DNA of 52,581 nt from positions 1 to 52,581 of the forward strand of contig NZ_JAAKDW010000017.1 in the NCBI RefSeq assembly GCF_011038845.1, given 5' to 3'. The stretch comes from Enterococcus sp. ZJ1622. GTDB lineage: Bacteria; Bacillota; Bacilli; Lactobacillales; Enterococcaceae. Below the pieces are notes generated by a model, which was not told the DNA's origin, did no database searches, and worked only from the letters and a program-made list of their open reading frames with translations. Made by a program: the position numbers and the translations under genes. Shown here one piece after another: positions 1 to 52,581 of the stretch (its first letter is position 1; each line of letters starts with the position of its first letter).

Positions 1-129
1 AAATACCTATGGAAAATACCTATGGAAAATACCTATGGAAAATACCTATGGAAAATACCTATGGAAAATACCTATGGAAAATACCTATGGAAAATACCTA
101 TGGAAAATACCTATGGAAAATACCTATGG
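1..129. repeat. Ten tandem 13-bp iterons
   Basis: The unit AAAATACCTATGG is repeated head to tail without spacers. The first copy lacks one base at the window edge, so the array may continue to the left. The unit is not palindromic and there are no unique spacers, so this is not a CRISPR array. Perfect iterons just upstream of a small DNA-binding protein gene are typical of plasmid partition centromeres or replication origins. I infer that the protein starting at 195 binds them; nothing in the sequence proves it. Confidence 0.9.
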
Positions 130-194
130 AAAAATTATTCTTGTTAAAACTTGAATATATTGATTAAAATAATATTACGGGGAAAGGAAAATAA

Positions 195-452
195 ATGATG
201 AATCACTTTGAAGCTATTCAACAAAAAGTTGTTACGAAAAAGCAAGAAACAGCCAAAAACATTGTTCAACCGTCTAATGTTATAAAAAAAATGGCGAACC
301 AAGAAAAAGAACGAAAAGAAGATTTTATGTTTTCTTTGTATCCTTCTGATCGTGAGAAATTAAATGAACTAGCAATACAAGCTGGTTACGTCACTCAACA
401 AGGTCGTCCAAACGCTTCCGCATTTTTAACAGCGTTGATTCGGCAGTTATGA
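195..452 (+). CDS. Small ribbon-helix-helix-like plasmid partition protein
   Basis: This 85-aa basic protein has a charged, probably flexible N-terminal half (about residues 1-45). The C-terminal part has the pattern of a ribbon-helix-helix fold: a short strand FMFSLYP, a helix with SDREKLNELAIQAG, and a second helix with NASAFLTALIRQL. An AAAGGAAAA ribosome site precedes ATG 195; a second ATG follows directly at 198. Proteins of this size and layout act as centromere-binding partners of ParA ATPases in plasmids, or as plasmid copy-control repressors. The iterons at 1-129 directly upstream fit autoregulation and centromere binding. No ParA gene is visible; it may lie left of the window or be lost. 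The family assignment is inferred from pattern only. Confidence 0.6.
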   Translation: MMNHFEAIQQKVVTKKQETAKNIVQPSNVIKKMANQEKERKEDFMFSLYPSDREKLNELAIQAGYVTQQGRPNASAFLTALIRQL

Positions 453-533
453 CAGATAAGAGAAGTTTTTTGTATCTGTGTATGGAACAGATGGTAGTAT
501 ACCAAAGAATCGAGGTAGAAAGTAAACAAGCGT

Positions 534-707
534 GTGACAAATGAAATATTTTTAAAACATATCAACGAAGTTTTGACACAGTCTGAGTTGTCTCAAATCG
601 AGCGCAAACAATTAGAATACCTATTGAAAACACTACTTATGAACCATACACCAGAAGAACTCGCGCAATTATTACTTAGAATCATTGAAACAATGCACAA
701 AAAATAA
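534..707 (+). CDS. 57-aa hypothetical protein, probably all-helical
   Basis: This reading frame starts at GTG 534 and ends with TAA 705-707. The product is 57 aa, begins MTNEIFLKHINEVL and is rich in Leu, Glu, Gln and Lys, with spacing that suggests two amphipathic helices. The ribosome site is weak: GAGGT lies 17 bases upstream, and AAAG is closer. It follows the small DNA-binding protein gene on the same strand and ends one base before a hairpin at 708-730. I do not recognise the family. It may belong to the same plasmid maintenance cassette, for instance as an accessory regulator. The even, protein-like composition over the whole frame is the main support. Confidence 0.45.
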   Translation: MTNEIFLKHINEVLTQSELSQIERKQLEYLLKTLLMNHTPEELAQLLLRIIETMHKK

Positions 708-771
708 TGCCAGATTTATTTTACCTGGCACGTACATAATCAACGAAAATAGAAAGGATAAGAACGACAAC

Positions 772-2151
772 ATGTTTGCTGCTTTTTTGCCAGACTTACA
801 AAATATATTTTTTTCAGAAACAGATTTTATTGTAAAGGAGAAGCAATTATTGCAACTTAGTTCAAGGTTAATGAATTATCTATTTAATCGATATATCAAA
901 ATGTATGAATCTGAACTGCTTCGAAAATATCAAGCAAAAGGATATGAACTTGGAAAATGTTCTGAACGCAGTGTTTACTTTTTATTTGGGGAACTTACTT
1001 ACACACGTACACCAGTTGAGAGAAATGGCCATATTGTTTATCCTATCGACGAGTTATTAGGGATTGAACGCTATACAAGATACTCAGTGGGAACAAAATA
1101 TTCACTTATAGAGTTAAGTATGGCAACTTCTTACCGAAAATCTTCAGAATTGATTGAAACTTTAACGAATATAACTGCCTCAAAAGATACTGTAATGAAA
1201 GTAGTTCATGAATACGGGAAGAAATACAAAGAGCATGAAAGATATCTTGAAGAATATGGGACAGAAGGTACTCATAAAGTTGACTACCTCTATATTGAAG
1301 GAGATGGTGTATTTGTTGGTGGCAAAGATGGAAAAAACAAAGAACTGGCGCATTTCATTGTTCATGAAGGAATAGAAACTAATGGACAACGAAAAAAGAC
1401 CAGGAATTTGAAACAATTTGTTGGCTTAGGACATAAGAAAACAATGGATAATTTAGAAAACTATTTGTATCGTACTTATAATTTGAAAAACACCGTCATT
1501 GTAACTAATTCAGATGGCGGAAAAGGTTATAGCCAAAAGACGTTTAAAAGTCTTTTGCCTGTGGTGAAAAGGCATGAACACTTTTTGGATCGTTACCATA
1601 TTTCGTTAAAGCTGGAACAACGTGTCTTTGTTCCAGAACTAATTCCTGTATTTCAAAAAGCAATTAATAATTATTCTACTAAAGATTTGCAATGTGCATT
1701 AGATACATTAGAATCACATGCAGAGACAGAAGAACAAGAAACTCATGTCAAAAAGTTAAGAGCGTATTTACGAAGGAATTGGAAAATTATTAAGCCATAT
1801 CATATTCGAGAGCTATCTGGAGAAAAACAAGGAATTGGAATTATGGAGAGTCTTCATCGGATCTTAACTTTCCGGATGAAACGAAATAGTAAATACTGGG
1901 GAAGAGGGCTAGAAGCAATGGCATGGTTATTGACCACGAAGCGAAATGGAACATTGAAAGAAATCTTTTTGGAAAAGTGGAAAGAAGCATTTGCCTTAGA
2001 TGATCAATTAGTAGCAGAGCTAGGAAATCGTCCTAATCACTTTTTTGATGATGAAGGGGAAAAAGTAGACAGTGTAAAAAACTATACAATTAATTATTCA
2101 AAACCTTCCAATCTCACTAAACAGCGATTGGACTGGTGTAAAGGCAAATAA
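772..2151 (+). CDS. ISLre2-family (UPF0236) transposase
   Basis: This 459-aa protein resembles the UPF0236/ISLre2 transposases. Recognisable parts are an N-terminal region with CSERSVYFLFGELTYTRTPV, a central segment with YLYIEGDGVFV, and NSDGGKGYSQKTF followed by HEHFLDRYHISLKL, then a helical C-terminus with GIMESLHRILTFRMKRNSKYW. Acidic residues in IEGDG and SDGG are candidate catalytic residues; that is inference. I start at ATG 772, preceded by an AAAGGA site; the frame is open further up to 685 but that part overlaps the upstream 57-aa gene. The length is close to full size and no stop or frameshift is seen, so the enzyme may be active. Confidence 0.8.
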   Translation: MFAAFLPDLQNIFFSETDFIVKEKQLLQLSSRLMNYLFNRYIKMYESELLRKYQAKGYELGKCSERSVYFLFGELTYTRTPVERNGHIVYPIDELLGIERYTRYSVGTKYSLIELSMATSYRKSSELIETLTNITASKDTVMKVVHEYGKKYKEHERYLEEYGTEGTHKVDYLYIEGDGVFVGGKDGKNKELAHFIVHEGIETNGQRKKTRNLKQFVGLGHKKTMDNLENYLYRTYNLKNTVIVTNSDGGKGYSQKTFKSLLPVVKRHEHFLDRYHISLKLEQRVFVPELIPVFQKAINNYSTKDLQCALDTLESHAETEEQETHVKKLRAYLRRNWKIIKPYHIRELSGEKQGIGIMESLHRILTFRMKRNSKYWGRGLEAMAWLLTTKRNGTLKEIFLEKWKEAFALDDQLVAELGNRPNHFFDDEGEKVDSVKNYTINYSKPSNLTKQRLDWCKGK

Positions 2152-2158
2152 AAAAAGC

Positions 2159-2246
2159 CTCTTTGTAAAGAACACAAAGAGCTAGATAGACTAATTGTGT
2201 ACTGTGATTAGTCTAAAACTTATTTTAATTTTATCAAAATAAGTTT
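2159..2246 (+). terminator. Three consecutive hairpins after the transposase gene
   Basis: There are three perfect inverted repeats in a row: CTCTTTGT (2159-2166) with ACAAAGAG (2174-2181); TAGACTAAT (2187-2195) with ATTAGTCTA (2207-2215); and AAACTTATTTT (2216-2226) with AAAATAAGTTT (2236-2246). They lie directly behind the transposase stop codon. None is followed at once by a clean U tract, although a T-rich stretch begins at 2252. They could end transposase transcription, protect the element from read-through, or form part of its right end. From 2248 to 2517 I see no gene. That stretch holds a 10-bp inverted repeat (CAAGAATTAA near 2269 with TTAATTCTTG near 2331), a promoter-like TTGAAA...TAAAGT near 2338-2365, and the palindrome GCGCATGCGC at 2425-2434. 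Confidence 0.5.
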
Positions 2247-2517
2247 ACCCTGTTTTTTTATTTTTTACAAGAATTAATGGAGAGTATTTTCATATTAAAA
2301 TAAACAATTTACGAAAAATTTTTTGTAACTTAATTCTTGAAAAAATAGCTAGATGTGTTAAAGTAAGGGGGAAGAAAACAACAAAAACGATACAAAAAAT
2401 AAATAAAATAACATTTAACACAAAGCGCATGCGCGGAGGTGTTTTAATCTTATTTTAATTTTATCAAGAGAAAAGAGCTTCTGGGAAAATTACAGACACA
2501 TACAAATAAAATTATGA

Positions 2518-2546
2518 TTGACGAATCAGCGAAATTCTATTACACT
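2518..2546 (+). promoter_or_regulatory. Sigma-A promoter of the trp leader and trpXYZ
   Basis: TTGACG at 2518-2523 and TACACT at 2541-2546 are separated by 17 bases, close to the vegetative consensus. Transcription would start near 2553, about 25 bases before the leader peptide start codon and 330 bases before trpX. Confidence 0.75.
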
Positions 2547-2578
2547 AAACGTAATTATTAAGGAAAGGGTGATCCACA

Positions 2579-2638
2579 ATGAACTTATCGACATTCTCAG
2601 CAGGAAGTAAAAAAAATTGGCGCAGCTGGCGTAGATAA
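2579..2638 (+). CDS. Trp-codon leader peptide of the trpXYZ attenuator
   Basis: This 19-codon reading frame encodes MNLSTFSAGSKKNWRSWRR. It has a good ribosome site (AAGGAAAGGGTGATC at 2561-2575) four bases before the ATG. Two of its last six codons are TGG (2618-2620 and 2627-2629), and Trp is otherwise a rare residue. It lies between a strong promoter and a set of alternative hairpins ending in an intrinsic terminator, upstream of a tryptophan-type transporter. This is the design of a leader peptide whose ribosome stalls when charged Trp-tRNA is scarce. The function is inferred from position, the Trp codons and the RNA structure. The peptide itself probably has no role. Confidence 0.75.
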   Translation: MNLSTFSAGSKKNWRSWRR

Positions 2639-2758
2639 GTTGTATTGATGGCGAACTTTCCCCATAGATACAACTTTTTAGAGTACAAATCTAAAATTTG
2701 TATCTATGCTAGACAAGGACATTTGACTACCGCATAGATCAACTCTATGCGGTTTTTT
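2637..2758 (+). promoter_or_regulatory. Transcription attenuator with mutually exclusive hairpins
   Basis: Five segments can pair in turn. Segment 1 (2637-2645) is complementary to part of segment 2 (2668-2676) over 9 bp. Segment 2 (2663-2673) is complementary to segment 3 (2698-2708) over 11 bp. Segment 3 (2702-2709) is complementary to segment 4 (2732-2739) over 8 bp. Segment 4 (2730-2738) pairs with segment 5 (2744-2752) over 9 bp, followed by six T at 2753-2758, which is an intrinsic terminator. Segment 1 begins in the leader-peptide stop codon. A ribosome that finishes the peptide would cover segment 1, so 2:3 and then 4:5 form and transcription ends. A ribosome stalled at the first Trp codon leaves segment 1 free, giving 1:2, then 3:4 and read-through. 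The pairings are read from the sequence; the mechanism is inferred. Confidence 0.75.
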
Positions 2759-2764
2759 GTGTGT

Positions 2765-2798
2765 AAAAGACAATTGCCGCGTGCAATTGTCTTTTTTT
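2765..2798 (+). terminator. Second intrinsic terminator in the trp leader
   Basis: AAAAGACAATTG (2765-2776) pairs with CAATTGTCTTTT (2784-2795), followed by more T to 2798. It starts only six bases after the T tract of the attenuator terminator and lies 82 bases before trpX. It has no obvious competing partner in the leader. It may tighten repression, mean that a second promoter drives trpX, or make the leader transcript a separate small RNA. Confidence 0.75.
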
Positions 2799-2880
2799 CT
2801 TGAGTTCGTTCTGATAGATAGCCGAAAACTGAACAGCTGACCATGAATTTACTAATCTACCAACCTACTAGGAGGAAAAT

Positions 2881-3930
2881 ATGAAAAATAAACGATTGAT
2901 CACCGTAGTTGCCTTGTTATTTATTTATCTGGCAGGTACATTCATCTATGAAAAAACAACCGAAAAATCTGCGGATCCAAACGAGAAAGGAGCAAGCCAG
3001 ACGACAGTCATCGGTGTCTTGCAATACGTCAGTCATCCTGCGTTAGATGAAATCTATCGAGGGATCAAAGCCGGACTGAAAGAAGAAGGGCTGGAAGAAG
3101 GGAAAAATCTGGAAATCAAATTCCAAAATGGGCAAGCAGACCAAAGCAAGCTAGCAACCATGAGCCAGCAGCTCGTCCAAGCTAATCCCGATGCTCTGAT
3201 AGGGATCGCTACACCTGCTGCACAATCTCTTGCGAATTCGACAACATCGATTCCTATCGTACTAGGCGCCGTGACTGATCCAGTCGGTGCGGGCTTAGTT
3301 GCTTCTCTAGATAAACCAGGCGGGAATATTACTGGTGTTTCAGATCAACCGCCAGTGGCTGCACAGATCCATTTAGCTACCCAACTGCTGCCAAATGCGA
3401 AAAAAGCAGGGATCTTATATGCTTCATCGGAAGATAATTCCAAATATCAAGTCAGTCAGGCAGAAGAAGCAGCGAAAAAAGAAGGACTTTCTTCAGCGAA
3501 ATATGCAGTCCCTTCAACGAATGAGATCGCACAGACTGTACAAGTGATGAGCCAAGATGTCGATTTTATTTATATCCCTCTAGACAACACGATCGCCAAT
3601 GCCATGCAGACAGTAGTGAAAGAAGCGAATAAAGCAGGGATTCCCGTTATTCCTTCGGTCGATACGATGGTCGAACAGGGTGGATTGGCAACGATCGGGA
3701 TCAATCAATACCAACTAGGTGTGCAAAGCGGGAAAATGGCTGCCTCCATTGCATCGGGAAAAGAGAAACCAGAAACGACACCTGTATTTACTTTTGATCA
3801 GGGTGACACGATCATCAATCAGAAGCAGGCGGATCTTCTGGGGATCACTGTTCCTGAAACACTCAAGGATAAAGCAAAGATCCTTACAGATGAAACAACG
3901 AAAGAATCGACAAAGGAGGAAAGCAAATGA
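2881..3930 (+). CDS. trpX: Tryptophan-type ABC transporter, substrate-binding protein
   Basis: This 349-aa protein belongs to the ABC_sub_bind (TrpX-like) family of extracellular binding proteins. Residues about 7-25 form one hydrophobic segment. There is no lipobox cysteine after it, so the protein is probably held by this N-terminal anchor rather than by lipid. The mature part has two Rossmann-like lobes, with ASSEDNSKYQ and VIPSVDTMVEQGG typical of the family. The C-terminus is charged (ETTKESTKEESK). AGGAGG precedes ATG 2881. Its stop overlaps the trpY start by four bases, showing tight translational coupling. The Trp specificity rests on the family and on the Trp-codon leader; binding of other aromatic compounds cannot be excluded. 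Confidence 0.8.
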   Translation: MKNKRLITVVALLFIYLAGTFIYEKTTEKSADPNEKGASQTTVIGVLQYVSHPALDEIYRGIKAGLKEEGLEEGKNLEIKFQNGQADQSKLATMSQQLVQANPDALIGIATPAAQSLANSTTSIPIVLGAVTDPVGAGLVASLDKPGGNITGVSDQPPVAAQIHLATQLLPNAKKAGILYASSEDNSKYQVSQAEEAAKKEGLSSAKYAVPSTNEIAQTVQVMSQDVDFIYIPLDNTIANAMQTVVKEANKAGIPVIPSVDTMVEQGGLATIGINQYQLGVQSGKMAASIASGKEKPETTPVFTFDQGDTIINQKQADLLGITVPETLKDKAKILTDETTKESTKEESK

Positions 3931-4808
3931 TTGTATCAGCGATTTCACAAGGGATGCTTTGGGCCATTCTGGGTCTAGGGATCTTTATGACTTATCGAAT
4001 CCTGGATTTCCCTGACATGACCACAGAAGGCTCCTTTCCATTAGGAGCTGCGGTATGCGTAACCGCAATTACACACGGGATCGCACCGATCCTTGCCACG
4101 ATATTAGGGGTTTTAGCTGGGATGGTCGCGGGTTTGGTGACTGGTCTTCTTTATACGAAAGGAAAGATCCCAGTGATCCTTGCCGGTATTCTCGTCATGT
4201 CTGGATTGAACTCAGTGATCCTTTTTGTTATGAAAACGCCAAATCTGTCGTTATTGAATGCACCGATTCTGCAAGATAGCTTCAGTAAACTTGGACTGCC
4301 TGATTATTTTGATACCGTGCTTTTGGGATTGATCGCGTTAGGGATTCTGATTGCCGTCTTACTGTTTTTCTTCAATACAGAATTAGGGCAAGGCTATATC
4401 GCGACAGGCGACAATGAAACGATGGCACGTTCATTAGGAATCAAGACTGACCGAATGAAAATACTAGGGCTGACTTTATCAAATGGCGTCATTGCTTTAT
4501 CGGGTGCGCTGATTGCTCAAAACGATGGTTACGCTGACGTCAATAAAGGGATAGGTGTGATCGTCATCGGGTTAGCTTCGATCATTATCGGAGAAGTTAT
4601 TTTCCAAGAATTGACTTTACCAGAGCGTCTTATCGCGATCGTTGTCGGCAGCATCATTTATCAGCTGCTGATTCTAGTTGTCATCAAATTAGGATTTGAC
4701 ACCACTTACCTGAAGCTTTTCTCAGCCATCATTCTTGCGATCTGTCTGATGATCCCTCAGGTAAAACAAGCATTGAAATTAAAAACCGGATTTGAAAAGG
4801 AGGCGTGA
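3927..4808 (+). CDS. trpY: Tryptophan-type ABC transporter, permease
   Basis: This 293-aa integral membrane protein of the BPD_transp_2 (branched-chain amino acid permease-like) family has about eight to nine hydrophobic segments spread over the whole length. A conserved region near residues 150-190 (TGDNETMARSLGIKTDRMKILGLTLSNG) matches the cytoplasmic coupling loop that contacts the ATPase. ATG 3927 overlaps the trpX stop in an ATGA arrangement, and trpZ follows three bases after the end. It forms the membrane channel through which TrpX delivers its ligand. No damage is seen. Confidence 0.82.
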   Translation: MIVSAISQGMLWAILGLGIFMTYRILDFPDMTTEGSFPLGAAVCVTAITHGIAPILATILGVLAGMVAGLVTGLLYTKGKIPVILAGILVMSGLNSVILFVMKTPNLSLLNAPILQDSFSKLGLPDYFDTVLLGLIALGILIAVLLFFFNTELGQGYIATGDNETMARSLGIKTDRMKILGLTLSNGVIALSGALIAQNDGYADVNKGIGVIVIGLASIIIGEVIFQELTLPERLIAIVVGSIIYQLLILVVIKLGFDTTYLKLFSAIILAICLMIPQVKQALKLKTGFEKEA

Positions 4809-4811
4809 CAA

Positions 4812-5582
4812 ATGACCACAATAATCACGATCAAAAACGGCAGAAAAGTCGTGAATAACGGAATGAATGAAGAAAAGGTCTTGCTAGATCAAATCAATCT
4901 CACGATCAATCAAGGAGACTTCATTACCGTTCTTGGGGGGAATGGTGCTGGGAAAAGCACGCTATTCAATACTATCGCAGGGACACTTCAGCTCACATCA
5001 GGCTCCGTATATTTTAAAGATCAGCCGATCACAAAAGATTCAGAAGAAAAGAGAGCGGCTTTTCTTTCCCGGGTCTTCCAAGATCCTAAAATGGGGACGG
5101 CACCAAGAATGACTGTTGCTGAAAATCTGCTGCTCGCACAAAAGCGAGGACAAAAACGCCCTCTTCGCTTACGCAATCTGAAAAAGCAGCGAGAACAGTT
5201 CTATCACTTATGTAAAGAAGTCGGGAATGGTCTGGAACAGCACTTGGATACTCCTGCTGGCGAATTGTCAGGTGGTCAGCGACAAGCACTTAGCTTATTG
5301 ATGGCAACGATCAAAGCGCCGGAACTGCTTTTATTGGATGAACATACTGCGGCATTAGACCCTAAAACGGCTAAATCACTGATGCAGTTGACGAACCAGC
5401 GTATCACTGAACAAAACCTGACTTGTCTGATGATCACCCACCGAATGGAAGATGCATTGAATTACGGAAATCGGCTGATCGTTTTACAAAAGGGGAAGAT
5501 TGTCCAGGATTTGTCGAACGAAGAAAAACATCGACTTTCTATGACAGATCTTCTGCAGTTTTTTGAAGAAATCGTTGACTGA
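4812..5582 (+). CDS. trpZ: Tryptophan-type ABC transporter, ATP-binding protein
   Basis: This 256-aa ABC ATPase has a Walker A motif GGNGAGKST near residue 45, a signature LSGGQRQALS near 155 and a Walker B LLLLDEHTAALDP near 175. The H-loop histidine is in MITHRMEDAL. GGAGG precedes ATG 4812. It completes a three-gene uptake cassette with trpX and trpY and powers import from the cytoplasmic side. Its end is followed by 43 bases and then the aro promoter; no clear terminator is seen between them, so some read-through into the aro operon is possible. Confidence 0.82.
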   Translation: MTTIITIKNGRKVVNNGMNEEKVLLDQINLTINQGDFITVLGGNGAGKSTLFNTIAGTLQLTSGSVYFKDQPITKDSEEKRAAFLSRVFQDPKMGTAPRMTVAENLLLAQKRGQKRPLRLRNLKKQREQFYHLCKEVGNGLEQHLDTPAGELSGGQRQALSLLMATIKAPELLLLDEHTAALDPKTAKSLMQLTNQRITEQNLTCLMITHRMEDALNYGNRLIVLQKGKIVQDLSNEEKHRLSMTDLLQFFEEIVD

Positions 5583-5625
5583 TCCAAAAGTTTGCTACAA
5601 AGTACACATTGTTTCCAAAAATAAA

Positions 5626-5655
5626 TTGACAACTTCCTTTGATTCGTCCTATACT
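5626..5655 (+). promoter_or_regulatory. Sigma-A promoter of the aro operon
   Basis: TTGACA at 5626-5631 and TATACT at 5650-5655 are 18 bases apart. Transcription would begin near 5662 and leave an untranslated leader of about 200 bases before aroE. Confidence 0.8.
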
Positions 5656-5763
5656 TAGGTCAATCTAAAATAGTTTGGGCGTTTTTTCAAATGATAAAGT
5701 CAGTTATTTCACAATCGAATCTAAATTCTTTCGCTCTTTGGCTGCCCGTGCAGTTTATGAGAA

Positions 5764-5837
5764 GTGGCGGAAGGATGGATTATTTTGCCACGTAGATGTT
5801 TCATACTTTTTTGTATGTTGACACTAAGTGGTTTTTT
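5764..5837 (+). promoter_or_regulatory. Candidate attenuator in the aro leader
   Basis: GCCAC at 5787-5791 can pair with GTGGT at 5828-5832. Inside it lie TAG/CTA, TGT/ACA and ATAC/GTAT steps, giving an interrupted hairpin directly followed by TTTTTT (5832-5837), the form of an intrinsic terminator. The same GCCAC can instead pair with GTGGC at 5764-5768, which would break the terminator. The T-box core sequence (TGGNACCGCG) is absent, so this is not a T-box. The structure is seen in the sequence; the regulatory role is inferred. Confidence 0.45.
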
Positions 5838-5864
5838 CTGTTTATGAAGGAGGCTCCACAATGA
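5796..5864 (+). CDS. Possible aromatic-rich leader peptide overlapping aroE
   Basis: A 22-codon frame from ATG 5796 encodes MFHTFLYVDTKWFFLFMKEA followed by PQ and ends in TGA 5862-5864, overlapping the aroE start codon. It contains five Phe, one Tyr and one Trp in the first 16 residues and spans the candidate terminator. The upstream frame from 5691 ends exactly one codon before it. There is no good ribosome site for ATG 5796 (GGAAGG is about 20 bases away), so translation is doubtful. Runs of T in the terminator produce Phe codons anyway, which weakens the case. Confidence 0.25.
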   Translation: MFHTFLYVDTKWFFLFMKEAPQ

Positions 5865-6715
5865 TTACTGGAAAAACAAGATTAGCAGGATTATTCGCAT
5901 CGCCTGCTAGACATAGCTTATCACCGCTTATGCACAACACCGCATTTGATGCATGTGGCATCGACGCCGCCTACTTAGCTTTTGAAGTGGATCAGACGAA
6001 TTTGAAGCAAGCGATCGAAAGCATTCGTTTGTTAGAGATGATCGGTGTCAATCTTTCGATGCCGAACAAGACCGCTGTTTTACCTTATCTTGATGCAGTC
6101 AGCCGAGAAGCTGAGCTGATCGGTGCAGTGAATACAGTCGTGAACAAAGAGAACAAACTAATTGGTTACAATACAGATGGCATGGGCTTTATGCGCTTTT
6201 TGAAGGAAAAAGGCTTTACAATCGAACGGCAGAAAGTAGTTCTGTTAGGAGCTGGAGGCGCGGCAAAAGCAATAGCGGTCCAAGCAGCTTTGGATGGTGC
6301 AGCAAAAATCACTGTCTATAAGCGAAAGAACGAAACTTTTGCAGCTGCCAAAGCTTTTTTTGCCTCTATTCAAAGACAGACGAAATGTGAAATTGTTGTC
6401 TATGATTATGCAGATGAGGACAAAATGGCAGCATCTATCGACGAAAGTGATCTACTAGTGAACGCCACAGATATCGGGATGGGGAAGAAGACGGGGCAAT
6501 CACCACTGCCGGCTTCCGTGCCCTTAAACGAAAACTTGGTAGTCGTAGATCTCATCTATTCACCAAGAGAAACACGATTGCTGGCTGAAGCAAAGCAAGC
6601 AGGAGCAGTCGCTTATAATGGCCTCGGCATGCTTGTTTATCAAGGAGCGATCGCTTTTGAATTGTGGACGCAAGAAGAAATGCCGATTGCGCTCATCCAA
6701 AGATTATTCGAATAA
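5861..6715 (+). CDS. aroE: Shikimate dehydrogenase
   Basis: This 284-aa enzyme reduces 3-dehydroshikimate to shikimate with NADPH. The N-terminal substrate domain has SPARHSLSPLMHN and NLSMPNKT, whose Lys is the catalytic base of the family. The nucleotide-binding domain has the glycine-rich VLLGAGGAAKAI near residue 130, and the C-terminal part has GLGMLVYQGAIAFELW. I chose ATG 5861 because AAGGAGG lies eight bases before it; the frame is open to 5828 without a ribosome site. First gene of the aro operon, 13 bases before aroF. Confidence 0.92.
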   Translation: MITGKTRLAGLFASPARHSLSPLMHNTAFDACGIDAAYLAFEVDQTNLKQAIESIRLLEMIGVNLSMPNKTAVLPYLDAVSREAELIGAVNTVVNKENKLIGYNTDGMGFMRFLKEKGFTIERQKVVLLGAGGAAKAIAVQAALDGAAKITVYKRKNETFAAAKAFFASIQRQTKCEIVVYDYADEDKMAASIDESDLLVNATDIGMGKKTGQSPLPASVPLNENLVVVDLIYSPRETRLLAEAKQAGAVAYNGLGMLVYQGAIAFELWTQEEMPIALIQRLFE

Positions 6716-6728
6716 AAGGGGAAAAACA

Positions 6729-7757
6729 ATGATTATTATAATGGAACAACAAGCAACACCGGAGCAAATCGCACAAGTCGTCACCCGTGCAGAAGAAGAA
6801 GGGCTTGCGGTACAGATGAACAAAGGCGGAAACAACCAGCCAATCGTCGGTCTAGTCGGAGACACACATAAAATCCAGGATGTCGCTTTCCAGCGGTATG
6901 CAGGAGTAGAAGAAGTGGTGCGCATCACGAATACCTATAAATTAACGTCTCGCGAGTTTCACCCACAAGATACAATAGTCGATGTCAACGGCGTCAAGAT
7001 CGGCGATGGGAATTTCGTCACTATGGCAGGTCCCTGTTCGATCGAAGGACTAGATCAGATCCGCGAGACAGCACGTATAGCAAAAGCTGGAGGGGCAAAA
7101 ATCTTGCGTGGTGGGGCCTTCAAACCAAGAACATCACCCTATGCCTTTCAAGGTTTGGAAGAAGAAGGGTTGAAATATATCCGGCAAGCAGCGGATGAAC
7201 TGGATATGCAAGTGATTACAGAAGTGATGGACGAAGCACATATCGACATGGTGGCGCATTATAGTGATATTTTACAAATCGGTGCGCGGAATATGCAGAA
7301 TTTCCGTTTGTTAGAAGCAGTCGGAAAAACAGGGATGCCAATTGGATTGAAGAGAGGGATCGCAGGGACGATCAATGAATGGCTGAATGCTGCCGAATAC
7401 ATCGCCGTGCAAAACAACGATAAAATCATTTTCATCGAACGTGGTATCCGCACATATGAGACAGCGACTCGAAATACATTCGATCTGAGTGCAGTGCCGA
7501 TCATCAAGAAGTTAAGCCATTTTCCAATTATTGTAGACCCTAGCCATGGTACAGGTGTCTGGGATCTTGTGCCGCCTATGGCACGAGCAGGCGTTGCAGC
7601 AGGAGCGGACGGCATGATCGTTGAGATTCACCCTGACCCGGTCAACGCATGGTCGGACGGACCACAGTCATTAAACGAGAAAACATACATGAAGATGATG
7701 GAAGAAGTTCATCTTTTAGAAAAAACAATGAAAGAAATCCGTCAGTTGAATCACTGA
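6729..7757 (+). CDS. aroF: 3-deoxy-7-phosphoheptulonate (DAHP) synthase, type I-beta
   Basis: This 342-aa enzyme catalyses the entry step of the shikimate pathway from phosphoenolpyruvate and erythrose 4-phosphate. Residues about 1-70 look like the ferredoxin-like N-terminal domain that gives feedback control in the Thermotoga type of DAHP synthase. The barrel that follows carries MAGPCSIEG, LRGGAFKPRTSPYAFQG and VDPSHGTG, all family signatures for substrate and metal binding. I start at ATG 6729, seven bases behind AAGGGG; the open frame extends upstream into aroE. With tyrA and pheA absent from the operon, which end product it senses is an open question. Confidence 0.9.
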   Translation: MIIIMEQQATPEQIAQVVTRAEEEGLAVQMNKGGNNQPIVGLVGDTHKIQDVAFQRYAGVEEVVRITNTYKLTSREFHPQDTIVDVNGVKIGDGNFVTMAGPCSIEGLDQIRETARIAKAGGAKILRGGAFKPRTSPYAFQGLEEEGLKYIRQAADELDMQVITEVMDEAHIDMVAHYSDILQIGARNMQNFRLLEAVGKTGMPIGLKRGIAGTINEWLNAAEYIAVQNNDKIIFIERGIRTYETATRNTFDLSAVPIIKKLSHFPIIVDPSHGTGVWDLVPPMARAGVAAGADGMIVEIHPDPVNAWSDGPQSLNEKTYMKMMEEVHLLEKTMKEIRQLNH

Positions 7758-7797
7758 TCCTGTGGCAGATGAAGCGAAATAGAAAGGAGGAAGTAAA

Positions 7798-8871
7798 ATG
7801 AGTATATATGTGGAATTGCCTCATCATTCGTACGAAATCATCGTGAAGAAAGGGGCCTTGGCAACGGTTGGACAATGGGTTGCCGGCTTATGGACGCCAC
7901 AGCAGGTTTGTGTAGTGACAGATGACACAGTCGATGGATTGTATGGAAACATGGTCGTGGATCAGTTGGAAGCACAGGGGTTTATTGTGATAAAAGCAGT
8001 CATTGAGGCCGGAGAAGCCAGTAAATCTTTAGAAAACGCAGAAAAAATCTATCAATTGCTTACCGCAAATCAATTTACCCGAAGTGACGGTATACTTGCT
8101 CTTGGAGGAGGTGTTGTTGGGGATCTGGCTGGTTTTGTCGCTGCAACTTTCATGCGAGGCATCCATTTTCTGCAGATTCCGACGACACTCCTTGCCCAAG
8201 TAGACAGTAGTATAGGCGGGAAAACAGCAGTGAACACGAATTATGCTAAAAATATCATTGGAGCTTTTTGGCAACCGGATGGGGTCTTGATCGATCCTGA
8301 TACGCTAGGGACTTTGGAGGACCGACGTGTGAGCGAAGGAATCGCAGAAGTAATCAAATATGCAGCCATCGCGGACAAACAGCTCTGGGATCTTTTGACC
8401 ACACTACCGAACAAAGAAGCGGTGAGAAAAGAAGCAGAAAAGGTCATCCATGCTTGTTTGGCTATCAAGAAGGCAGTGGTCGAAGCAGATGAATTCGATC
8501 ATGGCCAACGTCTGATCTTGAATTTTGGTCATACGATTGGTCATGCGGTAGAAAAAACAGCTGGCTATGGAGTAGTGACCCATGGTGAAGCAGTTTCGAT
8601 CGGGATGATCCAAATCAGCAGGATCGCTGAAAATAAAGGATTGTCACCAAAAGGGATCACACAAGCGTTAGATGAAATGGTCAGAAAATTCGACTTGCCT
8701 GTCGAGACGACATATTGGCCGGAAGATGTGCTTTTCGAAGCGATCACGCACGATAAAAAAGCACGGGGAAAGAAAATCAACCTTGTTTTATTGAAACAAA
8801 TCGGAGAAGCTTTTCTTTCTCCTACACCAGTCACGAAACTGCATGACTATCTTAAGAAGGAGGAAAAATGA
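7798..8871 (+). CDS. aroB: 3-dehydroquinate synthase
   Basis: This 357-aa enzyme converts DAHP to 3-dehydroquinate using NAD and a metal ion. The NAD-binding glycine motif GGGVVGDLAGFVA lies near residue 102, and QIPTTLLAQVDSSIGGKTAVN follows. Metal ligands are expected at the Glu of EGIAEVIKY, in NFGHTIGHA and at the His of VTHGEAV. AAAGGAGG precedes ATG 7798. The stop codon (8869-8871) lies one base before the aroC start, a sign of coupling. Confidence 0.92.
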   Translation: MSIYVELPHHSYEIIVKKGALATVGQWVAGLWTPQQVCVVTDDTVDGLYGNMVVDQLEAQGFIVIKAVIEAGEASKSLENAEKIYQLLTANQFTRSDGILALGGGVVGDLAGFVAATFMRGIHFLQIPTTLLAQVDSSIGGKTAVNTNYAKNIIGAFWQPDGVLIDPDTLGTLEDRRVSEGIAEVIKYAAIADKQLWDLLTTLPNKEAVRKEAEKVIHACLAIKKAVVEADEFDHGQRLILNFGHTIGHAVEKTAGYGVVTHGEAVSIGMIQISRIAENKGLSPKGITQALDEMVRKFDLPVETTYWPEDVLFEAITHDKKARGKKINLVLLKQIGEAFLSPTPVTKLHDYLKKEEK

Positions 8872-8872
8872 G

Positions 8873-10039
8873 ATGCGATTTTTAACAGCAGGCGAATCAC
8901 ATGGTCCTGAATTAACGGCGATCATCGAGGGACTGCCAGCAGGACTTTCTTTATCCGCTGAAGAGATCAATCTGGAGCTAGCTAAACGTCAAATCGGTTA
9001 TGGCCGTGGCGGCCGAATGAAAATCGAGAAGGACCAAATCAGAATCACTTCTGGTGTGCGTCACGGGTATACGTTAGGTTCTCCTGTGACACTGATCATC
9101 GAAAACCGTGATTGGAAAAACTGGCAGACTGTGATGTCTCCTCAAAGAACTGACAAGAAAAACGAAACATTGCGTCAAGTGACTCGTCCGAGACCGGGAC
9201 ATGCAGATTTAGTCGGCGGAATGAAATATGGACATGATGATCTTCGAAATGTCTTGGAACGCTCTTCTGCTAGAGAGACAGCGATACGCGTAGCAATCGG
9301 AGCGATTTCGAAAAAAATACTGAAAGAACTTGATGTAACGATCGTGGGCCATGTCTTAGGGTTAGGTGGAGTGAACTGCCAGTTACCTGAGGAGATGCCG
9401 ATCCGAAAAATCCAAGAAGCGGCAGACGCGTCTGATTTGCGTGTAGCAGACCGGGAAATAGACCGGGAAATGAAGACTCGGATCGACGAAGCAAAAGCCG
9501 CTGGAGATACGCTAGGCGGAATCGTAGAGGTCTTAGTCGCAAATGTTCCGGCAGGGTTAGGGAGTTACGTCCAATGGGATCGAAAGCTTGATGGAAATAT
9601 CGCACAGGCAGTGATGAGCATCAATGCGTTCAAAGGTGTACAGTTCGGTCTCGGATTTGAGATGGCGAATCTTCCTGGCTCCAAAGTGATGGATGAGATC
9701 CTATGGGAGAAGAATAAAGGTTATACAAGACGCTCGGATAACTTGGGCGGTTTTGAAGGTGGGATGACTAACGGCGAGACACTGATCATCCAAGGTGTCA
9801 TGAAGCCGATACCTACGCTATACAAACCACTGCAAAGTGTCGACATCCGGACAAAAGAAGTCTATCGTGCAAGCGTCGAACGTTCCGACACTACCGCAGT
9901 TCCAGCTGCAAGCGTGATCTGTGAAAGTGTGGTTGCTACAGAGTTGGCAAAAGCTTTTCTAGATCAATTCTACAGCGATACGATGGACGGCTTAAAAGAA
10001 GCTGTAGCCGCCTATCGAAAACGATTGATCAGTTATTGA
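8873..10039 (+). CDS. aroC: Chorismate synthase
   Basis: This 388-aa enzyme makes chorismate from EPSP with reduced FMN. Family signatures are GESHGPELTAIIEGLPAG at the N-terminus, GYGRGGRMKIEKD, RPRPGHADLVGGMKYGHDD, and RRSDNLGGFEGGMTNG. I chose ATG 8873, since the family begins with MRFLTAGESHG and AAGGAGG lies nine bases upstream; the frame is open to 8843 inside aroB. In the E. faecalis order that I recall, tyrA comes next. Here only 42 bases separate aroC from aroA. Confidence 0.92.
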   Translation: MRFLTAGESHGPELTAIIEGLPAGLSLSAEEINLELAKRQIGYGRGGRMKIEKDQIRITSGVRHGYTLGSPVTLIIENRDWKNWQTVMSPQRTDKKNETLRQVTRPRPGHADLVGGMKYGHDDLRNVLERSSARETAIRVAIGAISKKILKELDVTIVGHVLGLGGVNCQLPEEMPIRKIQEAADASDLRVADREIDREMKTRIDEAKAAGDTLGGIVEVLVANVPAGLGSYVQWDRKLDGNIAQAVMSINAFKGVQFGLGFEMANLPGSKVMDEILWEKNKGYTRRSDNLGGFEGGMTNGETLIIQGVMKPIPTLYKPLQSVDIRTKEVYRASVERSDTTAVPAASVICESVVATELAKAFLDQFYSDTMDGLKEAVAAYRKRLISY

Positions 10040-10081
10040 TGGATGAACAGGCTTGTTTTTAATAGAAAATGGAGGAGACAA

Positions 10082-11389
10082 ATGCAATTAAAGACAAATC
10101 AACAGGCGCTTTATGGCGTTCTACAGGTTCCGTCAGACAAATCGATCTCTCATAGAAGTCTGATGTTCGGAGCAATCAGTCATGGGACGACGACCATTCG
10201 ACATTTCCTCCGCGCTCAGGACTGTCTGTCTACCTTACAGCTATTTCGTCAGCTAGGTGTAGCGATCGAAGAGAAAACAGAAGATGCACTCATCGTACAT
10301 GGCAAAGGAATCGAAGGTCTACACGTGTCAGATCGACCTTTAGACGCGGAAAATTCGGGAACGACTGTGCGCTTGATTTCTGGGATATTAGCAGGCGCTT
10401 CATTTGAGACAACGTTGATCGGCGACCGTTCATTGAGTCGCAGACCGATGGATAGGATCATCACTCCTTTACGAAAGATGAACGCGGATATCTCTGGAAA
10501 AGGCAGTCAAGGCCTACTTCCTCTTGTGATCAAACCGGTCAAAGCGCTGAAAGCGATCGACTACGAGATGCCTGTTGCTAGTGCACAAGTAAAGTCGGCT
10601 ATTCTATTTGCCGCACTCCAAGCAAAGGGAACGACAACGATCATCGAAAAAACTCCTTCGAGGAATCACACGGAGCAGATGATCCGACAATTTGGCGGAC
10701 AAATCGAGCAAGCAGGAAAGAGAATCTCCTTATCAGGTGGACAACGACTAAAAGGAAGCGAAGTCAATGTCCCTGGAGATATTTCTTCTGCTGCATTCTT
10801 CATCGCCGCGGCGCTCTTATGCGAAAAAAGTGAGATCATCTTGTCGAACGTGGGGATCAATCCCACTCGTACTGGACTGCTAGATGTGGTCCATCAGATG
10901 AATGGACGAATCAGTCAGCTGGATGTAGATGAAGAGAACCAGTCTGCGACCTTGCAGATAAAAGCCTCTGAGTTAGTCGGTACAGAGATTGGCGGAGTGA
11001 TTATCCCTCGTTTGATAGACGAATTGCCAATCATCGCTCTGCTAGCTACGCAAGCAGAAGGGACGACTCGAATTTTCGATGCGGAAGAATTGAAGGTGAA
11101 GGAAACAAATCGGATCGATGCAGTAGCAGAAGAATTAAGTAAGCTAGGTGCGGATATCCAGCCTACTGCTGATGGTCTGATCATCCACGGCCCTACTCCG
11201 CTTAGAGCTGATACCCCAACACAAGTCTCTAGCCACGGTGACCACCGTATCGGAATGATGCTGGCGATTGCTGCTTTGCTTGTGAAAGACGGGACAGTGA
11301 TTCTTGATGAGGCAGACGCGATTGCGATTTCTTATCCTAACTTCTTCAAGGATCTGGCAAAGCTGACAGGAGAGAATGGAAATGAGTGA
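10082..11389 (+). CDS. aroA: 3-phosphoshikimate 1-carboxyvinyltransferase (EPSP synthase)
   Basis: This 435-aa enzyme adds enolpyruvate to shikimate 3-phosphate. Seen motifs are [15 protein letters not shown] near the N-terminus, [15 protein letters not shown] near residue 95, [27 protein letters not shown] and [14 protein letters not shown] near the C-terminus. I start at ATG 10082 because GGAGGAG lies seven bases before it; an earlier ATG at 10043 has no such site. Its last codons overlap the aroK start by eight bases. Confidence 0.92.
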
Positions 11390-11927
11390 GATAAAAATAG
11401 ATCAGTCGATCGTGCTGATCGGTTTTATGGGAACAGGGAAAACAACTGTCGGAAATCTATTAGCAAAAAAGACAGGTATGCAGGCAATTGATTTAGATCA
11501 TCATTTTGAAGAGCAGTACCAAACGACTGTAGGGAACTACTTCAATGATTATGGTGAAGAATGCTTCCGAGAAAAAGAGACAGAATTATTAGCCCAAGTA
11601 CTAACTGATCCCTCTCCAAAAATCATCGCGACAGGCGGAGGGATCATCACACGGAAGGAAAATCGAAGAATACTGGCCGAGGAGAAACAGGTCGTGTTTT
11701 TAGAAACCGCGATGGAAGAAACTTATCGTCGATTGCTTGCTGATCAAAAAACAGTTCGACCTCTTGCTACCGAACAAACTATCGATTCACTTGCTTCGTT
11801 GTACCAGAGACGTTATCCACTTTATCAGGAAGTAGCTTCTTATAGGCTAGTGACGGATGGGAAAACGCCTGAAAAGATCACGGAAGAAATCATTCGGCTC
11901 CTCACGTCGCCTCTGATCGGTAAATAG
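11382..11927 (+). CDS. aroK: Shikimate kinase
   Basis: This 181-aa P-loop kinase phosphorylates shikimate. The P-loop is [12 protein letters not shown] near residue 14, shikimate-contact residues are in FREKETELL, and [13 protein letters not shown] and [10 protein letters not shown] are family signatures. I prefer ATG 11382, nine bases behind AGGAG, over ATG 11376, which is only three bases from it. It is the last gene of the operon. The usual pheA that follows in related bacteria is not present; a cell-wall gene begins about 100 bases later. Confidence 0.9.
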
Positions 11928-12031
11928 GGATATATTTCGTTATTTTTTATTAAATTATGGATAATTTCGATGTATTTGGCAAAGAGTTATCGTATCCTTT
12001 ACTTATCAGTATAAATGGAGGAGGAACCAAG

Positions 12032-13216
12032 ATGAGTCGGATGGATCGTTATAAGGACATCCATAAAAAGGCGAAGCCTCTAAAACGCGCTCCTAGCAGT
12101 TTCTTCGCAAGGCGGGAACGCCAAGAACGCAAGGAAGAGCAGTTGCGACGAGAAGACGCCACGCGGATTTATCAAAATCATCAGCAAACTTCAGATGATT
12201 TCCATGATGAAGGACAATGGTCAGATGATCAGCAAAGAGCCTATGCGAATAGACCACTAGAAGATATACAAACAAGAAAAAAGGGATTTTTCAGGAAAAG
12301 AGCACCAAAGATCAAGCAACCAAGAAAGAGGCGTTCTTGGAAGAGGATCATTTTCGGCATCTTGTTCTTCCTGATAGCCTATTCAGCGATTTCTTTTTTC
12401 GTCGGGAAATTTGTGGCAGAGCATGATTCGAGTTTGACACCGGCAACAGTTGAAACATTCAATGGTGTCAAAGCATCAAATGGTGCGCACAATGTATTGA
12501 TTTTAGGGAGTGATACCCGAGGAGAAGATGCAGGACGTGCAGATACGATCATGGTCTTGCAGCTGGACGGTCCCTCGCACAAGCCTAAGCTGATCTCTTT
12601 CATGAGAGATAGTTTTGTGACGATTCCTGGTGTCGGTCAAAACAAGATCAATTCTGCTTATGCTTATGGAGGAGCCGATCTGGTACGGCAAACATTATCG
12701 GAAAACTTCGGAATCGACTGTCAGTATTATGCGAAAGTAGATTTCCATTCTTTTGAAAAAGTGATCGATGCCTTGTTTATGAACGGAGTGAAGATCGATG
12801 CAGAGAAAGATCTGAACCTCGATGGTGTCGATATCAAGAAAGGCACGCAAAGAATGGACGGACATGTTCTTTTGCAATATGCACGTTTTCGAATGGACGA
12901 AGAAGGTGACTTTGGTCGTGTCAGACGGCAGCAGCAAGTGATGAACGCGATTTTCAGCCAGCTCAAGAATCCGCTGAACTTGATCCGCGCACCGTATGCT
13001 GCAGGGAAAGCCCTTGGGTATACGTCAACTGACGTCACTTCGCTTTTCCTAGCTAAAAATCTTTTCTCTATTGCCAGAGGCGCAGCAGGTATCGATCGAT
13101 TGAGCGTGCCGGTAGAAGGATCGTGGAACTACGGACAAAGCGATTATGCTGGAAGCATACTTTCGATCGACAATCAGATGAACCAATCGGCGATCGATGA
13201 ATTTTTGAATAAGTAA
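12032..13216 (+). CDS. LytR-CpsA-Psr (LCP) family cell-wall polymer ligase
   Basis: This 394-aa protein has a long, basic cytoplasmic N-terminus (about 1-104), one membrane segment (about 106-124) and an extracellular LCP domain. Conserved LCP arginines appear in LGSDTRGED, FMRDSF and YARFRMDEEGDFGRVRRQQ. Family members transfer undecaprenyl-linked glycopolymers such as teichoic acids to peptidoglycan. GGAGGAGG lies before ATG 12032; the frame is open to 11957 without a ribosome site. It follows aroK by 104 bases and ends at a strong terminator, so it may be transcribed partly with the aro operon. Older annotation calls such proteins LytR transcription regulators; enzymatic function is now better supported. 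Confidence 0.85.
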   Translation: MSRMDRYKDIHKKAKPLKRAPSSFFARRERQERKEEQLRREDATRIYQNHQQTSDDFHDEGQWSDDQQRAYANRPLEDIQTRKKGFFRKRAPKIKQPRKRRSWKRIIFGILFFLIAYSAISFFVGKFVAEHDSSLTPATVETFNGVKASNGAHNVLILGSDTRGEDAGRADTIMVLQLDGPSHKPKLISFMRDSFVTIPGVGQNKINSAYAYGGADLVRQTLSENFGIDCQYYAKVDFHSFEKVIDALFMNGVKIDAEKDLNLDGVDIKKGTQRMDGHVLLQYARFRMDEEGDFGRVRRQQQVMNAIFSQLKNPLNLIRAPYAAGKALGYTSTDVTSLFLAKNLFSIARGAAGIDRLSVPVEGSWNYGQSDYAGSILSIDNQMNQSAIDEFLNK

Positions 13217-13220
13217 GCAA

Positions 13221-13263
13221 AAGCCAAGAGACGATCTGTCTGGTCCTATCTCTTGGCTTTTTT
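13221..13263 (+). terminator. Intrinsic terminator after the LCP gene
   Basis: AAGCCAAGAGA (13221-13231) pairs with TCTCTTGGCTT (13249-13259), followed by a T run to 13263. Confidence 0.9.
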
Positions 13264-13356
13264 GTGTAATGAAAGAATTCTTGTGCTTTCAAATCGATAT
13301 AATAGTAAATAGCGCTTTCTTATGGTAGCTTGTATACAAGAAAGGAGCTGTTTCGG

Positions 13357-13764
13357 TTGGATATTTATTTGAATTTCAAATCTGAGGCACGGTCAGCTAT
13401 CGCTTTTTATGAAGAAGTTTTCGAAACAAAGGCAACGGAGATCTCTACCTATGGCGAAATGCCGGGTATGGAAGAAATGAACTTGACGGATGAGGTAAGA
13501 CAGATGATCATCAATGCACGGATGACGATTTACGGAACGCGTGTCATGTTTGCGGATAATCCTGAAGGTGTCGCTCCTGAATTGATCGTTGGGAATAACG
13601 TCTCTCTAGTGATACAGACAGATACAGAAGAAACGACGCGACTATTTAAGAAACTCTCTGAGAATGGGACGATCAACATGGATCTAGATGCTGTTCCGTG
13701 GGCCAAACTTTATGGAATGGTGACAGACCAATTTGGTGTGAACTGGCAACTTAACTGCGCGTGA
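13357..13764 (+). CDS. VOC-superfamily (PhnB/glyoxalase-like) protein
   Basis: This 135-aa protein has the two-module fold pattern of the vicinal oxygen chelate superfamily, PhnB-like branch. It starts LDIYLNFKSEARSAIAFYEEVF and ends with WAKLYGMVTDQFGVNWQLN, the characteristic closing strand. I start at TTG 13357, which lies nine bases after AAAGGAG. Such proteins bind small ligands or metals; the substrate cannot be told from sequence. It stands alone between two terminators, so it is probably a single-gene unit. Confidence 0.8.
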   Translation: MDIYLNFKSEARSAIAFYEEVFETKATEISTYGEMPGMEEMNLTDEVRQMIINARMTIYGTRVMFADNPEGVAPELIVGNNVSLVIQTDTEETTRLFKKLSENGTINMDLDAVPWAKLYGMVTDQFGVNWQLNCA

Positions 13765-13786
13765 AGACGAAATGAACGAATGTATG

Positions 13787-13840
13787 AAAAAAACATCAAG
13801 TCATGAATGGGAAACCAGATGGATGGCTCGATGTTTTTTT
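13787..13840 (+). terminator. Terminator after the VOC gene
   Basis: AAAAAAACATC (13787-13797) pairs with GATGTTTTTTT (13830-13840), with AGTCAT/ATGGCT continuing the stem inside. The T run is built into the stem, so it can work in both directions. Confidence 0.75.
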
Positions 13841-13974
13841 GTATTTTGCTGAGAATAGCTGCTATCATAGAGATCATTTTCGACCGGCCCTTCTCGAGCG
13901 ATTTTTTATTGCCAGATGCGAAAATATGTTCCATAATAGAGAAGTCTGCAAAAAACGTTCACGGAGGAAAAGAA

Positions 13975-16197
13975 ATGAAGACAGTCATCTTAGCTGAAAA
14001 ACCTTCTCAGGCAAAAGCCTATGCTGAGACATTCCAGCATCGAAAACGCCATGAAGGCTATTATGAAATCAGCGATCCGTTATTCACAGGTGAAGTAACG
14101 ATCACTTACGGATTTGGCCATTTAGTGGATATGGTTCCTCCAGGGGTCTATGACGAACGTTGGGGCAAATGGTCTTTAGAAAATTTGCCGATTTTCCCGG
14201 AGACGTTCCGCTATGAGGTGCCAGCAGAAAAACGTGCGCAGTTTTCGATCGTCAAAAGAGAGTTGCAGTCAGCAAACACGATCATCATTGCAACGGATGG
14301 CGACAGAGAAGGAGAGGCGATCGCTTGGTCGATCATCAAACAAGCGAAAGCTTTCTCGAAAAACAAGAACTATCAGCGGTTATGGATCAATTCTTTAGAA
14401 AAAGAAGCAATCTATCAAGGATTCAAAAATCTTCGGCCGGGCGAAAGCTATTTTCCAAAGTACAAAGAAGCGCAAGCCAGACAAAACGCAGATTGGTTGA
14501 TCGGAATGAATGGCAGTCCACTGTACAGTTTATTGCTGCAGAAAAAAGGCATTGATGGCAGTTTTTCTCTTGGACGTGTCCAAACGCCGACATTATATAT
14601 GATCTATCGGCTCCAAGAAGAGATTCGAAATTTCAAAAAAGAACCTTATTTCGATGGAGAAGGGTTGATCATTAGTGAGAAGGGACAGTTCACAGGTAAG
14701 CTAGATCCGAAAAGATCATTTAAAACAGCCGAAGAACTGACGACAGAAATCGAAAAGCTTGGGGCGCATTTAGGAAAACAAGAAGGACGTATCCTTGAAG
14801 TGTCAAAAAAAGAGAAGCAGTTACGCAGTCCGCGTTTATTTTCGCTATCAGGTTTGCAGTCAAAAATGAACCAGCTGATGAAAGCAAGTGCGAAAGCGAC
14901 TCTAGATGCAGTACAAGGATTATATGAAAGCAAATTCTTGAGTTACCCGCGTACTGACACGACATATATCACGGAAAACGAGCACCAGTATCTAGTGAAA
15001 AACCTGCAGAAATATAAAAATTTTTTAGGCATTGATACAGTCGAAACACCAGAGACATATGCTAAGAAACGCTATGTAGATGCGTCTAAAGTACAAGAAC
15101 ATCATGCGATCATTCCAACTAAAACGATTCCGACTAAAGAGCGATTCGCAAAGCTTTCAAGACTGCAGCAGGCCATTTACCTGCAAGTAGTACGGACGAC
15201 GATCGCTATGTTTGCTTCGAATTACGTATACGAAGAAACTACTGTCCTCACAGGCGTCGAACAACTGCGCCTGAAAAGCATCGGGAAGATCCCTGTCAAA
15301 CAAGGCTGGCAGGCAATACTAGTCACAAAAAACAAGAAAAAAGAAAGCCAAGAACTTCCAGAAATCAATGCGAACGAGCCGGTTGAAGTCGATTTGAAAT
15401 GCGTAGCGAAGGAAACACAGCCGCCTAAACCCTATAATGAAGGGACATTGATCACTGCGATGAAAACAGCAGGAAAAACACTGGATGATGATGAAGCACA
15501 AGAGATCCTGAAAGAAGTGGAAGGGATCGGCACGGAAGCGACACGGGCGAATATCATCGAGAATCTCAAACAAAAGCATTATATCGAAGTAAAGAAAAAT
15601 GAGATCGCAGTGACGCCTAAAGGAATCACGCTATGTAAAGCTGTCGCTGGAGAACCTTTATTGACGAGTGCGGAAATGACAGCACGTTGGGAAGGGTACT
15701 TGAAGAAAATCGGAAACCAAGAGGGGACACCGGAAGTTTTCTTAGAGAACATCAAGAAGTTCATACGGCACTTACTTGATTCCGTACCAGAACAAATCGC
15801 GAAAGCTGATCTATCAGCAGAAATCAGCGGTACACGGCAGATAAAGGCGATGGAAAAGAAAAACGATCAGCTCGGGCAGTGTCCTAAATGCAAGAAGGGG
15901 ATAGTCATGCTATATCCTAAAGTGGCAACTTGCACGAACCCTGCGTGTGATTTTAAACTTTGGCCGACTGTGGCAAAGAAAAAGCTGACAAAAACCAATC
16001 TCAGAGAGCTGTTGTCCAAAGGAAAAACAAGCAAAGTGGTGAAAGGATTCACCGGGAAAAAGGGCAAGTTCGATGCTGTGCTTGTTTTGAAAGAAGATTT
16101 AACGATCGGATTTTATTTTCCGTGGATGGATAAACCAGCAGCTGAGAAAGCTGAGAACAAACCAGAAACACCGGAGAATGAAAATCGAGAAAAATAA
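13975..16197 (+). CDS. topB: Type IA DNA topoisomerase (topoisomerase III)
   Basis: This 740-aa enzyme relaxes or decatenates DNA by single-strand passage. The N-terminal Toprim domain has LAEKPSQAKAYAE and ATDGDREGEAIAW (acidic metal-binding residues). The active-site Tyr is about residue 324 in SYPRTDTTYI. Near residue 640 a four-cysteine zinc-finger-like segment reads CPKCKKGIVM with CTNPACDF, followed by a repeated topo C-terminal module. I start at ATG 13975 behind GGAGG; the frame is open upstream but overlaps the previous terminator. It stands alone here and no plasmid transfer genes are near, so it is probably the chromosomal copy. Confidence 0.88.
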   Translation: MKTVILAEKPSQAKAYAETFQHRKRHEGYYEISDPLFTGEVTITYGFGHLVDMVPPGVYDERWGKWSLENLPIFPETFRYEVPAEKRAQFSIVKRELQSANTIIIATDGDREGEAIAWSIIKQAKAFSKNKNYQRLWINSLEKEAIYQGFKNLRPGESYFPKYKEAQARQNADWLIGMNGSPLYSLLLQKKGIDGSFSLGRVQTPTLYMIYRLQEEIRNFKKEPYFDGEGLIISEKGQFTGKLDPKRSFKTAEELTTEIEKLGAHLGKQEGRILEVSKKEKQLRSPRLFSLSGLQSKMNQLMKASAKATLDAVQGLYESKFLSYPRTDTTYITENEHQYLVKNLQKYKNFLGIDTVETPETYAKKRYVDASKVQEHHAIIPTKTIPTKERFAKLSRLQQAIYLQVVRTTIAMFASNYVYEETTVLTGVEQLRLKSIGKIPVKQGWQAILVTKNKKKESQELPEINANEPVEVDLKCVAKETQPPKPYNEGTLITAMKTAGKTLDDDEAQEILKEVEGIGTEATRANIIENLKQKHYIEVKKNEIAVTPKGITLCKAVAGEPLLTSAEMTARWEGYLKKIGNQEGTPEVFLENIKKFIRHLLDSVPEQIAKADLSAEISGTRQIKAMEKKNDQLGQCPKCKKGIVMLYPKVATCTNPACDFKLWPTVAKKKLTKTNLRELLSKGKTSKVVKGFTGKKGKFDAVLVLKEDLTIGFYFPWMDKPAAEKAENKPETPENENREK

Positions 16198-16341
16198 ATA
16201 GAATATCAGATTATTTATTCCGAAAAGTTAAAATAATAATCACAAAAAAACAATAAACTAGTCTTTAAAAGAGGTAGCAAGCCGTATACTTTTTCCAGCT
16301 AATAAGCTGGACATTTTGACAAGCAGCAAGGAGTTTTATAG

Positions 16342-16659
16342 TTGAAGAAAGTTCATTCATTTTTAAATTATCTCATGGGCGCGATCACGATCGTTGCACT
16401 GTATCAGGCGTTTTTAAAATATCCAGATTATGGAACAAAACTGTTGTCTCTGACGCATGATCCGACAGCATATTCGCCTACGCTAGTTTTATCTACATTG
16501 ACAGCTGGCGCCAAAAGCGCGACTTATTTTTTCCATAAGACAACTAGTATCTTGAAACGAAAAAAACAACGAAAACAACTGATTATGGTCATCGCTGCTA
16601 TGGTCATCATTTACTTTTTACCAGTGATCACCCAAACATTCCACCAATACTTTGGTTAA
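16342..16659 (+). CDS. Small membrane protein, unknown function
   Basis: This 105-aa protein has a start codon TTG at 16342 behind AAGGAG (16329-16334). It has a hydrophobic segment near residues 8-25 and a second at about 80-98, with a basic stretch KRKKQRKQ just before it. I do not recognise the family. It is followed by a clear terminator at 16677-16704 and preceded by a 144-base AT-rich gap, so it is likely a single-gene unit. Confidence 0.6.
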   Translation: MKKVHSFLNYLMGAITIVALYQAFLKYPDYGTKLLSLTHDPTAYSPTLVLSTLTAGAKSATYFFHKTTSILKRKKQRKQLIMVIAAMVIIYFLPVITQTFHQYFG

Positions 16660-16676
16660 ATATAGATAACATGTTT

Positions 16677-16704
16677 AAAAAGCGGGATTTGCTTCCCGCT
16701 TTTT
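16677..16704 (+). terminator. Intrinsic terminator
   Basis: AAAAAGCGGGA (16677-16687) pairs with TCCCGCTTTTT (16694-16704), with the T run included. It ends the small membrane protein gene. Confidence 0.9.
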
Positions 16705-16879
16705 ATTATGGTCAAGCGATCTATCCGACCGATTCCCATAGCAATCCTCAGATTTCTTCAGCAATTTGTCTTCACAGAATGCATTTCGGACAAATCAATC
16801 ACAAAATCGATCTGGATAGCCGCTACAATATGACAAACGGATCAATCGCTGCAAATAATCAATGCTTAAGCATAAACAA

Positions 16880-16996
16880 ATGACTAAAAGTACGCAAAGT
16901 ATCAAAAATGTTGCAAAATCTATTTTGATACCGTTTAAAAGAGGTGGAATAGGGCTATGGATCATTTATTTGATCATCGGTTTATTTTTTATATAG
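16880..16996 (+). CDS. Candidate 38-aa membrane peptide
   Basis: This frame encodes a basic N-terminal half (MTKSTQSIKNVAKSILIPFK) and a hydrophobic tail (GGIGLWIIYLIIGLFFI). It lies in a 720-base gap with no other gene. A perfect 9-bp inverted repeat (GTATCAAAA at 16899-16907, TTTTGATAC at 16923-16931) lies inside the frame. A terminator-like hairpin follows at 17125-17147. The ribosome site is weak (AAG only). The layout recalls small toxic or signalling membrane peptides, but no family is recognised and it may be chance. From 16997 to 17318 I see no other gene. Confidence 0.3.
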   Translation: MTKSTQSIKNVAKSILIPFKRGGIGLWIIYLIIGLFFI

Positions 16997-17124
16997 TTTA
17001 GTTTACATAATATATATTATACAAAGTAGATTCAAAGAGAACCAGAATACTATCAAACCACAATCAAACTGAATTTCACTCCAATTTTTGCTTTTTTCGA
17101 CTCGTGCAAAATTTTAAAATTATT

Positions 17125-17147
17125 TTGCAGGTTTCTCTGCAATTTTT
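17125..17147 (+). terminator. Terminator-like hairpin in the gap before ldh
   Basis: TTGCAG (17125-17130) pairs with CTGCAA (17137-17142), followed by TTTTT to 17147. It would end transcription on the plus strand, for instance of the candidate peptide at 16880. The stem is short. Confidence 0.4.
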
Positions 17148-17318
17148 GACGTAGATTTCACTTCGTGTTGTAAAATTTATGCTTATTTGCCAGATTTCTT
17201 TTTATAAGGACTCTGTGGGATTTCTTGAAAAATGATGTAAATCGTATCCTAGAATGAATTTTTAGTCTATAGTCCATATTTAGATTGCTATATTGATCGC
17301 TATCGAATTTCATACAAA

Positions 17319-17356
17319 AACAGCTCAAAACGTGCCTAAAAACGTTTTGAGCTGTT
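17319..17356 (-). terminator. Intrinsic terminator of ldh
   Basis: AACAGCTCAAAACG (17319-17332) pairs with CGTTTTGAGCTGTT (17343-17356), a perfect 14-bp stem. On the minus strand it is followed by a T run (17314-17318). Confidence 0.92.
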
Positions 17357-17382
17357 GCTGACTTGCTTCCATTTATAATGGT

Positions 17383-18327
17383 TTATAATACAGTATTTAA
17401 AACATTTCTCAATTCACTTACTGAACGTTCGAACATTTCTTTTTCTGGTTCGTTGATAGATAATTCAACAACTTCGCGTACGCCATTTTCGTCAACGATT
17501 GACGGTACACCAGTAAATATATCCTCTTCACCGTATTCACCCGTTAAGTAAGCGGAAACAGGCAATACGGCTTGTTCGTTGTTCAAGATTGCTTTTACGA
17601 TACGAGCTGTACTCATACCGATACCATAATAAGTCGCTTTTTTGCGATCGATGATTTCATATGCAGCATTACGTACTTTATCTGCAATGACATCTAATTC
17701 GTCTTGTGCGATTCGGTGATCTTTTTCTACGATCTCAAGGATTGGTTTTCCGCCGACTGTTGTGTGTGACCATGCAGCGACTTCTGAATCCCCATGTTCT
17801 CCTAGAATATACCCGTGGACGCTTCGTGGATCGACTTTCAGTTTCAAAGCGATTTCTTTACGGAATCTTGTTGTATCTAATGTTGTTCCAGTTCCGATCA
17901 CGCGAGAAGTTGGTAATCCAGATTCATTCCAAGCGATATACGTTAAAATATCTACAGGGTTTGATGCTACGACTATAACTCCGTCAAAACCGGAACCCAT
18001 GATTTCTTTGACGATTTGGCGCATGATTGACGCATTTGTTTTAACGAGATCCAAGCGAGATTGTCCTGGTTTCTGGTTGATCCCAGCAGTAATCACTACT
18101 AGATCTGCATCTTTACATTCTTCATAACCACCAGACCAGACAGCGACATTCTCATCGCCCCAAGCCATACCATCTAGAAGGTCTAATGCTTCTCCTTCTG
18201 CTTTTTCCTGATTCACATCGATCAAAACTAATTCATTAGAAATCCCTTGGTTGATCATTGCGTACGCGATACTTGTTCCGACGAAGCCAGTTCCGACGAT
18301 GACAACTTTACGACTTGTTTTTTTCAT
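17383..18327 (-). CDS. ldh: L-lactate dehydrogenase
   Basis: This 314-aa enzyme reduces pyruvate to L-lactate with NADH, regenerating NAD in fermentation. The NAD-binding site is VVIVGTGFVGTSIAYA near residue 7. The substrate and catalytic residues are in the Arg loop GQSRLDLVKTN, in DTTRFR and in GEHGDSEVAAW, which carries the proton-relay His. I start at ATG 18327; an ATG at 18348 itself overlaps the AAGGAG ribosome site. The family members in lactic acid bacteria may need fructose 1,6-bisphosphate; this is not visible here. It is a single-gene unit with its own promoter and terminator. Confidence 0.92.
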   Translation of the reverse strand: MKKTSRKVVIVGTGFVGTSIAYAMINQGISNELVLIDVNQEKAEGEALDLLDGMAWGDENVAVWSGGYEECKDADLVVITAGINQKPGQSRLDLVKTNASIMRQIVKEIMGSGFDGVIVVASNPVDILTYIAWNESGLPTSRVIGTGTTLDTTRFRKEIALKLKVDPRSVHGYILGEHGDSEVAAWSHTTVGGKPILEIVEKDHRIAQDELDVIADKVRNAAYEIIDRKKATYYGIGMSTARIVKAILNNEQAVLPVSAYLTGEYGEEDIFTGVPSIVDENGVREVVELSINEPEKEMFERSVSELRNVLNTVL

Positions 18328-18371
18328 GAATAAACAGCTCCTTTTCATCGTTTATTGTTATTTTCATGAAA

Positions 18372-18400
18372 ATTATATCGCCCTACTTGTCATTCATCAA
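18372..18400 (-). promoter_or_regulatory. Promoter of ldh
   Basis: Read on the minus strand, TTGATG (18400-18395) and TATAAT (18377-18372) are 17 bases apart. The palindrome TTTTCATGAAAA (18361-18372) touches the -10 box, and an imperfect A/T-rich inverted repeat (18400-18430) lies just upstream of the -35 box; either could be an operator. Confidence 0.75.
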
Positions 18401-18452
18401 TATAATAATAGTTATAGTTACTATTATATTTTTTTATAGATAATTTTCTTTC

Positions 18453-18692
18453 TTAAAAGCGCAAGACAGCTATGTTATAAATGATCAATCCCATGTAAGC
18501 AGCTAAAATCAGAAGGAAAATCAATGCTAAAACCAGTGGCCAAATACTTGCTGTCTTCTTTTTATCGAAACTATATACAGGTTTCGGTCGCTTGATCAAT
18601 GAGTATAAAATTAAACAAAAGATCAGTATCCATAATAAGAAACCGATTGCCCCCAACCCTAAGATATCTTCATTTACGATGGCGATTCCCAT
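18453..18692 (-). CDS. Small two-helix membrane protein (cluster gene 4)
   Basis: This 79-aa protein has two hydrophobic segments (about residues 10-35 and 50-75) joined by a short basic loop KRPKPVYSFDKKK. I start at ATG 18692, nine bases behind AAGGGTGA. Its start overlaps the end of the 62-aa gene upstream by 19 bases, which suggests coupled translation. I do not recognise the family. It is the last of four small genes on this strand. Confidence 0.6.
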   Translation of the reverse strand: MGIAIVNEDILGLGAIGFLLWILIFCLILYSLIKRPKPVYSFDKKKTASIWPLVLALIFLLILAAYMGLIIYNIAVLRF

Positions 18693-18862
18693 GCGACAAC
18701 GATCACCCTTTCTCCTTGTGTACTGCACAAAAATCTTGAGACAGGATCATAGAGCATCTTGCCATCTTTATGGACGAAATAAAGAAAAAGTGCTTCATCG
18801 AACAAGTCAAAAAAGCAGAGATTGACAGAAAATAATTCTTCTATACTGTGGAACGGGATCAA
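18674..18862 (-). CDS. 62-aa hypothetical protein (cluster gene 3)
   Basis: The frame starts at TTG 18862, with GAGGTG nine bases upstream, and ends inside the next gene. The product has an aromatic-rich core (ELFSVNLCFFDLFDEALFLYF) followed by VHKDGKMLYDP and a second strand-like part GERVIVVAWESPS. It looks soluble rather than membrane-spanning. The non-ATG start makes it easy to miss. Overlap with the following gene and a 23-base gap to the preceding one support that it is real. Family unknown. Confidence 0.45.
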   Translation of the reverse strand: MIPFHSIEELFSVNLCFFDLFDEALFLYFVHKDGKMLYDPVSRFLCSTQGERVIVVAWESPS

Positions 18863-18885
18863 TGCTATGCACCTCGCAGCAATTT

Positions 18886-19209
18886 TTATTTCGTTTTAGT
18901 GTAGACATTTTTCTTTAATTCATCTGTATCCGTAATCCCTTTTTCATAATTCTCTCTGATTGTCTCCTGCTGTTTTTTATACGAGGCAGATAATTGCTTT
19001 TTGAATCTTCGTCTATTGCGTCGGTGACCGCCTCCCGATAAGTACTCGATCAAGCGTTTCACGATAACAACGAACAAATAGATAGCAAAAAAGATTGAAA
19101 GCCCATAACGAAGCAAGTACATAATAATAAAATGAAAGAAATATAAATTGGCATCGATTTGGGCAACTAAACGACTGTTCAAAAAGGCAGAAACAATTTC
19201 TACATACAT
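18886..19209 (-). CDS. Membrane protein with basic tail (cluster gene 2)
   Basis: This 107-aa protein has a long hydrophobic region (about residues 23-50), then a strongly basic stretch GGGHRRNRRRFKKQ and a charged, helical C-terminus, probably cytoplasmic. ATG 19209 follows GAGGTG. No family is recognised. The basic cluster after the membrane part fixes an inside orientation by the positive-inside rule. It lies 56 bases after gene 1 and 23 bases before gene 3. Confidence 0.6.
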   Translation of the reverse strand: MYVEIVSAFLNSRLVAQIDANLYFFHFIIMYLLRYGLSIFFAIYLFVVIVKRLIEYLSGGGHRRNRRRFKKQLSASYKKQQETIRENYEKGITDTDELKKNVYTKTK

Positions 19210-19265
19210 TCATTTACACCTCATATTGAATTTGATAAAACGTCTCGTGATACTCTTCATACGAA

Positions 19266-19496
19266 TTATTTATAGCGTTTATATTGACTTTGTTTACTTT
19301 GATTCTTGGACACAGGTCTCTTTGCGCTTGGATTTGTCGTCATTTTTTTCCCTAGCATCAAGGCAAGTATGACAATAATGAATATCCCTGCTAAAATGAC
19401 GATCATATGTTTCGATAAGTATTCAGAGAACAATGCAAGAAGATCTGTTTGTCCGACTACACGATCAGTTAGAAGTCTTACCCAAATTTGTCCCAC
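19266..19496 (-). CDS. Small single-span membrane protein (cluster gene 1)
   Basis: This 76-aa protein begins at GTG 19496 behind GAGGAGGGG. It has an N-terminal part of about 28 residues, one membrane segment (KHMIVILAGIFIIVILALML) and a basic, Lys/Gln/Ser-rich tail. It is the first of four small minus-strand genes. Only 40 bases separate it from a plus-strand gene at 19537, so its promoter must lie inside that gene if it has one. Function unknown. Confidence 0.6.
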   Translation of the reverse strand: MGQIWVRLLTDRVVGQTDLLALFSEYLSKHMIVILAGIFIIVILALMLGKKMTTNPSAKRPVSKNQSKQSQYKRYK

Positions 19497-19536
19497 CGTC
19501 TTCCCCTCCTCTCTTTCTAGTTGGGAAGTGAATATT

Positions 19537-19827
19537 ATGAAGAATAAGTCCAGTGGTTCATCTTGGATAAACTATGTCTTTTTGACTGTACTCTATTTTT
19601 TTCTGCCACGTGTCCAATTGACAATGGATTCCCACCTATGGACGCTAATCTTCCAAATTAGAAAGATCAGCGTATCTATCATCACTGTATGCTTACTAGT
19701 GAGTATTTATCAAATGAAGAGAAGTCACAAATGGAAACGGCCATTACTAAAACATCTATTTATAGCAACTTATCTCCTATATTGTGCCATGAACTTTTTT
19801 CTTCTTCTCTTGATTGAGTTTAGTTAA
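19537..19827 (+). CDS. Hypothetical three-span membrane protein
   Basis: This frame from ATG 19537 encodes 96 aa with about three hydrophobic segments separated by basic loops (KRSHKWKRPLLKH). A weak GGGAAG site precedes the ATG; GTG 19528 is an alternative start. It is divergent from the small minus-strand genes, with very little space between, which is unusual for two active genes. The alternation of basic loops and hydrophobic spans argues for a real membrane protein. Family unknown. Confidence 0.45.
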   Translation: MKNKSSGSSWINYVFLTVLYFFLPRVQLTMDSHLWTLIFQIRKISVSIITVCLLVSIYQMKRSHKWKRPLLKHLFIATYLLYCAMNFFLLLLIEFS

Positions 19828-19999
19828 AAGGCAAGATCGTGATTACTTCCGATCGATCAGGTGGAACAGTGATGATGAACGGCAGAATCTACCCTCTTCT
19901 AGAAAAACAAGCGCTTATCTTAGAAAGCAAATCAAAAACAAACGTATAGATATAGAAGAAAAACTGCTTGTGGCATTAGGTTGTGAAAATTCCGATTAG
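19814..19999 (+). CDS. Possible small basic protein, low support
   Basis: A frame from TTG 19814 overlaps the end of the previous gene by 14 bases and encodes 61 aa, rich in Arg, Lys, Asp and Ser, ending EEKLLVALGCENSD. No proper ribosome site is visible. Another frame with GTG 19842 and AAAAGG before it gives a 36-aa product over the same bases. I cannot decide between them; the region may hold only one small gene or a decayed one. Confidence 0.25.
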   Translation: MSLVKRQDRDYFRSIRWNSDDERQNLPSSRKTSAYLRKQIKNKRIDIEEKLLVALGCENSD

Positions 20000-20105
20000 T
20001 TTCGAGTATTAAGAAAAAACTTGTGAAAATTTCTTCTTATTTATTGAAACTGACCACTTCTGTCACAACCTTATTGTCCAAGCAGTTTTTTATCTTAAAG
20101 CTCGC

Positions 20106-21479
20106 TTAATTCTGTTCTTTAGGAACTACGTTTGTGCTTTTATCGGTAAAAAAGAAGCTAGATAACACAACAAGCAAAAAGAATCCGATGATCCCGACTA
20201 CAAGTGCTAGCTGTCCGTATTCCCCTAATTTTCCTAATAGCAGACCAGGGACCAGATAATCTGTATCTGCAAAGGTAGAAGAAGCAATCTGCAAATCACC
20301 GAGCACTGGTAAAATGAATAACGGTAGCCAGCTGATCAGCAAGCCATTGAATGCTGAACCTAAGATCGCCCCTCTTCGTCCGCCAGTCGAATTGCCGAAA
20401 ACCCCGGAGGCCGCTCCGCAAAAGAAATGTCCGACTACACCTGGAATGATCACTGTCGTTTTCAATCCGATCATCGCAAGCATCGATAGCGTCCCTACTA
20501 GAAAGCTGACAAAAAAGCCGATCAATACAGCATTTGGCGCATATGGAAAGACGATCGGAACGTCTAACGCTGGTTTTGAATTTGGCACTAGCTTCTTCGC
20601 GATCCCTTGGAAGGCAGGGACAATCTCGGCTAATACCATTCGTACGCCTTGAAGGACGATGACGAATCCAGCGGTAAATGTTCCAGCCTGGATCAAAGCA
20701 AAAATCACTGCGTTATCGCCATTGCTCAATTCACTTTCAACAAATCCAGGTCCTGCTAGCAAGGCTAAGGCGACATAGACGATCGACATCAATAGCATGA
20801 TGGAAACTGTTGAATCTCGCAAAAAACTAAAGCTTTTCGGGATACGGATCGTTTCTGTCGAATGCTCTTTATTGCCGAAAAACTTTCCGATCCATCCGCT
20901 TGAAGCATACCCGATATTTCCTGTATGCCCTAGCGCGACTTGGTCATTCCCAGTGATATTTTTCATAAATGGCTGACAAAGTGCTGGAGTGATGGTCAGC
21001 AATGTTCCTTCGAAGATCCCGCCTAACAAAATCATCCAAAGATCAGGCTCAAATCCGGCACTTACAAGGATCACAGCTGTTAGACATGAGACGTAAAGCA
21101 TTGCCTGCCCTGTTAAAAAAATGAATTTATAGCGGGTAAAACGAGCAAGCAAGATGTTCACGATCATCCCAACTAGCATGATCAGCGCAGTGGGCGTACC
21201 GAATTTTTGCAAAGCGATCGCGACCACTGCTTCATTGCTCGGTACGACTCCTTGTGTATGGAGCGCCGTTTGGAACATAGATGCAAAAGGGGTCAGTGAG
21301 TTGCTGATCAATACTGCCCCGCCGATCAGTACGAGGAAACCGACAAATGTCTTGATTGTTCCTTGGATGACTTCAGAAAGCTTTTTCTTTTGCAAAACCA
21401 ACCCTAATAGCGCAATCAGCGAAACGAGAATGGAGGGCTGGCTGACGATCGAAACAAATAAATTGAGTAACTTATCCAT
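20106..21479 (-). CDS. PTS ascorbate-family IIC component (UlaA-like)
   Basis: This 457-aa membrane protein of the SgaT/UlaA family has about ten to eleven hydrophobic segments and the family strings LIGGAVLISNSLTPF, QPFMKNITGNDQVALGHTGNIGY and FCGAASGVFGNSTGGRRGA. It carries the sugar across the membrane while the EIIB passes on phosphate. ATG 21479 follows a GGAGG site and lies 20 bases after the IIB gene. No sugar-catabolic genes follow, so the substrate may be ascorbate or a different carbohydrate acid; only the family is certain. Confidence 0.85.
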   Translation of the reverse strand: MDKLLNLFVSIVSQPSILVSLIALLGLVLQKKKLSEVIQGTIKTFVGFLVLIGGAVLISNSLTPFASMFQTALHTQGVVPSNEAVVAIALQKFGTPTALIMLVGMIVNILLARFTRYKFIFLTGQAMLYVSCLTAVILVSAGFEPDLWMILLGGIFEGTLLTITPALCQPFMKNITGNDQVALGHTGNIGYASSGWIGKFFGNKEHSTETIRIPKSFSFLRDSTVSIMLLMSIVYVALALLAGPGFVESELSNGDNAVIFALIQAGTFTAGFVIVLQGVRMVLAEIVPAFQGIAKKLVPNSKPALDVPIVFPYAPNAVLIGFFVSFLVGTLSMLAMIGLKTTVIIPGVVGHFFCGAASGVFGNSTGGRRGAILGSAFNGLLISWLPLFILPVLGDLQIASSTFADTDYLVPGLLLGKLGEYGQLALVVGIIGFFLLVVLSSFFFTDKSTNVVPKEQN

Positions 21480-21499
21480 TGAGATTCCTCCTTGAGTGA

Positions 21500-21784
21500 T
21501 TAGTTTTCAGCAATGATCTGTTCTACTTTCTCTTTGACTTCTTCACTATCGATGATCGACTGAAGCAAAATGAGTTTTTCTTCAGGTATCGCAGTCAACG
21601 TGTCTTTTAAGGAATGTTCGATGAAAAAGTAATCGGCCATGTCACTTGAGACACTTCCTACATCCGTATGGCTGACTTCGAATCGTTCTAGATCTGCTCC
21701 TGTATCGGCTAATGCCTGTTTGATATTCATTTCCACCATAAAACTTGTTCCTAGTCCACTTTGACATACTGCTAAGATTTTCAT
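21500..21784 (-). CDS. PTS ascorbate-family IIB component (UlaB-like)
   Basis: This 94-aa protein is an EIIB of the lactose/ascorbate class. The phosphorylated Cys is residue 7 in ILAVCQSGLGTSFM, with the P-loop-like turn after it. It takes phosphate from the EIIA domain and gives it to the sugar in IIC. Its start is only one base after the stop of the regulator-EIIA gene, showing tight coupling. Confidence 0.87.
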   Translation of the reverse strand: MKILAVCQSGLGTSFMVEMNIKQALADTGADLERFEVSHTDVGSVSSDMADYFFIEHSLKDTLTAIPEEKLILLQSIIDSEEVKEKVEQIIAEN

Positions 21785-21785
21785 G

Positions 21786-23807
21786 TTATTCGTCTCCTTT
21801 TTTGATGATTTCTAGAATCTCCTGTTTGTTCTGTGCAGCTAATAAAGCTTGAAGGTTTTCTTTACGAGAAAGCAATCTGGTCAGATTGGCTAAGGCACGC
21901 AAATGCGCTTCATTATCGATAGCCGCCAAACAAATGAACAAGCTGATCGGGTGTTTTGGATCATCGGCTAGATCGACGGGCTCATTCAATTTCAATAATG
22001 ACATCCCGACTTCCTTTACGCCATCTTCCGGCCGAGCATGAGGCAAGGCGATATGGTCGCCAATATGGATAAAAGCACCATACTGTTTGACTCGTTCGAT
22101 CATTGCTTGGACATAGGATTCTTCGATTTTATAGGTAAGAAGCAATGGCTGTGCCGCTTTTGTAATGGCTTCTTCCCAGTTAGGCAGATGATCGGTCAGT
22201 TGGATCATTTCTTCAGATAATAATTCAGATAACATAGGGCGACAGTCCTCCTTTTTTTCGAGTAATTTGTTCATTTTGCGATTCAATACTTGGTAGAGCT
22301 TTTGTTCATCGACGCCTTCTTTGAATTCGATATATGGCAGTAAAGCCTTTACTAATTCATTGGCTGGAGGGAGTGAGAATCCGGGGATCAGCCAATCTCT
22401 CTGGACTTGATTGATCAATCGGTTCTTTTCCAAGTCACTCATGATCGGTCGCAAAAGATAAAGAGACTTTCTTTGATCGCTAAGGGTGATCGGAACGGTC
22501 GAGAAGATGATATCATAGCTGGTTTCTTCGATTTCATGCAGTCGGTCCACAGAGTTGGTTTCTGTAAAGAGGATCGTCGGGAACAACTGCTGCAGTTCAT
22601 TTTTTAAAATCACTGAAGAACTGACCCCACTTGGACAGACGATGATGGCTTTGACCTTTTTTTGCGTGGTCTGACTTTGGGCTTTACGGATTTCTCCGCC
22701 AAATAAAATCGTGAAATAACCGACTTCTTCTTCTGGGATACTCTTTCCTATACATTCTTCTAGAGGAAGCAACGCTTTTTTAGTCAATTCAAAGATCGAA
22801 GCATACTGCTGTTTGATCTGTGTGATCATCACATTAGGTAAATCAAATGAATAAGAGATCCTGAAATACGCGGGAACTAGATGATAAAAGAAATTTGTCA
22901 ATAATTCTCGAAAAGATTCGAATTCCACTGCCATCAGCGATTCCATTCGATGGATCACTTCTGAAGAACGATCAAGTAAAAAGTCCAGAGAACTGTCCCG
23001 TATATCCCCTTGGACCACCGTCGCTAGACATAGAGCGAAAAAGAGGATCTCTGTCTCAGATAGTTTTTCTTCCATCAGAGGAGTTAAAACAGATCTGCTG
23101 AGCGCTGAGACATTCAATGAAGCGAGCAATGCCGGATTTTCTATTTCTTCCAAGGGAATCGTTGCGATCCGCTTCTTGGTCATTGCCAGGAAATAAGCCA
23201 GTTCATCTACTCGGTTTGGTGCAAATTGCAGATCGGAACCATCAAGTGCCAAGCCGAGAATCTCTCTTGTTTCTGCGTAGCAATCCAGAGCGATCGTCGC
23301 TGTCCAAAATGCTAATCCGAATCTTCCATTACGTGTCTGCATCAGATGAGCCACTAGATTTTTTGCTTTTCTCCGTAGGGCAAACTCTGAGCCTTTCAGT
23401 ACGAACCCGGATCTTCTCGTGTAATCCAGGTGAAGCTCTTCTGAAGCGATCTCTTGTCTGATTTTTTTGATATCCGTTAGAATTGTGCCTTTTGATACTT
23501 TCAGAAAGTCTTGGAAATGAAAAACAGAAAGTGTTTCAGCTTTGGAATAAACCAACAAATATATGAGTGCTCTTCGTTCTTTTTCTGTATAGACGATTTC
23601 AGCATGTGAAATACCTGAAACCTGTTCTGCCCATTCAAACGGACGGACATTTCTCACATAGATTTTTTCTTGATCCATATATTCAGTAAAAGGTCGTACT
23701 TGCTCCATCGCCTCCTTTTTTGGCAGTCCTATGATTCGTGCAGCTGTAGTTATCGCTACTTCTTTGTCGGCAAAAGCTTTCAGGAGATAACTGATTCTTT
23801 CATTCAC
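21786..23807 (-). CDS. PRD-containing BglG/MtlR-type regulator with fused EIIA
   Basis: This 673-aa protein has an N-terminal helix-turn-helix (about 1-140), two PTS regulation domains (about 170-380), an EIIB-like domain with Cys about 391 (IIVCPSGVSSS) and a C-terminal EIIA domain with active His about 590 (IALPHARPEDG). The last domain most likely supplies EIIA for the adjacent IIB and IIC, since no separate IIA gene exists. Phosphorylation of PRD histidines would link transcription of the operon to sugar supply. I start at GTG 23807, behind AGGAGG; the frame is open upstream to 23933 without a ribosome site. Confidence 0.85.
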   Translation of the reverse strand: MNERISYLLKAFADKEVAITTAARIIGLPKKEAMEQVRPFTEYMDQEKIYVRNVRPFEWAEQVSGISHAEIVYTEKERRALIYLLVYSKAETLSVFHFQDFLKVSKGTILTDIKKIRQEIASEELHLDYTRRSGFVLKGSEFALRRKAKNLVAHLMQTRNGRFGLAFWTATIALDCYAETREILGLALDGSDLQFAPNRVDELAYFLAMTKKRIATIPLEEIENPALLASLNVSALSRSVLTPLMEEKLSETEILFFALCLATVVQGDIRDSSLDFLLDRSSEVIHRMESLMAVEFESFRELLTNFFYHLVPAYFRISYSFDLPNVMITQIKQQYASIFELTKKALLPLEECIGKSIPEEEVGYFTILFGGEIRKAQSQTTQKKVKAIIVCPSGVSSSVILKNELQQLFPTILFTETNSVDRLHEIEETSYDIIFSTVPITLSDQRKSLYLLRPIMSDLEKNRLINQVQRDWLIPGFSLPPANELVKALLPYIEFKEGVDEQKLYQVLNRKMNKLLEKKEDCRPMLSELLSEEMIQLTDHLPNWEEAITKAAQPLLLTYKIEESYVQAMIERVKQYGAFIHIGDHIALPHARPEDGVKEVGMSLLKLNEPVDLADDPKHPISLFICLAAIDNEAHLRALANLTRLLSRKENLQALLAAQNKQEILEIIKKGDE

Positions 23808-23965
23808 TTGCTGTCCACCTCCTAGTTGTATTCTAATATGATAACGCTTTAAAAACGAGGGTCGTTGGGTACAAATCCCTGTTATGTTTTTCTTTTGATT
23901 GTACCGAAGCTGTTTGTTTGGCACTTTACGCACGGAATGCTTTTTGCTGAAGGATTGCCCGTTAA

Positions 23966-23998
23966 ATAAAAAAGCGGGAGACTTGATGTCCCCCGCTC
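23966..23998 (-). terminator. Intrinsic terminator of the 99-aa repeat gene
   Basis: AGCGGG (23973-23978) and CCCGCT (23992-23997) close a GC-rich hairpin. On the minus strand it is followed by a T run (23967-23972). It ends the small gene at 24019-24318. Confidence 0.8.
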
Positions 23999-24018
23999 CT
24001 CATAGTAAATAGATAAGA

Positions 24019-24318
24019 TTAGTGCTTATGCTTGTTTTTCGATGTCACATCTTCAACTTTTTCTTTGACATCTTCTACGAGTTTTTCGATTTCTTTTTCG
24101 AAGCGACTCGCTTCTTTAGGTTCTTCTTCTTCCACAGAATTCGAACCGGACAAAGCAGGCTCTTTGTGAGTTGTTTCATCGGAGTTCGTGCCTGCCAAGG
24201 ATTCCTCTTTATGCTCTGTTTCACCTGAATTCGTCCCTGCTAACGCTACGTCCTCATCCGTTTTAGGTGCCATTGAGCCTCGCAGACGTTTGTGTTTTTC
24301 ACCGTCATAATTTGTCAT
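24019..24318 (-). CDS. Small hydrophilic repeat protein, unknown function
   Basis: This 99-aa protein has no signal peptide and no membrane segment. Residues about 25-70 hold three degenerate 15-residue repeats: ALAGTNSGETEHKEE, SLAGTNSDETTHKEP and ALSGSNSVEEEEPKE. The C-terminus is a charged helix (FEKEIEKLVEDVKEKVEDV) ending in KNKHKH. It is very acidic in the middle and probably disordered. A good GAGGA site precedes ATG 24318. I do not recognise a family. It is a single-gene unit with its own terminator; such proteins are often stress-induced, but that is only a guess. Confidence 0.65.
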   Translation of the reverse strand: MTNYDGEKHKRLRGSMAPKTDEDVALAGTNSGETEHKEESLAGTNSDETTHKEPALSGSNSVEEEEPKEASRFEKEIEKLVEDVKEKVEDVTSKNKHKH

Positions 24319-24397
24319 AAAAGTTCCTCCTCATGTTCCTCTTCTTTTCTATAGTACAATAAGAAGAAATGAGCGTCAAAACACAAGGCCGTTTCCA

Positions 24398-25429
24398 TTA
24401 CATTTTCTTTTCTTCTTCTTGAAGAGGTCTGATCCCTTCTTCCAAGATCTGCATCTGCAAGATCGTTTCTTCGTCTTTTACGATTTTTTCTGCGCCATTG
24501 ATCAGCGTTTCATAGATGCCTTCATAGACTCGGCTATAATCCCCCACTTCAGAGACTACTTTTTCTTCGTGATAGTTTCCTTGATCATCGATATACGTCA
24601 ATACACCATAATGTTCCGGACGATCGATCCCGAAGTCTTCATGATCAGGCATATAAAACATTTTCAGATGTTCTTCTTGGCGATCTTTCGTTTGTTTGAC
24701 AAACATCCCCTTTTTTCCATAAACGACAAAACTTGGACGTTCCTTGATTCGGAAATAACTGGATTTGACTGAGATTTTCATGTTGCCATAAAAGAAATCC
24801 AGATCAAAATAATCATTCATACGGCCTTTTCCTAGTAGTTGGCGTACATCATATTGGATATCATCCGGTTCACCAAAATAAGAAAGCACTTGATCGACCG
24901 TATGGCACGCATGACCGTATAAGTAACTGTTCGCTGTTGAGAATTCATGAGTGTTTTCTGGTACTTCCGGTCTGAAGTAATCATAGTGCATCTCAACTTC
25001 TAAGATATCTCCTAATTTTCCGCTTTCGATTACTTTTTGAACTGTAAGGAAATCAGAATCGAAGCGTCGATTTTGGTAACATTGGATGAACAGTCCTTTT
25101 TCTTTCGCTAATGCGAACAATTCTTGTGCTTCTTCAGATGTTTCGGCAAATGGTTTTTCGACTAAGACATTTTTCCCATGTTCCAATGCCATCTTTCCAT
25201 ATTCATAATGGAATTGGCTAGGTGTCGTGATAACCACTAACTGGATCTCCGGGTCGTCCCACAGATCAGTCAGCTGGTCTGTATATTCGATTTCATCAAA
25301 GGTTTCCCATACAGGTTTTGAGGGAGAAAAGATTTTTTTTATGTTGATTTTGTCAGATAATTTTCTGGAAAATGGCAAATGATAACGATTCGTACTCTTT
25401 CCATTTCCAAGATAAGCGATAGTAAGCAT
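24398..25429 (-). CDS. Gfo/Idh/MocA-family oxidoreductase
   Basis: This 343-aa NAD(P)-dependent enzyme has an N-terminal Rossmann domain starting LTIAYLGNGKSTNRYHLPF, the family motif VEKPFAET near residue 95 (the Lys is catalytic in relatives), and a C-terminal alpha/beta domain with GHACHTVDQVLSYFG. Relatives oxidise sugars, inositols or similar; the substrate cannot be told. A GGAGGAAC site precedes ATG 25429. It is divergent from the RpiR regulator at 25616. The palindrome TATACTCAGTATA (25452-25464) overlaps its likely promoter and could be an operator. Confidence 0.85.
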   Translation of the reverse strand: MLTIAYLGNGKSTNRYHLPFSRKLSDKINIKKIFSPSKPVWETFDEIEYTDQLTDLWDDPEIQLVVITTPSQFHYEYGKMALEHGKNVLVEKPFAETSEEAQELFALAKEKGLFIQCYQNRRFDSDFLTVQKVIESGKLGDILEVEMHYDYFRPEVPENTHEFSTANSYLYGHACHTVDQVLSYFGEPDDIQYDVRQLLGKGRMNDYFDLDFFYGNMKISVKSSYFRIKERPSFVVYGKKGMFVKQTKDRQEEHLKMFYMPDHEDFGIDRPEHYGVLTYIDDQGNYHEEKVVSEVGDYSRVYEGIYETLINGAEKIVKDEETILQMQILEEGIRPLQEEEKKM

Positions 25430-25615
25430 CGTTGTTCCTCCTTTTATTTGTTATACTCAGTATAGCAAACCAAGAAAAAAATCTCTGGATATCACCAGAT
25501 TTTGGCAAGAATGTTCAAAAAATGGCTGATTCTCATCTAGAAACTGAAAAATATGTTCAAACCCCATTGATTATCAGACTCGATCAACGGGGGATGTTCG
25601 TGGAGGTTGGAGTAC

Positions 25616-26500
25616 ATGCTTATCGAAGAAAAATTAGCCCAGCAAGAATCAATGACAACAACAGAAAAGCGGATCGCTGATTACCTGCGAAGAAACCTTG
25701 AAACAGCCGTCTACATGACGATCGAGGAACTAGCAAAAGCTACATATACGTCGCATTCGGCGATCATCCGTTTATGCAAAAAAATAGGCTTTACCGGTTT
25801 CAAGGAATTTCGTTTTGAACTAGGAAGAGAAGTCCACCAGCTGATTGCGCAATTCAATCAAACCATCGATCCGAATTTCCCATTCACTAGTGAAGATCAT
25901 CTGCAAACCATCGCCAAAAAAATGGCAGACCTGACTATCCAGTCGATCAAAAAAGCGCAGCTTCAGATCGAAAATCAAGAATTGGGTCAATTAGCGGAAG
26001 TATTGAATCAAGCAGAGCGGATTTTTCTCTTTGCTAAGGGAGATTCACAAGTGACAGCCCGAAAATTCCAGAACAAACTAGTCAAACTGAACAAATTCTT
26101 GATCTTAGCAGAGGAATACAGCGACTCCTCTTGGAACGCTGCTAATCTGACTGCAAAAGACTGTGCTGTTTTTATCAGCTACAGCGGGCGGATCCACCAT
26201 TATGAACGCATCATGATGTACTTGTCACATGTAGGAACTAAGACACTGCTCATCACTGGAAATGAACGTTCTGAAATGGCAAAGCAAGCTACTTTTTGTC
26301 TCACTGTCGCACAAGATGAATATGATTTTGCCAAAGTAGCCACGTTTTCTTCTCAAGTTGCTTTTGATTATGTGTTGAACACCTTATTCTCAGTCATGTA
26401 TGCACAAAATTTCGAGGAAAACATCCGGAACCTGCACAGTAAGCAATCCTTACTGCAAACTGGATTACTGAAGGAATATCGAAAAGATCAGAACGATTAG
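25616..26500 (+). CDS. RpiR/MurR-family transcription regulator
   Basis: This 294-aa regulator has an N-terminal helix-turn-helix of the RpiR type (about 1-75, with EKRIADYLRRN and SHSAIIRLCKKIGFTGFKEF) and a C-terminal SIS sugar-phosphate binding domain (about 120-260, with IFLFAKGDSQ and CAVFISYSGR). I start at ATG 25616, nine bases after GGAGG; the frame is open from TTG 25607. It lies divergent to the oxidoreductase and probably controls it in response to a phosphosugar; that link is inferred from position. Confidence 0.85.
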   Translation: MLIEEKLAQQESMTTTEKRIADYLRRNLETAVYMTIEELAKATYTSHSAIIRLCKKIGFTGFKEFRFELGREVHQLIAQFNQTIDPNFPFTSEDHLQTIAKKMADLTIQSIKKAQLQIENQELGQLAEVLNQAERIFLFAKGDSQVTARKFQNKLVKLNKFLILAEEYSDSSWNAANLTAKDCAVFISYSGRIHHYERIMMYLSHVGTKTLLITGNERSEMAKQATFCLTVAQDEYDFAKVATFSSQVAFDYVLNTLFSVMYAQNFEENIRNLHSKQSLLQTGLLKEYRKDQND

Positions 26501-26514
26501 CTGAATCGACTGTA

Positions 26515-26560
26515 CGTCAAAAAAGACTAGGATGTCGTTTGCTCCTAGTCTTTTTTGACG
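26515..26560. terminator. Bidirectional terminator between rpiR-type gene and srtC
   Basis: CGTCAAAAAAGACTAGGA (26515-26532) pairs perfectly with 26543-26560, an 18-bp stem with A and T runs inside it. It serves the convergent genes on both sides. Confidence 0.9.
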
Positions 26561-26571
26561 TGTTTTGGCTG

Positions 26572-27408
26572 TCAGTTATGTCTTCGGTATTTATAAAAAA
26601 GAAAAACAAGAATCGCCAGAATGGCAAGGCCTGCTGTGAGCAGACTTATCAATAGGAACTGTTTCTTTTTCGTTACCTGCTGGATTTTTTTCTCTGCTTC
26701 TTTCGGTGCATAAGGGATACGGTGTCCACGGACAAGTAATCGGTGACTGTTGACCATATAAGGCGTGCAAGTCAGCAATGTGACAAGGTCTTGTCCTTTT
26801 TCGATATGGAGATCGTCCGTGTTTGTCGGCTCGACTGTTTTTATCTGATCCACTTCATACGCAAGTGTTTGACCGTTGCTCTCGATGTAAAAAGGATCCC
26901 CCTTCTTCAGCTTTGGTAAATCCGTGAACAACTTTGCTTGAGGAAGTCCCCGATGGCTAGAAAGAACGGCGTGCGTGCTTTCACCCCCAGTCGGGTAAGA
27001 AGTGCCTTCTAGCAAAGAAGCGCCTTTTTCTAGTAATACAGGGTTCGTTTCGTCGAAAATCGGTAATCGGACACTGATTTTCGGGATCGTTATGACTCCG
27101 ATCGTGTGCTCTTTCAGATAAGTAGGTTTGGCTGATTTCGGGATTTTCGTTTCCTGATCAAAAGAGACTGTTCCTGGATGGCCTCCCTCTTTTTCTAGTG
27201 TTTTGTTCTTTTTGACCATCTGTTCTTGTATCTCGGTCATTGCTTTTTCATTTTCCTTTGCTGCTTTCTGTTGGTAATGAGCAATCAACTGCTGATCTAG
27301 ATAGTCATTCAAGGCATCACTGACAAATGGATAGGATAACACACCGATCCCTATAATCAGCAGGATGAGCATCAAACAATCGATCAAACGTCTTTTTCCT
27401 TGGTTCAT
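26572..27408 (-). CDS. srtC: Class C pilus sortase
   Basis: This 278-aa transpeptidase joins pilin subunits into a covalent fibre outside the membrane. It has an N-terminal membrane segment (about 11-32), a sortase domain, and a C-terminal membrane segment (about 250-272) typical of class C. The catalytic residues are His about 152 (LSSHRG), Cys about 214 (TLLTCTPY) and Arg about 223 (NSHRLLVRG). ATG 27408 follows GGAGG. It is the last gene of the pilus operon but is separated from the major pilin gene by a terminator, so it may be expressed at a lower level. Also called bps in the E. faecium ebp literature. Confidence 0.9.
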   Translation of the reverse strand: MNQGKRRLIDCLMLILLIIGIGVLSYPFVSDALNDYLDQQLIAHYQQKAAKENEKAMTEIQEQMVKKNKTLEKEGGHPGTVSFDQETKIPKSAKPTYLKEHTIGVITIPKISVRLPIFDETNPVLLEKGASLLEGTSYPTGGESTHAVLSSHRGLPQAKLFTDLPKLKKGDPFYIESNGQTLAYEVDQIKTVEPTNTDDLHIEKGQDLVTLLTCTPYMVNSHRLLVRGHRIPYAPKEAEKKIQQVTKKKQFLLISLLTAGLAILAILVFLFYKYRRHN

Positions 27409-27431
27409 GTTCTTCCTCCAGTTTTATCATT

Positions 27432-27477
27432 AAAAAAGAAGCTGGAATGTCTGTCGAATCGACGACACCCAGCTTCT
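27432..27477 (-). terminator. Terminator between major pilin gene and srtC
   Basis: AGAAGCTGG (27437-27445) pairs with CCAGCTTCT (27469-27477). A second stem, TGTCG with CGACA, lies in the loop. On the minus strand a T run follows (27437-27432). It would reduce read-through from the pilin genes into srtC. Confidence 0.8.
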
Positions 27478-27490
27478 GAGTTGATGAAGA

Positions 27491-29365
27491 TCACATACTG
27501 CTTCTACGTTTTGTAAAGTAAAGGCCGGCAATCACAAGAAGCAGTACCCCTACTCCGAGATAAAGATAGATCCCTTTTCCCCCAGTTGAAGGGAGTGTGC
27601 CTTTATGTTTGTTTGGCACTTTTTCAGGTGCGATCAATTGTCCGGCATTTTGGTAGGACTGTTCATCTACTGTAAAGGCGATGCGATTTGCTAATGGCAC
27701 ATAATTTTCTGGTGCTTTTGTTTCTTCCAGATAATACGTACCGTATTCCAAGCCACTTACATCAATCAATCCATCACTTGTGGTCGTGAACACAGTACCA
27801 TCTTCTTTTGCAGTGGACCAGCTAACGGCTTTTGTCGCAGGATCGATCGTTAGATACTTTCCTGAATCACTGTCTTGATCGCGAACGACAAATTCTGCTC
27901 CAGCAAGTGTTTGATCTGAGGAAACGTCCCCGTCTACTTTCACGAACCGTTTTCCTCCAGTCACTACTTCGATGATCGGTGGCGTCTGATCGTTGGTGTG
28001 ACCATTGTCTACATTTGCTTCGTTTTTGAAACCTTTCGTAGGATCTGCTTGTTCATTCAAATGCATATAGTAAACGAACTTCAAGGTTCCCCCTGGTGTT
28101 AGAGAAGGGATATGGGCTGGATCGACAGAAACGGTGAAGCCGTTTGTCTGTTCAGTGACAGAGTAATTCGCAGGATCGATCGGCTTGTCCCCGTCATAAA
28201 GTGCATAGGCATAAGTTCCTGAAGAAAGATTGTCAAAAGTCAATGCAGCATCATGTGTATCGATCAGTTTGAATGTCGTGTACTTATTAGCTGATCCTTC
28301 TTTGTCTGCGATCCCCATTGGTATATTGACAGAGATCTCATATTGGATTTTTTCACCGATTGCTACATCTTTGCCATTCAACTGAGGCGTCGTTTTTTCG
28401 ACCTTTGAAGTATCGTTTTTCACGTTTTTTTCAACAGGTGTCTGGTCATTTGCAGTGATCTCAAAAGGTGTTTTTGTCTGATCTTGGATCAATTCGGCAT
28501 TTTCAGGTGCTTTTACTTCTTCTAAGATATAAGAGCCCGCTTCTAGACTTTCGATGATCAATTGTCCTTTAGCAGTATCTGCTTCAGTAAAATCGTTATT
28601 TCCGATATCGTAGGATTTGCCAGTGATAAAATGTTTGGCTTGGTCTTTTTCCGTTGTCCATGTGTAAAGTCCGTCTTTCACACCTTGGATATATTTGGTG
28701 ACACTTGGCGTACCTTCTTCTTTTGAGACGATGAATTCTGCGCCGTTGAGTGCTTCGTTTTCGGCTGTTCCAATTTTATTGACTTTCAACGAGCCGTCAT
28801 TTCCTACGATGTTTTTGGGATATAAATGGACAGTATCCAATTCTTCTGTACCGTATCGATAAGTCCCATCTGATTGTTTGATCATTTCATACACTGGAAA
28901 AGCGATGACCATATTCGCAGCGGCAGTCACGCCCTCTTTTTTCTCTTCTTTGATCGTATATACAGCATCTTTTCCTGCTTGTTTTTTCGGTAAAGAAAGC
29001 GTCAGATCACCAGAAGCATCTGTTCTTCCTGAAGCAATTGGCGTACCTGGAGTCAATGACTGGACGATTTGTTTGGCTGCATCGACTGATGCCCCTTTTG
29101 CCCGTTCAGCATAAAATTCTTTTGTGACATCATAAACGGAAAAAGTGACATCTGCTAGTCCTTGATAACGATCGAATTCACTCATTTCTTTCCCGCTGTT
29201 TTGGATCAGCGGATCAGGGAAATCAGTCATTTTCTTTTTATGGATGATCACTTGAGCAGCTGTATCATCCGCAAATACTGTTTGTATACTGAAACAGTTT
29301 GTCAATAATGGCAGAATAAGAAAAAATGTGCTTAGAATGACCTTGATTCTTTTATTGTTTTTCAT
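27491..29365 (-). CDS. ebpC: Major pilin subunit
   Basis: This 624-aa surface protein has a signal peptide (about 1-33), the pilin motif YPKN at about residues 181-184 (its Lys is the sortase C joining site), two E-box type strings (LEEVKAPENA and LEETKAPENY) belonging to Cna-B/SpaA domains with internal isopeptide bonds, and a C-terminal sorting signal LPSTG followed by a membrane segment and KRRSS. I start at ATG 29365 behind GAGGAG, just after the ebpB stop codon. It corresponds to EbpC (EmpC, also PilB) of E. faecium, the shaft of the pilus, by its motifs and gene order. Confidence 0.88.
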   Translation of the reverse strand: MKNNKRIKVILSTFFLILPLLTNCFSIQTVFADDTAAQVIIHKKKMTDFPDPLIQNSGKEMSEFDRYQGLADVTFSVYDVTKEFYAERAKGASVDAAKQIVQSLTPGTPIASGRTDASGDLTLSLPKKQAGKDAVYTIKEEKKEGVTAAANMVIAFPVYEMIKQSDGTYRYGTEELDTVHLYPKNIVGNDGSLKVNKIGTAENEALNGAEFIVSKEEGTPSVTKYIQGVKDGLYTWTTEKDQAKHFITGKSYDIGNNDFTEADTAKGQLIIESLEAGSYILEEVKAPENAELIQDQTKTPFEITANDQTPVEKNVKNDTSKVEKTTPQLNGKDVAIGEKIQYEISVNIPMGIADKEGSANKYTTFKLIDTHDAALTFDNLSSGTYAYALYDGDKPIDPANYSVTEQTNGFTVSVDPAHIPSLTPGGTLKFVYYMHLNEQADPTKGFKNEANVDNGHTNDQTPPIIEVVTGGKRFVKVDGDVSSDQTLAGAEFVVRDQDSDSGKYLTIDPATKAVSWSTAKEDGTVFTTTSDGLIDVSGLEYGTYYLEETKAPENYVPLANRIAFTVDEQSYQNAGQLIAPEKVPNKHKGTLPSTGGKGIYLYLGVGVLLLVIAGLYFTKRRSSM

Positions 29366-30777
29366 TTGTTTACTCCTCTTTTTTTGATATAAATCCACCA
29401 TACGCTACCCACAATGAATAAGCCTGCAAGGATCAATAGAAGACTGTTCGTGTCGTTTGTTTTCGGTAAAAACGAAGTATCTTCTTTTTTATTGATCACT
29501 TTTAACGCTTCTGCTGCTTCTCGTTTTTGAGAAAATGTCGCTGAAATCGTAAATGGTATTTCTTTTTGACTTAGGATATATCCAGCGGGTGCTTTGATTT
29601 CTTCTAATTGATAATGACCAGTTTTCAAGCCGCTGACGGAAAATTCCCCATTTTTTCCGGAAATCCATTCATGTGCATGCGTCTTGTTTTTCGTCCACTG
29701 ATAGCCATCTGTTGATTGTTGCAAATAATCACCTGCATCGTTTTTGATCAGGAATATTGCACCGGGCAAATGTTTGTTTGGCTCCTTGCTATCGACTTTG
29801 ACGAATTGCTTGTGCCCAGTGAGTACAGGGATTTTTTTCGTCTGCAGTTCGGAACCAAAATCAAAGATTCCCTCATTAATGATTTCTGTATTCGGCTTCG
29901 CCGCTTGATTCAGTCTCATTTGATAGGAGATCTTTAGCTCTTTCCCGGCAAATGGCTCTAATGAGGAGGGTGCGAAATGAACCGAAAATCCATGTGCCTT
30001 GTTATAGATCTCGATTCCTTCAGATAACGTTTGTCCATCTACTGAGATTTTTAGACTCTCAGGTAGAAAATCCAATGCTTCATCTGCTTGGTCGGACAGG
30101 TTGAAACGTTGATAATCCAAAATATTCACCGGGATCCTCGTGTGTAAAGAGTAATCGATGGTCTCGCCGATGCTGAAATCATTTCTCGGTTCGTCCAATT
30201 TTTTTTCAAACGAAGGCTCAGGGTAATCATTTTCTTCGTTCTTAGGATATAGATGGATCGAGGTTAGCTGCTGCTGATTCTGTCCATATACAGGCAGTGC
30301 GACTACCATGTTATCCGCTTTTTCTTTCACGATTTCTGGCGTCTTCGTTTCGATGAAAAGATAAGCTTTGTCACGAGCCATGTCATCTTTTTCAGTAAGC
30401 TGGAAAGAAACGATTCCGTCTTCTCCATTGACTGTTCCAGTCGTTTTTTCTGTTATGAGAGTTCCAGCCTTGCTTCCTGTTTGTGCGATTTCTTTTTGGA
30501 CCTCTTCGACCGGCTTTCCTTTTTCGCGCAGCCGATAGAACGAATCAGTGACATCATAGACTTGGAATGTCACGCCATTCAATCCGCGATAGGTTTGGAG
30601 CATATCTTTTTCCTGTCCGTTATTGGCTTGGCTGTTCGGCAACTCACCGTTTGGGAAAAGCAGTTTGTGTAAAGTGATTTGAACGGTCTTTCCTTCTGGG
30701 GCTTCTGCTGCCTGCCCTGTAATCGGCTTGATGAATAACAGAAGGAAGACAAGGAGCAACCAGTTGAATTTTTTCAT
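29362..30777 (-). CDS. ebpB: Minor pilin subunit, probably basal
   Basis: This 471-aa surface protein has a signal peptide (about 1-24), a YPKN motif near residue 185 (HLYPKNEEND), an E-box YQLEEIKAPAGY near 405, and a C-terminal sorting region. The sorting motif reads LPKTN, not LPxTG, followed by a membrane segment and KKRGVNK. The ATG at 30777 follows a strong GGAGG site and overlaps the end of ebpA by a few bases; the stop overlaps the ebpC start. By analogy with enterococcal Ebp pili it is the base subunit that anchors the fibre to the wall. Confidence 0.85.
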   Translation of the reverse strand: MKKFNWLLLVFLLLFIKPITGQAAEAPEGKTVQITLHKLLFPNGELPNSQANNGQEKDMLQTYRGLNGVTFQVYDVTDSFYRLREKGKPVEEVQKEIAQTGSKAGTLITEKTTGTVNGEDGIVSFQLTEKDDMARDKAYLFIETKTPEIVKEKADNMVVALPVYGQNQQQLTSIHLYPKNEENDYPEPSFEKKLDEPRNDFSIGETIDYSLHTRIPVNILDYQRFNLSDQADEALDFLPESLKISVDGQTLSEGIEIYNKAHGFSVHFAPSSLEPFAGKELKISYQMRLNQAAKPNTEIINEGIFDFGSELQTKKIPVLTGHKQFVKVDSKEPNKHLPGAIFLIKNDAGDYLQQSTDGYQWTKNKTHAHEWISGKNGEFSVSGLKTGHYQLEEIKAPAGYILSQKEIPFTISATFSQKREAAEALKVINKKEDTSFLPKTNDTNSLLLILAGLFIVGSVWWIYIKKRGVNK

Positions 30778-30778
30778 G

Positions 30779-33700
30779 TTATCTCCTCCCTCCTTCTTTT
30801 CTGGAAAAAAGATACCCAGCAGAAATCATCGTTCCGATACTGCCAGTCAAGTAAATCCAGAGGCGTCCTGTTCCGCCAGTCTCTGGCAAGGGCACTTTTG
30901 CCTGATTCGTGACATCTAATGAAATCTGATTGTGTTTGTCTTTTTCAGAAAGAACCGCTTCATGTGCTTCATCATTCACACGGATCGTTCCGTCTTCATT
31001 GATGACGATGGTCACGGGCTCTTTCAGACCTTGGTATCCTTCCGGCGTGAAAGTCTCAGTCAGTGTATACGTACCAGGTGTCAGATTTTCAAATACAAAG
31101 GTATCTGTCTTTTGATCATCTTTTGGCAGTTGCTGATCGATCCCTGGCCCTTGTAATCTGAATTTTGCCCCTTTTAATGCTTGTCCGTTCTCTTCTTTTT
31201 TATTTACTGTCAAATCAAATGGTTTTAATTGATTCTGGTGCGTAAGTGTCCATATCCCATTCGTTTTTTCGGTGTTTGTCCCTCCATAACTGATTTTCCC
31301 GTATTTATCGATCTGGAATTCATAGTTCCCTGCTCTTGTGTCATATCCTGTAGGGCCTGAAGTTTCAGAGATTCGATACGCTCCTGGCTGGAGACTTTCA
31401 AAGAGAGCAAGCCCTTTTTCATTGGTCGTCTGCTCTTCGATGGACTGGTAATCACCGTTTGCCTCTTTTTTCTGAAGGGAAAAAACAGCTCCTTTCAGGT
31501 TTACTTGTTTCGTTGATCCTTGGATAGTATATTTACGTATGCCTACTGGAACAGCTATAAATGGATTCTCGATGGTCAATTCGACCGTGTGATTCATGGT
31601 GTCTACTTTTTTTCCATCGATCGTGACCGTACCGTCTGAGGCAACGCTGATTGTCCAAGTCGTTTTATCACTCAGCTCGTGACCTTCTGGTGCTTTCATT
31701 TCTGTCAACGTATAGGTCTTTCCTTTTTGCAGCTTGATATTTTGCAAAAGCGAGTATGTGCCGTCTCCATTATCGGTCAGCTCTGTATCGATTGCTTCGC
31801 CTGTCAGCTTGAAAACAGCTCCGATCAGATTGGTTTCTCCTGTGGAAGAATTCTTCGTGATCGTTAAATCTAGCGGTGTGAATTGTTTGGTGTTTTTCCA
31901 AGTCATCGTATCGATTTTTTCTGCATCATATCCAGGAACAGTGAGTTCGTTGTTTGCTTCATAAATGAAATCTTGCCCTTGATTGTTATATTTCGGTAAT
32001 GCTAAGCTTTCTTGATAATTTTCTGCGCTTTTAGAAAGATGATCAATATTCTTTCTTTCCCAGCTGTCTGTCGTATCGTTATCAGGTTTGTGAATCTGGA
32101 TATACCCGTACTTCCAGCTTGATTGATCTGTCGTTTGTTGTCTCTGGATCTCATAGGTCACTTGTTCTGGCCGATCATTCGGGTCGTGATCGAATTCTTC
32201 CCATAATTTCTTGACAGCAAGCTGGACACCTGGTGCTTTCGCAGAAGGAATCCCAAAATCGGCTCGTTCATTTGTTGTTGCGTTGGGCTGGAAAGTCGTC
32301 CTTCCATTCATCTGATACCAGAAATCTGGTTTGAATCCTTCGCTTTCCGTCTGTATCCGAACTTGGTAGTGGATCTGGATTTCTTGGTCTTTTCCTAAAT
32401 AGATCTCATTGCTTTTGACTGTCGTCTTGTCCATGGTGATTGATGGCATGACAGTGACAGGATTAGAACCAACGCTTTTGATTTCTAATGTCTGCGGCTG
32501 ATAAATAAAAGGCGCAGCAATTGGATCTGAGACAGTCCCGCCTATGACTGTCCCTGTGATCTGCACAGCTTTCTTCGCTAAATACTCAGAGATATCCGGC
32601 GCATGATCGGCTGATTCATAGTAAAGCTCACCGTTCTCATCAGAAGAGACCATCTGACGCATCTTGTTCTCTACTTCTGCTTTTGATAATCCGGCTGCTT
32701 GGTCGCTTTGCAGCTGGATGCCTAATCCATGGATCTCGATCCCGCGCTGTTTCAAAGCCATTGCTTCTCCGATCGTCGCGGTGAAAGTACTATTGATCAG
32801 CTTAGACTGTCCGTTCTGATCCGGCGCATGGTAGCTTCTTGGGATACGTGAAGTGTTTCCCGGCTGGTCTTGTGTAGATGAAAACTGGGTTCCGTAGTAA
32901 GAGCCATCTGGTTGTGTGTGCACATTCTGCACTTTATAAGAATAAGTCGGTACGCCGTCTGTCAGTAAAACGACTACCTTTTTATGCCCATTTGGAGTAG
33001 ATAACATGTTCCCTGCATCTCTCAATGCTTTTTGGGTAAACGTCCCGCCGCTTGTACTTGTCGGCGTGATATTTTTTATCTGATTCTTTACAGAATCGAA
33101 GGAACCCATAGGCACAGAGGCATTGCTGTAATTATTGCTGGAATAGCCAATATAGCCCATACTGATCTTATCTGTGATCCCGCTTTCTGCTAGAGTGTCA
33201 ACAAAACGATTGACCCCTGTTCGAACTTCTCCGATCCGATTGTTTTCGTTCATACTTCCCGACCAGTCCACGACAAGGACAAGATCAAGCGGTGTGATTT
33301 CTTTTTGGACATTCCCTCTGATATTCAAAAAAACATCGAATAGGCCAGGTGTACTGGTTTCCTCCGCAAATTTACGAATGGCATAATCTGCTTGGTTCCC
33401 TGTCCCTCCATACTCGATATACGAATTTGTCTGATTCGCGGGATCACCATTCCACGTGGTGATGCCATCCCATTGATTCGTTCCATTCTTATTCCCTTGA
33501 TGATTGATGACGTCGGTATTGTTTGCCGGCTTCCAGCTTGCCGTTGGATATGTCCCATGTTCATCTGTCGTATAGGCAGTAGGAATCAATTGATTGGTTC
33601 TTTTTTCAGTGCTGATTGCTGACATAAAAGGCAATGCAAACGGACTTTCTGTCACCGTATCTGCAGATGATGGTGTAGTCGTTTCTTCTGCTTCCTCTGC

Positions 33701-34204
33701 TTTCACGTCTGATATTTCTGGATTTTCTGTTTTTTCTGCGGATGCTTGTTCAGAAGATGAAGAATCTGTTTCTTCTTGTTTCTCAGCCGACTCGTCAACG
33801 ATCGTAAATTCCTTTCCGGCGATAATTAATTTGTTTGTATGGTTTTGCGTACGTGCCGGATCGATCGCTAATGATAAACGGATTTTTTTGTTTACATTTG
33901 GCGAGAGTGCGATGTTGATCTGTCCATCTTTCACCTGATAAGTATATCCGTCTTTTTGCTGCAGCTCTGTATCAAGCAAGTCATTCTCAGCGATGTTGAT
34001 GGTCCGCTGCTGCACCGTGTTGCTGGTATTAGCGGCTGACAGCTCGATGTCTAACTGTTTTCCAGAATGGTTGGTCGTTATTCTGGCGGAAGTGAGTTCA
34101 AAGGTATCTGCAGTGTCTGCTATGGCAGTTATCGGTAGAACATAAGATAATATGAGTAATAATATGATGCAGATGACCTCCAGCTTCCTTCTTTTGATTG
34201 TCAT
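30779..34204 (-). CDS. ebpA: Pilus tip adhesin with VWA domain
   Basis: This 1141-aa surface protein has a signal peptide (about 1-30), a Ser/Glu/Thr-rich stretch (about 145-190), a von Willebrand A domain starting near 300 with the metal site DWSGSM (about 308-313), and at least three Cna-B type repeats with E-boxes LTEMKAPEGH, ISETSGPTGY and LTETFTPEGY. The C-terminus has LPETG, a membrane segment and RKEGGRR. I start at ATG 34204 behind AGGAGGGG; the frame is open to 34234. In enterococci EbpA sits at the pilus tip and binds host ligands such as fibrinogen; here that is inferred from family. Confidence 0.88.
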   Translation of the reverse strand: MTIKRRKLEVICIILLLILSYVLPITAIADTADTFELTSARITTNHSGKQLDIELSAANTSNTVQQRTINIAENDLLDTELQQKDGYTYQVKDGQINIALSPNVNKKIRLSLAIDPARTQNHTNKLIIAGKEFTIVDESAEKQEETDSSSSEQASAEKTENPEISDVKAEEAEETTTPSSADTVTESPFALPFMSAISTEKRTNQLIPTAYTTDEHGTYPTASWKPANNTDVINHQGNKNGTNQWDGITTWNGDPANQTNSYIEYGGTGNQADYAIRKFAEETSTPGLFDVFLNIRGNVQKEITPLDLVLVVDWSGSMNENNRIGEVRTGVNRFVDTLAESGITDKISMGYIGYSSNNYSNASVPMGSFDSVKNQIKNITPTSTSGGTFTQKALRDAGNMLSTPNGHKKVVVLLTDGVPTYSYKVQNVHTQPDGSYYGTQFSSTQDQPGNTSRIPRSYHAPDQNGQSKLINSTFTATIGEAMALKQRGIEIHGLGIQLQSDQAAGLSKAEVENKMRQMVSSDENGELYYESADHAPDISEYLAKKAVQITGTVIGGTVSDPIAAPFIYQPQTLEIKSVGSNPVTVMPSITMDKTTVKSNEIYLGKDQEIQIHYQVRIQTESEGFKPDFWYQMNGRTTFQPNATTNERADFGIPSAKAPGVQLAVKKLWEEFDHDPNDRPEQVTYEIQRQQTTDQSSWKYGYIQIHKPDNDTTDSWERKNIDHLSKSAENYQESLALPKYNNQGQDFIYEANNELTVPGYDAEKIDTMTWKNTKQFTPLDLTITKNSSTGETNLIGAVFKLTGEAIDTELTDNGDGTYSLLQNIKLQKGKTYTLTEMKAPEGHELSDKTTWTISVASDGTVTIDGKKVDTMNHTVELTIENPFIAVPVGIRKYTIQGSTKQVNLKGAVFSLQKKEANGDYQSIEEQTTNEKGLALFESLQPGAYRISETSGPTGYDTRAGNYEFQIDKYGKISYGGTNTEKTNGIWTLTHQNQLKPFDLTVNKKEENGQALKGAKFRLQGPGIDQQLPKDDQKTDTFVFENLTPGTYTLTETFTPEGYQGLKEPVTIVINEDGTIRVNDEAHEAVLSEKDKHNQISLDVTNQAKVPLPETGGTGRLWIYLTGSIGTMISAGYLFSRKEGGRR

Positions 34205-34257
34205 TTTTCCCCTCCTTATCCCATCATGCTTCATTTTTGACGTAAAAAAATCTGCTA

Positions 34258-34297
34258 ATTAAAATAAATGAATCTGCTGGATTTTATTTATTTTAAT
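34258..34297. promoter_or_regulatory. Inverted repeat upstream of ebpA, candidate regulator site
   Basis: ATTAAAATAAAT (34258-34269) and ATTTATTTTAAT (34286-34297) form a perfect 12-bp inverted repeat with a 16-base spacer. It lies in the 224-base region between the divergent ebpA and ebpR genes. AATCTGCT occurs twice next to it. It is a reasonable binding site for EbpR or part of the ebpA promoter; no experiment supports this here. Confidence 0.45.
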
Positions 34298-34428
34298 CTG
34301 ATAGTAATTATACGAAGGACATAGAGGAGAATCACACCAGTTTTCATACTAGCTAGTTTCATTTATGAAGTTGATTCCTCTGATTGATGGGCGTTTTATT
34401 AAAGTAAAGTGTTGAGGGAGAAAAGAGT

Positions 34429-35853
34429 ATGATTAGGTTGTTGGAAGGAAACTATAGAAAAATGGAAAAAATCATTCGAATCCTGTCCATTTCTGATAGA
34501 TGGATGACAAAAAAAGAACTTGCCAAACAGATTGGCAGTTCAGAATCGACATTCATCAGATATATGGAGGAAATCAAAATTCGCTGGGGAGCGGATATCA
34601 CGTTGAAAACGTCGCAGAAACTAGGCTATCGTATTGAAAATTTGAGTGTGCCAGCCTATTTGAATATCATGATGGAGATGACACGTGGTTCCACCAATAG
34701 TCAATTGTTGAATGAGATCATCATCAATCCAGGGCAAACGATCGAATACTACTGTGAGAGTATTTCGATCAGCCGCTCTTCTTTTACTCGAAAATTGAAA
34801 CAATGCAATAAAATCTTAGAATCCTATTTGCTGAAAGTGATTGTCGACCAAGGGTTCAAACTGATCAGTGCCAAAAGTGAACTGCAATTGAGGATATTCG
34901 TAACATTCTTCTTTTTGAATTTTTACGGTCGCCGGACCCTCCCCTTTCAAATGGAGAAACAGCAAATAAAAGAATTGATGAGGAAAAATCATTGTCAGCT
35001 GAATTTATTCCATGAAGGGAGCACCTATGAGCAATCGTTTTTCATTATGTATTTCGTTGTTCACCTCATGCGGGAAAACCAAGGAGCAACTTTAAAAAAA
35101 GGAACGATCAGCGAAGGCAGTCTGCTGAGGAATGTTGATAAGACTGATTATCTGTTCTTGAAAAAATATCTTAGGAGACTGAAATACAGCGGATATATCC
35201 GTGTAGTTGACTACTTCGTAAAATCAATGTTCTATGAGTTTTCTGCTGAAGAAAAAGCAGAAATGAGCAAACGAATCAGGCGAAACCTCAAATTCTGCTC
35301 ATTTTTCCAGCCAGAGTGCAAAAAGAAGAATGAGGATTTCTTCGTCCGCTTATTGATGCAGGTTTACTTTTTTTCGCTGATTTTCCCTTTCGATACAACG
35401 AGTCTGACGATCCGAGCTACTTATTTAGCAGAACAAATGAGAGATAAGCATATCCGTTTATATGCTCATTTTCGTGCAGAAATTCAGTTTTTTTCTACCT
35501 TATTGAATGCGAACTTGACCCATCACTTTTCTAGTTATATTTTTTGGGTGATGATAGGAAACCCGGAAATCAACTATTCGATCTCTGACAAGAAGATCCT
35601 GATCGTCAGTGATCTCGGAACCCACCATAGTCAATACATCCAGGCATATATCAAGGACGTCTTATCCGTCCACAGAGTCCAGTCTGTAACAACTGCGATT
35701 ACGGAAGAGCAGCTGCCAGACTTCAATCTGAAAGAATATGATTTGATCGTTACGAATCAGCTGATCCATGAACCAGATGTCCCGTATTTGCTGATCGATG
35801 ACAGTGTTTCATTGACGAATGAAGATGAACTCCTTCAATTGTTGGATTTATAA
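34429..35853 (+). CDS. ebpR: Mga/AtxA-like transcription activator of the pilus operon
   Basis: This 474-aa regulator has an N-terminal helix-turn-helix (MTKKELAKQIGSSESTFIRYM, about residues 25-45), a second helix-turn-helix region (ISISRSSFTRKLKQCNKI, about 105-125), a long helical middle (PRD-like) and a C-terminal EIIB-like domain (KKILIVSDLGTHHSQYI) without the usual cysteine. This layout is that of Mga, AtxA and EbpR. It is divergent from ebpA, as ebpR is in enterococci. ATG 34429 follows GAGGGAG. Activation of the pilus genes is inferred from this position. Confidence 0.82.
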   Translation: MIRLLEGNYRKMEKIIRILSISDRWMTKKELAKQIGSSESTFIRYMEEIKIRWGADITLKTSQKLGYRIENLSVPAYLNIMMEMTRGSTNSQLLNEIIINPGQTIEYYCESISISRSSFTRKLKQCNKILESYLLKVIVDQGFKLISAKSELQLRIFVTFFFLNFYGRRTLPFQMEKQQIKELMRKNHCQLNLFHEGSTYEQSFFIMYFVVHLMRENQGATLKKGTISEGSLLRNVDKTDYLFLKKYLRRLKYSGYIRVVDYFVKSMFYEFSAEEKAEMSKRIRRNLKFCSFFQPECKKKNEDFFVRLLMQVYFFSLIFPFDTTSLTIRATYLAEQMRDKHIRLYAHFRAEIQFFSTLLNANLTHHFSSYIFWVMIGNPEINYSISDKKILIVSDLGTHHSQYIQAYIKDVLSVHRVQSVTTAITEEQLPDFNLKEYDLIVTNQLIHEPDVPYLLIDDSVSLTNEDELLQLLDL

Positions 35854-35877
35854 TTGCCTGGCTAGTTGAACGACAAA

Positions 35878-35924
35878 CACAGAGTAAACTACATTTAGCT
35901 GCGTAATTTACTCTGTGCTTTTTT
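35878..35924 (+). terminator. Intrinsic terminator of ebpR
   Basis: CACAGAGTAAA (35878-35888) pairs with TTTACTCTGTG (35907-35917), followed by a T run to 35924. Confidence 0.88.
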
Positions 35925-35948
35925 GTCAAAATAGTTCCTTCGATTTTT

Positions 35949-36551
35949 TCAAGCCTGCTTTATCCCGTGCAACAGCCATCGTGTCCGGTAACGAAAATCT
36001 CTGATTAATTCCTCTTTCGTCCAGTCGTTTGCCATAGAATCGGTCAATGCGGTCATCACTAGCGACATTATAAAATACAAAAAACTGATAGCTTCATCTA
36101 CTGAATCGATCAAGAAAGTGTTGATCTCTAACAGTCGGAGCCACTGCGCGGTCATGGGCGAATCAGTCGGAAAACTTCGTCTTTTATAAGCTTGGCGATC
36201 GCTACTATGAGTCAATAATTTCAGAGCGCGCCAGTACGTGCTTTCACGATCAGACTCGCAGCACCAAGCTAAATATTTTTCGATCCCCAAAAAGAAATCT
36301 TGTTCATTTTGCTGGATAAAAGTAAGTATATCTTGATGCACCACTTGAGAAAAATGACGAACGGTGTACGTATAAGCATCCTCTAAATCTTGGAAGTATT
36401 TGTAAAATGCGCCGCGGGACATGTTCATCGCCTCCACGATTTCTGAAACCTTTACTTGGCTGACCGGACGATCATAGAATTTTTCCAGTAGCAGTTCGAG
36501 CAAGTGCTGTTTCTTTTCTTCAGGCAAATTCAGGAAAGTTTCTTTTGGCAT
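35949..36551 (-). CDS. hrtR: TetR-family regulator, HrtR/FhtR-like heme sensor
   Basis: This 200-aa repressor has an N-terminal helix-turn-helix (VKVSEIVEAMNMSRGAFYKYFQDLEDAYTY, about 33-62). The start MPKETFLNLPEEKK and this motif closely follow the pattern I recall for Lactococcus lactis HrtR, which represses heme efflux genes until heme binds. ATG 36551 follows GAGGGGG. It lies behind hrtB and hrtA on the same strand. Two 19-bp palindromes in front of hrtB (38403-38459) suit a TetR dimer. The heme role is inferred from the three-gene context and the operator form; another inducer remains possible. Confidence 0.72.
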   Translation of the reverse strand: MPKETFLNLPEEKKQHLLELLLEKFYDRPVSQVKVSEIVEAMNMSRGAFYKYFQDLEDAYTYTVRHFSQVVHQDILTFIQQNEQDFFLGIEKYLAWCCESDRESTYWRALKLLTHSSDRQAYKRRSFPTDSPMTAQWLRLLEINTFLIDSVDEAISFLYFIMSLVMTALTDSMANDWTKEELIRDFRYRTRWLLHGIKQA

Positions 36552-36614
36552 TCTCGGCCCCCTCTCTTTTCTATGATTATACGTGGCTTTTATTACTTTG
36601 TCATGGCTGTGTGT

Positions 36615-37301
36615 TCACTGTCCGTTGAGTGTTTCTTCAATTAAGTAGCCATCAGACATCCGGTAAACACGATCGCTCCATTTGATCATACGTGCATCAT
36701 GCGTGACCATAACAGTGGCTTTTTGTTTGTCATGTGCTTCCTTCACCAAAAGCTTGACGACTTCATATGCATGTTCGGTGTCTAAACTTGCTGTCGGTTC
36801 ATCAGCGAGTATCAAACTTGGATTATTGTACAACGCACGAGCAATCGCAACACGTTGTCTTTCCCCACCAGACAAGTCACTTGGATATTGGTCCTTTAAC
36901 TGTTTTATGTCTAGGGATTGAAGCAGCTGGTCGATTCGATTTTCTGCTTCTTTTTTCTTTGAAACTCGATCGACCAGTTCGAATTGTTCATGTACTTTTA
37001 AGAAAGGAATCAAGTTTGAACTCTGTAGAATAAATCCGATTTCTTTGAAGCGAAGATCTGCTCGCTGTTTTTCTGGTAGAGTTGAAAATGTTTGACCATT
37101 GATTTGGATTTCGCCTGAAGTTGGTGTCTGCAAGCCACCGGAAATAGTCAAAAATGTACTTTTTCCTGAGCCGGATGGTCCGATAATGCTGACGAATTCT
37201 CCTTCTTTTACGGTGAAATCAATTCCTTTCAATGCCGTGACTTCAGTGTGTCCAGTGCCGAATTTTTTTACGATCTTTTTCATCGTCAATATCTCTTTCA
37301 T
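36615..37301 (-). CDS. hrtA: ABC transporter ATP-binding protein, HrtA-like
   Basis: This 228-aa ATPase of the MacB/LolD class has Walker A GPSGSGKST near residue 40, signature LSGGERQRVAIA near 143 and Walker B SLILADEPTASLD near 161, with the H-loop in VMVTHDARM. An AGGAGG site lies seven bases before ATG 37301. It works with the permease three bases upstream. With the HrtR-like regulator the set resembles HrtBA, which expels toxic excess heme from the membrane; the family also includes transporters of other hydrophobic compounds and antimicrobial peptides. Confidence 0.75.
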   Translation of the reverse strand: MKEILTMKKIVKKFGTGHTEVTALKGIDFTVKEGEFVSIIGPSGSGKSTFLTISGGLQTPTSGEIQINGQTFSTLPEKQRADLRFKEIGFILQSSNLIPFLKVHEQFELVDRVSKKKEAENRIDQLLQSLDIKQLKDQYPSDLSGGERQRVAIARALYNNPSLILADEPTASLDTEHAYEVVKLLVKEAHDKQKATVMVTHDARMIKWSDRVYRMSDGYLIEETLNGQ

Positions 37302-37304
37302 CTT

Positions 37305-38378
37305 TCATCCTCCTATGGCTGTAATTGGGTCTACTTTCGCTATCGTTCGAATGGAGAATACACCGCCAATCATGGCTATGATGATCAATCCTCCGCTATA
37401 TATTACCCACTGTGGCCAATTAACAGCAAATGGCATAGCAGCCGGCAATATCCAGCTTGTCAAATAAGCCATACAAACTGCAAGGACAACACCAGCAAAA
37501 CCTACGAGAAAGGATTGCCCGATGAGTGATTTTGCAAGAAAAGAATTACGGACACCTTGGGCTTTCATTACCCCGAAAATCGCTGTTTTCTGTAACGTAA
37601 TGACATACATGAAAATGCCAACGACAGCCGCTGCAACTAAGAACAAGAAGTAAATCATCGCATTAAGTGTCATATTTTGAGCCGAATAGCCTGGTATGCT
37701 TTCAATGAAATCTGTTATTGTCAATTTTTGTAAAGTATCAGAAACATCATCCTTTGTGAAGCGGGCTGGCTTTTTCGTCACGATTGCATTGATTGGCTCA
37801 TCTTTTTCAGAAGAAAATGGTTGATCGCCGAATTTCAAGTGTCTCCATGTATCTAGATTCGTATAGATTACTGGAGTTACTGTATAAAATGTTTCAGGAA
37901 AGATCCCGACGATCGACAATGGTTCGCTATAACTACCTATTTTGATCTTATCCCCGATGTTATATCCTGTGTCTGCCAGATTTTGTGAAATAATGAGTTC
38001 GTTTTTCTGATGAAACATACGTCCTTTTGTTAGCTCAGGTAATAAAAATGCCTTGTCTGGTGTACCGAAAACAGTGACATTTTCTTTGTTTTTACCTTTG
38101 ACTGCTCCACTGTAGAGCCCAACAGGCACTTTTTCTTTGTTGCTGATTTGATCAAGGTTCTCCATTTTTAATTGTGACGCTGCAAATACTTGGTTTGCGT
38201 CTTCGGATAAAACGATATCTTGTGCTCCCCAGTCATCTATGGCTTTTTTGAATTCTTCTGAAAGACCATTGGCAAGTCCAGACAACATGAAGACCACATA
38301 AGCAATCAAGAACATGATTCCGATGATCAGACCATAACGTAATTTTGAATAGCGTATTTCCTTTATAGCTAGGAACAT
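37305..38378 (-). CDS. hrtB: FtsX-family ABC permease, HrtB-like
   Basis: This 357-aa permease has the MacB/FtsX layout: one membrane segment near the N-terminus (about 15-35), a large extracellular domain (about 36-235) and three membrane segments at the end (about 240-355). The length matches HrtB. ATG 38378 follows GGAGGG. It is the first gene of the hrtB-hrtA-hrtR operon and starts just left of the two operator palindromes. Substrate assignment to heme is by context. Confidence 0.75.
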   Translation of the reverse strand: MFLAIKEIRYSKLRYGLIIGIMFLIAYVVFMLSGLANGLSEEFKKAIDDWGAQDIVLSEDANQVFAASQLKMENLDQISNKEKVPVGLYSGAVKGKNKENVTVFGTPDKAFLLPELTKGRMFHQKNELIISQNLADTGYNIGDKIKIGSYSEPLSIVGIFPETFYTVTPVIYTNLDTWRHLKFGDQPFSSEKDEPINAIVTKKPARFTKDDVSDTLQKLTITDFIESIPGYSAQNMTLNAMIYFLFLVAAAVVGIFMYVITLQKTAIFGVMKAQGVRNSFLAKSLIGQSFLVGFAGVVLAVCMAYLTSWILPAAMPFAVNWPQWVIYSGGLIIIAMIGGVFSIRTIAKVDPITAIGG

Positions 38379-38402
38379 GTTATTCCCTCCTTCGATCTAT
38401 TA

Positions 38403-38459
38403 GAGTGACAATTTGTCACTCGAAAAACAGTTTACCCCTTTAGTGACGTTTTGTCACTA
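38403..38459. promoter_or_regulatory. Two TetR-type operators in front of hrtB
   Basis: GAGTGACAATTTGTCACTC (38403-38421) is a perfect palindrome around a central T. TAGTGACGTTTTGTCACTA (38441-38459) is a near copy with one weak position per arm. Their centres are 38 bases apart, on about the same helix face. The core TGACA...TGTCA resembles the lactococcal HrtR site. They are the probable binding sites of the TetR protein at 35949 and also lie upstream of the divergent response regulator gene. Confidence 0.8.
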
Positions 38460-38605
38460 TATATCTCTTGGATGATCTGCATTTACCAGTTCTATTGACT
38501 TTCTTATTCAAATCCTTCTCACCCATCCAATCATTCTTTGAAGATTTAAGTCTTTTTTATGGTAATCATGGTACACTTGAACAGAAAAATAAAAGAGGTG
38601 GGAAC

Positions 38606-39280
38606 ATGATCAAATTATTGATAATAGAAGATGACGAGGTCTTATCGAACAATATCAAAGAAATCCTGCATGAATTGGGTGAAATCACGCAGGTATTTGA
38701 TGGCGGCGAAGGCCTTTTTGAATTAGAAAGCGGGATTTATGATCTAGCTGTTTTAGATTTGATGTTGCCAGAGATGAATGGTTATGAAGTCTTGGCCCAA
38801 GCAAGAAAGGCAAAAATCCAAACACCGGTGCTGATCCTTACTGCTAAAGATGGATTGGAAGATAAAATCGAAGGTTTTGAACGTGGCGCAGATGATTATT
38901 TGACGAAGCCGTTTTATCGTGAAGAACTAATCATGCGAGTAAAAGCGTTGCTGAAACGTTCGTTGGGGATTTTTGGTGAAGATACTTTGGAATACAACGG
39001 ACTGATCTGCGATTTGAAAAAAAATGAAGCATCTTATAGAGGAACATCATTACCGATCCAAGGAAAAGAATTCGAATTACTGGTGTATTTTTTGCAGAAC
39101 AAAGGGATTATTTTGACGAAAGAACAAATTTTTGACCGGATATGGGGATTTGATTCAGACACGACTCTCACAGTGGTTGAAGTATATATGAGCAATTTGC
39201 GCAAACATCTGAGAGAAACTGGTCTGGACAAGGAAATAAATACCCTTCGTAATGTGGGTTATATGATGCAGGGAGAGTGA
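38606..39280 (+). CDS. OmpR-family response regulator
   Basis: This 224-aa regulator has a receiver domain (acidic pair in IEDDEV, phosphorylated Asp51 in LAVLDLMLPE, Lys in YLTKPF) and a winged-helix DNA-binding domain (about 125-224, with ILTKEQIFDRIWGF and VEVYMSNLRKHL). I start at ATG 38606, behind AGAGGTGG; the frame is open to 38468, inside the operator region. The kinase gene follows three bases after its stop. It is divergent from hrtB; whether it acts on hrtBA, as HssR does in staphylococci, cannot be told. Confidence 0.87.
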   Translation: MIKLLIIEDDEVLSNNIKEILHELGEITQVFDGGEGLFELESGIYDLAVLDLMLPEMNGYEVLAQARKAKIQTPVLILTAKDGLEDKIEGFERGADDYLTKPFYREELIMRVKALLKRSLGIFGEDTLEYNGLICDLKKNEASYRGTSLPIQGKEFELLVYFLQNKGIILTKEQIFDRIWGFDSDTTLTVVEVYMSNLRKHLRETGLDKEINTLRNVGYMMQGE

Positions 39281-39283
39281 CGA

Positions 39284-40627
39284 ATGACGAACGAAATATC
39301 ACGGAAACAACGGGGGCGTTTTTTTGCGGCAAATGTGACGGCGTTTGCCTTGATTTTTTTCCTTCTCGGCTTTATTACACTTCAGCTACTCAATCAGTCA
39401 GCTTATCGTGAAACTGATCTTTCTTTAAAAAAAATCGAGGCTGACTCTCGAATCGTCCAATTAGAGATTGCTCGCTATACACAAGGTGACCCGTTTTTGA
39501 ATCCGCAGCAAAATCTTTCTCAGCGTGGACAGAGGCTTGAAAACGAAGGCGAATTATTGAATAGTCCAGAAACTGATCATTTCAATACGCAAGTTGTCTT
39601 GTGGTCTTCTACTGGTGAGATATTGAATAAAGCAGCGATTGGCGGCCGTTTCAACCAGATCCAGGAATTGAAGCTGAACAAAAAGAATCTGGATACGATC
39701 CAAAATATCGAACTGAGCGAAGATAATGGCGCCTCCTCTCTTTCCTTTCGCTCTATTACGAGAAAAGCCACTGCCAATCAAACAGGTATCGCTTATATCC
39801 AAGTATTGGCAAACACGAATCAAATCAGGAACTCTTTAGCAACTTTTCGGACCATCATGATCCTTTGCATGGTCGTTTTCTGGCTGATTTCGATAGGGAT
39901 CAGTTATTACTTATCCAGTTTAAGCATGCGTCCGATCATCGCTTCGTGGAGAAGGCAAAAAGAATTTGTTGAAAATGCTTCTCACGAATTGCGTACACCA
40001 TTGACGATCATTCAAAACAGCTTGGAACATTTGTTTACCAAACCGAATCATACAGTGATCGAGGAATCGGAAAGTATTGCTCAGGCATTGGCAGAAACGA
40101 GGCGGCTGACTGGGCTGACTGCAGATTTACTGACGATTGCGCGCAACGATTCTGATCAGCAGAATCTGTCAAAAAATTTAGTAGAGACACAACCTTTTCT
40201 TTCAGAATTGATCAGACCCTTTCAGGAAATAGCGAAAATCGATAAAAAAGAATTTATCGTTCATAATGAAAGCAACCTGAACGTCATGATCGATGAGAAG
40301 CGGATCCACCAAATTTTAGTCATTCTATTAGACAACGCATTAAAATATACAAATCCTCAAGACAAGATTATCCTTGAATCTTATGCCAGTCATAAGTCAT
40401 GGATCATTCATGTCAAGAACACTGGTCCATCGATTCGTGCAGAAGATAAATCAAAGATCTTCAATAGATTCTATCGTGAAGACCAATCCCGCTCAAAAGA
40501 AACGGGTGGATACGGCTTAGGGTTAGCGATCGCTAAACAAATTGTCGAACAGCACAAAGGACAAATCACTGTGTCAGATTATCTTCCGCAAGGGGTCGAT
40601 TTCAGAGTACAATTGCCGTTGAACTAA
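39284..40627 (+). CDS. Sensor histidine kinase, CiaH-like architecture
   Basis: This 447-aa kinase has two membrane segments (about 15-37 and 186-208) with an extracellular sensor of about 150 residues, then directly the dimerisation domain with the phosphorylated His about 233 (ENASHELRTPLTII) and an ATPase domain (DNALKYT, GGYGLGLAI). A HAMP domain is absent or very short: only about 15 residues (LSMRPIIASWRRQKEF) link the membrane to the His domain, as in CiaH. It is the partner of the response regulator upstream. The signal is unknown. HssS-type heme kinases usually have a HAMP domain, so the match to HssS is poor. Confidence 0.85.
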   Translation: MTNEISRKQRGRFFAANVTAFALIFFLLGFITLQLLNQSAYRETDLSLKKIEADSRIVQLEIARYTQGDPFLNPQQNLSQRGQRLENEGELLNSPETDHFNTQVVLWSSTGEILNKAAIGGRFNQIQELKLNKKNLDTIQNIELSEDNGASSLSFRSITRKATANQTGIAYIQVLANTNQIRNSLATFRTIMILCMVVFWLISIGISYYLSSLSMRPIIASWRRQKEFVENASHELRTPLTIIQNSLEHLFTKPNHTVIEESESIAQALAETRRLTGLTADLLTIARNDSDQQNLSKNLVETQPFLSELIRPFQEIAKIDKKEFIVHNESNLNVMIDEKRIHQILVILLDNALKYTNPQDKIILESYASHKSWIIHVKNTGPSIRAEDKSKIFNRFYREDQSRSKETGGYGLGLAIAKQIVEQHKGQITVSDYLPQGVDFRVQLPLN

Positions 40628-40650
40628 ATAGCGATCCGAAGACACAACAA

Positions 40651-40686
40651 AAACAACGCATCAAAAGTGATTTTGATGCGTTGTTT
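40651..40686. terminator. Bidirectional terminator
   Basis: A perfect 16-bp stem: 40651-40666 with 40671-40686, loop GTGA. A and T runs at both ends serve the convergent kinase gene and DUF2382 gene. Confidence 0.88.
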
Positions 40687-40724
40687 AATCATGCTTTATA
40701 AAAGAGCGTTGCTTGACCCAACTA

Positions 40725-41630
40725 TCAGATTTTACGATCGTTTGGATTGTTTTTATCTTCTACGTGAACATCGCCACTTGTGTCGATGTCCAGTTCCTCA
40801 CGACTCACATCTTCTGTGACTTGTTTCGTATCTTCATGTTCTTCTTTTCGGATATCTACTTCTTCACGTACTACTGTGTGTTTGTTCACATCGATTTGTT
40901 CTTCTTTGATAGGGATAGTGATTGTTTCATCTTCTAATGATTCAGTCGTCTCTCCTCCATTGGCAGAAGGATTCACTGGTTTTCGTTCGATCACGATTTC
41001 TTCACGCTTCACGGGTACTTCAACAGTCTCTGTATCGTTTACCACATGCTTATGGATGTCCACCTCACCCGTCGTCACGTCATGCGTGTTGACATCTAAC
41101 TGTTCTTCTTTCAATTGGATGGTTTCATCATTTGTTCCAGCTTGTGTATTGCTTGTTGGTTCAGGGGTTGTATCCATCGGCTCCATCGTCCCTGTCGCTT
41201 CTTCTGGATTTTGCGTATTCAAAATACCAGTTGTACGCGTATCAGCGGTTTCTGTTTGACGATAATCTTTGACTGTGATTACGATATTACCCGCTGCAAT
41301 GTCATCGCGATATTGATACAATGGATCATTGTCAGCAGAATAGGCTTCGTCTTTATTCGACATATCATAATCATAAGTATCGAATGAGAAGGCATCTTTG
41401 ATTCTGTCCCATAAAGAGCGTTCTTCCTTTGGTTCGCCAGTTGGATTCGCTTCAGTTTCGACATCGATCCCCGATAAGCCTCTGAATCCAAGATTGTTTG
41501 CTGTGTCTTCAGTTGCGTAAATGACGATATCATCTCGATTGTATCCTTCGTCCCGCAACTGTTCTATTACTGTTAAAGCTTCTTCCCTCGTGCTGTAACT
41601 ACCAATAACCGTTAGATTTCTTTCATTCAT
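40725..41630 (-). CDS. DUF2382 (YsnF/AvaK) stress-type protein
   Basis: This 301-aa acidic protein has an N-terminal YflT-like domain (LTVIGSYSTREEALTVIEQL, about 5-100), a Thr/Glu/Pro-rich linker, and a C-terminal DUF2382 domain. The domain contains three repeats with KEEQLDVNTHDVTTGEVDIHKH, KREEIVIERKPV and KEEQIDVNKHTVVREEVDIRKEE. ATG 41630 follows AGGAGGAG. Relatives are induced by general stress or dehydration; the biochemical role is unknown. It is a single-gene unit. Confidence 0.82.
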   Translation of the reverse strand: MNERNLTVIGSYSTREEALTVIEQLRDEGYNRDDIVIYATEDTANNLGFRGLSGIDVETEANPTGEPKEERSLWDRIKDAFSFDTYDYDMSNKDEAYSADNDPLYQYRDDIAAGNIVITVKDYRQTETADTRTTGILNTQNPEEATGTMEPMDTTPEPTSNTQAGTNDETIQLKEEQLDVNTHDVTTGEVDIHKHVVNDTETVEVPVKREEIVIERKPVNPSANGGETTESLEDETITIPIKEEQIDVNKHTVVREEVDIRKEEHEDTKQVTEDVSREELDIDTSGDVHVEDKNNPNDRKI

Positions 41631-41745
41631 GTGATCTCCTCCTGTCAAGTAATTGTTGCATTTAGTAATTTCGCTTACAATTTTATTCTATCGGATAATT
41701 TTTATTCGGACAAATATATGGCTTGGAGATTCTGTCAAGATAGCA

Positions 41746-41783
41746 ATGAAACGACGAGGAAAGGCTGTCCCATGTCGTTTCAT
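41746..41783. other. Long hairpin in the gap before the Xer-like gene
   Basis: ATGAAACGAC (41746-41755) pairs perfectly with GTCGTTTCAT (41774-41783), with an 18-base loop. No T run follows, so it is not a typical terminator. It lies in the 334-base gap between two divergent genes, where I see no coding frame of note. It could be an operator, an mRNA leader structure or an Xer-type binding site, which usually consists of two inverted arms; the spacer here is longer than the usual 6-8 bases. Confidence 0.4.
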
Positions 41784-41964
41784 CCGTGGGAGAGAGATTT
41801 GAAATCCGTCAAAAAAACTTTATAGGTTCGAGAAATTTTCAGGAAACTTTTAAAAAACTTTTTAAGATGCTTGATTCTCCCTTTTTTCGTTCTGTTCGCC
41901 TACCACATCAAGGAAGAATGCGGTAAAATAAAGAAAATAATAGCATAAAATGGAGGCTCTGAAA

Positions 41965-43005
41965 ATGGATAGTAAAACACGGAAACAGATACAAGAAAAA
42001 TTGAAACAACGTGTACAGCAACTTCCTCCAGTTTTTAAAAAGTTTTTAGAAGAAAACCATCCGAACCTTTCTTTGGGTAGTCGATATGAATATGCAAAAG
42101 ATTTTCATTTGTTCACGGATTATTTGCGGACGGTTTTTAGTGAGGAAGTGGACGATACGCTGATTTTCCGCTTAGAAAAACAGGATTATTTGAATTTCCT
42201 AGATAAGATCTATCGACATACACGTTCGTTTCAAACAGCAGCCGATCAGGAAACGCAGCAGCTGTTTGAGAACAATTATTACGGGATCTCCAGAAAACAA
42301 TATTCCTTGAACCATTTTTTGCGTTTTTTGTATCAGAAAGGCTTTATCAAGGAAGAGATCTCACTTTTAGGAAACAGCCTTCCGGAAACAACGAAGCCAG
42401 CGCCACGTTATATGGATGCGGCACTATTCAAGCATTTCGATCAATTGTTCATCCCGGAAGAAGGTTTTGCTACGAGCAGAGAAGCAAGTTTCGAAGCAAA
42501 AAACCGTCCTAGGAATATGGCGATTGTCGCTATCTTGCTGTACTGCGGATTGAAGATCCATGAAGTCGTTGAATTGAAGAGGAAGGATGTCGATCTTACC
42601 GAACAGCTTCTCCAGCTTCACCGAAAAGAGAATCGTCTCAGTAAGGTCCCTATTCCAAAAGAAGCGCTCCCTATCTTATCCAATTATCTGCAACATACGG
42701 CTAAAGTAGCAACAGATGATTCTTTTGTTTTCCAGTCTTCCCATGATCAGCAGATTTCACCACGTACGATTCGACAAATCTTAAGTAAAATCACTGTTTA
42801 TAAACAGGTTTCTCCCGAATTGTGCCGGAAAACTTACCGTTATTACGTCAATCTGTATCTTGATGATGCAGATGCGGTCAATTATTTATGTGGAAACCGT
42901 TATCTCAATCATCATTCTTTTCAAGAGATTCGGGAACGGATGTCGGACTTTTCTTACATCGACTTGTCAGAATTCGTGCAAGTGACTGAGATCCCGACAA
43001 CATAG
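41965..43005 (+). CDS. Tyrosine-recombinase (XerS-like) homologue lacking catalytic residues
   Basis: This 346-aa protein has the two-domain form of XerS: a SAM-like core-binding domain (about 1-150) and a catalytic-domain fold (about 165-340). The catalytic set of the family is Arg, Lys, His-x-x-Arg, His and Tyr. Here the first Arg is Lys (CGLKIHEV instead of GLRxSE), the His of HxLRH is Glu (PELCRKT), the LGH His is Asn (CGN), and no Tyr lies at the nucleophile position (FQEIRERM). Only the second Arg is kept. I start at ATG 41965 behind GGAGG; an ATG at 41950 overlaps that site. It probably binds DNA without cutting it. Confidence 0.75.
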   Translation: MDSKTRKQIQEKLKQRVQQLPPVFKKFLEENHPNLSLGSRYEYAKDFHLFTDYLRTVFSEEVDDTLIFRLEKQDYLNFLDKIYRHTRSFQTAADQETQQLFENNYYGISRKQYSLNHFLRFLYQKGFIKEEISLLGNSLPETTKPAPRYMDAALFKHFDQLFIPEEGFATSREASFEAKNRPRNMAIVAILLYCGLKIHEVVELKRKDVDLTEQLLQLHRKENRLSKVPIPKEALPILSNYLQHTAKVATDDSFVFQSSHDQQISPRTIRQILSKITVYKQVSPELCRKTYRYYVNLYLDDADAVNYLCGNRYLNHHSFQEIRERMSDFSYIDLSEFVQVTEIPTT

Positions 43006-43105
43006 AGAAAAATATCACAATGTGTTCTGTTATTACACGGCTGATTGTGCTACGATTGTTCATGTGTATGTATGTTCATGAACAAAACGAAAAGGAGTGT
43101 GTATA

Positions 43106-44629
43106 ATGGACACATTGATGTATTCACCGTTAAACTTGTTCACAAATTTCCGAGAAGCTGCTGCAGCTTATTCTGACGTTCCGATCATTTTCGACCAGAC
43201 GCTCCCCTCTTTACCAGGGCTTGGATTGGAGACAACCTATAAGAAGTGCTACGATCTTCTGCTGATTCGGGCTTATCAACTGGCAAATCTTGGTGTAAGT
43301 GCGCAAGATAAGGTGATTATTTATAAAAGCTCTTCCTTTGACACATACTTGCTTGCTATTGCCTGCTCCTATCTTGGCGCAATTCCTGTGATGACTTCTT
43401 ATCATTTGCCGACTGAGACGATCGAAGTTTTTGTTGACCGTTTGGGCGATCCTTTTATATTGTTTGATGAAGAAACCAGAAAACGTGTCAACCAGATGAA
43501 AAATGGTTCGTTGAAAAAACAGATCGAAGTTTCCTCCCTACTCGCACAACCCGCTTCTCCTGTATCTCAAGTAGAGTTGGATAACGATGCGATTTCTTAT
43601 ATGACGCATACATCAGGTACGACGGGGATTCCTAAGCTGATCTGTCATTCAGCAAATTCTATGGGTTGGCGTACGAAATGGCAGAAAACAGTTTTTTCAA
43701 AAATGGAAAAAAAGGAGCTAGTCGCTTTTCACATCTCTCCTGTCCATTCACGATACAATATCGGCATCTCTTCTTTGATGACGATGGGATTTCCTATGAT
43801 GCCTTTAGCAGAAGCAAGAAGCGAACATGTGCTGGCTATGCTACGTAAATATCCTCCGATCGCTCTAGAGACCCACCCAAACAATTTTGTCCAGTGGAGC
43901 TTTGCAGCAAAAGAAGAGCCCGAAGCTTTTGCTGGCATCCGTTATTATCATTCGACGTTCGATGCAATCAATAACCAGACAATGGAGACGTTTTTAGCTA
44001 CATCTTCTTCACGGGATACTATCTTTTTGCAAGTGTATGGTCAAAGCGAGTGCGGGCCTATGATCCTCAAAGCTCATACATTGACTAGTTTGAAAACAAG
44101 TAATGCTAGAGACATGGGTATTGGCCTTGGTGACTTGACGAAAGCTCGTATTACAGATGACAAAGGAAATGTGCTTCCTGTGAATACAGATGGTCATATC
44201 CAATTGTTATCCAAAGGACGAGCATTGACGTATTTTCAAGAAGATGCCCGTTTCCAGGAAAATGTCTATGGCGACTGGTGGGACAGCGGTGATTACGGAA
44301 GTATCGATGAAACAGGCCATTTGTTCTTAAAAGATCGACAGGTCGACTTGATCGAGACGATCGATAGTACATTAGCGATAGAAGATTACTTGCTTGATTC
44401 GCTCGATTTTCTTTCTGAAGTCGTGATCGTACGCGATAAGCAGAATTCTCCCCAACCAATCATTGCGTTAGCGCCAAATAAAGAAATGGACTGGGATCAA
44501 TGGTGGAAACAAGTGCACGAGCTTCCTCGTCTGAATACCCCCATCATAAGAAATTATGAAGATATCCCCCGTACAGCAACGATGAAGGTCCAGCGTTTAC
44601 AAATCGAGAAAGAACTGAAAAGCAGCTGA
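43106..44629 (+). CDS. AMP-forming acyl/aryl ligase (ANL superfamily), orphan
   Basis: This 507-aa enzyme activates a carboxylate with ATP. Motifs are THTSGTTGIPKL near residue 170 (ATP loop), VYGQSECGP near 310, WWDSGDYGS near 395 and a C-terminal Lys in RTATMKVQRLQIEK. The usual glycine before this Lys is replaced by Met. Overall similarity to CoA ligases is moderate, and the C-terminal domain is short. I start at ATG 43106 behind AAGGAG. The gene is alone between the Xer homologue and a terminator; no carrier protein or partner thioesterase is near. The substrate is unknown. Confidence 0.78.
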   Translation: MDTLMYSPLNLFTNFREAAAAYSDVPIIFDQTLPSLPGLGLETTYKKCYDLLLIRAYQLANLGVSAQDKVIIYKSSSFDTYLLAIACSYLGAIPVMTSYHLPTETIEVFVDRLGDPFILFDEETRKRVNQMKNGSLKKQIEVSSLLAQPASPVSQVELDNDAISYMTHTSGTTGIPKLICHSANSMGWRTKWQKTVFSKMEKKELVAFHISPVHSRYNIGISSLMTMGFPMMPLAEARSEHVLAMLRKYPPIALETHPNNFVQWSFAAKEEPEAFAGIRYYHSTFDAINNQTMETFLATSSSRDTIFLQVYGQSECGPMILKAHTLTSLKTSNARDMGIGLGDLTKARITDDKGNVLPVNTDGHIQLLSKGRALTYFQEDARFQENVYGDWWDSGDYGSIDETGHLFLKDRQVDLIETIDSTLAIEDYLLDSLDFLSEVVIVRDKQNSPQPIIALAPNKEMDWDQWWKQVHELPRLNTPIIRNYEDIPRTATMKVQRLQIEKELKSS

Positions 44630-44658
44630 TACACTTCGCTGATCAGAAAAATCATGGA

Positions 44659-44693
44659 GAAAGTCTTTTATTCAAAGGACTTTTTCTTTTTTT
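44659..44693 (+). terminator. Terminator of the ANL ligase gene
   Basis: AAAGTCTTT (44660-44668) pairs with AAAGGACTTT (44674-44683) with one bulged base, followed by T-rich sequence to 44693. Confidence 0.7.
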
Positions 44694-44838
44694 AGACGTT
44701 TATCAGGAGATGCATGTTTTGCGCTTGGTCAAGCGCTTTTTTTAATTGGCTGAGTTGAAAATATGCCAATTGGCTGTTTTTATTTTTTTGAACCTTTTGT
44801 ATACTTTCATTTACGGAGAAATGATGGAGGTATAACAG

Positions 44839-45645
44839 ATGAAAAGAGTATTAACGATTGGTGGCTCCGATCCTTTGGCAGGAGGAGGAATCCAGTCTGA
44901 TTTAAAAACCTTCGAAAATTTCAAGATTTTTGGCTTGAGTGCGTTGACTTGCATCGGTGCTTTCGATAGTAAAGGTGAATTCGTTTTGGATGCTGTCTCT
45001 CCAGAATTGCTTGAAAGACAATTGGCCACGATTGACCGCATGACCTCTCTTGACGGAATCAAGATCGGGTTACTGCATACAGAAGAAGCCATCTTGATCG
45101 TGCGTGATTTCTTGAAGAACAAACCGAAGATCCCAGTCGTTCTCGATCCGGTATTCGCCTTTAAGGAAACAGGAGCTGTCGCGAATCAGACATACATGGA
45201 CCATCTGGTTTTTGAGTTGTTCCCTTTAGCTGAGGTAGTCACACCGAATTTGAGAGAAGCTTCCCTTCTTACAGGAACTTCCTCTCTTTCCACATTAGCT
45301 GATATGCTGGACACTGCACATAAAATCAAAGATTCTGGTGCAAAAAATGTCGTGATCAAAGGCGGCACAGGAATACAAGGAACATCAGCTATCGATCTAT
45401 TGCTTACGGATCAAAGCTATGAGACCTTTCAGCGTGAAAAGCTGGATACGATGACAGTCAATGGTGCTGGCTGTACGTTTTCTTCAGCGATCACAGCTCA
45501 GCTTGTTTTAGGAAACGATTTGTTTGACGCAGTATCAAACAGCAAAAGTTATGTTTATCATTGTATTTTTAATGGTGTATCGATGAAAGATCAGACTGGC
45601 AGTGTCTGGTCTGGTGGCTACTGGAAAGGAGAAGAGACAAAATGA
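44839..45645 (+). CDS. pdxK: Pyridoxine/pyridoxal kinase (ThiD-like ribokinase fold)
   Basis: This 268-aa kinase has GGSDPLAGGGIQSDLKTF at the N-terminus, LDPVFAFKE in the middle and the anion hole DTMTVNGAGCTFSSAI near residue 210, typical of the ThiD/PdxK group in Gram-positive bacteria. It phosphorylates vitamin B6 forms, or hydroxymethylpyrimidine. B6 is favoured because the S component that follows is of the type linked with pdxK in lactic acid bacteria and no thiamin genes are near. GGAGG precedes ATG 44839. The stop overlaps the next start (ATGA). Confidence 0.8.
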   Translation: MKRVLTIGGSDPLAGGGIQSDLKTFENFKIFGLSALTCIGAFDSKGEFVLDAVSPELLERQLATIDRMTSLDGIKIGLLHTEEAILIVRDFLKNKPKIPVVLDPVFAFKETGAVANQTYMDHLVFELFPLAEVVTPNLREASLLTGTSSLSTLADMLDTAHKIKDSGAKNVVIKGGTGIQGTSAIDLLLTDQSYETFQREKLDTMTVNGAGCTFSSAITAQLVLGNDLFDAVSNSKSYVYHCIFNGVSMKDQTGSVWSGGYWKGEETK

Positions 45646-46127
45646 AAACGAAACAACTGACAATCTATGGGATGCTAGTGGCGCTAACCGTGGCTCTTTC
45701 GCTTACGATCCTGATTCCTGTTCCAGCGACAAATGGGTTCATCACACTTTGTGAGGCGGGGATCTATACAGCAGCAGTCTTATTCGGACCAATCGGCGGG
45801 CTGGCTGTAGGAGCATCTAGCGGATTATTGATCGATCTGCTGTCCGGTTATCCGCAATGGGCGATTTTTTCTCTGCTTATCCATGGCCTTCAAGGATACA
45901 TTGCAGGTTCATGCAGCATATCTACTCCCAAAAGACAGTTTATCGGGCTATTCTTAGGAAGCACGGTCATGGTCATAGGCTATCTATTAGCAGGCTGGCT
46001 TCTCTACGACTGGCCTGCTGGAGTTGCTTCGGTTCCAGGGAATATCATCCAAAATATTGTCGGGATCGGTCTTGCCTATCCTATAACAGCAAGTATGAGA
46101 CGTATCCAAATCAAACACCAGCAGTAA
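45642..46127 (+). CDS. ECF transporter S component, probably for vitamin B6
   Basis: This 161-aa membrane protein has about five to six hydrophobic segments and begins with [18 protein letters not shown], the form of ECF S components that dock onto a shared EcfAAT energizer. The start overlaps the kinase stop, so uptake and trapping by phosphorylation are coupled. The likely ligand is pyridoxine (PdxU type), inferred from the kinase; hydroxymethylpyrimidine is the alternative. Confidence 0.78.
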
Positions 46128-46155
46128 CAATCAGTCGATCGAAAGGATGGAAAAA

Positions 46156-46710
46156 ATGGAAATAACAGAAGAAATGCTAAGAGAACAAGTAACAGAAATG
46201 ATGCAGGATATCCTGCATGAAGCCAATCTGAAAGCAGGTGACTTATTTGTCTTAGGTTGCAGTACCAGTGAGATCGCAGGAGGTCATATTGGCAAAAACT
46301 CTAGTGCCAAGATCGGTCAATGGATGATCCGAGTATTAAAAGACATATTGGACCCGCAACATATCCATTTAGCTGTCCAAGGCTGCGAACATCTGAATCG
46401 AGCATTGGTAGTTGAGCGAACAGTTGCTGAACACAGGGATTTTGAGATCGTTTCTGTAAGACCTGCACTACATGCTGGAGGGGCTTGTTCGGTTGCTGCT
46501 TTTGATCAATTCGAAGATCCCGTCGAAGTGGAACATGTCGTTGCACAAGCAGGTATCGATATCGGCGATACAGCGATCGGGATGCATGTCAAACATGTCC
46601 AGGTACCTGTAAGACCTCGTTCGAATACACTGGGAGGTGCACACGTCACTGCTTTGCGTTCGCGCCCTAAATATATCGGCGGTCCGCGTGCAGAATATGA
46701 AGTGATGTAG
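46156..46710 (+). CDS. UPF0340 (YwlG/TIGR01440) family protein
   Basis: This 184-aa cytoplasmic protein carries the family strings [49 protein letters not shown] and [19 protein letters not shown]. The function of the family is not established to my knowledge. ATG 46156 lies six bases after AAAGGATGG; ATG 46147 overlaps that site. It follows the S component by 28 bases and is probably part of the B6 operon. Confidence 0.85.
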
Positions 46711-46796
46711 AAAGAAAAAATAAATCAAATGATCCGAATGATATAGATGAGGTACGCTGTATGTGCAGAGATGTAAGCGAGTAAGCACAGCAGACA

Positions 46797-46828
46797 AAGT
46801 CGACCTCTCTATATGTTCGGCTTTTTTT
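46797..46828 (+). terminator. Probable terminator of the pdxK operon
   Basis: AAGTCGA (46797-46803) pairs with TCGGCTT (46817-46823) with one G-U pair, followed by seven T to 46828. Confidence 0.55.
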
Positions 46829-46846
46829 GAATGAGCATCTTAATAA

Positions 46847-48380
46847 CTAAACTTGCCTTGCATTCTGGTATAAACGGGCTTCATAAGGTGCTAGTGCCCC
46901 CTCTTTTTCAAAGGAAGTGTTGTGCTGGTTCGCAAGCATCAGCTGCCATGGCTGATTGGCTTCTTCTGGCAAAGAATATTCGGCAGGATACTTGGTTAAG
47001 TTTACCATAATAAGATACTGTTCACTTCCTAAAGAACGGGTATAGCTATAAATTTGCGGATGGTTGTTGGACATTGATCGTTTCTTTATTGGGATTCACG
47101 ATCATCCAAGGTTCATGTTCCGAAAATCCAGCATATTTGTCACTCGTCCATTGCATCGGTGTTCGACTGTTATCTCGTGTGCTCTCAGAGACGATGCGTA
47201 GTGCTTCTTTTGGCGTTTTTCCTTTTTCAAGTAATTCTTGATAACGTTTTTTTGTATCCACTGCGTTGATCTGGTCGATCGATTCAAAAGGCATATTCGT
47301 CATCCCAATCTCCTGCCCTTGATAGATAAAAGGCGTTCCCTGCAGGAAAAAGTACATCAACGCGATCGCTTTAGCTGATTGTGCCCATAATTCAGGGCTT
47401 GTATCACCAAAGGTCGAAACCACTCTGGGATTATCATGATTTTCCATATACAAAGCATTCCAACCAATCCCGTCTAGAGAAACCTGCCAATTGCTCAGGG
47501 CTCTTTTTAGTTTGGGTATCCCTTCTTTCTCCTGCTTCCAGGTAGAAATATGATCAAACTCGAAGATCATCTCAAAGTAACCATCTTTTCCTACCCATTC
47601 CGATCCTTCTTCAGCTGTGACACCACTTGCTTCACCGACTGTCAAAATATCGTATTCATCAAAAACTTCTTTCAGGTCGTTTAGATGATTCTCGATTCCA
47701 GAGACATTTTGAAAAGGCGAAAATGGATTTTCTGTGGCATTGACTGAATATTCATCCTTTTTCACATGAGAGATCGCATCTAGTCGAAAGCCGTCGATTC
47801 CTTTATCCAGCCACCAGCGGATCATCGCGAACAATTCTTCTTTTAATTTTTCGCTTTCCCAATTCAGATCAGGCTGTTCTTTGGCAAAGATATGCAGGTA
47901 GTATTGTCCAGTCTCTGCACTGTATTCCCAAGCAGAACCGCCAAAAATGGACTGCCATTCATTAGGTGCTTGTTCGGGCGTCCCATCGATCCAGATATAA
48001 TAATCACGATACGGATTATCTTTGGATTTCTTTGATTCGATAAACCAGTTGTGTTGATCAGAGCTATGGTTGATGACTAGATCCATGATGATCTTGATGC
48101 CTAATCGGTGGGCCTCTTCCAATAACTGGTCGAATTCTTCCATCGTCCCGAACATTTCTGAAATCGCTTGGTAATCACTGATATCGTAACCGTTATCAAT
48201 GAAAGGCGAACGATAGATCGGATTGATCCAGATAAATCCGATACCTAATTCTTTCAGGTATCCTAGCTTTTCCCGGATCCCATTGATATCGCCAATCCCA
48301 TCTTGATTACTGTCTTTAAAACTGGCAGGATAGATTTGATAACCGACTGCTTCTTTCCACCACTTTTTTTCTTGCTCCAT
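46847..48380 (-). pseudogene. Oligo-1,6-glucosidase (GH13) gene with deletion and frameshift
   Basis: The first frame (48380-47046, 444 codons) encodes the GH13 barrel: MEQEKKWWKEAVGYQIYPAS, DLVINHSSDQH, the nucleophile Asp in GIDGFRLDAISH, the acid Glu in TVGEASG and MENHDNPR. It then runs through NPNKETINVQ into a stop. A second frame (47074-46847, 75 codons) continues with NHPQIYSYTRSLGSEQYLIMVNL, the C-terminal domain. In intact relatives about 40 residues lie between these strings (the LIxLRK segment), so a deletion of roughly that size that is not a multiple of three has joined them. The barrel is complete, but the protein is probably unstable. The start ATG 48380 has a GGAGG site. Confidence 0.85.
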
Positions 48381-48466
48381 TCGAATACCTCCGTGCCTAT
48401 CTGTTTATCTATAGTATAACTTATTTTTTGTGCTTGCTAATTTTGTTACCGATAACTGTTTATAAA

Positions 48467-48502
48467 AAACTCAACGAGTCTTAAAACGATTCGCTGAGTT
48501 TT
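48467..48502 (-). terminator. Terminator of the AAA+/VWA gene
   Basis: On the minus strand AACTCAGCGA (48500-48491) pairs with TCGTTGAGTT (48477-48468) with one G-U pair, followed by T-rich sequence. Confidence 0.8.
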
Positions 48503-48521
48503 AAATTGATTTTTACTTATA

Positions 48522-50759
48522 TTACAAATAACGAGAAATCAGCTGGATCATTTGCTTTGGAAATTCATTCAGATCCGTGATATCGATAAAGCGGCTCTCA
48601 CCGTAGATATCTTTGATTTCCTGCTTGTCCTGTCCGATTGCTGCAGAAATAAAGAGAATCCCTTGCCGTTCGTATTCTTTCATCACGTCTTGGATATCTT
48701 CTTTTGCTTTTTTGCCAGTATAATCTGGCAAAGCTTTTGGCTGCCCATCACTGATATTCAGCAATAATTTCGTCGAGGCATTCTGCTGATTCAGTTTATC
48801 GGCAACGATCCGCAATGCAGCACCGTCTCGATTGTTTTGTCGTGGTTTCATCGTCACTAATTTATCATCGATCCAGTGGAAAGTATCGTCAAATTCTTTG
48901 TAAGAAAATAAGGACGTCTTTTCTCTTTCTGAACGGTCTGCTGTATCACCGTAGATCATTAACGGGATATCGACACGTTGGGCGAATTCAGAGATCGCAA
49001 GGGCGGCTTTTTTTGCCGCTTCGATCCGTCCATCACGAATCATTGAGCCTGATTCATCGATCCGAAGTGCTACAGCTAAAGACGGCTGTTCATGAGGCGG
49101 ATTTTTTTTATCGAAATTTCGCAAGTCGCCATATGCGATCCGACTTGCGTTGAATCGCTGTCCTTCGTATTTTCCTTTTTGATATTCTGACGTTTCTTCA
49201 TGTTCTAATAGATCCATGATCTGACGGCTTAAAGAATCAACGATCGGCAAAACTTGTTGTCGTAATTCCTGGGCTTCTTTGCTATTCGCCTTGAATTTCG
49301 GGCGATGAACGATTAATCCTTCTTTTTCATGGATCGTGTGTTTCATCGTTTGACGGGCTTGTTTATTTAATTCGCGTTTGATTTTTTTATCGTAGGCTTC
49401 CATGTCTGAGGCAGACATTTCTTCTGATTCGTCTTTTGCTTGCTGATCTTTTTGTGAATGGCCTTCTACTTCGCTGCTTCTTTCCTGCTGTATAGGAGCA
49501 GTTTCTTCCGCTTGTGTTTCTTTAGTTGCTTGTTCATGTGTTTTTTCTTCAGTTGCTTCTATCTCTGGGGACAGATGGTTTTCTTCTAAACGGAATGTCT
49601 CATCAGCGAGAGTATCGATATTTCTTTCTTCAGCTTCTTCTGCGCTTAATTTCCTGCCCTGTGCCTTTTGTACGGGTTCGCCTGGTGTCCCCCATTTCTG
49701 GTCGCGAAGGATCGCTTGCAATTCTTGTAAAAGACCGCTTTCTGCTAAAGCCTCTTCGAGTAACTGCAATTCATCAGGATCGGTCGTTAATTTATAAAGG
49801 ACTTTCGGATAGATCGATTTCAGCAAGTCCTGGTTTTGTTTGAACGTATTGACCCAGTAAAAATAGGAGCGCATGCCAGCGACGCCTTTGATTGCGTTCG
49901 CTTTAGCTGTTACATCTAATAAACGGATGATTTCTGCCATTTTCGATAGGAGTTCTGACTGTTGGACCCCTGTTTTCCCGACAGCGCGTTCTACCATCAC
50001 CTGAAGGTCCGGCAGATCCATTTTTTCGGCATGCTGCATGCGATCTCGCAACGATTCATTCAGTGGACGATTCCCCTGATAATTCCGATTAGTTGTGATC
50101 ACGATTACGCAGTCAGGATGTCGGCGGACGATCCCAGTAGGCAGATTCAGCATCCCATTTGGTTCTAAAGCAGAATTGAGCGCCACTAATACAGAAGCAT
50201 CGCGTATCACTGTCGGTTCCTGGATTTCTAACAAGTAGCCTCTTTCGATCGCACGAACAATTTCTGAAGGATAATAATTGTACTGGATCGTTTCGGAATC
50301 CCTTTCTTCGATTCGCTGAACCAAGTCAGCTAACTTTTCTCTCGCTTTTTCTTTATTGACACTGTAATGCGTTTGGATGAGTTGCAATACAGCATCTAAT
50401 GTGTCTGTCTGATAGATTGCTTCTAGAAGTTCCTGATCTTGCTCCGCGTTTGCATCGACTACAGGAAGCAGGGCACCGAATACATCTGATTTATCCATGT
50501 CAGCAAAACAAGTGACCTTCGTATAAGGCAATTGCAAATCTGCGGATAATGCTTTTGCCAATTGTGTTTTTCCTGATCCAGCATCTCCTTCCAGCAGCAC
50601 ATTGCTGATCTTCATCTCCGGGTCAAGCCAGTTCGTTTTGATTTCTGAAGCAATACGTAGTTCTTCAGCACTTGTTCGATGGCTGTCCGGTTTCTTCCAG
50701 ATCATCTGCTTCTCAAGTCTGGAGAAAGGCCGATTTTCTGTGAGTGAGAAATTTTCCAT
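48522..50759 (-). CDS. Single-chain MoxR-type AAA+ ATPase with C-terminal VWA domain
   Basis: This 745-aa protein joins an AAA+ module (about 1-340; Walker A GDAGSGKT at 58-65, a sensor-like VITTNRNYQGNRP near 230, arginine region LRDRMQHAEKMDLP) to a Glu/Gln/Lys-rich linker (about 375-450) and a VWA domain with metal site DESGSM near 568 (plus LLNISDGQPKALPD). In CobS/CobT, magnesium chelatase and MoxR/VWA pairs these are two proteins; here they are one. It probably remodels or inserts metal into a target protein. No signal peptide is seen. ATG 50759 follows AGGAG; the gene lies 29 bases after its likely partner. Confidence 0.78.
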   Translation of the reverse strand: MENFSLTENRPFSRLEKQMIWKKPDSHRTSAEELRIASEIKTNWLDPEMKISNVLLEGDAGSGKTQLAKALSADLQLPYTKVTCFADMDKSDVFGALLPVVDANAEQDQELLEAIYQTDTLDAVLQLIQTHYSVNKEKAREKLADLVQRIEERDSETIQYNYYPSEIVRAIERGYLLEIQEPTVIRDASVLVALNSALEPNGMLNLPTGIVRRHPDCVIVITTNRNYQGNRPLNESLRDRMQHAEKMDLPDLQVMVERAVGKTGVQQSELLSKMAEIIRLLDVTAKANAIKGVAGMRSYFYWVNTFKQNQDLLKSIYPKVLYKLTTDPDELQLLEEALAESGLLQELQAILRDQKWGTPGEPVQKAQGRKLSAEEAEERNIDTLADETFRLEENHLSPEIEATEEKTHEQATKETQAEETAPIQQERSSEVEGHSQKDQQAKDESEEMSASDMEAYDKKIKRELNKQARQTMKHTIHEKEGLIVHRPKFKANSKEAQELRQQVLPIVDSLSRQIMDLLEHEETSEYQKGKYEGQRFNASRIAYGDLRNFDKKNPPHEQPSLAVALRIDESGSMIRDGRIEAAKKAALAISEFAQRVDIPLMIYGDTADRSEREKTSLFSYKEFDDTFHWIDDKLVTMKPRQNNRDGAALRIVADKLNQQNASTKLLLNISDGQPKALPDYTGKKAKEDIQDVMKEYERQGILFISAAIGQDKQEIKDIYGESRFIDITDLNEFPKQMIQLISRYL

Positions 50760-50788
50760 AATATCCTTCTCCTTTGGTCCGTGTTGGC

Positions 50789-51268
50789 TTAATATCCTAA
50801 TTCATCCAATAGGCGTTTCAGGATACGAAAACGTTCGCCGATTAATTCTCCGTCTTTTTGCAACGTATCGTAATAAAGAATGATATCTTCGTCTATTTTC
50901 GGATTTTTTGTGTCCACTTCGACCGTCATTCGGTTTCCTTGTAAGCCAATAATATCGACCACTGGATTTTCAGGATCATAAAATTTTTCATAACGATAAG
51001 CATCCTGGAAATACAAGCTTCCTTGTGCGGCAAGGATAGCTAGATCAAGAATGCGTGTGATTGGCAGTTCTTCTGATTGACGAGACCATTTTTCTCCGGT
51101 GTGACGCCATACTTTACCAGATATATCGACTTTTCCGCGATCATTCCATTGTGCAAGACCTAGCGAGAGTCCTTTAGCATCTGTATGCAAGGCGTTGCGT
51201 CCATCTACTTTATCATAATCTTCTACTACGATGACTGGTTTATGTTTTAAGTTTGTTGGGATTTCCAT
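50789..51268 (-). CDS. Hypothetical protein upstream of the AAA+/VWA gene (DUF6530-like)
   Basis: This 159-aa soluble protein has GLAQWNDRGKVDISGKVWRH in the first half, ELPITRILDLAILAAQGSLYF in the middle and an acidic C-terminus ending RFRILKRLLDELGY. I believe it belongs to DUF6530, but from memory only. I start at ATG 51268, eight bases after AAAGGAG; ATG 51274 is too close to that site. The 29-base gap to the AAA+/VWA gene suggests one operon, so it is a candidate substrate or adaptor. Confidence 0.65.
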   Translation of the reverse strand: MEIPTNLKHKPVIVVEDYDKVDGRNALHTDAKGLSLGLAQWNDRGKVDISGKVWRHTGEKWSRQSEELPITRILDLAILAAQGSLYFQDAYRYEKFYDPENPVVDIIGLQGNRMTVEVDTKNPKIDEDIILYYDTLQKDGELIGERFRILKRLLDELGY

Positions 51269-51434
51269 TATCATATCTCCTTTAAATCGATGTTTATTTA
51301 GTAAATTACTAAACGAGTAGATTACTGATTTACTAAAATATATGTGCTATTATAAAAGATTTATTTCTCGAATGCAAAAAAAAGAATCATAATTAAGAAC
51401 TAGCTGTCATCTTCCTACGAATAGACAAAAAAAC

Positions 51435-51490
51435 GCCTTAAAGATTTCTTAAAATCTCCATTTGGATGGGTTTTAAGAAATATTCAAGGC
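51435..51490 (-). terminator. Terminator of degV
   Basis: A 20-bp stem with two mismatches joins 51435-51454 and 51471-51490. On the minus strand it is followed by a T run (51434-51427). Confidence 0.85.
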
Positions 51491-51524
51491 ATTTTAGAGA
51501 ATGATGTTTGATGGAATAAAAAAA

Positions 51525-52373
51525 TTATTGCGCTGAAATAGCGATACCGATCGCTTTTTCCCCTAAATGACTACCGATCACTGGACCAAAATGGCCGATT
51601 TCGATCTCTGCATGAGGATACTTTTCTTGGAGTTTTGCTTTTTCTTCTATAGCTACTTCTAAATTATTGGCATGGATCACATAAAGCTTCACCGGTGACT
51701 GGATCTCGTCGTTACGCTGACCGATGATTTGTTCTGCACGTGCAAAAGCTTTTTTACTTGAACGGATCTTTTCGAACAAAATGATCTTTCCTTCTGAGAA
51801 AGTCAAGATCGGCTTGATTTTCAACAGTCCACCGATCAAAGCGGCACCGTTTGTCAGTCGGCCGCCACGGACTAAGTTGTTCAAATCGTCTACGATCAGA
51901 TAGGCGTAAGTATTGTCACGAATACGATCGACATGCGTAATGATTTCTTCGATCGATTGACCTTTGTCATTCAAGTCCAATGCTGCTTCTACCATATGGC
52001 CCATAGGCATGCTAGTGATTTTTGAGTCATAAGGGATGATATTCACGCCTTCGACATCATCTTTCATTGCGAAAAGTGTGTTGACGAATCCTGAAATACC
52101 AGAAGAAAGATGGATGCTCAATATCGTATCATACCCTTTTCCTTTCAGTTCTTCATATAGTGCCAAAACCTCTCCTACGACTGGTTGAGAAGTAGTTGGA
52201 AAGTCTTTACTGTTTTTTAAAAGGCCATAATACTCATCTGCTTCGATGTCGATGCCTTCATTGTAGATTTGTCCATCTAAAATCACTGGGATCGGGATGA
52301 CAGATAGATCGGGGTGATTTTTGATACGTTCCGGCAAGAAAGCCGTACTATCGGTAACTACTGCAAGTTTCAT
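51525..52373 (-). CDS. DegV-family fatty-acid-binding protein
   Basis: This 282-aa protein carries the family strings LAVVTDSTAFLP at the start, DFPTTSQPVVGEV near residue 57, ILSIHLSSGISG near 83 and VVDDLNNLVRGGRLTNGAALIGGLLKIKPIL near 160. DegV proteins bind a fatty acid and in Gram-positive bacteria can act as FakB, presenting fatty acids to the kinase FakA. No fakA is near. A GAGGAAA site precedes ATG 52373. It is a single-gene unit. Confidence 0.88.
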   Translation of the reverse strand: MKLAVVTDSTAFLPERIKNHPDLSVIPIPVILDGQIYNEGIDIEADEYYGLLKNSKDFPTTSQPVVGEVLALYEELKGKGYDTILSIHLSSGISGFVNTLFAMKDDVEGVNIIPYDSKITSMPMGHMVEAALDLNDKGQSIEEIITHVDRIRDNTYAYLIVDDLNNLVRGGRLTNGAALIGGLLKIKPILTFSEGKIILFEKIRSSKKAFARAEQIIGQRNDEIQSPVKLYVIHANNLEVAIEEKAKLQEKYPHAEIEIGHFGPVIGSHLGEKAIGIAISAQ

Positions 52374-52440
52374 TTATTTAATTTCCTCGTTTCAAATAAT
52401 TTTACCAGGCTCTATTACTATATCATAAGTAAGATTAGAT

Positions 52441-52581
52441 TTGAACCTCTCATAAATCATAACCACCCTTCAAAAGGGTGGTTTGCACCAGGGCTATAAG
52501 CCCTTAACACCGGCCAGCGCCTAAAGACGCTGGCTCTCTCATTTCATGTTCAAGCCATATTGCCTTTGCCACTTTTGCCCA
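52441..52581 (-). ncRNA. Candidate omega RNA at the right end of an IS200/IS605-type element
   Basis: Three hairpins lie in a row: GCCAGCG/CGCTGGC (52513-52534), AGGGCT/AGCCCT (52490-52504) and AACCACCCTT/AAGGGTGGTT (52461-52483). On the minus strand the block ends GAGAGGTTCAA at 52441. As I recall, IS605/TnpB elements end in TTCAA-like strings, and their guide RNA scaffold overlaps the 3' end of tnpB. The next about 16-20 minus-strand bases (52440 downwards, starting ATCTAATCTTACTTAT) would be the guide. The element runs off the window. Confidence 0.6.
52504..52581 (-). CDS. C-terminal end of a TnpB-like protein (partial)
   Basis: The only minus-strand frame open from the window edge runs 25 codons and stops with TAA at 52506-52504, inside the hairpin block. 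The visible peptide ends with LEHEMREPASLGAGRC. Overlap of the last tnpB codons with the RNA scaffold is usual in this family. The nuclease domain lies outside the window, so the call rests on position and the RNA end. Confidence 0.45.
   Translation of the reverse strand, partial: WAKVAKAIWLEHEMREPASLGAGRC

Follow-up and report, generated by a model that had tools for sequence, protein, structure and literature searches.

Which signal adjusts transcription of a Trp transporter operon, trpXYZ, in an enterococcus, and through what device? The window, that is, the whole stretch of DNA analyzed here (52,581 nt; Enterococcus sp. ZJ1622 contig NZ_JAAKDW010000017.1, coordinates on the forward strand), carries such an operon behind a long leader region, for which a first-pass annotation had proposed a ribosome-mediated Trp attenuator. 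All evidence presented below is computational, both comparative and modelled. On this evidence the region is very probably a ribosome-mediated transcription attenuator that would sense charged tRNA-Trp and control trpXYZ; the reading frame, its codons, the alternative pairings and their covariation come from the sequence and its comparison with relatives, and the effect of ribosome position is modelled; stalling, folding order, termination in cells and control of a second terminator are inferred.

Organization of the trpXYZ leader region

The features of the locus are listed in Table 1. The annotated 19-aa leader peptide gene with two TGG codons near its end was recovered, segment 1 begins inside the stop codon as had been described, and the peptide ends in WxxWRR. 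The region folds well beyond shuffled sequences (z −4.98; 0/200 shuffles as good). The promoter had been called strong: its motif is conserved, and TTGACG-N17/18-TANNCT precedes the leader start by 29–44 nt both in the window and in 14/14 enterococcal relatives (a hand-picked set), whereas by consensus alone TTGACG-N17-TACACT is at chance level, with 11 sites found vs 9.2 expected in shuffles.

Table 1 Features of the trpXYZ leader region and operon in the window.
Feature	Position	Strand	Description
Promoter	2518–2546	+	−35 TTGACG 2518–2523, 17-nt spacer, −10 TACACT 2541–2546
Segment 0	2562–2589	+	RBS and start region of leader; partner segment 1 when the RNA is untranslated (minimum-energy fold)
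Leader peptide gene MNLSTFSAGSKKNWRSWRR	2579–2638	+	19 codons and TAA, stop at 2636
Sensor codons (putative)	2618–2629	+	TGG at 2618 (codon 14), TGG at 2627 (codon 17)
Segment 1	2637–2651	+	Begins within stop codon; partner segment 2; covariation
Segment 2	2662–2682	+	Partner segment 1 or 3; covariation; RF04312 match starts at 2661
Segment 3	2690–2709	+	Partner segment 2 or 4; covariation
Terminator 1	2729–2758	+	Segment 4 2729–2738, segment 5 2744–2753, then U run; covariation
Terminator 2	2765–2800	+	Segment 6 2765–2777, segment 7 2783–2795, then U run
trpX, substrate-binding protein of Trp ABC transporter	2881–3930	+	NF041285 equivalog, 468.6 bits, cut-off 390
trpY, permease	3927–4808	+	PF02653; name from position behind trpX
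trpZ, ATPase	4812–5582	+	PF00005; name from position behind trpX

The genome of the window is rated 99.99% complete and gave no match to trpB; from this one missing gene, the cell probably depends on Trp uptake. Control by a T-box or by TRAP, as in other Firmicute trp genes, appears extremely unlikely here. A T-box precedes streptococcal trpX, where the one in S. suis was examined with reporters, according to the accessible part of that paper (PMC9382623), and the window's own genome contains 18 T-box matches, 12 of them above cut-off; in the window, however, no Rfam family, T-box included, reached its gathering score. TRAP (mtrB; PF02081) likewise had no match in this genome, and the leader contains 6 (G/U)AG triplets vs a shuffle mean of 6.8, no two of them at the tested spacing of 5–6 nt.

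Other features flank the operon. An ISLre2-family transposase gene (UPF0236; 685–2151) is located upstream of the trpXYZ promoter and is followed by a 32-nt direct repeat (2211–2242 and 2441–2472, 84% alike). Upstream of aroE (5626–5860), a promoter-like site (11/12 matches) and a terminator-like hairpin occur without a clear Tyr/Phe leader; by eye, this region looks like a decayed or altered attenuator, and a hairpin lacking a clear Tyr/Phe leader was also seen by eye 5′ of aroE in some of the 13 relatives in which aroE was found.

The leader reading frame is conserved as a gene

Comparison was based on a working set of 138 fetched matches to the Rfam family RF04312, which covers segments 2–5 (see below); these were taken best-scoring first among those listed, are nearly all from Lactobacillales and include two in one locus, L071. 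The loci are related by descent, so that counts across them are not independent. An aromatic leader ORF was called just upstream in 130/138 matches; seven weak matches had none, and L179 had no called start codon. Since the caller favours aromatic tails, two further tests were run. In the frame test, which accepted any ATG with an RBS match in any frame and left out one duplicate, the seven leaderless matches and 18 loci without TGG, 103 of 106 candidates were in frame with the TGG anchor and 1 and 2 were in the other frames (11, 1 and 0 with a stricter RBS). In the shuffle test, an ORF with a Shine–Dalgarno sequence and ATG and at least one Trp in its last 11 codons was found in 110/131 loci vs 1.3% of shuffled upstream regions, and one with at least two Trp in 73/131 loci vs 0.0% of shuffles; the seven leaderless matches had been removed before counting, and 0/7 of them would pass. 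These two tests suggest a short ORF with cognate codons that is conserved as a gene, as expected of a leader-peptide attenuator.

Only a single late Trp codon is present in 38/108 Trp leaders. Among the trpX loci L001–L071, a short ORF with TGG-N6-TGG was found upstream in 58/71; the 13 others are L031, whose contig starts close by, L053 from Bifidobacterium, ten streptococcal loci, and L071, which has Tyr/Phe leaders in place of a Trp leader.

The seven leaderless matches (L084, L085, L186, L193, L210, L215 and L216; 38.1–48.3 bits) were rejected as members of the family and taken as false positives; one of them, L193, is antisense to L091, and some RF04312 matches that score as low do carry leaders. 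Arg was also rejected as the sensed amino acid, despite the WRR end of the leader, since the final Arg is mostly kept, or varies, while the other codons follow the downstream gene.

Alternative pairings and modelled ribosome positions

The five segments proposed to pair in mutually exclusive ways and to end in a terminator were located in the window, and both folds covary. Of the 121 regions available, 46 were hand-chosen for spread and alignability; in their alignment, the pairs of 1:2 and 3:4 were formed in 90.1% of cells and those of 2:3 and 4:5 in 94.3%. The covariation score of each state exceeded all 500 column shuffles and dropped on sliding by 1–3 columns, a control that favours both states because the columns were chosen from the folds. 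The terminator and antiterminator pairings are mutually exclusive and supported by covariation in both states.

We calculated the effect of ribosome position by equilibrium folding of partial RNA. In line with toeprinting, the front edge of a ribosome was placed some 13 nt downstream of the first nucleotide of its A-site codon. With the window RNA made to the end of segment 4, an edge at 2627–2642 gave 1:2 and 3:4 in the model, and from 2643 on mainly 2:3; with the 13-nt offset, both Trp codons fall on the 1:2 and 3:4 side and the stop codon on the 2:3 side, and edges at 2624–2626 did not yield 3:4. With RNA made only to segment 3, an edge at 2640–2641, corresponding to the second Trp codon, already gave 2:3, so that the first Trp codon would be the safer sensor. 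This fits the one-Trp leaders of lactobacilli (RWQSR and similar), which by eye seem to retain the first Trp and lose the second.

The same behaviour was predicted across loci. From the stop codon to the first sensor codon, 3:4 gained more than 2 bp in 97/106 Trp loci and 18/18 Tyr/Phe loci, and no locus showed the reverse. By both criteria, the fold flipped between the first sensor codon and the stop in 115/124 loci vs 6% with segment 1 shuffled; the remaining 9/124 failed to switch in the model. On the complete window RNA, terminator 1 wins at equilibrium even when a ribosome occupies the first Trp codon (P(4:5) 0.998), and antitermination must therefore be kinetic, decided while the RNA is being made. 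When no ribosome was placed, 2:3 averaged 13.3 bp in Trp loci vs 1.1 bp in Tyr/Phe loci, and the untranslated window RNA retained 2:3 with segment 0 paired to segment 1; in the model, termination without translation is not general, and Tyr/Phe loci differ from Trp loci.

The following sequence of events is proposed. When Trp is short, a ribosome behind the RNA polymerase would stall with TGG in its A site; its front edge would leave segment 1 free, so that 1:2 pairs and segment 3 holds segment 4, and with 3:4 formed, terminator 1 (4:5) would not form in time. Segment 5, now free, may in turn pair with segment 6 at the expense of terminator 2. With ample Trp, the ribosome would reach the stop codon and cover segment 1, allowing 2:3 and then 4:5 and 6:7 to form and terminate transcription. 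Without translation, in this window, the leader start region would hold segment 1, again leading to termination.

A second terminator downstream

The second terminator and the pairing between segments 0 and 1 were absent from the first-pass annotation, as was the RF04312 match of segments 2–5. A second hairpin with a U run was found at most 75 nt past terminator 1 in 96/130 loci; the other 34 lack it or were missed by the caller, among them 6/7 trpB-associated loci. Segment 6 can form a duplex with segment 5 and the U run behind it; the median energy of this 5:6 duplex is −13.1 kcal/mol, and in 74/96 loci it equals or surpasses the top 5% of shuffles. In a model with segment 4 masked and the RNA ending short of segment 7, 5:6 formed 10.5 bp vs 6.8 in shuffled sequences, and 89/95 loci exceeded their own shuffled mean. 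The window itself, with a duplex energy of −13.1, did no better than shuffles (6.7 vs 6.9 bp). After synthesis of segment 7, 6:7 outcompetes 5:6 at equilibrium across all loci (12.4 vs 1.2 bp), and modelled ribosome position shifts 5:6 little (6.6 vs 5.2 bp). Alignment of 30 regions out of 72, selected for ease of alignment, gave a 5:6 covariation score that beat 500/500 shuffles, but the count of double-change pairs did not (244/500 as high), and the slide control was weak (0.259 vs 0.214 at −3 and 0.200 at +3). A coupling of terminator 2 to terminator 1 through 5:6, in the manner of falling dominoes, is plausible, weaker than the main switch, and in our judgement about an even bet.

Match to the trpB motif

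Segments 2–5 of the window match RF04312, the trpB motif, over its full length with 47.4 bits (E 1.2e-5), below the gathering score of 59; among 16 loci scanned, L010, L014 and L057 exceed this cut-off. The family also matches the leader region weakly on the minus strand (2604–2710, 29.5 bits). When published, the trpB motif (SRC-39-1, Narunsky et al. 2024) was rated a strong candidate for a riboswitch whose ligand is unknown; over 900 representatives were counted among Firmicutes and Fusobacteria, most frequently before an uncharacterized ABC transporter, according to the accessible parts of the paper (PMC11109978). The window has its described traits, namely two hairpins, the second of them an intrinsic terminator, 5′ of an amino-acid gene; what it has in addition are the leader ORF, segment 1 and the second terminator, which do not figure in the parts of that description available to us. 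The term “leader peptide” is absent from the main text of PMC11109978. In open-licence literature from 2024 on, searched with selected terms, “trpB motif” was found only in that paper, and no paper was found in the open-licence literature whose title or abstract start resolves the motif.

The published first guess, a riboswitch in which a small ligand binds to segments 2–5 themselves and the ORF upstream plays no part, would account for the conserved paired core, yet we regard it as very unlikely. The leader ORF was called, with its frame kept, at nearly all of the matches in the working set; segment 2 covaries with segment 1, which is located outside the motif on its 5′ side; and one and the same core precedes Trp, shikimate, His and Leu genes with leader codons that fit them, which a single ligand does not explain. 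The authors of the motif did not themselves rule out a classic attenuator, as far as the accessible text of PMC11109978 goes.

The attenuator had been described as unusual for Firmicutes. Within its group it is not rare: RF04312 matches were found in 104/105 genomes of the family, that of the window among them, and in 211/395 of the order, and in 5/398 genomes drawn from the phylum. The contrast with T-box control holds, but leader-peptide attenuators have been reported in Firmicutes before, as the parts consulted of three papers show (PMC2965389, PMC9413887, PMC5794164).

Leader codons vary with the downstream gene

Classification of the 130 loci by the gene that follows revealed that Trp leaders precede trpX in 97 cases, trpB in 7 and other genes in 4; L137 and L138, which were called as having none, have a Trp just outside the counted tail by eye, bringing the trpX total to 99. 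Tyr/Phe leaders precede aro genes in 17 cases, TrpX-like genes in 2 and a transporter gene in 1. Several genomes contain a further RF04312 match about 3 kb further on, with a leader ending in YYFSYFR, before aroE, aroC or an AroB-like gene.

Another family of the phylum (f137), which we guess to be Clostridia-like, had RF04312 matches in 32/146 genomes, none above cut-off. We examined 46 of the 47 matches listed, the omitted one being located at a contig start, with a leader caller blind to composition; a leader ORF was found in 46/46. With class limits set after viewing the leaders, His leaders were located before hisS (7) or hisZ (1) in 8/8 cases and Leu leaders before one NSS transporter subfamily in 7/7, and the 31 Phe/Tyr leaders preceded another NSS subfamily (18), TrpY-like (8), LIVCS (3), TrpX-like (1) and other (1) genes. 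At least three His were present in 8/45 loci vs 0.0% of shuffles, at least four Leu in 7/45 vs 0.2%, and at least three Phe/Tyr in 25/45 vs 0.7%. In the ribosome-position test, from which three loci without a called terminator were dropped, 28/43 loci switched vs 3% for shuffles and 15/43 did not (His 4/8, Leu 5/6 and Phe/Tyr 19/29 switching). The leader codons therefore track the downstream gene, and related switches with Tyr, Phe, His and Leu codons suggest a re-programmable attenuator.

These swaps also bear on a TnaC-like arrest peptide, in which nascent WxxWRR would sense free Trp and the ribosome would pause at the stop and mask segment 1. A pause at the stop gives the right direction of control in the model, and by eye the leader tail is more conserved than the leader start. 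The tail becomes RWQSR, YYFSYFR, FFFSFFR, LLLLANLR or HHHH with the gene, however, and each of these would need a new binding site; moreover, the stop codon overlaps segment 1, so that RNA pairing may account for part of the conservation. We consider an arrest peptide very unlikely. The attenuator reading is favoured by the frame, the Trp codons, the covariation, the modelled ribosome position and the gene-matched codon swaps; in homologous leaders, Trp codons as well as stems proved conserved, and a lack of such conservation is what the first-pass annotation had named as refuting an attenuator of trpXYZ.

An annotated small RNA in the same genome

RF02863 (sRNA_2410) matches the window itself at 2626–2817 with 19.9 bits, below the cut-off of 61. 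In another contig of the same genome (C44; locus L303), it scores 166.5 bits, above cut-off. This paralog has the leader MRLNRIAPTQLNNFFFSYFR, with Phe codons, before a TrpX-like substrate-binding protein. This protein scores 334.8 bits against the TrpX model and falls short of the 390 set for equivalogs, which would suit a related protein that binds a different substrate. RF02863 was above cut-off at 9/11 Tyr/Phe loci scanned and had matches in 99/103 genomes of the family, 93 of them above cut-off; a Phe-type leader was found in 20/20 RF02863 loci fetched, which were the best-scoring ones, by a search that asks for such residues. In E. faecium Aus0004, sRNA 2410 was reported from RNA-seq and Northern blots as two transcripts, according to the part of the paper available (PMC5593968); the identity of RF02863 with this RNA rests on name and length (195 nt). 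Two transcripts would be consistent with a leader that has two stops. RF02863 is listed as an sRNA gene; here it matches the Tyr/Phe version and the Phe-codon paralog of the attenuator, and its sequence context suggests the 5′ leader of an operon, either for a TrpX-like transporter or for aro genes.

Relation to known systems and significance

In the trpL attenuator of E. coli and its relatives, the leader peptide has two Trp codons and ribosome position picks between alternative hairpins. The leader in the window likewise has two Trp codons, and its ribosome is proposed to make a choice of this kind. It differs in having an extra switching step, since its antiterminator needs 1:2 plus 3:4, and a second terminator, and in preceding a transporter operon. 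Related predictions may be found in the work of Panina et al. (2003) on aromatic regulation in low-GC Gram-positives and in other papers on classical attenuation.

In Firmicutes, leader-peptide attenuators have been described for His genes (PMC2965389, PMC9413887) and for ilv-leu of S. aureus (PMC5794164). In the accessible parts of these papers they share a proposed leader peptide, terminator and antiterminator with the window, and are not linked there to RF04312 or to Trp, Tyr or Phe genes. The His cases, from the B. cereus group, Peptostreptococcaceae, Lutispora and Erysipelotrichales according to the portion consulted (PMC9413887), may include relatives of the f137 His loci. The T-box (RF00230) of streptococcal trpX controls termination in the same operon by the same signal, charging of tRNA-Trp; unlike the leader in the window, it binds the tRNA directly, without a leader peptide. 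Scans of two streptococcal trpX loci, out of ten, with the T-box model gave 98.2 bits (L060; cut-off 93) and 91.7 bits, just below (L059).

The kind of attenuator is therefore already known, also in Firmicutes. As far as our literature searches go, it is new to interpret a riboswitch candidate together with an sRNA family as components of a single attenuator, and to find paralogs of it with swapped codons both inside one genome and across genomes; an interlocking of the tandem terminators would also be new, though this is less certain. We lean slightly towards the wider view that RF04312, RF02863 and the window represent one homologous Firmicute attenuator platform, directed to Trp, Tyr, Phe, Leu or His by its leader codons and in many cases built as a domino of seven segments (1:2, 3:4 and 5:6 vs 2:3, 4:5 and 6:7). 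Such a platform would be a ribosome-read counterpart of the T-box, with a fixed RNA core that is repeatedly re-specified.

If the attenuator reading is true, a published riboswitch candidate gains a mechanism, which explains why no single ligand fits its genes, and an annotated enterococcal sRNA family becomes a leader transcript. Enterococci and lactic acid bacteria would then use classical attenuation as a standard form of control for aromatic amino acids, and the codon swaps that nature has made on a single RNA scaffold would serve for testing re-programmed specificity. The leader codons may also help to predict the substrate of loosely annotated transporters.

Additional loci

Several loci had unusual surroundings. 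In L089 and L183, a Trp leader and terminator occur with no forward gene called within 700 nt, perhaps marking a lost trp operon. In L086, which gave the highest RF04312 score when the order was searched, a group II intron reverse transcriptase/maturase is the first long ORF downstream of the match. In L149, a Trp leader precedes the gene of an oligopeptide-binding protein (best match Opp4A, 534 bits, below its cut-off of 650), as though Trp starvation governed the uptake of peptides.

Six trpX loci are from Bifidobacterium (L041, L046, L049, L050, L053 and L058). RF04312 gave no match at E 0.1 in the three of them that were scanned. A Trp leader (WRCWRRYL or WRGWRS) is present in 5/6, and by eye L041, from B. 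mongoliense, is the only one of the six with the fold kept, where changes in segment 1 are matched by changes in segment 2; the Bifidobacterium copies would be accounted for by transfer from Lactobacillales.
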